39,755 bases of DNA from NCBI GenBank assembly GCA_913031305.1, contig CAJWEF010000006.1, forward strand, positions 1 to 39,755, read 5' to 3'. The notes under the pieces are model-generated. The model had not been told where the DNA came from. It searched no databases and saw nothing but the letters and a program-made list of their open reading frames with translations. Numbering within the stretch: the first letter of the stretch is position 1; every line of letters starts with the position of its first letter. This DNA is from an uncultured Acidiferrobacteraceae bacterium (lineage in GTDB: Bacteria > Pseudomonadota > Gammaproteobacteria > Arenicellales > UBA868). Both the position numbers and the translations under genes were made by a program. This document shows, in pieces, positions 1 to 39,755 of this stretch.

Positions 1-312
1 AAATAAGATTTTTGATAGCCCCCATTAACATCTGCTCACATGTCAGTTGTAACTACAAAAGTTGCGGGCGTCAAGGAAATCGTTGCCTACGCTGCTAACG
101 GCATCGCCGAAGGAGTGCTCGGGGTCACAGACCAGAGGGTTTGCAAGGCATACGGTTTCCGGGTACTACACGCATTTAAGACTGGGCAACTGGGTGCTAC
201 TAATTGCGGCATGATTAGCAACAGCAGCGATAGCGGCGTTACCACACCGTGCAAAATTCACGCACAGGTTAGAGCTAATAGTTCAACTAAAGCGAGGTTT
301 TGCTCCTTTTGA
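1..312 (+). pseudogene. Possible decayed fragment of a histidinol-dehydrogenase-family gene
   Basis: An open stretch from the ATG at 40 to a stop at 312 begins with SAHMSVVTTKVAGVKEI when read from just upstream. That resembles the conserved region of histidinol-dehydrogenase-like enzymes (HisD, and HpsN of dihydroxypropanesulfonate breakdown), where a 'SAHMSV..AKVAGVKR' segment precedes the catalytic core. Only about 25 residues match; the remaining 65 or so look like no part of that family. In the same frame three stops (positions 4-6, 13-15 and 16-18) lie just before the match, so an intact enzyme is not encoded here. I read it as a remnant of a dehydrogenase gene lost by deletion. It could also be a chance resemblance, since the match was made by eye. 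Confidence 0.35.
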
Positions 313-356
313 GCTAGACACTTCGTCATCGTCACTTTGGCTCCACCGCACAACTC

Positions 357-2303
357 CTAATTATATTGCATACCCATTTCAATATACCCACAGGGGCAGA
401 CATCGGCACAAATGTGGCAGCCTACGCATTTACTATAATCAGTATCCACATAACGTCCCATCGCATGAACATCCTTTTTCACCCTGGAAATAGCATCTTC
501 TGGGCAATAAATTACACATTGATCGCACTCGCTGCACAACCCGCAGGTCATACAGCGATTCGCCTCTTCAATCGCTTTCTCTTCAGTCAGCCCAGTGAAT
601 CTTTCTTCAAAATTATTAAGCACATTTTCAGAGCTTATGTCGAATTCCACTCGCCGAATCATTGGTTCTTTTTCAAAATAAGACAAAAATAATTTTTCGC
701 TAGATGCGATTTCCGCATGCGAGCGATCTTCGTAATTATGTATAGCAAAGGCTGCTGAATCAGTACCCCATATTTCCTCATGATCATATTCCACTGGCTC
801 TAGCTTGCGTTGGCGTAACTCGTCCAGTAAGCGGAAATGATGTGAATCAACCTTCGGGCGATGAGGTAGCGCCTGTTCCTGCAAGTAATAATCAATACCT
901 TCTGCAGCGATCGAAGCGTGGCCGATTGCAGTCGTTAATAAATGTGGCTTAATGGCATCACCACCCACAAAATGCCCGGGCCTGTTAGCCACCTGAAATA
1001 ACCGGTCTGCGTCCATCAATCCATGACCATTATCGAATTCTTCAATCCCGGTGTAATCACCAATTTGGCCGGTTGCACTGACGATCAGAGTGCATTCAAT
1101 ATCGAATTCTTTGCCCGACTTAACTTGCATCTCGCCTTTGTCGTCCCATTCGACTGGCACAACCCGCAATGCCACCGCCCTGCCTTCATCGTCTTTAACA
1201 ACTTCCAGTGGAGCTAAACTGTCATGGATTTCCACGCCCTCTCGAACTACCGCATCAAGTTCATGTTGGGTTGCCGGTGCCCGAGAAATCGGCCGCCTGT
1301 ATATCACCCAGACATCTCCACCCTGACGTTTGGCCACAGTAATTACATCGTGAACCGTGTGACCTAAGATCACGCTCTCTGGTTTATCTTTTGCTGTGGT
1401 GCTTTTTACATTACCGATGCGCCGCGCTACGGCCACTACGTCCATCGCTGTATCACCCGCGCCGATTACCAGGACCCTGCCATCTAGATATTTCAACCGC
1501 CCTTCATTGTAGGCTCTAAGGTACGACATACCATCAACACAATTGGGCGCATCACTGCCTGGAATAGATAAGGTGCGACCTGAATTGGCTCCAATACCCC
1601 AAAACACACAATCAAAATCACGCTCCAGTTCTTCCACCGAAACATCAGTTCCAACACGGGTGTTGAGTTTGACCTCAACCCCCATGTCAATAATTCTATT
1701 TATCTCGCCATCGAGAACCTCGCGTGGCGTGCGATAACCGGGTATCCCAAACACCATCATGCCGCCAAGTCGGTCATACGCATCAAAAATAGTGCAGGCA
1801 TGGCCCTTCTGTCGCAAAAAAAACGCTGCCGATAAGCCGGCACACCCGCCACCTACAATAGCTACCTTCTTGCCGCTGTCGATCCCTGGTTTCGGGAAAC
1901 TCAGTTTGTTTTTTAAAGCCCAGTCGCCAACATATTGCTCAACGGCATTAATGCCGACGGTTTCCTCAACCTCATTGCGGTTACAGCCGTCCTGACATGG
2001 GGCGGGGCAGACACGCCCCATCACCGAAGGAAACGGATTAGATTTCACTAGACGGCGAAAAGCATACTCCTGCCATGAAGAATCCCCATCATGTCTGTCA
2101 AGGCCTCGCACTATTGATAACCAACCGCGGATATCGTGTCCGGATGGGCAACTGGCCTGACAGGGCGGAGTGCGGTGGACGTATGTAGGGCAAATATCGG
2201 ATAAGCCATGGGATACAACATCTTTGTCGTATCTGCCCGGGCCTAATCCAGTTCCATCACCGTCGCCCTCATCGAAGCGTCGAAATGTTAGTTTCTCTTC
2301 CAT
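357..2303 (-). CDS. dsrL: DsrL-type NAD(P)H:acceptor oxidoreductase (iron-sulfur flavoprotein)
   Basis: This 648-residue protein has the layout of DsrL, the GltD-related flavoprotein that passes electrons between NAD(P)H and dissimilatory sulfite reductase in sulfur-metabolising bacteria. The N-terminal part has an iron-sulfur-type cysteine set (Cys38, 48, 52, 99, 103, 107). An FAD-binding GGGCAG motif is near residue 151 and a second Rossmann motif (GAGDTAMD) near 281. The C-terminal 65 residues carry two 4Fe-4S motifs (CMTCGLCSECDQC and CVGCHICADVC), an extension that plain glutamate-synthase small subunits lack. The length matches DsrL (about 650) and the opening FRRFDEGDGDGTGLGPGRY is typical of it. 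The ATG at 2303 has AGG five bases upstream. No dsrA, dsrB, dsrC or other dsr gene is in the window, so the electron partner is unknown. A GltD-like oxidoreductase with another partner remains possible. Confidence 0.75.
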   Translation of the reverse strand: MEEKLTFRRFDEGDGDGTGLGPGRYDKDVVSHGLSDICPTYVHRTPPCQASCPSGHDIRGWLSIVRGLDRHDGDSSWQEYAFRRLVKSNPFPSVMGRVCPAPCQDGCNRNEVEETVGINAVEQYVGDWALKNKLSFPKPGIDSGKKVAIVGGGCAGLSAAFFLRQKGHACTIFDAYDRLGGMMVFGIPGYRTPREVLDGEINRIIDMGVEVKLNTRVGTDVSVEELERDFDCVFWGIGANSGRTLSIPGSDAPNCVDGMSYLRAYNEGRLKYLDGRVLVIGAGDTAMDVVAVARRIGNVKSTTAKDKPESVILGHTVHDVITVAKRQGGDVWVIYRRPISRAPATQHELDAVVREGVEIHDSLAPLEVVKDDEGRAVALRVVPVEWDDKGEMQVKSGKEFDIECTLIVSATGQIGDYTGIEEFDNGHGLMDADRLFQVANRPGHFVGGDAIKPHLLTTAIGHASIAAEGIDYYLQEQALPHRPKVDSHHFRLLDELRQRKLEPVEYDHEEIWGTDSAAFAIHNYEDRSHAEIASSEKLFLSYFEKEPMIRRVEFDISSENVLNNFEERFTGLTEEKAIEEANRCMTCGLCSECDQCVIYCPEDAISRVKKDVHAMGRYVDTDYSKCVGCHICADVCPCGYIEMGMQYN

Positions 2304-2697
2304 TGTTGCCTACTTCACATCCATCTGGTAAAGGGTTATCTGTTGCCATCCTACCCAAATTTTCCATGCATAGGGCAAATAAACACCTTATTTGACCCGG
2401 TCCATCAGTAGTTTGACGGCAAGTGGGCAGTAAAGGCAAAGTGATGCTGTTCAATGATCCGCTAGAGAAGACCTTGCTCAGACCGGTGGCGTTTGTAGTG
2501 GAATCCAGTCGGAAACCTGCAGGTTTTCTGGCCACCGGCTTTTTGCATCATGCGCACTCCCCTGGCGTCCGGGAGTGGCCTATTAGGTTAACAACATAGC
2601 GATTACAGCACTGCGTGGTTTTGCCTCGATTGATTTTTCGGGTATCGAAGCATCACTTTAGTCGCCGGGTTGAAAATAAAACTGCGGCCGACGCTGA
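2304..2697. other. 394-base non-coding stretch with nested inverted repeats
   Basis: No convincing gene lies here; the few short frames look like no known family. The plus strand holds CCGGTGGC (2483-2490) and its exact complement GCCACCGG (2531-2538). Between them is the perfect 14-base palindrome AAACCTGCAGGTTT (2513-2526), and five T follow at 2540-2544. A second hairpin (CACTCCC 2555-2561, GGGAGTG 2571-2577) follows. These could be a small structured RNA with a terminator-like end, the end of a decayed mobile element, or read-through barriers after the flavoenzyme gene. The promoter of the dsrL-like gene should also be here, but no clear one was seen. Confidence 0.4.
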
Positions 2698-3948
2698 TCA
2701 GAACCGATCCAGACGATATGGTGTGATATTTATGGGGCTGGGTTGATCGCAAACCATCGCCGCTGTCAGACGACCTGTCATCGGTGCCTGAGTCAGGCCA
2801 AGATGGCCATGACCAAACGCCGCAAATAGCCCAGCCTGTCCTGGGACTGGGCCAATGCACGGCAACGAGTCAGGCGTTGACGGCCGTGAACCCATCCACT
2901 CACTCGTATCGGCGGCATTGAGGTCTGGCAGCATGCGCTGGGCCAGGTGCGCAATCACTTTTGCCCGGCGGTAATCAGGTCCGGCGTCCAGGCCTGCGAA
3001 CTCTGCCATCCCGGCACAGCGCAGCCCCATCTCCATGGAACTCGCAGCGAATTTTCCATCACCATCCAGTACCGAATTATTTAAAGTGACTCCCGGACTG
3101 GCAAAGACCGTGTGATAGCCCCGTTCCGATTCCAGCGGAATGCGAACCCCCAGAGGCTTGAGCAGTCGGGCAGACCAGGCGCCGCTGGCCACCACGGTTC
3201 GGGGCGAACTGAACATGCCCTGGTCGGTACGAATATTAAATGTCCCGGATACATCCAGATTGAGTTCGCGCACCAGAGCTCGAGTAAACACAACGCCCTG
3301 ACTTCGCGCTTTTTGTGCCAGCACCTGTCCCAGTCTGGCTGGATTCACTGAGCGTGCCTGTTGCCCAATCAACACGGCGGCCTGGTAATGCGGTGACAAT
3401 GCCGGCTCTATTTCCCGCACTTGGTCGCCGCTGACAAATTCCAACGGCACGCCGCGCTCACGACGCAATGCCCACTGCGGCAATTCAGGATCAGCATGGC
3501 GAACATCCCGAAACACGTGGATGTAACTGGAGTCACGCACCAAGTCCTCATGATCCGTGCCGTGCAATAACCCGCGGTAAAGCTCTGGACAATCACGATT
3601 CAATGCCAGAATCGCATCGGCGATTCCACCAATGCGGGACGCCTGGGCACTGGCGAGAAAACGGACCAGCCACGGAAAAAGATGCGGAAGGTAAGCCCAG
3701 CGTAAAGCAACCGGCCCTTCCTTGGATAAAGTCCAACCCGGGATGTTCTTCCATTGCCCAGGTAGCGACTGCGGCACACACGACCACGGGGAAATCACCC
3801 CGGCGTTACCAGAGCTCGCGCCCTCCGCCGGCCCATCCCGATCGATAACTCGTACCGACTTTCCGCTGGCGGCCAGCTCCAGCGCACAACAGATACCGAT
3901 AATGCCGGCACCGATAACCGTGATGCCGGAGCCGTGGGCCTCAGGCAT
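2698..3948 (-). CDS. FAD-dependent D-amino acid dehydrogenase-like oxidoreductase (DAO/DadA family)
   Basis: The 416-residue product begins with an FAD-binding GAGIIG motif, followed by VIDRDGPAEGASSGNAGVIS, the arrangement seen in DadA-type D-amino acid dehydrogenases. The C-terminal part has the usual GSRPSTPDSLPCIGP and GHGHLGLT segments that close the FAD site. Such enzymes oxidise D-amino acids, or related secondary amines, to 2-oxo acids and pass electrons to the respiratory chain. The ATG at 3948 overlaps the end of the permease gene by 8 bases (ATGCCTGA), which argues for translational coupling; a TTG at 3960 is a less likely start. Its place at the end of a TRAP transporter operon suggests it acts on the imported compound. 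The exact substrate cannot be told from sequence; sarcosine- or proline-type substrates are alternatives. Confidence 0.82.
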   Translation of the reverse strand: MPEAHGSGITVIGAGIIGICCALELAASGKSVRVIDRDGPAEGASSGNAGVISPWSCVPQSLPGQWKNIPGWTLSKEGPVALRWAYLPHLFPWLVRFLASAQASRIGGIADAILALNRDCPELYRGLLHGTDHEDLVRDSSYIHVFRDVRHADPELPQWALRRERGVPLEFVSGDQVREIEPALSPHYQAAVLIGQQARSVNPARLGQVLAQKARSQGVVFTRALVRELNLDVSGTFNIRTDQGMFSSPRTVVASGAWSARLLKPLGVRIPLESERGYHTVFASPGVTLNNSVLDGDGKFAASSMEMGLRCAGMAEFAGLDAGPDYRRAKVIAHLAQRMLPDLNAADTSEWMGSRPSTPDSLPCIGPVPGQAGLFAAFGHGHLGLTQAPMTGRLTAAMVCDQPSPINITPYRLDRF

Positions 3949-6034
3949 TTCTGGAAACAACAGGCTTGGCGCCTCGCCAAGCCACCACCTGCTGAATCAG
4001 GACTGGCGCCACAAATACCAATGCAAAAAGATCGCTCTGCATTCCGGGCGCAACCAGCAGAACGCCGGCAAAGGCCATCGCCCAGCGGATGATCACCGGC
4101 ATCCGTACCAGGAAGAACCCGGCAACCGAGGTTGCCACCATAAAGATACCAACCGCACAACTCAGCGTGGTGGAAAGAAAAGCACTCCAGGTGAAGTAAT
4201 CCTCAATCACAATCAGCATCGCCGGAGAGTAGATAAACACCATGGGTACCATCAGTTTGGCGATACCCAGGGTAAACGCCGACACACCAGTTCGAAAAGG
4301 ATTAGCACCCGCGATGCCCGCGGCAGCGTACGCCGACGCACAGACTGGTGGAGTAATCTCTGAGATGACTCCGTAATACAAAACAAAAAGATGTGATGCT
4401 AACGGTGGTACGCCGAGATTGGCCAGTGCTGGCTGAGCGACTGTAACAAGCATGATATAGAGCGCCGTCGTGGGCAAGCCAGCCCCCATCAGAATACAGG
4501 TAATCGCAATCAGTATTAAAGACACGAACAGGGTTAATCCCTCTACTGAAAAATCAACCAGCGGAATCCACGAAAAGGCAGAGTAAAGGTTCTCTCCAAT
4601 CGCAAGTGCCCCGTTTGTGACCATAAAACCTAACCGAAAGCCCAATCCTGTGGAGTTGACGACACCAACTACAATGCCGATCGCGGCACAGACTGCGCCG
4701 ACGGCCAGCGCGTAACGTACGCCAGTCACACAGCCATCGAGAATATCGCGCACGCCGATGCGATGCATCGGATTGACCAATCCCACCGCCAATGCAGTCG
4801 TGATACCCCAGAAGGCCGCCATGTGCGGCGAATAGCCGCTAAACAATACATAGATCAGCGCTACCAGCGGCAAAGCTGTCGGCCATCCTCTTTTCAGCAC
4901 CGCCAACAGTCGGGGGATCTCTTCCGCTGGCAATCCTTTGAGGCCCAATCGCTTGGCCTTGAAGTGCACAATCGACAGTACACCCACGTAATGCATGGCT
5001 GCCGGTACCATTGCTGCGATCACGATAGTGGTATAGGGCACCTCCAAAAACTCGGCCATCACAAAAGCTGCCGCGCCCATGATTGGTGGGGTAATCTGAC
5101 CCCCAGCGCTGGAAGCGGCTTCAACCCCGCCGGCGAGGTGCCCGGGGTATCCCATGCGCTTCATATTAGGAATGGTCAGCGAGCCGGTCGAGACCGTATT
5201 GGCAATAGACGACCCCGAGATGGTGCCAAAAAATGCCGATGACACGACGCTGACTTTGGCCAGGCCGCCGGTATAGCGCCCTGCCATCACTGTTGCTACG
5301 TCTACAAAGAACTGTCCCAAACCCATACGCTGTGCAAGCACGCCGAACAGTACAAAATGAAACACCACGGTGGATACGATCCACAGTGTGACGCCATAGA
5401 TACCCTCAGCCGGGAAATACATATTATTGATGTACTGCGCCCAGTTAATGCCAGGATGCTTCAGGATCATCAATGGCATGTACTGCCCAAACACAGCGTA
5501 TGCTGTGAAAAGCAGAATAATGATCGGCACCACAAACCCCAGAGTACGGCGCACAGCCTCCAGCAGTACCGCGATAAGGACGGTACCGAAAACGACATCG
5601 ATGAAAGCCGGGTCCCCCTGGCGCAGTACCTGTTCAGGTAGGAAAAACCGCCAGCCCAATAGCTCAAAATCAATCTCGTACCAGGTGATACCGACATAAA
5701 GCGATGACGAAACTCCAGCCAGGATCAGCAGCCAGTCCCAGATTGGGACATTGGAATAACGCCACCAGGTGTTTAGATGTAGTTCACGGGAATGACTTCG
5801 TTTAACCATCGGGTAACAGATAAATACCAGGATGATTACGCCCGACATATGAAAACCCATATGCCAGTAATCGACTGGAACACCGGTGCCTGCGGTTACA
5901 TAGTGGTACGCAGCAAAAAGGACAGAAAAAAAGAAGGTGAACTTAATCAGCCACGGGCCAGCCACCCTGATGTGAAGCCCTGAGTCATACTTTTTCTCAA
6001 GCTCTTCGACCTGTTTAACATCCAATTGCGCCAC
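3941..6034 (-). CDS. TAXI-type TRAP transporter, fused small/large permease
   Basis: This is a 697-residue, very hydrophobic protein with many membrane segments. An N-terminal small-subunit part (about residues 25-210, with YHYVTAG and the WDWLL segment) is fused to a large DctM-like permease holding typical motifs such as SSAFFGTISGSSIANTVSTG and EAASSAGGQITPPIMGAAAF. Fused permeases of about 650-720 residues are the norm for the TAXI branch of TRAP transporters, which use a sodium gradient to import substrates delivered by a periplasmic binding protein. The start is GTG at 6034, with GGGGAGG five bases upstream. The binding-protein gene lies just upstream and a flavoenzyme gene overlaps the 3' end, so the three form one functional unit in the inner membrane and periplasm. 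Substrate unknown; an amino acid or small acid is likely from context. Confidence 0.92.
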   Translation of the reverse strand: MAQLDVKQVEELEKKYDSGLHIRVAGPWLIKFTFFFSVLFAAYHYVTAGTGVPVDYWHMGFHMSGVIILVFICYPMVKRSHSRELHLNTWWRYSNVPIWDWLLILAGVSSSLYVGITWYEIDFELLGWRFFLPEQVLRQGDPAFIDVVFGTVLIAVLLEAVRRTLGFVVPIIILLFTAYAVFGQYMPLMILKHPGINWAQYINNMYFPAEGIYGVTLWIVSTVVFHFVLFGVLAQRMGLGQFFVDVATVMAGRYTGGLAKVSVVSSAFFGTISGSSIANTVSTGSLTIPNMKRMGYPGHLAGGVEAASSAGGQITPPIMGAAAFVMAEFLEVPYTTIVIAAMVPAAMHYVGVLSIVHFKAKRLGLKGLPAEEIPRLLAVLKRGWPTALPLVALIYVLFSGYSPHMAAFWGITTALAVGLVNPMHRIGVRDILDGCVTGVRYALAVGAVCAAIGIVVGVVNSTGLGFRLGFMVTNGALAIGENLYSAFSWIPLVDFSVEGLTLFVSLILIAITCILMGAGLPTTALYIMLVTVAQPALANLGVPPLASHLFVLYYGVISEITPPVCASAYAAAGIAGANPFRTGVSAFTLGIAKLMVPMVFIYSPAMLIVIEDYFTWSAFLSTTLSCAVGIFMVATSVAGFFLVRMPVIIRWAMAFAGVLLVAPGMQSDLFALVFVAPVLIQQVVAWRGAKPVVSRNA
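3963..3983 (-). promoter_or_regulatory. Hairpin at permease/oxidoreductase junction
   Basis: GGCTTGGCG (3963-3971) and CGCCAAGCC (3975-3983) form a perfect 9-bp stem with a 3-base loop in the last codons of the permease gene. The stem ends 14 bases before the ATG of the oxidoreductase and would cover its ribosome-binding region. It has no T-tract, so a role in translation or mRNA stability fits better than termination. The hairpin is seen in the sequence; any regulatory effect is inference. Confidence 0.5.
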
Positions 6035-6068
6035 GACATCCTCCCCTTAGTTGCTGGTCAACTCCAGC

Positions 6069-6100
6069 AAAAAACGGAGGCAGGCGCCCGCCTGCCTCCG
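6069..6100 (-). terminator. Intrinsic terminator between TAXI and permease genes
   Basis: CGGAGGCAGGCG (6075-6086) pairs perfectly with CGCCTGCCTCCG (6089-6100), and on the minus strand the stem is followed by six T (6074 down to 6069). It lies in the 93-base gap between the binding-protein and permease genes, which are transcribed in the same direction. It should therefore act as a partial terminator that leaves more binding-protein mRNA than permease mRNA, or protect the 3' end of the short transcript. Confidence 0.85.
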
Positions 6101-6127
6101 TTCCTGATTACTGCAATATTAAAGTGA

Positions 6128-7123
6128 TCAGTCGATCATGCCGATTTCTTTATAGTAACGCTCGGCACCGGGATGCAGGGGAATCAAAACACCCTTGAGC
6201 GCTGTCTCCACGCGAATGGCTTTACCTTTCGCATGACCCTTGTCCAGCAGTTTACGGGTGTTCTTATTCCACATCGCCTTGGTGATCTGATAGATCAACT
6301 CTTCAGGCTGATTAATCGATGTGACGAGTTGTCCGTTGACCGCCACTGTGGGCACATCGTAATCGATACTTTCATACACCCCAGCTGGGATATCTGAAGG
6401 CACATAGTAGGGAATAATGCCGTTGATCGCTTTGCGCTCGTCTTCGGAGAACTTGTACAGTTCAAAACCTTTAGTCGAACCCAACTGGATCAACGCAGCA
6501 AACGGAGTGCCGCCGGCATAGAAGAAAGCATCCAGCTGTCCATCAGCCAGGCGCTGGGAGCTTTGTCCTAATCCCAGTTCATGCTCATCAGCCTTGATGC
6601 CGTAGTGCTTGAGGATCATGCGCACCGATACCTGGGTGCCTGAACCCGCGGCGGCAACACCGACCCGCTTGCCATTGAGGTCCATAAGACTGGAAAGATG
6701 CTCACCTTTGGGTGTAACCAGATGCATATCTTCAGGGTACAGGTTGGCAATCACCCGGACATTGTCCTTCTTGTTGCCGACAAATTTGCCTTCACCGTTA
6801 TAACCCTGGGTCACACTCTGCGCACCAGCAAGACCGGAATCCAACTGGCCAGCGTGAATAGCGTTCATGTTAGCAACCGAGGCATTAGTCGAAACCGCAA
6901 TCGCGACCAATCCCGGCACCCCGCAGCTGCCACCCTTATCGCAGGCACGTGAGCCTGGCGGGTTGGAAATCGCGTTGGCGATAAGGCCGCCGATCGGGTA
7001 GTAAGTGCCACCGGCGCCGCCGGTGCCGATACGGAAAAACGTCATGTCCTGCGCCTGGACGCTGCCCATCATCAAGGCCAGCCCGGTGACTACCGCAGCT
7101 AGCAATCCTCTTTTGGTTATCAT
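6128..7123 (-). CDS. TAXI family TRAP transporter solute-binding protein
   Basis: The 331-residue protein starts with a clear Sec signal peptide (MITKRGLLAAVVTGLALMMG, cleavage probably after VQAQ). The mature part opens with FFRIGTGGAGGTYYPIGG, the hallmark of TAXI solute-binding proteins, and later has the GKRVGVAAAGSGTQVS and LADGQLDAFFYAGGTP segments of the family. It would bind the substrate in the periplasm and hand it to the fused permease. The ATG at 7123 was chosen over a longer frame starting at 7228 because AAGGAG sits seven bases upstream and the signal peptide starts there. Family members bind glutamate, other amino acids or dicarboxylates; the substrate here cannot be fixed. A divergent LysR gene starts 172 bases away and is the probable regulator. 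Confidence 0.93.
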   Translation of the reverse strand: MITKRGLLAAVVTGLALMMGSVQAQDMTFFRIGTGGAGGTYYPIGGLIANAISNPPGSRACDKGGSCGVPGLVAIAVSTNASVANMNAIHAGQLDSGLAGAQSVTQGYNGEGKFVGNKKDNVRVIANLYPEDMHLVTPKGEHLSSLMDLNGKRVGVAAAGSGTQVSVRMILKHYGIKADEHELGLGQSSQRLADGQLDAFFYAGGTPFAALIQLGSTKGFELYKFSEDERKAINGIIPYYVPSDIPAGVYESIDYDVPTVAVNGQLVTSINQPEELIYQITKAMWNKNTRKLLDKGHAKGKAIRVETALKGVLIPLHPGAERYYKEIGMID

Positions 7124-7240
7124 CAATATGCTCCTTAAATTGGTGTAAATACTTAGAAAAATCCGGCCTAGAGATAAATACCCTGATCCGGCGAACATCA
7201 CTATCCGCCTAAAAAGGTATATTGTCAAATTATCAAATAT

Positions 7241-7253
7241 TTATTTTCCATAA
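7241..7253. promoter_or_regulatory. Candidate LysR-type operator in divergent promoter region
   Basis: TTATTTTCCATAA is an interrupted inverted repeat of the T-N11-A type typical for LysR-family regulators. It sits in the very AT-rich gap between the TAXI gene and the LysR gene. The site is seen in the sequence; its use by this regulator is inference, and AT-rich DNA yields such repeats by chance. Confidence 0.35.
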
Positions 7254-7295
7254 ATTTTTTTTATATTTTTTGGAACTTACCGGTATGATAATGGC

Positions 7296-8213
7296 ATGAA
7301 TCTGAAACAACTTAACGCGTTCCAGGAAGTGATGCGTACCGGATCGGTTACCGAGGCCTCGACCAACCTGGGTTGCACCCAACCGGCCATCACTAACCTG
7401 ATCCACCGCCTCGAGAGCGATGTCGGTCAGACCTTGTTTCAGCGGCGTAACCGCCGCCTGCTACCTACCCCAGAAGCCCACTACCTGATGAGCGAGGCAA
7501 TCTCAATCCTCGACCAGGTCCAGAACGTGGAAACCAAAATGCGTAGTGCCGCCAATCTCAAGACCGGTGAATTACGCATCGCGTGCATGCCCATCATCTC
7601 CGACCTCTTGGTATCACAATTTATTGCTGACTACGTGAGCACCCGGCCCGATGTCAACATCTACCTATCGAGCCAGCCTTCACAACAGGTCTATGACAGC
7701 CTGGCCTCCCAGCAATTCGATATTGGCTTTGCCGAGATTGAAACGGAGAGCCCGCTGGTCGATGCTGACGAAATCACTGAACGCTGCGTATGTGCACTCA
7801 ATTCAGATCATCCCCTGGCTCGCCAGGAAGTGATTCATCTTAGTGAAATCGCGCCACACCCACTCGCCATATTTCTACCCGGTAATTCGACCCGGCTACG
7901 GCTTGAACAGGCGGCTCATGATTGTGACACCGATCTAAATATCCGCTTTGAGATGGCCAACACCGTCTCCCGGTTTCCATTGATCGAAGCAGGCCTCGCC
8001 TGGTCACTCGCCAGCCCATTAACGGTAAATTACTTTGAGCATCAATGGAATCAGCTCGGTACAAGCAATATTGTTTTTCGCCAACTGGAACCGGCCATTG
8101 CCTACCGAACAGCTATCCTGACTCCGCGCCACCGGATACCCTCATTACTGGCGCAGGACTTCTCGGGTTATTTCAACAACGCGATTCGACAAGTCATGGG
8201 CAGCCTGGACTGA
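7296..8213 (+). CDS. LysR-family transcriptional regulator, divergent from TRAP operon
   Basis: A 305-residue LysR-type regulator. The N-terminal winged helix-turn-helix (about residues 1-60) reads LKQLNAFQEVMRTGSVTEAS followed by CTQPAITNLIHRLE. The rest is a periplasmic-binding-protein-like effector domain, with typical phrases such as TGELRIACMPI near residue 90. It is transcribed away from the TAXI/TRAP/oxidoreductase operon across a 172-base AT-rich gap, the usual arrangement for a LysR protein controlling the neighbouring operon in response to its substrate. No strong Shine-Dalgarno sequence precedes the ATG at 7296. It may also act elsewhere; dinB downstream is a separate unit with a likely promoter of its own. 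Confidence 0.9.
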   Translation: MNLKQLNAFQEVMRTGSVTEASTNLGCTQPAITNLIHRLESDVGQTLFQRRNRRLLPTPEAHYLMSEAISILDQVQNVETKMRSAANLKTGELRIACMPIISDLLVSQFIADYVSTRPDVNIYLSSQPSQQVYDSLASQQFDIGFAEIETESPLVDADEITERCVCALNSDHPLARQEVIHLSEIAPHPLAIFLPGNSTRLRLEQAAHDCDTDLNIRFEMANTVSRFPLIEAGLAWSLASPLTVNYFEHQWNQLGTSNIVFRQLEPAIAYRTAILTPRHRIPSLLAQDFSGYFNNAIRQVMGSLD

Positions 8214-8325
8214 CTCGAACTCCACCAGCTTAAGCGAATTGTGCTGGCGCATGAGAATCCAAATCCTGATCTTAAACAAAGTGGCGGAATGTGACGACAG
8301 CTCCGATTAGACAGAGCAAACCGCC

Positions 8326-8355
8326 TTGAATCCCCTCGACAGCCCGGGCTAGAGT
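8326..8355 (+). promoter_or_regulatory. Possible sigma-70 promoter for dinB
   Basis: TTGAAT (8326-8331) and TAGAGT (8350-8355) are 18 bases apart, with the dinB ATG 33 bases further on. Each hexamer differs from consensus at two positions. No LexA-type SOS box was found in the 175-base gap. Confidence 0.35.
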
Positions 8356-8388
8356 CACGTTAACCTGTAGCCGGAACCGGGACCGAAG

Positions 8389-9630
8389 ATGAAAGATCAC
8401 ACCCGCGTGATCATGCATGCTGATATGGATGCGTTTTACGCCTCGGTGGAGCAGCGCGACCACCCCGAGTTGCAAGGCCGACCACTGGCAGTGGGTGGAG
8501 ACAGCACGCGCGGGGTCGTGGCTGCGGCCAGTTATGAGGCCCGGCGTTTTGGGGTGCGCTCTGCGATGCCTTCCGTTGAAGCTCGACGACGCTGCCCCGA
8601 GCTGATTTTTGTACGGGGCAACATGGGCCTGTACAAAAAAGAATCAACTCGGTTGTTCGACATTTTTGGTGAATTCTCGCCAGCAGTAGAACGGATCTCT
8701 CTGGATGAGGCTTTTCTCGATCTGACCGGCAGCGCGCGTCTTATGGGCCCGGCGAAACAAGTGGGGCAGCGCTTGCGCAAACGGGTACACGACCAACTGG
8801 CGCTGCCGATTTCCGTGGGTATCGCACCAGTCAAGATGGTAGCCAAAATCGCAAGCGCTGCGGCCAAGCCTGATGGATTGCTCGAAGTGACAGCCAGCGA
8901 GATGAAGCAGTTTCTCGAACCCCTGCCGGTCGGACGCATCTGGGGTGTGGGGCCGGTGGCTCAAGAACGCCTTGAGGCATTGGGGTTTCACACGATTGGT
9001 GATGTTGCGTGCGCAGACAATGACATCCTGCATCATTCATTGGGGGATTGGGGCATTGAAATTGCACAACTCGCCCGTGGCGAGGATATCCGTGATGTCG
9101 AGCCTTACCGTGAGGCAGTCTCCTACAGCGAGGAACATACCTTTGTAAAAGATGTAACAGCAAAACACGAATTAGAGCCTTTAGTGCGCGAACACGCAGA
9201 GTCCGTTGCCCGACGATTGCGACATGATGGTGTCCGTGCACACACCGTGGTGCTGAAATGGAAATCGGCCCAACGTAATGCACCCGGCGCCAGAGGTTAT
9301 CCGGTGTTTACCCGACGCACGACACTGACACAACCTACGGATGATGGCCGTACTATTGCCGAAAATGCCATCGGATTGCTGCACCGTTGCGGGCCAAACG
9401 GAGCGATTCGCCTGCTTGGTGTGGGATGCACCGGCCTGACCGGTGAATCCGCAGACCAGTTATCGCTGTTTGACGCGAGCACGAATGCGCGCCGCTCAAC
9501 CCTGAACCAAACGGTAGATCAGATCACTCGACGCTTTGGCAAAAAAGCGATTGGCGCGCTTGCGCGCAAAGATCGTGAACAGGTAGGACTGTCGATGCAG
9601 GTTAAGCGCGGCGACGAGACGGACGACTAA
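8389..9630 (+). CDS. dinB: DNA polymerase IV (Y-family translesion polymerase)
   Basis: The 413-residue protein has the Y-family catalytic motifs HADMDAFYASVEQ near residue 10 and ISLDEAFLDLTG near residue 103, holding the metal-binding Asp and Asp-Glu residues. It also has the helix-hairpin-helix thumb segment (GRIWGVGPVAQERLEALGF) and a little-finger domain. Near residue 360 it carries QLSLF, the sliding-clamp binding motif, about 50 residues before the C terminus rather than at the very end as in E. coli Pol IV. The tail beyond it is rich in Arg and Lys. It would copy past DNA lesions with low fidelity. The gene overlaps the convergent M20 gene by 29 bases. No SOS operator was seen upstream, so damage induction is not supported. 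Confidence 0.95.
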   Translation: MKDHTRVIMHADMDAFYASVEQRDHPELQGRPLAVGGDSTRGVVAAASYEARRFGVRSAMPSVEARRRCPELIFVRGNMGLYKKESTRLFDIFGEFSPAVERISLDEAFLDLTGSARLMGPAKQVGQRLRKRVHDQLALPISVGIAPVKMVAKIASAAAKPDGLLEVTASEMKQFLEPLPVGRIWGVGPVAQERLEALGFHTIGDVACADNDILHHSLGDWGIEIAQLARGEDIRDVEPYREAVSYSEEHTFVKDVTAKHELEPLVREHAESVARRLRHDGVRAHTVVLKWKSAQRNAPGARGYPVFTRRTTLTQPTDDGRTIAENAIGLLHRCGPNGAIRLLGVGCTGLTGESADQLSLFDASTNARRSTLNQTVDQITRRFGKKAIGALARKDREQVGLSMQVKRGDETDD

Positions 9631-10930
9631 GGGGCTCAAGACCGCACCAGTTACCCACAAAAAGGGCAATGGTGCCCGTGACCCGTTTCAAAGATTCCAG
9701 GCTGACACGCTCATCAAAAGCATGGATATCTTTTGAGACCGGCCCGTATACCAGACATGGGCAATCATCATACAGGACGAATACCCTGCCATCGAGATAA
9801 CCGGGTGTTACAAAAGACTCCAGACTCGAGCCAAAACTGACGGCGTGGGCCTGGCCCAGCACCTGCTCTGCCATACTGCCTTCTTCCAGCACATAGCCAC
9901 GGGCGAAGAACCCGTTGTACTCAACCTGCGGCGGGTTGTCGCGCAGGAAGGGATGATCCCGGGCGTGTGCGTTGATGCAATCCTCAATCTCCTTTGCCGC
10001 ATCGCGTGGATCGATGCCGGGATAGATCGCCGCGCGCACATCCAGGGTGCACCAGGACGGCACCGACGAGGCCCAGTCACCCCCATTGATCCGGCCGATG
10101 TTGAAATTGATCGGGTGATCGAGCGAATCAAAGTAACGATGCTCAAAGCGTTCTTCATTCCAGCGGGCTTCGAGTGCCTTGAGCGCCGGAATCAGTGTCA
10201 TCGCAGACTCGATCGCATTGGCCCCCTGCCCGGCCTCACGCACATGTACCGGCCGGCCGCGCAGATGAATGCGAAACCAGATCACCCCGGCATTGGCTCG
10301 TACCAGCATATTCTCCTCGGGCTCGGGAATCAGTGCTGCATCGGCACGGTAGCCGCGAACCAGGGCCGAGAGCGCGCCATTGCCGGTGCATTCTTCTTCA
10401 GTCACCGACTGCACATGCAACCGAGCTGCTGGCTGCCAGCCTAATGTCTCAAGCGCATCCAGCGCTGCCAGGTTGGCACACAAACCCCCTTTCATGTCAG
10501 CACCACCGCGCCCGTAGAGCCAATCACCCTCAACCCAGGGCTCAAAAGGGGGCCGGGCCCACATATCGAGCGGCCCGGTGGGTACAACGTCCACATGACC
10601 ATTAAGGATCAGTGAGCGACCCTGTTCTTGATCCGGGGTATGGGTGCCCACCACATTAATCGCGTTATCGTAATTGACCTTGACCGGGGAAAACCCCGGA
10701 TGACTCTGTATGTCGTCGATATCGATTGACCACCGGTCCATGGTGTAGCCACGCGATGCCAGCGCCTCGTAGTAATGATCCTGCGCCGCACGCTCGTTGC
10801 CGCGGGTGGAATCCAAAGCCATCATCTGCTTTGTCAAATCGATCTGGCGATCAAAGCCTTTAGCAACCGCAGCGAGAATCTCGCGTGCGAGCTCCGGCGC
10901 TACCGGCTTGGGTACAGCCGACGAATTCAT
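9602..10930 (-). CDS. M20-family metallohydrolase (ArgE/DapE-like deacylase or peptidase)
   Basis: The 442-residue product has the complete M20 metal site: the His motif NGHVDVVPTG, the bridging Asp in YGRGGADMKGG, the Glu pair in TEEECTGNG, the acidic residue in IPEPEEN, and a late His in KDIHAFDE. The middle (about residues 190-310) is the lid and dimerisation domain. Family members remove acyl groups or cleave dipeptides using two zinc ions. The ATG at 10930 was chosen because it lies four bases after the stop of the upstream guanidino-enzyme gene, whereas the longer frame from 11026 runs back into that gene. Co-transcription suggests that the two enzymes act on the same compound, perhaps an acylated or peptide-linked guanidino compound. 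N-acetylornithine deacetylase proper is possible but not shown. Confidence 0.88.
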   Translation of the reverse strand: MNSSAVPKPVAPELAREILAAVAKGFDRQIDLTKQMMALDSTRGNERAAQDHYYEALASRGYTMDRWSIDIDDIQSHPGFSPVKVNYDNAINVVGTHTPDQEQGRSLILNGHVDVVPTGPLDMWARPPFEPWVEGDWLYGRGGADMKGGLCANLAALDALETLGWQPAARLHVQSVTEEECTGNGALSALVRGYRADAALIPEPEENMLVRANAGVIWFRIHLRGRPVHVREAGQGANAIESAMTLIPALKALEARWNEERFEHRYFDSLDHPINFNIGRINGGDWASSVPSWCTLDVRAAIYPGIDPRDAAKEIEDCINAHARDHPFLRDNPPQVEYNGFFARGYVLEEGSMAEQVLGQAHAVSFGSSLESFVTPGYLDGRVFVLYDDCPCLVYGPVSKDIHAFDERVSLESLKRVTGTIALFVGNWCGLEPLSRPSRRRA

Positions 10931-10934
10931 GCGT

Positions 10935-11924
10935 TCAGGGATCCCGCCAGATGGCATGCGTGGAGCAGGAAACACAGCCACCCCAATGGCTGACATGATC
11001 GTAGTCGATCTCGATGGGCTCAACACCCCGGCGGGCGAGTTCGTCGCAGACCCGACCCACCCCCTTGGGAATCACATAGCGTTTGTCGTCCAGGCTTACA
11101 CCTACAGTGGCAAACAACAGTGCTTCGGCTTCAGTTAACTCGATCACATCCCAGTCTGAAAGCGGCGCCGGCAACGGCTCCTTGAGCTCGTCCCGGTACA
11201 GCAGCAATACACCCTCAGAAACCAGAACCATAATACCCAGCAGGTGCAAAATGCTGCCGTGCATCGGCATCCGATGAACCTGGTAGCCGAAAGGCTCGAT
11301 GTAATCCGCCAGCCAATCTGTGCCGGCACGATTGCTGGCGATATCTGACTCACCCACAAAAAGATGATTCTGGTAGCAGATGATGTCGCCACCTTCCAGA
11401 TACGGCCCAGGCCCATCACTGGAAGGTGAAAATGGCTGTACGGCAGGCATCACCACGTGATGCGCCTCGGAATCGGCTGCGAGCAAGGGTGCCACTATCT
11501 CGCGCAGTGGAAACACTTCCTTGCGCCGATAGGCTCGGCGAATATTCACCTCAAGGTAATGCTTGCCCACGGTGTACACGGGATCTGCCGGGTACAACAA
11601 CGAAGCCCCGGGCTGTAAATCAGCAAGGTAAGCGCGCTCCTCTTCGCTATAAGGCCTTGGCCGGTAGACCTTGATGCCGTTATCCTGATAGAGGGCCGCC
11701 AGATTATCCAACTGTTGGGCAGTTTTTTCCCAGCGTTCAGGCATCGCACTGCGGATATCCAGCGGCTGGTCACCGCAGGCTTTTAGTGCGGCTTGAACCT
11801 CGTCGTTGTAATGGTGCAGCGTCGGATTAAAAGGTGGCAGCGCAAGGCCCTCCACACTGCCCACGATCGCACTGCGTAGGTTTCCAAAATCGGTATACGC
11901 TCCGAATCCCTCACTCTCACCCAT
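10935..11924 (-). CDS. Guanidino-group-modifying enzyme (amidinotransferase/deiminase superfamily)
   Basis: The 329-residue protein fits the superfamily that includes arginine deiminase, dimethylarginine hydrolase and glycine amidinotransferase. The EGGD motif (YLEGGDIICYQNHLFVGESD) supplies the acidic residues that grip a guanidino group. A His in HGSILHLLG is the likely general base, and the C-terminal GGCVSCSTH segment holds the probable nucleophile Cys (second Cys, ten residues from the end). The usual Asp after the catalytic His (HLD) is Leu here (HLLG), which may reflect a different substrate or reaction. ATG at 11924 has GGAG eight bases upstream; an in-frame ATG at 11930 is too close to that site. 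The next gene starts four bases after its stop, so the pair forms an operon. Substrate and reaction are not known. Confidence 0.75.
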   Translation of the reverse strand: MGESEGFGAYTDFGNLRSAIVGSVEGLALPPFNPTLHHYNDEVQAALKACGDQPLDIRSAMPERWEKTAQQLDNLAALYQDNGIKVYRPRPYSEEERAYLADLQPGASLLYPADPVYTVGKHYLEVNIRRAYRRKEVFPLREIVAPLLAADSEAHHVVMPAVQPFSPSSDGPGPYLEGGDIICYQNHLFVGESDIASNRAGTDWLADYIEPFGYQVHRMPMHGSILHLLGIMVLVSEGVLLLYRDELKEPLPAPLSDWDVIELTEAEALLFATVGVSLDDKRYVIPKGVGRVCDELARRGVEPIEIDYDHVSHWGGCVSCSTHAIWRDP

Positions 11925-11937
11925 CGTCATTTCTCCC

Positions 11938-11964
11938 AAGAAAGGCTGGCGAAACCCGCCAGCC
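11938..11964 (-). terminator. Hairpin before the guanidino-enzyme gene
   Basis: GGCTGGCG (11944-11951) and CGCCAGCC (11957-11964) form a perfect 8-bp stem with a 5-base loop. On the minus strand it is followed by TTTCTT, then the ribosome site and the ATG at 11924. It could end transcripts of the upstream phosphoesterase gene or act in the leader of the guanidino-enzyme mRNA. The T-tract is weak. Confidence 0.45.
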
Positions 11965-12050
11965 AGAATCATCAGCTCTACAGGCCCTGGACTGCTGAGC
12001 TCCTGATTGCGAATTATGGCTCCTGATCAGCGCCAGGACCCTAAGATTAC

Positions 12051-12584
12051 TCAGGCAACGACAGATTGGGAAGGGCTGATCTCGCCACTGCGGTATTCGG
12101 TAATCTGCCATCCTGTTGCGTCGGCATCGAGCAACATACATGAAGCACCCCCTTTGGTATCCTCCTGACCTGCGGCTCCCGGGTTAAGCACCCAGGGCGC
12201 CTGAGTGCAGTCACAACGGCGGATATGGGTATGGCCATAAACAATGGCCCGGGCCGCGGGATATTTAGCGCGCAGGCGCTGGTGGTAATAACGGGTATCC
12301 CAGATACGGTGACCGTGCTCTACCGCCAACACGCCACCAGGCAAATCGACCTGTGCCGATTCGGCCAGATCCACGAGCCCCGTCGAATTATCGTCAGGCC
12401 ATTTTTGCGATGGATCATTATTGCCCCTAACCGCGATCAGTTCGCCGTTATCAGGCCTGATCGACTCCAGAACGGATAGCCCGCCAATATCTCCTGCGTG
12501 CACAACACAATCGGCGACGCGGGCCATTTCCTTAATAAAAGGTGCCACGAAGCCGTGGGTATCGGATAACAAGACAACTCTCAT
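12051..12584 (-). CDS. YfcE/MJ0936-family metallophosphoesterase
   Basis: A 177-residue calcineurin-like phosphoesterase of the small bacterial type. The metal-binding motifs are all present: LLSDTHG near the N terminus, HAGDIGG, RGNND, and the late VEHGH and YGHTHIRR. The family hydrolyses phosphodiesters with two metal ions; the natural substrate of YfcE-type enzymes is not settled. ATG at 12584 is preferred because LLSDTHG should sit near the start; a TTG at 12599 would add five residues. The gene is separated from lgt and from the guanidino-enzyme gene by more than 120 bases on each side, so it is probably a single-gene unit. Confidence 0.85.
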   Translation of the reverse strand: MRVVLLSDTHGFVAPFIKEMARVADCVVHAGDIGGLSVLESIRPDNGELIAVRGNNDPSQKWPDDNSTGLVDLAESAQVDLPGGVLAVEHGHRIWDTRYYHQRLRAKYPAARAIVYGHTHIRRCDCTQAPWVLNPGAAGQEDTKGGASCMLLDADATGWQITEYRSGEISPSQSVVA

Positions 12585-12736
12585 GTAACAGATTCCCAAT
12601 GAAAAATCAGTCGCCAGTCTAGAAGATCAAACAAACAAAGACTAATTAACTTTTGCAAACACGGGATCAGTCGGTCTTGTGTGCCTGCCGTCCCAACTCG
12701 CTAAAAGATCAGTTTCTGAAATGCTCGCCTATTAAA

Positions 12737-13531
12737 TCAACGTGAGAGTTTGTCGGGCTTTGCCTGAACTCTTAACAACAGCCAACATCCCACCAGGGCC
12801 ACCGGCAAACTGAGTAACTGACCCATCGTTACCCACTCCAAAGCCACGGTACCCAGGTGTGCATCCGGTTCACGGAAAAACTCCACGGCGAAACGCATCA
12901 CAGCATAAGCCACAAGAAAAAGCCCGCTGACGCGACCCAGGCTGCGCGGCCGGGCTGAATACACCCAGATCAGCAGAAACAGCACCACGCCCTCAAGACC
13001 AGCCTCATACAGCTGTGAGGGGTGCCTCGGCAGCGTCCCTGCCGCGGGGAAAACCATTGCCCAGGGTGAATCGCTGACCCGTCCCCACAATTCCTGGTTG
13101 ATAAAGTTACCGATTCGCCCCGCGCATAGGCCAGGCGCACACAATGGTGTCAAAAAATCAGCCACCGACAGGAAGCTCTTAGAAAAGCGACGTGCAAAAA
13201 GAAATACAGCGATACTGGCACCAATCAAGCCGCCATGAAACGACATCCCACCGGACCAGACTGACAACAGCTCCACCGGGTGCAAAAAATAGTAGCCAGG
13301 GTTATAAAACACCACGTACCCCAGGCGGCCACCAACCACAGCACCAATGGCCACATAAAATACCAGATCCCAGACTTGTGAAGAAGTCCAGTCGACATCA
13401 GCCTTGCGGGCACGATAAAGACCCAGCATACCGCCAGTCATGAAGGCGATCAGGTACATAACACCGTACCAGTGCACAACCAGCGGCCCTACGCTGATCG
13501 CAACCGGATTAATGTCGGGATAAATTAACAT
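12737..13531 (-). CDS. lgt: Prolipoprotein diacylglyceryl transferase
   Basis: The 264-residue integral membrane protein attaches diacylglycerol from phosphatidylglycerol to the lipobox Cys of prolipoproteins, the first step of lipoprotein maturation. It shows the Lgt signature GRIGNFINQELWGR near residue 140, the VWSGGMSFHGGLIG segment holding the essential His near residue 100, the opening YPDINPVAISVGPLVVHWYG and about seven membrane segments. The length is typical. ATG at 13531 fits the usual Lgt start; a TTG at 13546 lies further upstream. It is not paired with thyA as in E. coli. The divergent gene for an exported protein begins about 200 bases away, leaving room for promoters in both directions. 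A LysM lipoprotein encoded further along the window is among its likely clients. Confidence 0.95.
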   Translation of the reverse strand: MLIYPDINPVAISVGPLVVHWYGVMYLIAFMTGGMLGLYRARKADVDWTSSQVWDLVFYVAIGAVVGGRLGYVVFYNPGYYFLHPVELLSVWSGGMSFHGGLIGASIAVFLFARRFSKSFLSVADFLTPLCAPGLCAGRIGNFINQELWGRVSDSPWAMVFPAAGTLPRHPSQLYEAGLEGVVLFLLIWVYSARPRSLGRVSGLFLVAYAVMRFAVEFFREPDAHLGTVALEWVTMGQLLSLPVALVGCWLLLRVQAKPDKLSR

Positions 13532-13728
13532 TGCCTGTCGAGCCAATAAATAAAAAGAGTGTTCAGATCAAAAACGGGTATCCGAGTATAGCCGTTCGCT
13601 TCCTGTGTTATCGTGACGCTGCTAGCGGAAAAATATGTATGATTAGACCGCCTTCCACGTCTTATCAATTACGGCAACCCGGGCTCTTGCGACCAGATCA
13701 ACATACAAACCAAGCACCAGGACGACTG

Positions 13729-14589
13729 ATGCATAAGATGTACAAAGTGCTGGCTAACATCAGCGCTTGTTGGGTTCTCGCTCAGGGTGCGCTGCAAACC
13801 AGGCGCCGCATTGGCCAGATGGCTGCAGCCGCCCTGCTTGCCTTCGCAGTCCAATCATCAGAGGCGGCTACCCGATTTCTGATCGACACCATCGATAACG
13901 GTATAGCCGGCAAAGCGCAGATACTGATCAGCGATGGCCGTATCCGACTGACCCATTCCGCCACACCGCGCCAGGAGATACTATTCTCGGCCAGCGACCG
14001 ACAGGTGCTCTTGATCCGACACGCCCGAAAGGAACTTACCCGGGTTGATCCCGATGCAATACAACGCTCAGTCGATCAGGTCTCGGGCATTGCCACGCAA
14101 CTGCAAGCGCATCGTGACAACCTGACTGAGGAAAAACGCGCGCAACTTGACGCGATGCTAAAAAGCCTGGGTATCGCCGACCCAGCCGGTATGTCCGCAA
14201 CAGCTCTGACAATAACGGCTACGGGGCAAGCCGGCCAGGTGGCCGAGCGGGCATGTCAGTGGTGGGCCATCAACCAGGGTGAAAAACTTACCGGACGCAC
14301 CTGTCTTGCCGACAATGAAACCCTGGCAATCGACAATGGGGATTTCGCCACACTGCTGACCCTGGCTACTTATGTCCATGAGTTGCAGCGCACTGCAGGC
14401 ACACTGCTGTCGACGCTGGGTTTCTCACTTCCCCCGATTGGTCTTGGCGACGGACGATCAATACCGATCCGCCTTGAGAGCACGGCACAAGGTATTGTCG
14501 CTACCCTTAGCGCTGTGGATCACCTGGACGTGTCATTGCGTCTGTTGGCGCCGAGCGGCTACCGGGTTATCGAGATGTCTCAAAACTAA
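13729..14589 (+). CDS. Exported protein of unknown function, weakly like DUF4412 proteins
   Basis: A 286-residue protein with a long N-terminal region, three arginines and then a hydrophobic stretch ending in AVQSSEAA, which looks like a secretion signal with a 30-residue leader. The mature start (TRFLIDTIDNG...ILISDGRIRL, then ILFSASDRQVLLIRHARKEL) resembles the beta-strand pattern of small exported DUF4412-type proteins, in which a strand of 'ISDGRIR' type is followed by a 'stored as a variable, then bound' pair of strands. A helical middle follows (about residues 110-150). ATG at 13729 has AGGA seven bases upstream; the frame is open further back to 13531, but that would overlap lgt. It probably resides in the periplasm. 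The role is unknown. It converges on the acetoacetyl-CoA synthetase gene with only 16 bases between. Confidence 0.72.
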   Translation: MHKMYKVLANISACWVLAQGALQTRRRIGQMAAAALLAFAVQSSEAATRFLIDTIDNGIAGKAQILISDGRIRLTHSATPRQEILFSASDRQVLLIRHARKELTRVDPDAIQRSVDQVSGIATQLQAHRDNLTEEKRAQLDAMLKSLGIADPAGMSATALTITATGQAGQVAERACQWWAINQGEKLTGRTCLADNETLAIDNGDFATLLTLATYVHELQRTAGTLLSTLGFSLPPIGLGDGRSIPIRLESTAQGIVATLSAVDHLDVSLRLLAPSGYRVIEMSQN

Positions 14590-14605
14590 GGCTTTACCAA
14601 CTCCC

Positions 14606-16558
<1,953 letters not shown>

Positions 16559-16686
16559 AATTTACTCCCATTAAATGTGGTGCCTGAAAGGCCAGCAGAT
16601 AGTATCTGTGCCTTAACGCGGTGATGGCCTTTCCATGCAACCGTATCCGTTCACATCAATCTCGTCAAAACAATTTAACCCTTCTT

Positions 16687-16704
16687 GGAATTCACGTATA
16701 TTCC
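16687..16704. promoter_or_regulatory. Inverted repeat in aacS/gdhB divergent region
   Basis: GGAAT and ATTCC flank an ACGT core in an 18-base imperfect palindrome (GGAATTCACGTATATTCC), 47 bases before the glutamate dehydrogenase start. It could be an operator for one or both divergent genes; no regulator can be named. Confidence 0.3.
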
Positions 16705-16750
16705 GACCTGCTTGCCCCCTTGCAGCAAAGGGCCGTGGAGGCCTCACTAG

Positions 16751-19700
16751 ATGTCAGTCACACCGCATTTCACACTTGATAAGCTGATTCAACAGCTATC
16801 CGATCTTGCCCGGGAAAGGCTTCCAGCGAGACAGGTCGAGCGCGCAAGGTCCTTTTTCAAAGCCTATTACCACCGAGTACCCACCGAGGATCTGGAACAG
16901 GCTCCCTTGGACGACCTTTACGGGGCAGCCCTGGCTCACCTTAAGTTTGCACAGCGCCGAGTAGCTGGGAACGCCTGCCTGCGTATCTACAACCCCACGA
17001 CCGAAGTTCACGGCTGGCAGACGCGGCACAGTGTGGTCGAGATTGTCGTTGATGACATGGCCTTTCTGGTCGATTCCATCCGCATGGCCCTGAACCGACT
17101 GGGTCATACCATTCATCTGACAGTTCATCCCGTGATCAGCGTCGAGCGTGATCCCGATGGCACCATGGTAGCTCTGAATAATCAGGACGAAGAAGCCTGT
17201 AAAGAATCGTTTTTGTCTTTTCAGTTCAGCCACCAGACTACGCCGGGGCGCCTTGCGGCAATCACGCAGGAAATTAACCGCGTCCTCGCCGAGGTCCGAG
17301 CCGCTGATACCGACTGGGAAGCCATGCGTGATCTGGCTTTGGCGACCGCCGAGGGTATCCATCCCGATCACCCCCCGCTGGATCCGGAATCCGCTGGCGA
17401 AGTGGCGGCCCTTTGCCACTGGATTGCAGATGATCACTTTACTTTCCTTGGGGCCATTGAATTTGACGCCCTGGCAGGCGAAGAACCGTCATTGGTCGCG
17501 CGGGCGGACTCGGCACTGGGCATCTTGCGCCCACAACCCCAATCAGACTTGAACCAACGCCTTCTTGTGCTGCCTTCAGAACTACCGGGCTATCTTAACG
17601 AATCCGACCCGTTACTACTTACTAAATCCAGCAAACGCTCGCTCGTACACCGCCCGGCTTACATGGACTTGATAGCGGTACGGCATTTTAATGCACAGGG
17701 CCAGTTAACCGGTGAGACCTGCCTGCTGGGCCTTTTTTCTGCAGCTGCCTACACTCACAGCGTAGCTGATGTGCCTGTTCTGCGGCGCAAACTTAAGCAC
17801 GTGCTACAGCGCAGCGGGCTTCCCGAAAACGGACATGGCATTAAGGTATTGCAGAATCTCGTTGAAAGTTACCCGCGAGATGATCTGTTCCAGATCGGTG
17901 ATGAAGAACTGTACTCGATCACTATCGGAATGCTCGAGCTACAGGAGCGTCAACGTACCCGCCTGTTTCAACGCCGTGACCGTTTCGGACGCTTTTATTC
18001 CTGTCTGGTTTTTGTTCCGCGTGACCTGTTTAACAGCGATCTGCGGCAGAAAATAGGAAACATTCTTCTGCAAGCCTATGCCGGCCACACACTTCAGTTC
18101 GATGTGCATTTTTCCGACTCGGTGCTGGCGCGGATTCATTACCTGATTAGCGTCGATCCCGAGGGTGCGCTCTCGCCAGACACTGTGGCCCTCGAGCAAC
18201 GCATAGCGCAAGCCGCGCGGTCATGGCGAGAAGGCTTGCACTCATCGCTCGAAACCGAATATGCAGGGGAGGCTGCCCTGGCTCGCTTCGAAACCTGGGG
18301 CGATGGCTTTCCAACCGCTTATCAGGAAGAGTTCACTCCCCAGTACGGGGCCTGTGATCTGGAACAGATTGTCGCTGCCGAGCAAAGCTCGCAGTTGGGT
18401 ATTGAACTGTATCGCGAGCGCGACAGTCAGGCCAATCGCGCACAGCTTAAGCTTTATTCTCCAGGCGCCGCGGCTGTCCTCTCGGATGTTCTGCCGGTCA
18501 TCGAGAATATGGGTCTTCGTGTTTTATCTGAACGCCCCTACCGGATAACAAGCCAGGAAGGTGCGCTGGTTTTCCTGCATGTGTTTGATCTGGAAGACCG
18601 TGACCGCAGCGACATTGATGTCGATAACGGCAAACATCATTTTGAAACTGTGCTGCAACGGGTCTGGTCTCGTCAGGCAGACAACGACGGCTTCAACCGA
18701 CTGGTGCTGCGTGCTGGTCTCGACTGGAAAGAGATCACGTTATTACGCGCAGCCTATCGCTACCTGAGGCAACTGCGTTTTCGGTACAGCCAGGATTATG
18801 TGATTGAGACCCTGGCAGGCAACCCGCATATGGCCATCCGGGTCATCCGACTGTTTCGCGCCCGCTTTGATCCAGATCTGGCCGGTGATCGCGCCGAAAC
18901 AGTACAGAACATAAGAGATGAAATCGCGGCTGGGCTTGAACGGGTTACCAATCTAGACGAAGACCGTATTCTCTCGGCTTTCGTTAATCTTATTGAGTCG
19001 ATGCTTCGAACCAACTATTTTCAAGACCATCACCGCGAGCACCCGTGGCGACTCTCGTTCAAGATCAACTGTAGCGCCATTACCCGCATGCCCCGGCCCC
19101 GGCCGATGGCGGAGATCTTCGTCTACTCATCCCGGGTCGAGGCGATCCACCTGCGCGGCGGTAAAGTAGCCCGGGGTGGCCTGCGCTGGTCTGATCGCCC
19201 GGAAGATTTTCGCACCGAAGTCCTGGGGCTTGTCAAAGCACAGATCGCCAAGAACGCTGTCATTATCCCGGTCGGCTCCAAAGGCGGGTTTATTGCGCGG
19301 CGCCTATCCGAACTCGAACCCGGTGAGCGCGGCGATGAAGTACGCTCTTGCTACCAGACTTTCATCCGCGGCCTGCTCGATCTGACAGATAATCGCCGTG
19401 GCGATTCCGTCATTCCACCGCCCCGCGTTGTACGCTACGACGAAGATGATCCCTACCTGGTCGTTGCCGCCGATAAGGGAACAGCAACGTTCTCGGATCT
19501 TGCCAACGACGTGGCGGCTGAATACGATTACTGGCTGGGGGACGCCTTTGCTTCGGGAGGCAAGACTGGCTACGACCACAAGGCCATGGGCATCACTGCC
19601 CGTGGTGCGTGGGAGTCAGTCAAGCGCTTGTTCCGCGATCTGGATATTGATACCCAGGCGCAACCTTTTACCGTTCTGGGTATTGGCGACATGTCCGGGG

Positions 19701-21568
19701 ATGTATTCGGTAACGGCATGTTGCTTTCTCCTCATATCCGCCTGATCGGCGCTTTCAACCACGAGCACATTTTCATTGATCCGCAGCCGGATCCCAAAGC
19801 CTCGTTCAAAGAGCGCCAACGACTGTTTCGAATGCCCCGCTCCACGTGGGCTGATTACGACCTGACGAAACTCTCAGCCGGAGGCGGCATATGGCCACGT
19901 ACCGCCAAGTCGATAGAGTTAACTGAGCCTGCCCGTAAGGCGTTAGGTATTGGTGTGCAACAACTCAGTCCAACCGAATTGATACACGAGATGATCAAAA
20001 GCCCGGCCGACCTGCTGTTTAACGGCGGCATCGGAACCTATATCAAAGCGTCAACCGAAAGTCATGAGTCCGTCGGCGATCGGGTCAATGACGCATTGCG
20101 GGTTGATGCCTCACAGTTGCGCTGCCGCGTCATTGGCGAGGGCGGGAATCTCGGACTCACTCAACTGGGTCGAATTGAATTCAGTCATCGCGGAGGTCTA
20201 TGCCACACCGATGCAATTGATAACTCCGCCGGGGTCGATACCTCCGACCACGAAGTGAACATTAAGATTCTTCTTAGCGCGGCCCTCGAAGCGTATGAGA
20301 TTGATATGGATGAGCGCAACACCCTGCTGGAGGCAATGACCGAAGAGGTTGCGCTCCTGGTGTTACGCAACAACTATGCACAAACCCAGGCACTGGCATT
20401 GGCAGTAGACCGGGCACCGAGCCTGATTCACCACCACAGCCGCGCCATGCGCCAACTCGAGCGCAATTACGGACTCGACCGGGAACTGGAACACCTGCCC
20501 GGGGATGAAGAGATTGCCGAACGTATTTCCCGAGGCCAAGGCCTTACGCGGCCTGAACTGGCAGTACTTTTAGCCCACAGCAAGATCTCGACCTACCAGA
20601 TTCTGCTTGAGTCGGACGTGCCTGAAGATCCCTTCCTCGGTGAAGACCTGCAACGCTATTTTCCCCAGGCCTTGAGCCCTCGCTTTGACCGCTTCATGGC
20701 GCCCCACCGCCTGCGCCGGGAAATCATTGCAACCCACGTGACGAACAGCATGATCAATCGCGTCGGATCCGGCTTCACGTTGAGAATGAATGAACTGACA
20801 GGCGGTCTTCCGGCGGACACGGCGCGGGCATACGCTGCGGTACGCGAAATCTTCCGGCTACGTGAGTTATGGCGCGAAATTGAGGCGCTGGATCATCGGG
20901 TCGCCTCGAAAACACAAAAAGAACTTATGCATGAGACTCGCCAACTGCTTGAGCGCGCCACCGCCTGGATGTTACGTCATCGGCAGCGGCCCATTGATAT
21001 TGCTGCAACGGTGGCCGAATTTCGCGGTGGGGTAGATAAACTTCGCCGCAGTTTTCCCCGGGCGCTGGCCGCTTCAAACCGCCTGACACAAAAACGCCGG
21101 GTACGCCGCTATTTGAACGCAGACGTGCCGGCGACACTGGCCAACCACGTCGCAGCTCTGGCTGCTCTCACCAGCGCCCTGGACATCGCTGATGTGGCCA
21201 ACAGTTGTGAGCATGATATCGCCCAGGTCGCGACGGTCTATTTCGATACCGGTGATCGTCTCGGCTTGCACTGGCTTTCCGATCACATTCGTGACCTGCC
21301 GATCACTAATCACTGGCACGCCCTTGCCCGCTCAACCCTGCGTTCTGATCTGCATCTCAGCCAGCGTATGATCACTGCCAATATTCTTGATACCGAAGGT
21401 GGTCGCGGCAAGGCCGGGGTTCGCCAGTGGGTTGCTACTCACCGCACTGACACTGAGCGCCTGGCGCAGATGATCAACGACCTGCAAAAATCCAGCAATC
21501 TGGACTTTGCCATGTTATCAGTGGCGGTCAGTGAAGTGGGTCAGATCTGCTCAGCGCCTTCTCACTAA
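16751..21568 (+). CDS. gdhB: NAD-specific glutamate dehydrogenase, large (180 kDa) class
   Basis: A 1605-residue enzyme of the large NAD-dependent class known from Pseudomonas, Streptomyces and other bacteria, which mainly oxidises glutamate to 2-oxoglutarate and ammonia. The N-terminal 700 residues are the regulatory ACT-like part of the family. The catalytic core begins near residue 800 with [20 protein letters not shown] and [19 protein letters not shown], holding the substrate-binding lysines. [13 protein letters not shown] (about 980) and [16 protein letters not shown] (about 1130) belong to the nucleotide-binding region. GGAGG lies ten bases before the ATG. Length matches relatives (about 1560-1650), with no frameshift seen. 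It probably funnels amino-acid nitrogen and carbon into the TCA cycle. The gene is alone in its transcription unit. Confidence 0.96.
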   Translation: [1605 protein letters not shown]

Positions 21569-21776
21569 GCCCCGCACGGGTCGAAACTGCTCATGGGGTT
21601 GATCGCCTAGTCTGCGGGCCTAAAATCAAATGGGATTTTGCCGCTAAGATGTTGTTGCGACTTACCAAGCAATCCGGGCTTGAACTAACTCCATGAACCC
21701 AACTGCATTACTCTTTGTGTTTACTGGATTTCCTAGTGGGCTTAAACCTTGGATGAGTTGAGGGCAATTACATAAG

Positions 21777-22055
21777 GTGACAACAGAAACCATAGAAGCT
21801 CGCGTATTGCGTGAGATGCGTTTGATATTGACTGAGATCGCTCACGAGACGGCGGTACATAAAGGCGCTCGCCATGTCCTGTCGAGCGGGGCCATCGTCA
21901 GGATGCGAGATTGTCTCTCTCTGATTAGCGCCCGGGAAAGGGAATTGAATGAAGCCCGCGGGATAAAAATGACGTCTCGACCCACATTAGGCGGTGAGAA
22001 AACTGATTCTGTGCGGGTTCAGCTCAGAAAACCCAAACCGGGAATTAAACATTGA
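21777..22055 (+). CDS. Small protein of unknown function
   Basis: A 92-residue frame from a GTG start at 21777, rich in charged residues, with a predicted helix over residues 5-60 and a basic tail (QLRKPKPGIKH). There is no signal peptide or membrane segment. The ribosome site is poor: AAGG directly abuts the start, and GAGGG is too far upstream; ATG codons at 21814 and later could serve instead. No family was recognised. The 208 bases before it hold only a weak hairpin (AAAATC/GATTTT, 21624-21641). It lies between the glutamate dehydrogenase and proS genes on the same strand. It may be a real cytoplasmic protein or a chance frame. Confidence 0.45.
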   Translation: MTTETIEARVLREMRLILTEIAHETAVHKGARHVLSSGAIVRMRDCLSLISARERELNEARGIKMTSRPTLGGEKTDSVRVQLRKPKPGIKH

Positions 22056-22168
22056 GCGACACGCAACCAAGAGTCAAGCCTGGACTGGCCATATCAAAGA
22101 TGAAAGCCCATCAGTACTACAAAACGCATACACTCCATCTTAATAACCGCTAATCCAGTCAACGATTT

Positions 22169-23881
22169 ATGCGCACCTCCCGTTTTTTTCTTGCCACACT
22201 TAAGGAAATTCCTGCTGACGCCGAGATTATCAGCCACCAACTGATGCTCCGGGCTGGCCTGATCCGTCAGGTGGCCTCTGGGATTTACAACTGGTTGCCA
22301 TTGGGGCATCGCATCCTAGGCAAAGTTGAGTCTGTAGTGCGTGAAGAGATGAATCGGGCCGGCGCCCAGGAAGTCTTACTGCCCGCCGTGCAGCCCGCCG
22401 AACTGTGGCGTGAATCCGGCCGCTGGGACGACTACGGTCCGGAGTTGCTGCGTTTTACCGATCGCCACCAGCGTGACTTCTGCTTTGGCCCGACCCATGA
22501 AGAGGTTATTACGACACTCGCGCGCTCGACGATCCGCAGTTACCGTCAACTGCCGGTCAATTTATACCAGGTGCAAACCAAGTTCCGCGATGAGATTCGG
22601 CCGCGCTTTGGGGTGATGCGGGCTCGGGAATTCATCATGAAAGATGCCTACTCCTTCGATCGCGACACCCAAGGCATGGCCGAAAGTTACCAAACGATGT
22701 ACGACGCCTATACACGAATCTTTAAACGCCTCGGCCTCGAAACTCAGGCCGTCGAAGCGGACAGCGGAACCATCGGTGGAAATTTTTCGCACGAATTCCA
22801 TGTTATGGCCAACTCAGGTGAGGATGCGATCGCGCTTTGCTCATCATGTGACTACGCCGCCAACGTCGAGAAAGTTGATCTCGTGCGGCCGGTTGGCTCG
22901 CGTGCGGCGCCCGGCGAAAAAATGAGTGAAGTCGACACCCCAAACCAACACAGCATTGCTGATCTTTGTGATTTTCTAGCAGTGAATGCTGAGAAAACCG
23001 TGAAAACCCTGGTAGTGCAAGGCTCTTCGGGAACACCGATTGCCCTCATTCTGCGTGGCGATCACGAACTGAACAGCGTCAAAGCCGAATTCCTGGACGA
23101 GGTCGCCAAGCCGTTACGGATGGCGAGTGCAGAGGCCATCCATAACGCCACCGGTGCATCCCCAGGTTCAATTGGGCCTGTGGGCCTGAAAATTCCTATG
23201 ATTGTTGATCACAGTGCCGGCGTGCTCGCAGATTTTGTCTGCGGCGCCAATCGCGACGATGTTCACCTTACCGGCGTCAACTGGGGGCGCGACCTGCCTG
23301 AGCCTACAACCCAGGATATTCGCCAAGCCGTCAATGGCGATCCGTGCCCAACCGATTCCAAAAAAGAAATCCAGGTACGCCGGGGAATCGAGGTAGGCCA
23401 CGTGTTTCAATTGGGCACCAAGTACAGCGAGGCGCTGGATGCGACCTACCTTGATGCCAACGGCCGCAATCAACCGCTGTATATGGGCTGTTACGGAATT
23501 GGCATTACCCGGATCGTTGCTGCCGCCATTGAACAGAATCACGACGACAACGGCATTGTCTGGCCGCCACCCCTGGCACCTTTTGATGTATGCATTGTGC
23601 CGATCGGACTCAAAAAATCGCCAAAGGTCGCACAGGTCGTAGAGGAGCTTTATGACAAACTGGTCGACGCTGGTTTCGAAGTGCTACTGGACGATCGCGA
23701 AGAACGCCCGGGAGTCATGTTCTCAGAAATGGACTTGATTGGCATTCCACACCGCATCGTTGTGGGGGAGCGTGGCCTGGCCAATGGCTCGGTGGAATAC
23801 CGCAATCGTGCCAACGGTGAATCGGCAGATTATCCCCTAGACGAGTTGGTCACTACCTTGCAAACTATCGCATCACTATAA
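22169..23881 (+). CDS. proS: Prolyl-tRNA synthetase (bacterial type with editing domain)
   Basis: The 570-residue class II enzyme charges tRNA-Pro with proline. Class II motif 1 lies around GHRILGKVESVVREEMNRAGAQEVLLP, motif 2 is in QVQTKFRDEIRPRFGVMRAREF (about residues 130-155), and motif 3 is in GCYGIGITRIVAAAIEQ near residue 445. Between motifs 2 and 3 sits the inserted editing domain (about 225-400) that removes mischarged alanine. The C-terminal anticodon-binding domain follows from about residue 470. The length is typical for the bacterial form (about 570). No strong Shine-Dalgarno sequence was seen before the ATG. It converges on the membrane-fusion protein gene. Confidence 0.97.
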   Translation: MRTSRFFLATLKEIPADAEIISHQLMLRAGLIRQVASGIYNWLPLGHRILGKVESVVREEMNRAGAQEVLLPAVQPAELWRESGRWDDYGPELLRFTDRHQRDFCFGPTHEEVITTLARSTIRSYRQLPVNLYQVQTKFRDEIRPRFGVMRAREFIMKDAYSFDRDTQGMAESYQTMYDAYTRIFKRLGLETQAVEADSGTIGGNFSHEFHVMANSGEDAIALCSSCDYAANVEKVDLVRPVGSRAAPGEKMSEVDTPNQHSIADLCDFLAVNAEKTVKTLVVQGSSGTPIALILRGDHELNSVKAEFLDEVAKPLRMASAEAIHNATGASPGSIGPVGLKIPMIVDHSAGVLADFVCGANRDDVHLTGVNWGRDLPEPTTQDIRQAVNGDPCPTDSKKEIQVRRGIEVGHVFQLGTKYSEALDATYLDANGRNQPLYMGCYGIGITRIVAAAIEQNHDDNGIVWPPPLAPFDVCIVPIGLKKSPKVAQVVEELYDKLVDAGFEVLLDDREERPGVMFSEMDLIGIPHRIVVGERGLANGSVEYRNRANGESADYPLDELVTTLQTIASL

Positions 23882-23904
23882 GGGTTGCTCACAAGGACTC
23901 TTGC

Positions 23905-24672
23905 TCAAGGCAGAGTAACCGTGCATGCAGTGCCAGGGCGAATCAACTGGTCACTGGCAAAACGAACCGCCAGCAGATACTGCGCATTCTGCTCAGACCC
24001 AGGAGTCGGCTCGAGACCGATCGCGCTGGTGATCGCCTCAAACTCTCGACCGACTACCTGAACCCGAACGTCGCTTTCCACTGAGAACACGGCAGCGGTT
24101 TGGGCATTGACCAATACCCGAGCAAGATAGAACCCTCGCTCAGCCAGTGTGATCACCGGAGGATCGCCCAAATCATGGTTCACATATTGACCAGGCGCAA
24201 ACGCCGAATCGATAACCCACGCTGAAAAAGGAGCTTTCAAGCGTGCAAGTTCGAGCTGAAACTCGGCGTGCTGACGTTCGAGTAAAGCGCCAGCGTAGGC
24301 GGACTCGACACGCGCCAGTTCAAGTTTTTCCAGATCCAACTGCACTGCAGGTAAAGAGCCTTCGTCAAATAGCGTCTGTTCGCGATCAAAATCGGCGCGC
24401 TGTTGGTCTCGTTCCACGCGATACAGTTCCTCGGCATTACCCACTTTGCGCAATGCAATCTCGTAAACTGTTGCGTCAAGCCTCACCAAGATCTCGCCGC
24501 TATTCACTGCGGCCCCCGGCTGAACCAGTACGGTTTCCACTTGCCCTGACATTCCAAAACCCAAAGCCACTCGACGATTCCAGCCAATAGACCCTTGCAA
24601 GGTTTGTGCAAATGCATCCAGGGCAACAATCAGTAGCAGTACTCCAATAAGCGGACGGATGAGGAATTTCAT
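23905..24672 (-). CDS. Periplasmic adaptor (membrane fusion protein, HlyD/RND type)
   Basis: A 255-residue protein with an N-terminal signal or anchor (LIRPLIGVLLLIVALDAFA). A first lipoyl half-motif (GQVETVLVQPGAAVNSGEILVRLD, about residues 43-66) is followed by a helical hairpin rich in Glu, Arg and Gln, a second lipoyl half (LKAPFSAWVIDSAFAPGQYV), and a beta-barrel domain. Such adaptors bridge an inner-membrane pump and a TolC channel. It is short, lacking the C-terminal membrane-proximal domain of full RND adaptors. It starts five bases after the TolC-family gene, so the two are co-translated. No inner-membrane transporter gene follows; the next gene is convergent proS. The pump must be encoded elsewhere, or the pair works with an unusual partner. 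Confidence 0.85.
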   Translation of the reverse strand: MKFLIRPLIGVLLLIVALDAFAQTLQGSIGWNRRVALGFGMSGQVETVLVQPGAAVNSGEILVRLDATVYEIALRKVGNAEELYRVERDQQRADFDREQTLFDEGSLPAVQLDLEKLELARVESAYAGALLERQHAEFQLELARLKAPFSAWVIDSAFAPGQYVNHDLGDPPVITLAERGFYLARVLVNAQTAAVFSVESDVRVQVVGREFEAITSAIGLEPTPGSEQNAQYLLAVRFASDQLIRPGTACTVTLP

Positions 24673-24677
24673 AGCGT

Positions 24678-26003
24678 TTAATTCTCCTGAATCAGGGCTG
24701 ATGGCAGCCCAAGCAGACTATCAAGCTGCGTCCACAACAGCGCTCGCTCGAAATCAACCCGGATTGACTCCAGCATGGCTTCAGCCGCTGCGGCCTGAGC
24801 ATCACCTAAGTCCGAGCGCAGCTCCAGTTCGTACATGGCGCGACTGCGATCCTGGTAATAGCCGCGATAAGTTTCCTGCGCCTGCGCCGCTGCTTCCTCT
24901 GCCCGGTTGACCTCAAGCTCGTGCAGCAGCATCAGCACCTCCTCGCGTACCGCATACTCTGATGACGCGAGCGCAGCCTGTTTGTGCAAAAGTGTATTTT
25001 GCGCCAGCGCGACCTCAATATCACGACTACCTGTTCCATCAAATAAAGGCATGCTGAACTTGAGGTTGGCCCGGTACCGATCGCGGCTGGAACTTGCGCT
25101 GTTGACGTATTCACGGGCCTCAAGCTCGGCACTTAACACCGGTGAATTAAGTTTTTGGGCAACATCAATGGCGGCCTTTGCCGCGGCCACATCGTGGCGC
25201 AGGAACTGTAACGCAGGGGATGACAGAATAACCCGATCCACTAAGTCTGCATATTGAGGGATCTCGCGCTTGCGGTAGACCGCAAGATCAGGCATCACCA
25301 GTTCGCCGGATAATTCACCTGGCCTACCCAGTGCGAGGGCGAGCTGGTGCCGGGTCTGGCGACGCTGTAAATCTGCTTGTAGGCGTGCAACATACTGCTG
25401 GCGATACGTTACCTCGCGCTCAGCCACCTCCAGATCAGAATACTGCTCAAACCGGGTCTGGCGCTCAAGCATGCGCGTGTAGCGAAAATAACTGATCGTC
25501 ATACGCTCATCGTGCATCTGGTAAGCGTAATCGGCCAGGGTGACTGCAAAAAAACGCTCCATGATCTCAAGAGTGTGGCGGCCATGCCTCGCCTCGTAGA
25601 TCGCCTGCTTGGCCTGTAGGGTTGCTCCTGCCACTTCACGTCGGCTGGCGCTCCGACCAAAATCGGTTAAACGTTTGCGCCACACTAACCCATAACGGCT
25701 ATCATCTTGAAAATCGACACCAGACACAGAAGCCTTGCTTGCCGCACGCGGCTGTAGTTCAAGTAATACACTTGCCCCGAAACTTGATTCCACTTTCTGC
25801 AAGCGAATCTGGGCAGCCAAAACCCCGGCTCGCGCAAGACTAAGGTTCGGATGGTTTTCGCCAGCCAGCCGCAGGGCGTCCTGGAGTGTCAACGGTTGAG
25901 GCAGGGGCTCAACTGGTGCAATAGCACTGTCCGCCAGCGCTGGCAACTGTGCCAATCCGGCAGCAAACACCAGTAGGGCTAGCTGCGCAGTACGACGTAT
26001 CAT
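24678..26003 (-). CDS. TolC-family outer-membrane efflux protein
   Basis: A 441-residue protein with a Sec signal peptide (RRTAQLALLVFAAGLAQLPALAD), a first-repeat LTLQDALRLAGENHPNLSLAR, and long helical stretches rich in Ala, Glu, Gln and Arg, the pattern of OEP/TolC proteins that form the outer-membrane exit duct. ATG at 26003 was chosen because the signal peptide begins there; an in-frame ATG at 26042 would sit four bases after the thioredoxin gene but puts 13 odd residues in front. It is co-transcribed with the thioredoxin-fold gene upstream and the adaptor gene downstream. Only one OEP-like repeat pair is obvious by eye. The substrate exported is unknown. Confidence 0.85.
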   Translation of the reverse strand: MIRRTAQLALLVFAAGLAQLPALADSAIAPVEPLPQPLTLQDALRLAGENHPNLSLARAGVLAAQIRLQKVESSFGASVLLELQPRAASKASVSGVDFQDDSRYGLVWRKRLTDFGRSASRREVAGATLQAKQAIYEARHGRHTLEIMERFFAVTLADYAYQMHDERMTISYFRYTRMLERQTRFEQYSDLEVAEREVTYRQQYVARLQADLQRRQTRHQLALALGRPGELSGELVMPDLAVYRKREIPQYADLVDRVILSSPALQFLRHDVAAAKAAIDVAQKLNSPVLSAELEAREYVNSASSSRDRYRANLKFSMPLFDGTGSRDIEVALAQNTLLHKQAALASSEYAVREEVLMLLHELEVNRAEEAAAQAQETYRGYYQDRSRAMYELELRSDLGDAQAAAAEAMLESIRVDFERALLWTQLDSLLGLPSALIQEN

Positions 26004-26046
26004 CAAAGATCTACTGCCAGGCCAAAGACCGCCTTCGCACATCGAC

Positions 26047-26592
26047 TCAGGAGGATTCCTCCCGGCGCTTGCGCTTGTACCGGGAAAAACGCTCGGTCTT
26101 GAAATGGGCGCCAACGACATACTCGCCCAGCCAGATGAATTCCTGTGGATCACGGGTTGTACCGGTATAGCGGGTCAGCAATTTCCCCTGAGGATCGAAA
26201 AACAGGAATGCCGGAGTAGCACGCACTCGGTTATGCCGAAGCGCAAACTCAGTTTCTGACACTTCGACCCCATCGAATCCTGTCACCAGAGCATCCCCTT
26301 CCGCGTTGATTGCGATTACCCGAAAATGAGCTCGAAAATAATCCTGCACCTGGGGCTGATTAAGCACGGTGTCCTTCATTCGCCTACACCAGGGGCAATC
26401 GCCCGTTTCAAACATCACCAAAACGCCGGCCTTACCCTCCTCTTGCGCGATTTCGGCTTCCTCAGACAGATCATTGAAACTGTCCTGGAAAAAATGTACA
26501 GCCGGATCACGGACCTCGCCGGCCATTGCCGGCCAAGCTACAAGAACCAAACCGAACATGAGAACTGCTCGGAGTGCAGCAGATAGTGTCAT
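26047..26592 (-). CDS. Exported thioredoxin-fold protein with CPWC motif
   Basis: A 181-residue protein with a signal peptide ending PAMA/GE and a thioredoxin domain bearing the redox pair in GDCPWCRRMKD (about residues 63-73) and the cis-Pro loop RATPAFLFFD. The layout is that of SoxW-like periplasmic thioredoxins, which pass electrons to disulfides in exported proteins. The C-terminal tail is strongly basic (FSRYKRKRREESS), which is unusual. It is the first gene of an operon with a TolC-family channel and an adaptor; the gap to the next start is 43 bases. The ATG has AAGG about nine bases upstream. A neighbourhood of thioredoxin, YihY, ArsC and WrbA genes is, from memory, also found in Pseudomonas, which suggests that the thioredoxin is the older member and the efflux pair was added. 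Confidence 0.85.
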   Translation of the reverse strand: MTLSAALRAVLMFGLVLVAWPAMAGEVRDPAVHFFQDSFNDLSEEAEIAQEEGKAGVLVMFETGDCPWCRRMKDTVLNQPQVQDYFRAHFRVIAINAEGDALVTGFDGVEVSETEFALRHNRVRATPAFLFFDPQGKLLTRYTGTTRDPQEFIWLGEYVVGAHFKTERFSRYKRKRREESS

Positions 26593-26639
26593 ACCAAAAG
26601 ACCTTCAGGGAGGCTTAAGAATAATTCGAATATTGTTAC

Positions 26640-26668
26640 AATATAATAATATATTAAAATTTAAGCAA
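26640..26668 (-). promoter_or_regulatory. Sigma-70-like promoter of the thioredoxin/TolC/adaptor operon
   Basis: On the minus strand TTGCTT (26668-26663) and TATATT (26645-26640) are separated by 17 bases in a very AT-rich stretch, about 48 bases before the thioredoxin ATG at 26592. Both hexamers fit the consensus fairly well. Confidence 0.55.
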
Positions 26669-26785
26669 ATTGTTCTAAGATCTGGGTGGGCATAGCCCCC
26701 TGGCGTGCTCTTCACGGCAGGCTTATCGCTGCACCAGGTAGGAGTGGTCATGAAATGCAACTGGCCTCCTCTTCGGCCACAAGCC

Positions 26786-27685
26786 TTATCGATTCTTGCG
26801 CGAGCGGTTCTGATCTGCATCAGTGTTTGATCCCATCACTGGACGCATCCGCGGCGCAGGAACGACTGCCGACGCCAATACCGCCATCTCTGCAGCCACA
26901 CACGCCCCCAGTAACGTGACCAGCCAGGACACAAAAATCCAGACCAAAAACACCGGTATCGTCCAAAGCACGCCATAGATAATCTGATAGGTGTTGAAAT
27001 TGGCAATGAACAATATAAATACATGCTTTGCCATTTCGAACAAGACCATAGCGGTTATCGCCCCGGTCAGGGCATAACGGAATCGCACCGGGCAATTTGG
27101 AATCACCAGGTACATCAAGAGAAAGCCCAGGCCCTCCACCAGGGCCGGCAATCCCAGCAAAGCCGTGGCGCTGACCAGTTGCTTGCCCGGTATCAAATCC
27201 AAAAAGACCAATGAGCCCAGATAAGAACTCAAAGACAAGCTTGCAGCCACCAATATCGGACCTAGAGTCAGCATCGCCCAGTAAAGCAGCAGACGTTGCA
27301 TGGGTGTACGACCCTTGCGCACCCCCCAGATGCCATTAAGCGCATCCTCGATGGTTGACAACAAAAGCAAGGCGGTTGCCATGAGTGCAACCAAGCCCAG
27401 GCCAGTCAGCGTTCCTGCCTGACTGGAAAATTCGCGTAGATAGCCGCTCACTACCTCGCCCGTCGCCGGCACCAGATTACTGTAAAGAAAATCTTCGACG
27501 CTGCCACGCCAACTGGAAACAAAAGGAAATAACGACAGAATCGAAAAACTCACCGTGATCAGCGGTACCAGCGCCAACAAGGTAGTGAACGCCAACGCCG
27601 AGGCAACACGGTGCAAGCGGCCCTGGCGAACCCGACTGAACACCCGGGTAATAAGACCTATTGAATAGGAACTGGACTGTTTCAC
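26786..27685 (-). CDS. YihY/UPF0761 family inner-membrane protein
   Basis: A 299-residue membrane protein of the YihY (once called BrkB or 'RNase BN-like') family, with about six membrane segments. Typical phrases are ASALAFTTLLALVPLITVSFS near residue 28, LSTIEDALNGIWGV near 110, and LFEMAKHVFILFIANFNTYQ near 220. Its role is unproven; the old RNase BN assignment is not accepted. The start is GTG at 27685 with no clear Shine-Dalgarno sequence. It shares its strand with the LysM lipoprotein gene upstream, from which it is separated by an intrinsic terminator, and with the thioredoxin gene downstream. Confidence 0.93.
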   Translation of the reverse strand: MKQSSSYSIGLITRVFSRVRQGRLHRVASALAFTTLLALVPLITVSFSILSLFPFVSSWRGSVEDFLYSNLVPATGEVVSGYLREFSSQAGTLTGLGLVALMATALLLLSTIEDALNGIWGVRKGRTPMQRLLLYWAMLTLGPILVAASLSLSSYLGSLVFLDLIPGKQLVSATALLGLPALVEGLGFLLMYLVIPNCPVRFRYALTGAITAMVLFEMAKHVFILFIANFNTYQIIYGVLWTIPVFLVWIFVSWLVTLLGACVAAEMAVLASAVVPAPRMRPVMGSNTDADQNRSRKNR

Positions 27686-27760
27686 AAGATCATCGGCAAT
27701 GATCAGCGGCCAAAGTGCCCACTCATAGCCGTTTCGCCGTCACATCGTTAACCAATTGTG

Positions 27761-27792
27761 AAAAAAAAGGCCCCGGGTTACCGAGGCCTTTT
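27761..27792 (-). terminator. Intrinsic terminator of the LysM lipoprotein gene
   Basis: AAAAGGCC and GGCCTTTT flank a CGG/CCG inner stem with one mismatch. On the minus strand the hairpin ends in eight T (27768 down to 27761). It lies 21 bases after the LysM gene and before YihY. The A-rich left arm could also give some termination on the plus strand. Confidence 0.85.
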
Positions 27793-27812
27793 CGATATAG
27801 CCCGCGGGCGGC

Positions 27813-28796
27813 TCAGTTATAGACCGGTCCCGCATCTACCTGTTCGGCCACTTGAGCGACGCCCATCTGCGCGGCTTCCGATACCCGGTTGGCCATCCGG
27901 TAGGCCTCGCTGGCGTCACCCGCTTCGAGTTTTGCCTTTGCCGCCTGGAGTAATTTGCTGATACTCACGGCTTTGCCACCTGTGGCTGAATCAATCAGAC
28001 GCCAAACGCCTCCAACCCCTTTAGCGGCGTCCAGATCGGCGCTTGCCTGCGCAATCATCTGAGCTGCGTCATCGGCTGTTGCTGCGCTGGCCGAGCTGGC
28101 CTGAGTTGCCTCCAGGTACTTAAGATCAGTAGCCTCGGTAACACCCAGTGACCAGGCACCACGTGTCCGGGCATGATCGATGGCCTCTTGAATCTGAAAA
28201 TCTGTGAGATCCCTTTCAATCTGAATTAATTGGCCCGGGTAGATCAGATCAGCATCGCCAATGTCAGCGCGGTTGCGTTTAAAAAGCAACGGCCACTGGT
28301 AGGGATCGCCGTAGACTTTGGGCTGCGAGGAAATTCCCCACAGGTGATCCCCTCCCTGTACAACGTAAGCCGATATTGAAGGCACGGGTGCCGCTGGCTG
28401 GCAAACGAAGGAATCAGGATGTCGGGTGCACCAATCACCGGAGTCGGTTGTCTTTTCATGACAGACGAATGAATCAGGATGTCGGGTACACCAATCACCG
28501 GAGTCGGCTTTCTCTTCCTGGCAAACGAAGGAATCAGGATGTCGGGTGCACCAATCACCGGAGTCGGCTTTCTCTTCCTGGCAAACGAAGGAATCGGGGT
28601 AGCGATCGCACCAATCGTCAGGCTTGGCCGGAGCTGACACAATTGCTGTGGCGGTCGACGTCGCTGGCGCCGGGGCTGCAGCAGTAGCTGTGCCGGCCTC
28701 GGTTTCAGTCGGTTTCGCTGTCACACAGCCCGTGGCAACAACAGCCACCGCCAACAGTGCCAGCAGGGTACGGATTGGTGTTGTATTTATTGTCAT
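27813..28796 (-). CDS. LysM-domain lipoprotein with four Cys-Cys repeat modules
   Basis: A 327-residue protein. The N terminus (TTPIRTLLALLAVAVVATGC) is a lipoprotein signal with the lipid-attached Cys at residue 24, followed by an Ala/Thr/Pro-rich linker. Residues of about 59-138 are four modules of the type DWC..HPDSFVC, each probably a small disulfide loop. A LysM domain (YVVQGGDHLWGIS...DLIYPGQLIQIE) comes next and should bind peptidoglycan. The C-terminal half is helical and Ala-rich (LLQAAKAKLEAGDASEAYRM), like DUF4398-type domains. ATG at 28796 was chosen because the lipobox follows directly; the longer frame from 28877 has no signal. It likely tethers a cell-envelope structure to the murein. 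It is divergent from arsC. Confidence 0.87.
   Translation of the reverse strand: MTINTTPIRTLLALLAVAVVATGCVTAKPTETEAGTATAAAPAPATSTATAIVSAPAKPDDWCDRYPDSFVCQEEKADSGDWCTRHPDSFVCQEEKADSGDWCTRHPDSFVCHEKTTDSGDWCTRHPDSFVCQPAAPVPSISAYVVQGGDHLWGISSQPKVYGDPYQWPLLFKRNRADIGDADLIYPGQLIQIERDLTDFQIQEAIDHARTRGAWSLGVTEATDLKYLEATQASSASAATADDAAQMIAQASADLDAAKGVGGVWRLIDSATGGKAVSISKLLQAAKAKLEAGDASEAYRMANRVSEAAQMGVAQVAEQVDAGPVYN
28398..28620. repeat. Four 60-bp direct tandem repeats inside the LysM lipoprotein gene
   Basis: Units begin at 28398, 28458, 28518 and 28578, the last one shorter and more diverged. Each codes for about 20 residues with the pattern SGDWCTRHPDSFVC plus an acidic linker. The two middle units and the first are nearly identical over 40 or more bases, which points to recent duplication. 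The 60-base period keeps the reading frame, so copy number could change without breaking the gene. Confidence 0.92.
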
Positions 28797-28924
28797 CGGG
28801 TCGCTCTCTGTGGGAGGTTTGCGTATAAAATCAGGTAACTTAGCCGCTATGTTTACGGGCCAGTTTATCTGGGGCAATGTACCTTCGTACCCCTCATTCT
28901 GTCAAGAAAATCATGGAGAAGATC

Positions 28925-29266
28925 ATGCCAGTTGTGCTGTACCACAACCCTCGCTGCTCCAAATCTCGAGCAACCCTGGCTCTGGTGCGCGAACGTGGCC
29001 TTGAGCCCCAAATTGTTGACTATCTGGAAAACCCACCCAGCCAGGAGACGCTCAAAGAACTGCAGACTTTGCTGGGATGCTCGGTTATGGCCATGATACG
29101 TCCCGGTGAAGCGCCGTACCAAGAAATGAATCTGGCACAGGCCGATGATGCGCAACTGTTACAGGCGATGGTTGATCATCCGATCCTGCTGCAGCGCCCC
29201 ATTGTCGTCAACAACGGCCGGGCAGTGATCGGACGACCGCCAGAACAGGTACTGGAAATCCTGTGA
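28925..29266 (+). CDS. arsC: ArsC-family glutaredoxin-dependent arsenate reductase-like protein
   Basis: A 113-residue thioredoxin-fold protein starting PVVLYHNPRCSKSR, with the catalytic Cys at residue 11 in the N-terminal loop as in plasmid R773-type ArsC. The C-terminal LLQRPIVVNNGRAVIGRPPEQVL is the family hallmark, including the Arg residues that bind the oxyanion. Arsenate reduction is the known reaction of the best-studied members, but chromosomal YfgD-like copies with no ars genes nearby may do something else; no arsB, arsR or arsH is in the window. ATG at 28925 has GGAG six bases upstream, which decides it against the longer frame from 28877. wrbA starts 18 bases after the stop. Confidence 0.85.
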   Translation: MPVVLYHNPRCSKSRATLALVRERGLEPQIVDYLENPPSQETLKELQTLLGCSVMAMIRPGEAPYQEMNLAQADDAQLLQAMVDHPILLQRPIVVNNGRAVIGRPPEQVLEIL

Positions 29267-30579
<1,313 letters not shown>

Positions 30580-30587
30580 AACGTCCG

Positions 30588-31157
30588 TCAATGATCTGTC
30601 CTAATTGATGAGCGCCCAGCGCCGGGGTTCGGGCGGATAAACCAGAAATAAACGTAGTGGAACGCGCTGACCAAAGTGGTTGCTACCACCAGCCATAGCA
30701 AGATCTCAGTGAGTACAGGCAAAGCAAATAGATCGACACGCTCAACCATGATCAGCACCACCAGGGAAATCTGCAAGAAGGTGTTCAGCTTACTAACCGG
30801 GCTTGGGCGCATTTGCACTTCGCCATGCAGTGTCTGCAAGACCAGCACACCGCCAATGATGCCAAGGTCACGAAAACCGATCAGCAAAAGCACCCAGAAC
30901 GGGATATCCCCCGCCAATACCAGCATGATGTAGGTGCTGACGATGAGCAATTTGTCTGCCAGTGGGTCGAGGATCGCACCGAGGCGGGTGACATAGCCAA
31001 AGCGTTTGGCGATCCAGCCATCAAGGCCATCGGTGATACCCGCAGCCAGAAAGACCGCCAGCGCCGGGGCATACCGGCCGTCATGCAGGAAAAGGATCAA
31101 TACCGGCACGGCACCGATACGCGCCAGGGTCAGAAGATTAGGAAGTTGATGAAGCAA
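30588..31157 (-). CDS. CDP-alcohol phosphatidyltransferase family membrane protein (PgsA-like)
   Basis: The 189-residue membrane protein starts LHQLPNLLTLARI, the usual opening of the family. Near residue 43 it has DGLDGWIAKRFG...GAILDPLADK, the metal-binding CDP-alcohol phosphotransferase signature (D-G-x2-A-K-x8-G-x3-D-x3-D). About five membrane segments follow. Family members make phospholipid head groups from CDP-diacylglycerol; the closest named type is phosphatidylglycerophosphate synthase, but the housekeeping pgsA may lie elsewhere. The start is a TTG at 31157, since no in-frame ATG or GTG fits; GGGTG lies six bases upstream. It is followed by hda. Confidence 0.85.
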   Translation of the reverse strand: MLHQLPNLLTLARIGAVPVLILFLHDGRYAPALAVFLAAGITDGLDGWIAKRFGYVTRLGAILDPLADKLLIVSTYIMLVLAGDIPFWVLLLIGFRDLGIIGGVLVLQTLHGEVQMRPSPVSKLNTFLQISLVVLIMVERVDLFALPVLTEILLWLVVATTLVSAFHYVYFWFIRPNPGAGRSSIRTDH

Positions 31158-31274
31158 AAGTACACCCGGGTTTAGGCAGGATACGAGTTTGAGAAGATGT
31201 CAGCACCAGGCGCTGGCGCCCGGGGATCCCCGTTCCCAGCCAGACATAAGATACCATAAGCCCTTGGCTACTTC

Positions 31275-32327
31275 ATGGCGATATTACACGTGTCCCATCC
31301 CAATGATCCACCTTTAACCTACCGCGATGCGGGTGTTGATATCGAGGCCGGTGAAAGCCTGGTCGAGCGCATCAAACCTCTGGTTCAAAAAACACAGCGG
31401 CCCGAATGCCTGGGCAATATCGGCGGCTTTGGTGGGCTTTTTGAATTGCCCATCGATCGTTATCGCCGGCCTGTACTGGTCTCAGGTACCGACGGGGTCG
31501 GCACCAAACTGAAACTTGCCGTCATCCTCGACCGCCACGACACTATCGGTATCGATTTGGTCGCCATGTGTGTCAATGACGTACTGGTTCTTGGGGCCGA
31601 ACCTCTTTACTTCCTGGACTACTTTGCTACTGGCAGATTGTCGCCTGAACATGCGCAATCGGTCATCGCCGGTATTGCTACTGGCTGCGAGGCGGCCGGT
31701 GCCGCGCTGATCGGTGGAGAAACAGCCGAGATGCCTGGGATATATTCGCCGGGAGAGTACGATCTCGCCGGCTTTTGCGTAGGCGTGGTCGAAAAGGACC
31801 AGATCATTGATGGCAGTCACATCCGCGCCGGCGACCAGGTACTGGGCCTGGCGTCGAGCGGTCTGCACTCGAATGGCTATTCCCTCGCGCGCGCAGTACT
31901 CGAGCGAAGTAGCGCGACACTGGACCAGGCTATAGGTGAAACCACACTGGGTGAGGCGCTGTTGGCGCCGACGCGGATCTATGTGCGCCCCATTCTGGCC
32001 TTGCTTAAAGCAGTGCCAATACACGGCATTGCCCATATCACCGGGGGCGGACTGCCCGGCAATATTCCACGGGTACTGCCGGGCAACTGCGATTGCCGAA
32101 TCGATGCTACGGCCTGGCCTCGACCAGAGATTTTCCAGTGGCTGCAATCCGAGGGCTCGATTGACGATACCGAAATGCTACGGACCTTTAACTGCGGTAT
32201 TGGCCTGGTCATCATTGTGTCTTCGGATACGGCCGCTCAAGCCCACGAAATGCTCGAAGCCAGCGGAGAGACGGTATACCGATTGGGTGAGGTGCAGGCC
32301 GGCAGCCGGGGCATTGTCTTTGACTGA
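31275..32327 (+). CDS. purM: Phosphoribosylformylglycinamidine cyclo-ligase (AIR synthetase)
   Basis: The 350-residue enzyme closes the imidazole ring in purine synthesis, turning FGAM and ATP into aminoimidazole ribonucleotide. Typical segments are [22 protein letters not shown] at the N terminus, [12 protein letters not shown] near residue 75, [29 protein letters not shown] near residue 95, and [11 protein letters not shown] near residue 150. Length and ends match PurM. No obvious Shine-Dalgarno sequence precedes the ATG at 31275. The purN gene starts 8 bases before its stop. The 117-base gap to the divergent phosphatidyltransferase gene holds the palindrome CGGGGATCCCCG (31221-31232). Confidence 0.97.
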
Positions 32328-33009
32328 ACCCCCGGTCAAGTGCCGGCTCGTGGTACTGATCAGCGGCGCTGGCAGCAATCTGCAGGCAATCATCGACCGC
32401 TGTGCCGACGGATTCATTCCGGCCCAAGTGGCTGCAGTGATCAGCAATCAAGCTGATGCCTATGGCCTAACCCGGGCACGCGAAGCCGGTATTCCAGCTC
32501 ATTGCCTCGATCATCGTGACTTCCAACGGCGGGTGGATTTTGATGCAGCGATGATAGATCTGGTCGATAGTTTCAGCCCCGATCTTATTGTCCTGGCCGG
32601 TTTTATGCGTATCCTGGGGCAGGATTTTGTCGAACGGTACCTGGGGTGTATGTTGAACATACACCCTTCCCTGCTTCCCCTTTATCCTGGCCTCGATACC
32701 CATCAACGCGCGCTGGCCGATGGGGTAAAAAACCATGGGGCAAGCGTACATTTTGTAACCGCAGAACTCGATGGCGGGCCGATCCTCATTCAGGGACATG
32801 TCCCGGTTGAGCCACACGATACGCCCGAAACCCTGGCACAACGAGTGCACACTGTGGAACACCAGATCTACCCGCAGGCGATCGCCTGGTTTGCAAAGGG
32901 CCGGTTGCGCTTAAGTGATGGGCGGGCCATGCTGGATGGAATGCCTGTGTTACTCCCTGATAATGCCCAGGAGGTCTTTTTCAGTCTTTCAACCGAGCCT
33001 GAACAGTAA
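32320..33009 (+). CDS. purN: Phosphoribosylglycinamide formyltransferase (GART)
   Basis: A 229-residue enzyme that formylates glycinamide ribonucleotide with 10-formyl-tetrahydrofolate in purine synthesis. It has the opening [18 protein letters not shown], and catalytic residues in [30 protein letters not shown] (catalytic His) and [18 protein letters not shown] (catalytic Asp). The frame is open far upstream, but that part runs inside purM in another frame. The only sensible start is a TTG at 32320 that overlaps the purM stop (TTGACTGA), as expected for translational coupling. The C terminus overlaps the convergent Rid gene by 29 bases. Confidence 0.93.
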
Positions 33010-33367
33010 TCTCGACCTTCGAGTCGCCGAACAACCGTGGAGACTCGGTCGTGGTCCGGGCTGGGTAACTATCTTTTTCGAAAAAGCGTCGATAAACGCT
33101 GTCCATCACGTCAAAATCGTCAAGGCTTGAAAGATGAACATCAGCACGGACGATATCCTTGCACCCCAGCCCAAGCTCATCCAGGATATCGACGATCGCC
33201 TGCATGACAGCCTCGGTTTCAAGCGCTGGATCTCCCAGAGCTATTCTTCCAGCTGGAAGATCGGCAGCGACCAGTCCCGCCAGGTATGCGTAACGATCGT
33301 CAATGACAACCTGGCTAAAGGGTGCGCCCGAGCGGGGCACTGATCTTGGTTGAATTCTACGGATCAT
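32981..33367 (-). CDS. RidA/YjgF/Rid-family protein
   Basis: A 128-residue member of the Rid family, with SGAPFSQVVIDDRYAYLAGLVAAD near the start, EAVMQAIVDILDELGLGCKDIVRADVHLSSL in the middle and the end phrase [23 protein letters not shown]. Trimeric RidA hydrolyses reactive 2-aminoacrylate-type imines from pyridoxal-phosphate enzymes. The catalytic Arg expected near residue 105 may correspond to PARTTT. Some Rid subfamilies lack deaminase activity, and the subfamily cannot be set by eye. ATG at 33367 lies 76 bases after the clpA stop on the same strand, so some read-through from clpA is possible. Confidence 0.88.
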   Translation of the reverse strand: MIRRIQPRSVPRSGAPFSQVVIDDRYAYLAGLVAADLPAGRIALGDPALETEAVMQAIVDILDELGLGCKDIVRADVHLSSLDDFDVMDSVYRRFFEKDSYPARTTTESPRLFGDSKVEITVQARLKD

Positions 33368-33443
33368 ACAACCGCCCTGGCGACGTCGTTGACCCAAACA
33401 ACAATCATAAAGGTGAAGCGCACGCGCCTGCAGCGAGGCTGCC

Positions 33444-35702
33444 TCAGTGACGAACGGGAGGATCTATCTCGAAAGCCAGGTCATCGTCTTTTTCGTAGAC
33501 ACGTACGCTGCCACCCGACGCAAGCTCTCCAAACAGTAGTTCCTCCGCCAATGCCTGGTTAATACGTTCGCGGATTAACCGCGCCATGGGTCGAGCTCCC
33601 ATCGTGACGTCGTGACCATGGCGCGCTAGCCACTGACGGGCGCTGCTATCAAACTGCAGTGCAACATGTTTGTCGGCCAGTTGACTCTCCAGCTGAAGAA
33701 TAAACTTGTCGACAACGTGTGCAATGGTCTGCTCATCAAGGGCGCCAAAGCGGATAATCGAATCAAGCCGGTTACGAAATTCCGGTGTAAACAATTTGTT
33801 GATCACTTCAGTGTCATCGGTACTGTGATCCTGGGTGACAAAGCCTACCGAGCCCCGCGCCATCTGGGTAGCGCCGGCATTAGTGGTCATCACGATAATC
33901 ACGTTGCGAAAATCTGCTTTGCGCCCGTTGTTATCAGTCAGGGTGCCGTAGTCCATAACCTGTAATAACAGGTTGAAAACATCGGGGTGGGCTTTTTCGA
34001 CCTCATCAAGAAGCAACACCGCATGTGGATTCTGGGTGATCGCCTCGGTTAATAGCCCGCCCTGATCAAAACCCACGTAGCCTGGCGGTGCGCCAATTAA
34101 ACGCGAGACGGTATGGCGCTCCATATACTCAGACATGTCAAAGCGGACCAGCTCAATACCCAGGGTGAGGGCGAGCTGGCGGGTCACCTCGGTCTTGCCC
34201 ACACCCGTCGGACCTGAGAACAAAAAAGATGAAATGGGCCGGTCCGGATTACCCAGGCCCGAGCGTGACAGTTTGATCGCGCTGACCAACGCACCAATGG
34301 CGATATCCTGACCAAAAACCACGCGCTTAAGATCACCGTCCAGAGTTCGCAACACATCTTTATCGGTGGCGCTCACGGTCTTTGGCGGAATCCGCGCCAT
34401 CTTTGAAACCACGCGTTCGATATCAGACACGCCGACCGTTTTCTTGCGCTTGGAGGCAGACGCGAGGCGCGCCTGGGCGCCGGCTTCATCAATGACATCT
34501 ATGGCCTTGTCTGGCAGATAGCGATCATTGATATACCGCGCAGAAAGTCCGGCGGCGGTGCGTAATGCAGGCGCGGTGTAACGCACGCTATGATATTTTT
34601 CGAACTCAGTTTTTAAGCCGCGCAGTATCTCGACGGTTTCTTCGACACTGGGTTCGAGCACATCGACCTTCTGGAAACGTCGGGACAGTGCGCGATCCTT
34701 CTCGAATATTCCCCGATATTCCTGATAGGTTGTTGATCCGATGCACCTGACATCACCAGACGCCAACATAGGCTTTAGCAAATTGGACGCGTCCATGGCT
34801 CCGCCTGAGGCAGCACCCGCACCAATCACGGTATGGATCTCGTCGATGAACAATACTGCACCCTCGGCTTCTTCAAGATCTGCCAGGACCGCTTTCAGGC
34901 GCTGTTCAAAATCACCGCGGTACTTGGTGCCCGCAAGTAAAGCGCCCAGATCCAGCGCGTAGATAGTGCTATCGATCAACGCTTCGGGAACTTGACCCTC
35001 GACAATCTTGCGTGCCAAGCCTTCAGCAATAGCCGTTTTACCGACACCCGCCTCACCTACATACAGAGGGTTGTTCTTGCGCCGTCGGCACAGAATCTGC
35101 ATGGTGCGATCGATTTCACGTGAGCGTCCAATCAACGGATCGATCTTACCGGCAATAGCCTGCTCATTGAGGTTGACCGCAAACACAGCCAATGCGCTCT
35201 GGTACTCCTCGTCGCTGTCCTCATCATCGTCCTGCTCACTGGGCGATGGCAATTCACGCGGCGTGTCGCCTTTGTGGGCAATACCGTGGGAAACATAATT
35301 GACAATATCGAAGCGCGACACGCCCTCTTCACCCAGAAAATACACTGCATGAGAATCCTTCTCGGCAAACATTGCGATCAGTACGTTGGTGCCGGTAACC
35401 TCGCGCTTGCCTGAGCTTTGCACGTGCAGGATGGCACGCTGAATCACACGCTGAAAACCCAATGCCGGCTGCGGATCGATATCCTCTTCCTCGCTCAGCA
35501 CGGGTACATACTCGTCGAGAAATTCCTCGAGTTTTTCACGCAAGTCCCTTACCTCGGCGCCGCAGGCTCGTATCGCCTTCGCCGCCGGTGGATTATCCAG
35601 CAACGCGGCCAGCAGGTGTTCTACCGTGATGTATTGATGGCGTGCATCACGGGCATTCTGGATCGCACTGTTAAGGGAAAATTCAAGTTCGCTTGAAAGC
35701 AT
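33444..35702 (-). CDS. clpA: ATP-dependent Clp protease ATP-binding subunit ClpA
   Basis: The 752-residue Hsp100 unfoldase works with ClpP to degrade proteins, with ClpS steering it to N-degron substrates. It has an N-domain (MLSSELEFSLNSAI...YITVEHLLAALLD), Walker A motifs GEAGVGKTAIAEGLA (D1) and GPTGVGKTEVTRQLA (D2), and Walker B segments AVLFIDEIHTVIGAG and VLLLDEVEKAHPD. The ClpP-binding loop tripeptide appears as VGF in SVGFVTQDHST. The length is close to E. coli ClpA (758) and the middle domain of ClpB is missing, which sets it apart from ClpB. ATG at 35702 lies five bases after the clpS stop. Confidence 0.97.
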   Translation of the reverse strand: MLSSELEFSLNSAIQNARDARHQYITVEHLLAALLDNPPAAKAIRACGAEVRDLREKLEEFLDEYVPVLSEEEDIDPQPALGFQRVIQRAILHVQSSGKREVTGTNVLIAMFAEKDSHAVYFLGEEGVSRFDIVNYVSHGIAHKGDTPRELPSPSEQDDDEDSDEEYQSALAVFAVNLNEQAIAGKIDPLIGRSREIDRTMQILCRRRKNNPLYVGEAGVGKTAIAEGLARKIVEGQVPEALIDSTIYALDLGALLAGTKYRGDFEQRLKAVLADLEEAEGAVLFIDEIHTVIGAGAASGGAMDASNLLKPMLASGDVRCIGSTTYQEYRGIFEKDRALSRRFQKVDVLEPSVEETVEILRGLKTEFEKYHSVRYTAPALRTAAGLSARYINDRYLPDKAIDVIDEAGAQARLASASKRKKTVGVSDIERVVSKMARIPPKTVSATDKDVLRTLDGDLKRVVFGQDIAIGALVSAIKLSRSGLGNPDRPISSFLFSGPTGVGKTEVTRQLALTLGIELVRFDMSEYMERHTVSRLIGAPPGYVGFDQGGLLTEAITQNPHAVLLLDEVEKAHPDVFNLLLQVMDYGTLTDNNGRKADFRNVIIVMTTNAGATQMARGSVGFVTQDHSTDDTEVINKLFTPEFRNRLDSIIRFGALDEQTIAHVVDKFILQLESQLADKHVALQFDSSARQWLARHGHDVTMGARPMARLIRERINQALAEELLFGELASGGSVRVYEKDDDLAFEIDPPVRH

Positions 35703-35707
35703 GGCGC

Positions 35708-36028
35708 TTACTCGGACTCCATTGTGCACTGCAGTGGGTGCTTGTTCTCGCGGGCAAAATTCAACACTTCGCGCACCCGGGTCTCCGCCACCTCAGCCGT
35801 ATAAACCCCGCAGACACCAGACCCCTCAGTGTGTACTTTTAGCATGACTTGGACCGCCTGCTCCTGGGGAAGACGGAAGATTCGCTGCAGCACGGTGACC
35901 ACAAACTCCATGGGCGTGTAGTCATCGTTAACCAGTAGCACACGGAACAGGCGCGGTTTTTTTAGCCGAGGCTTGGCTTCCTCGACTGAGGTGCCACCGG
36001 TTCGCTGGATGTCTTTACGCTCGCTCAT
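35708..36028 (-). CDS. clpS: ATP-dependent Clp protease adaptor ClpS
   Basis: The 106-residue adaptor has a flexible N terminus and a core with RVLLVNDDYTPMEFVVTVLQ, which holds the Asp residues of the N-degron pocket. GVCGVYTAEVAETRV and a C-terminal HPLQCTMESE follow. It hands proteins with bulky N-terminal residues to ClpAP. ATG at 36028 was chosen because the longer frame from 36052 lacks a ribosome site and adds residues not usual for the family. The gene is in operon with clpA. The cspD gene often found nearby is absent. Confidence 0.97.
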   Translation of the reverse strand: MSERKDIQRTGGTSVEEAKPRLKKPRLFRVLLVNDDYTPMEFVVTVLQRIFRLPQEQAVQVMLKVHTEGSGVCGVYTAEVAETRVREVLNFARENKHPLQCTMESE

Positions 36029-36071
36029 TGTTACCCGGCAAGTGTGCCGCAAATCTATTGCTGTTGTGACT

Positions 36072-36101
36072 AATATAGGGTCAATAGCAGTCTTTTCTCA
36101 A
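36072..36101 (-). promoter_or_regulatory. Sigma-70-like promoter of clpS-clpA
   Basis: On the minus strand TTGAGA (36101-36096) and TATATT (36077-36072) are 18 bases apart, 44 bases before the clpS start at 36028. The hexamers fit the consensus well. Confidence 0.55.
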
Positions 36102-36136
36102 GGCCCGATAGCGACCATTAAACCCTATTAAAACAG

Positions 36137-36170
36137 AAAACCGGCAGCAGGTTACCCTGTTGCCGGTTTT
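36137..36170 (-). terminator. Intrinsic terminator of aceA
   Basis: CCGGCAGCAGG and CCTGTTGCCGG, with flanking A and T runs, form a long stem (36137-36151 and 36156-36170, TTAC loop). On the minus strand it is followed by TTTTCTGTTTT. It lies 51 bases after the aceA stop and before the clpS promoter. On the plus strand the stem has one G-U pair and a T-rich tail, so it may work both ways. Confidence 0.85.
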
Positions 36171-36221
36171 GTTTTTTCAGTAACGTACGAAAGTGGAACC
36201 CTGGCACCGTGCTAAAGCGGA

Positions 36222-37511
36222 TCAGCCAGTTGCGAACTGCTCCTCTTCAGTCGAGCCGGCCATGGCCGTTACCGAGGACCTACCCCCTTGAATCACGGTG
36301 GTCACGTCATCGAAATACCCAGCCCCTACTTCGGCCTGATGACTGGCAAAAGTGTAGCCTCGCTTCGAGGCGGCAAACTCGCGCTCCTGTACCATTTCTA
36401 CGTAAGCCGTCATACCGTTGCGCACGTACTCATGGGTAAGGTCGAACATGTGGTACCACATGTTGTGTATCCCGGCGAGCGTGATGAACTGGTACTTATA
36501 GCCCATGGCACCCAGTTCGCGTTGGAACTTTGCAATCGTGGCGTCATCAAGGTTCTTTTTCCAGTTGAACGACGGTGAACAGTTATACGCCAGTAACTGG
36601 TTGGGGAACTGTTCATGGATTGCATCGGCAAAACGGCGTGCCTCGTCCAGATCCGGCACCGCGGTCTCGCACCAGATAAGGTCGGCATACGGTGCGTAGG
36701 CAAGGCCACGCGCGATCGCCTGGTCAAGGCCGGCGCGGGTCACATAAAACCCCTCGTTGGTACGCTCACCGGTAACAAATTCACAATCGCGCTCATCCAC
36801 ATCCGAGGTGAGAAGCGCAGCAGCATTGGCATCGGTGCGGGCCAACAGCACTGTGGGCACGCCACAGACATCTGCTGCCAGACGGGCCGCGACCAGCTTC
36901 TGGATCGCTTCCTGGGTAGGCACAAGTACTTTGCCGCCCATATGGCCGCATTTTTTCACTGATGCGAGTTGATCCTCAAAATGCACTCCGCCGGCACCGG
37001 CCTCGATCATTCCTTTCATCAGTTCAAACGCATTAAGCACGCCACCGAAACCGGCTTCAGCGTCAGCGATGATGGGTACAAAATAATCGACGTCACCCTT
37101 GCCAGACGAAACCTGAATCTCATCGGCGCGTTTGAAAGAGTTATTAATTCGGCGCACGACGGCGGGGACCGAGTTAACCGGGTAGAGTGACTGGTCGGGG
37201 TACATCGTATCAGCGATATTGGCATCGGCCGCGACCTGCCAGCCTGACAGGTAGATCGCCTTGGCACCGGCCTTGACCTGCTGAACTGCCTGACCGCCGG
37301 TCAGGGCGCCGAGAGTTGGAACGTAATCGTCAGTATTGAGGCGCCGCCACAGTTTTTCGGCTCCCAAACGCGCCAGGCTGTGCTCGATATGCACCGAACC
37401 ACGCAGACGTACCACATCGGCAGCCGTGTAGTCACGCTTGACATCGTTCCAACGCGGATTATCGGTCCATTGTGCTTCCAGGGATTTCGTGTCCTTGCTC
37501 TGCTCTACCAT
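36222..37511 (-). CDS. aceA: Isocitrate lyase
   Basis: The 429-residue enzyme splits isocitrate into glyoxylate and succinate, the entry to the glyoxylate bypass needed for growth on acetate, fatty acids or ketone bodies. It has the catalytic signature [11 protein letters not shown] near residue 190, [12 protein letters not shown] near 87, metal-binding DAEAGFGG near 150, and the C-terminal TEEEQF. The length matches the E. coli-type enzyme (about 434). ATG at 37511 has GAGGG about ten bases upstream. It is divergent from a LysR regulator and is likely controlled by it. It is not followed by malate synthase in this window. Confidence 0.97.
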
Positions 37512-37657
37512 TGTTGGTTTACCCTCTTGATGTCGATGCTCAACCCTGCCAGCCTATGGCTTTTGCCACAATCGGAATAAGCATGTTTTAGCCGAGATTT
37601 CAGGCACTAACGTTAATTGGCCTGACCAAGTACAAAGTTTCGGTTCTATCTTAGCAT

Positions 37658-37713
37658 TTGACAATTTAATTATTTCAATATTAATTATTAACTGGCGCTA
37701 TTATAGAATCTAT
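37658..37713. promoter_or_regulatory. AT-rich operator/promoter candidates between aceA and LysR genes
   Basis: The 232-base divergent gap holds TTGACA (37658-37663) on the plus strand, a pair of TAATTA palindromes (37667-37672 and 37682-37687), and the palindrome ATAGAATCTAT (37703-37713), 31 bases before the LysR start. These are likely sites for RNA polymerase and the LysR regulator, but no clear -10 fits TTGACA at standard spacing. Confidence 0.35.
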
Positions 37714-37743
37714 CAATGCATTGACTGAAAGCACCAAGAAGCC

Positions 37744-38682
37744 ATGAGCGCACCACCGTACTACAAGCAGAATCGCCTCAAGCAGCTACGCGCTTTTTGC
37801 TATTCGGCTCGCCTGGGCAGCATCTCTCGGGCCGCTGAGCAACTATTTTTAAGTCAACCTTCAGTATCTTTACAGGTTCAGGCTCTTGAGCGTGAGCTCG
37901 ATGTGGAGCTTTTTGAGCGTCGCGGGCCGAGAATCCGCCTGACATCCCAGGGAGAAGCCCTGCTCGAGCTGGCCCAACCGCTGGTACAGGGTATCGACGG
38001 TATTGCCGATTCCTTTGCTAGCGAATTAGGTAACCTCAATTCCGGTGAGATCAATATTGCAGCGGGTGAGTCCACTATTCTTTACCTGTTACCAGAGCCG
38101 ATCAAACATTTTGCCAACACCTATCCCGGAGTACGAATCAAATTGCATAACGTAACTGGCCGTGATGGCATGGCGATGCTCCGTGCCGACGAGGCGGACT
38201 TTGCTGTGGGTTCCATGCTCGAGGTTCCCGAGGATGTCAGTTACCGGCCGATTTTTGATTTCAAAACTATGCTGATCACGCCACTGGATCATCCCCTCGC
38301 CGGCAAGCGTGCTGCCAGCATCAAACTGCAAGACATCGGCCCCCACGGTCTGATTCTGCCCCCGCGCCACCTGGCAACCTGGCGGCTGGTTGAAATGGTT
38401 TTTGCCCAGCACCAAGTCGATTATTCGGTTACGCTCGAAGCCGGCGGCTGGGAAGTCATCAAGAAGTATGTCGAGTTAGGCCTGGGCATTTCCATCGTCA
38501 CCGCCATCTGCCTCGAAGGTGACGAAAAAGTTGCCCAGATACCGCTCGACCGTTTCTTCCCAAATCGCAGTTACGGCGTAGTGCTGCGAAAGCGTAAATA
38601 CCTTTCGCCACCAGCACGCCAGTTCCTCGATATGATGGCGCCGGGCTTTTCCGGCCACCTCGACAGCACTATTGATGGCTGA
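37744..38682 (+). CDS. LysR-family transcriptional regulator (divergent from aceA)
   Basis: A 312-residue LysR-type protein. The helix-turn-helix (about residues 10-70) reads RLKQLRAFCYSARLGSISRA and SQPSVSLQVQALERELDVE, followed by FERRGPRIRLTSQGE. The C-terminal effector domain follows, with GEINIAAGEST near residue 100 and a late LELGLGISIV-type segment (VELGLGISIVTAICLEG). The style is that of the CysB-like branch. It is transcribed away from aceA across an AT-rich gap, so regulation of aceA is the simplest guess; it is not the IclR-family regulator known from E. coli. AAGAAG lies just before the ATG as a weak ribosome site. Confidence 0.9.
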   Translation: MSAPPYYKQNRLKQLRAFCYSARLGSISRAAEQLFLSQPSVSLQVQALERELDVELFERRGPRIRLTSQGEALLELAQPLVQGIDGIADSFASELGNLNSGEINIAAGESTILYLLPEPIKHFANTYPGVRIKLHNVTGRDGMAMLRADEADFAVGSMLEVPEDVSYRPIFDFKTMLITPLDHPLAGKRAASIKLQDIGPHGLILPPRHLATWRLVEMVFAQHQVDYSVTLEAGGWEVIKKYVELGLGISIVTAICLEGDEKVAQIPLDRFFPNRSYGVVLRKRKYLSPPARQFLDMMAPGFSGHLDSTIDG

Positions 38683-38731
38683 CGCCCTTTGCCACGAGAG
38701 GTAACCTCAAATTTTCCGGGCGACACTGGTT

Positions 38732-38737
38732 TATAAT
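38732..38737 (+). promoter_or_regulatory. Consensus -10 box before exported-protein/mnmA unit
   Basis: TATAAT lies 33 bases before the ATG at 38770. No good -35 hexamer is at the usual distance (the 17-base position reads AAATTT), so it may rely on an activator. It probably serves the exported-protein gene and mnmA. Confidence 0.45.
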
Positions 38738-38769
38738 TTCCCGGTCAGTCACTTCGTCCTTAGCGTTTC

Positions 38770-39369
38770 ATGCGACCTTATCTTCTCTTAACACGGCGCT
38801 CTTTTCACATCCTGCTGACCCTTTGGGCGCTGGTATTCGCTGGTGAAGCCAGCGCGCAGGAAATCGAGATCTGCTACAACTTTAGTTGTAAAACCCGTCA
38901 AACGGTAACGCTTTCTCAGACTGAATGGCACAGTATCATTGGCTGGTTCTATCCTGGCGCTACCAGCGCGGCTGGCGAACGTGAACAGCTACGCCGGGCG
39001 ATTGGCTGGATGGAAGTTGTTGTGGGCCGTCACACCCCGACTCATCGCGACAAAGGCTTGAATCTGGAAAAAAATCCTAACTTTCCCGGCCAGCTTGACT
39101 GTATTGATGAGTCACTGAACATCACCACCTATATGCATCTGTTTGAATCGCAGGGTCACCTGCGCTGGCACCATGTGATGGATCGCGCTTATCGCAGTGG
39201 CGGCTTCGATTCGCATTGGGCCGGTCAACTGCAGGAGGTCGCCACCGGCGAGCGTTTCGTCATAGACAGCTGGTTCCAGGATAACGGCATGCTTCCTTAT
39301 ATTGCGCGCAGTGCGAAGTGGGAAGATCTCACAGAAGCGCGCATCTTGCTTTTTAGCGAAGCAGACTGA
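38770..39369 (+). CDS. Exported protein of unknown function upstream of mnmA
   Basis: A 199-residue protein with a signal peptide (RRSFHILLTLWALVFAGEASA, cleaved before QE). The mature part has four Cys, two of them as CYNFSC near the start and a third in LDCIDESLN, and is rich in Trp and His (WHSIIGW, HLRWHHVMDRAY, FDSHWAGQL). There are no further membrane segments, so it is probably periplasmic. No named family was recognised, though it reads like a conserved protein rather than a chance frame. mnmA starts 33 bases after its stop on the same strand, and co-transcription is likely. Confidence 0.8.
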   Translation: MRPYLLLTRRSFHILLTLWALVFAGEASAQEIEICYNFSCKTRQTVTLSQTEWHSIIGWFYPGATSAAGEREQLRRAIGWMEVVVGRHTPTHRDKGLNLEKNPNFPGQLDCIDESLNITTYMHLFESQGHLRWHHVMDRAYRSGGFDSHWAGQLQEVATGERFVIDSWFQDNGMLPYIARSAKWEDLTEARILLFSEAD

Positions 39370-39402
39370 GCCATCGCGGCGGCGGACGCTTTACCAGCTA
39401 AA

Positions 39403-39755
39403 GTGACAAATACCAAGGGTTCTGTCGTGGTCGGGCTATCCGGGGGTGTAGATTCCGGGATAGCGGCTTCACATCTTAAACGGGACGGCTGGAATGTCAC
39501 GGCCCTGTTCATGAAGAACTGGGAAGAGGACGATGACGAGGAGTACTGCGCGGCACGCGAAGACCTTGCCATGGCATCTCAAGTCAGTGATGCGCTGGAT
39601 ATACCCCTTCGAACCGTTAATTTCTCGCATGAATACTGGGAGCGGGTCTTTGCCATTTTTTTGCGCGAATACCGATCCGGGCGCACGCCTAACCCGGATG
39701 TATTGTGCAACCGGGAAATCAAATTCAAGGAATTTCTGTCCTACGCCCAGCATCT
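39403..39755 (+). CDS. mnmA: tRNA-specific 2-thiouridylase MnmA (5' part, cut by window end)
   Basis: The first 117 codons of MnmA, which thiolates U34 of tRNA-Lys, -Glu and -Gln using ATP and sulfur from the Tus relay or IscS. The PP-loop motif GLSGGVDS is near residue 11, then [15 protein letters not shown] and the catalytic-Cys segment TPNPDVLCN near residue 104. The start is GTG at 39403, the only fitting start after the stop at 39367-39369. The gene runs past the window end, so its 3' part is not seen. In many gammaproteobacteria mnmA is followed by hflD and purB (from general knowledge). Confidence 0.95.

Follow-up and report, generated by a model that had tools for sequence, protein, structure and literature searches.

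A second DsrL of DsrL-1A build with a predicted NADP(H) signature, unlinked from the dsr operon of its genome

Described DsrL types and the present protein

The enzyme rDsrAB oxidises sulfur to sulfite, and in Allochromatium vinosum DsrL-1A carries the electrons to NAD+ (Löffler et al. 2020, PMC7596348). In the parts of that article covered here, DsrL-2, which is NADP(H)-specific and has a YRR triplet, is distinguished from DsrL-1, which is devoid of it; the residues holding the NADP phosphate in NfnB are Y310-R311-R312, and DsrL-1A is marked by an insert of about 32 amino acids in the NAD(P) domain and by a linker about 30 amino acids longer. A genome-based rule, which takes DsrL-1 as NAD-dependent and oxidative and DsrL-2 with YRR as NADP-dependent, predicts the direction and the cofactor of dissimilatory sulfur metabolism.

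The window, that is, the whole stretch of DNA that we analysed, comprises positions 1-39755 of contig C6, one of the 295 contigs of a draft genome of 2.77 Mb that is 91% complete. On its minus strand, at 357..2303, an intact frame of 648 uninterrupted codons encodes the second DsrL of this genome, a YRR-bearing, DsrL-1A-like iron-sulfur flavoprotein of 648 amino acids (P0001). Judging from its sequence, it is probably a DsrL of DsrL-1A build whose signature is that expected for NADP(H). We predict that it links rDsrAB to NADP(H), a prediction that extends to this protein what one motif and three characterised enzymes indicate. This reading is supported by the sequence, by the pairing of two DsrL types, by where the genes lie in their genomes and by fixed differences confined to the NAD(P) domain.

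With DsrL-1A of the A. vinosum type, the protein shares the order of domains, the cluster cysteines, the insert, the long linker and the co-occurrence with dsrABEFHCMKJOP. It differs in having YRR and GxGDTA, whereas DsrL-1A as described in the covered parts of PMC7596348 has no YRR, and in being a second copy in addition to a NAD-type DsrL, located apart from the dsr operon in this genome. With DsrL-2 of the Desulfurella amilsii type it has YRR in common, a triplet associated with NADP(H) specificity, but according to the description in the same source DsrL-2 has neither the insert nor the long linker, and our protein has both. In Myxococcales SURF_8, the second gene of a tandem dsrL1L2 (L066:9895-11799) belongs to the YRR group of the window gene, with 65% identity. 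That pair was called DsrL-1A, with a possible heterodimer, and in the covered parts of PMC7596348 we found no mention of its YRR or of such pairing in other Proteobacteria. NfnB/NfnA, StnC and GltD have the same flavoprotein fold, and YRR aligns with the NADP site of NfnB, but these proteins lack the DsrL-1A insert, show 22-31% identity in structural alignments and have other partners. In the main text of open-access articles, the literature covered, neither YRR in DsrL-1A nor a pairing of the two types was found described, and novelty is provisional to that extent.

Family membership and cofactor sites

The match to DsrL from end to end, including both C-terminal 4Fe-4S motifs, on which the initial annotation was built, was borne out by our analysis. 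The NCBIfam model NF009410/PRK12771 gave 682.7 bits for P0001 (cut-off 516) and 707 bits for the DsrL of its genome's dsr operon, which lies on contig C7, and the two proteins are homologous from end to end, with 55% identity over residues 4-645. The Fe-S motifs expected of a DsrL, one N-terminal and two C-terminal, and the FAD and NAD(P) sites are all present. Compared with the closest homologue (L053), dN was 0.11 with dS saturated, indicating purifying selection on the window gene. With an intact frame, conserved cofactor motifs and low dN, the suggestion that the gene is a remnant becomes unlikely.

The N-terminal Fe-S domain (1983..2192, minus strand, as are all features of the protein) contains cysteines 38, 48, 52, 99, 103 and 107 and is followed by the glycine motif of the FAD site, GGGCAG, at residues 151-156 (1836..1853), within the Pfam Pyr_redox_2 domain. 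Cluster cysteines and FAD motifs are common to YRR and NAD-type DsrL. The NAD(P) site reads GAGDTA at residues 281-286 (1446..1463), where position 286 is alanine in our protein and serine in every NAD-type DsrL compared. The insert hallmark of DsrL-1A (PMC7596348) occupies about residues 300-328 (1320..1406); in the alignment it is missing in StnC and Nfn, and it is of equal length in YRR and NAD-type DsrL. The YRR triplet, residues 335-337 (1293..1301), coincides in the alignment, residue for residue, with Y310-R311-R312 of Thermotoga NfnB (4ylf) and forms the predicted site for the 2'-phosphate of NADP. The other hallmark, the long linker (about residues 479-552, 648..869), measures 74 residues in 26 of 26 YRR rows and 73-77 in NAD-type rows, and the C-terminal ferredoxin domain with its two 4Fe-4S motifs spans cysteines 584-636 (396..554).

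In the alignment, the window protein and its kin read GxGDTA...YRR and the ordinary copies GGGDTS...[S/A/T]LF, with SLF, ALF or TLF at the position of the triplet; the C7 operon DsrL, with GGGDTS...TALF, is of the NAD type. Between 29 YRR and 41 NAD-type proteins, no positions other than 286, 287, 291, 334, 336, 337, 343 and 363 were at least 85% fixed and different, and position 335 is Y in the former and S, A or T in the latter, every fixed difference thus falling within the NAD(P) domain (286-363). Structural searches retrieved Nfn, Stn and GltD proteins as the closest solved folds. The AlphaFold model of the window protein has a mean pLDDT of 67.8, mostly high in the flavoprotein core and low in the Fe-S domains and linker, and in it YRR starts where strand 330-335 ends. 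We take the end of this strand to be the usual place of contact with the 2'-phosphate of NADP in a Rossmann fold.

Set against the published subgroups, the protein therefore has both marks of DsrL-1A, namely the insert of about 32 amino acids and the linker about 30 amino acids longer, but not its lack of YRR; it has the YRR of DsrL-2 at the NfnB position, but neither the short linker nor the NAD(P) domain of reduced length that PMC7596348 describes. The combination of insert, long linker and YRR places it outside both subgroups, and because of YRR we file it as a DsrL-1A variant and not as a plain DsrL-1A.

Genomic setting and origin of the gene

The gene had been described as an orphan with no sulfite reductase genes in view. 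Within the 39,755 bases of the window, dsrAB, dsrC and dsrMKJOP were indeed not found, but contig C7 of the same genome carries a complete cluster, dsrABEFHCMKLJOP, followed by a dsrN-like gene, and a TauD/DsrQ-like gene is transcribed divergently from dsrA. A cluster of this kind is what the initial annotation itself had named as its refutation, so that the window gene is not an orphan DsrL. Profile searches placed dsrA above the cut-off with dsrB adjoining, as the one dsrAB pair of the genome, the oxidative type of which we assigned from the dsrEFH and dsrL content. Three DsrC-like genes were found, two on C7 and one elsewhere. Among the earlier proposals, that of a part displaced from a dsr cluster is the nearest to our findings, since in relatives the homologous gene lies inside or a few kb from such a cluster. 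A different acceptor is supported only as regards the nicotinamide cofactor, given the NADP-type pocket, and not for a different sulfur enzyme. The canonical DsrL of a genome from another genus of the family (G026, L051) is almost identical to the C7 copy (L002), which suggests recent transfer or the cross-binning of one contig.

The window begins at base 1 of C6, and a mere 356 bp separate the gene from this end of the contig; the context is therefore one-sided, and the surrounding 40 kb invoked by the initial annotation cover only one flank. Genus members share the gene order of the contig from 2698 on, at 80-91% identity, and synteny breaks exactly at 2698, the end of the neighbouring gene. 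The segment 1..2697 has no counterpart in genus relatives and a lower G+C, 0.49 (0.488) against about 0.55 (0.53-0.59 for neighbours), with a GC3 of 0.456 against 0.52-0.64. The YRR gene was absent from every genus genome searched. We interpret the gene as probably acquired horizontally by this genome, and a recent date would agree with these signs.

The same signs also fit a chimeric assembly end, in which case the gene would come from another community member and not belong to this genome, and the position close to a contig end in a bin of 295 contigs adds to them. We regard this as possible but on the whole doubtful. Horizontal acquisition predicts an identical break in synteny, composition and distribution; the copy in L053 is also foreign in composition (0.435 in a locus of 0.311) and yet lies inside a 425-kb contig; and the flanks of the window gene, 1-356 and 2304-2697, match no other locus bearing it. 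The protein class is real whichever way the contig end resolves. Misbinning of the whole contig was rejected, given the 80-91% identity and synteny from 2698 onward, and so was viral carriage, no relative being present in IMG/VR.

As for the neighbours, the decayed dehydrogenase fragment that had been proposed found no support: the ORF at 40-312 has no Pfam match even at an E value of 1 and no credible PDB match, and no dehydrogenase remnant could be recognised at 1-356 in these comparisons. The flavoenzyme and TRAP unit is real, consisting at 2698-7228 of an FAD-dependent oxidoreductase of the DAO family, a fused TRAP permease and a TAXI solute-binding protein kept together in several genus members. 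It holds no clue to DsrL function, however, because genus relatives have it without the DsrL gene, and we rejected a function deduced from it.

Two DsrL types in one genome and their proposed roles

Close homologues of the window protein in public genomes are 63-84% identical and reside mostly inside or near dsr clusters. The YRR relatives belong to Rhodospirillales, Rhodobacterales, some Gammaproteobacteria and one myxobacterial MAG, often in tandem with an ordinary copy. Between dsrK and dsrJ, many YRR copies of Rhodospirillales MAGs and that of SURF_8 form a tandem with an ordinary DsrL; the YRR copy of gammaproteobacterial MAGs is about 4-11 kb from dsrA; and Rhodobacterales carry tandem pairs with a YRR-type homologue at 57-59% identity, among them Marimonas arenosa KCTC 52189, whose two paralogues are at L075:10001-11923 and 12006-13916. 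YRR-type genes unlinked from dsr clusters were also observed in L209 (G387), L133 (G109) and L062 (G128). A shared operon or common neighbours were looked for around these copies and the window gene, and none were found.

Our sample consisted of the window's genome, 27 genomes carrying or close to the YRR type and an even phylum sample. Both types were found in 24 genomes including the window's, each with one NAD-type and one YRR copy except for a second YRR copy in G123, a count that is not a frequency because the 27 genomes were chosen for carrying the YRR type or for nearness to it. Nine further genomes with DsrL came from the even phylum sample, two with both types and seven with a single GGGDTS copy without YRR. 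The recurrence of DsrL-1A with YRR breaks the one-to-one rule between type and cofactor. The YRR type alone was found in six MAGs, a number limited by MAG incompleteness. The dsr cluster of two such MAGs (...CMK-JOP) has no dsrL at the usual place, a hint that the YRR type is able to serve rDsrAB by itself; in two others (L059, L060) the YRR copy occupies that place. An exception to the pairing is G029, a member of the family with two NAD-type copies (L135, L136) in a bin with 6% contamination. G123 has three DsrL, that is, two of the YRR type in tandem (L057:2-3544) and one of the NAD type on another contig.

In a whole-protein tree obtained by a quick method, the two types were split by one change. 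Once the NAD(P) domain was removed, the YRR proteins no longer formed one group, the Rhodobacterales-type and G109 copies joining the gammaproteobacterial NAD-type group, and YRR monophyly was rejected (p-AU 0.0007). In contrast, the NAD(P) domain alone, with the diagnostic columns excluded, placed all YRR proteins on one side with a support of 98, the forced alternative being rejected (p-AU 0.0007). Both p-AU values are indicative only, because the groups were defined and named once the trees had been seen. The window protein grouped with the gammaproteobacterial L053-L056 in all partitions. A single ancient duplication was dropped as an explanation, since without the NAD(P) domain the YRR proteins do not form one clade. 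The straightforward reading of the partitioned trees, on which conclusions about history rest and which cover sequences other than DsrL-1B and DsrL-2, is that the NAD(P) domain was exchanged between paralogues or that the rest of the gene was converted.

If the predicted coupling is correct, the YRR DsrL would dock on the same rDsrAB as the ordinary DsrL, take electrons freed in the oxidation of sulfur to sulfite and deliver them to NADP+ by way of its Fe-S clusters and FAD; NADH would be the product of the ordinary DsrL. The cell could then make NADPH straight from sulfur; the backward run, a sulfite reduction driven by NADPH, would be possible in principle. Such a direct source of NADPH would bear on how sulfur oxidation may power CO2 fixation and biosynthesis. 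The RuBisCO cycle is a consumer of NADPH in many bacteria, and the genome encodes RuBisCO. It also encodes a transhydrogenase, so NADPH supply does not depend on the YRR DsrL. Against the proposed role stand the location of the gene apart from the dsr operon, both in this genome and in G109, G387 and G128, and its absence from the genus relatives.

Both copies might do the same job, with YRR neutral or merely broadening specificity, as the alike Fe-S and FAD motifs and the residual NADP activity of A. vinosum DsrL-1A (PMC7596348, as far as covered) would allow. This seems quite unlikely to us, considering that the types are distinct in every pair, that all fixed differences fall in the NAD(P) domain and that the types are maintained although the remainder of the protein has a different history. 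Another reading is that the paralogues form a heterodimer, giving one rDsrABL complex with two outlets, for NAD and for NADP. In favour of it, the DsrL of A. vinosum forms a homodimer, a heterodimer of L1 and L2 was proposed for SURF_8 (PMC7596348), and the genes are in tandem in many genomes, but with unlinked copies in four genomes, including the present one, and six MAGs with the YRR copy only, the pair is not obligatory, and we consider the heterodimer rather unlikely. An oxidoreductase of the GltD/Nfn kind, with an unrelated partner and a different acceptor, would agree with the location away from dsr and with the fold common to Nfn, StnC and GltD. It is highly improbable, and already largely refuted, in view of the 54-84% identity to DsrL proteins over the full length, of the presence of both DsrL-1A hallmarks, insert and linker, of close homologues in the dsrL slot between dsrK and dsrJ, and of the other GltD-like proteins of the genome, which reach at most 38% identity to the window protein over part of its length.

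Returning to an NADP(H)-coupled second DsrL, we see about even chances that many sulfur-oxidising Proteobacteria possess an rDsr system with two outlets, in which two DsrL paralogues serving one rDsrAB split the electrons between NAD+ and NADP+ and an NAD(P) cassette has passed from lineage to lineage while the types were kept apart. The window gene would then be a horizontally mobile member of the NADP branch.

A minor observation concerns the surroundings of dsrA. Several gammaproteobacterial genomes, that of the window among them, have a gene for a Cas6-family protein next to dsrA, adjoining TauD/DsrQ and an additional DsrC-like gene; examples are L053:15998-16666, with PF09559, and L017:3756-4517 on contig C7. 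A Cas6-family protein is an unexpected neighbour for a sulfur cluster.
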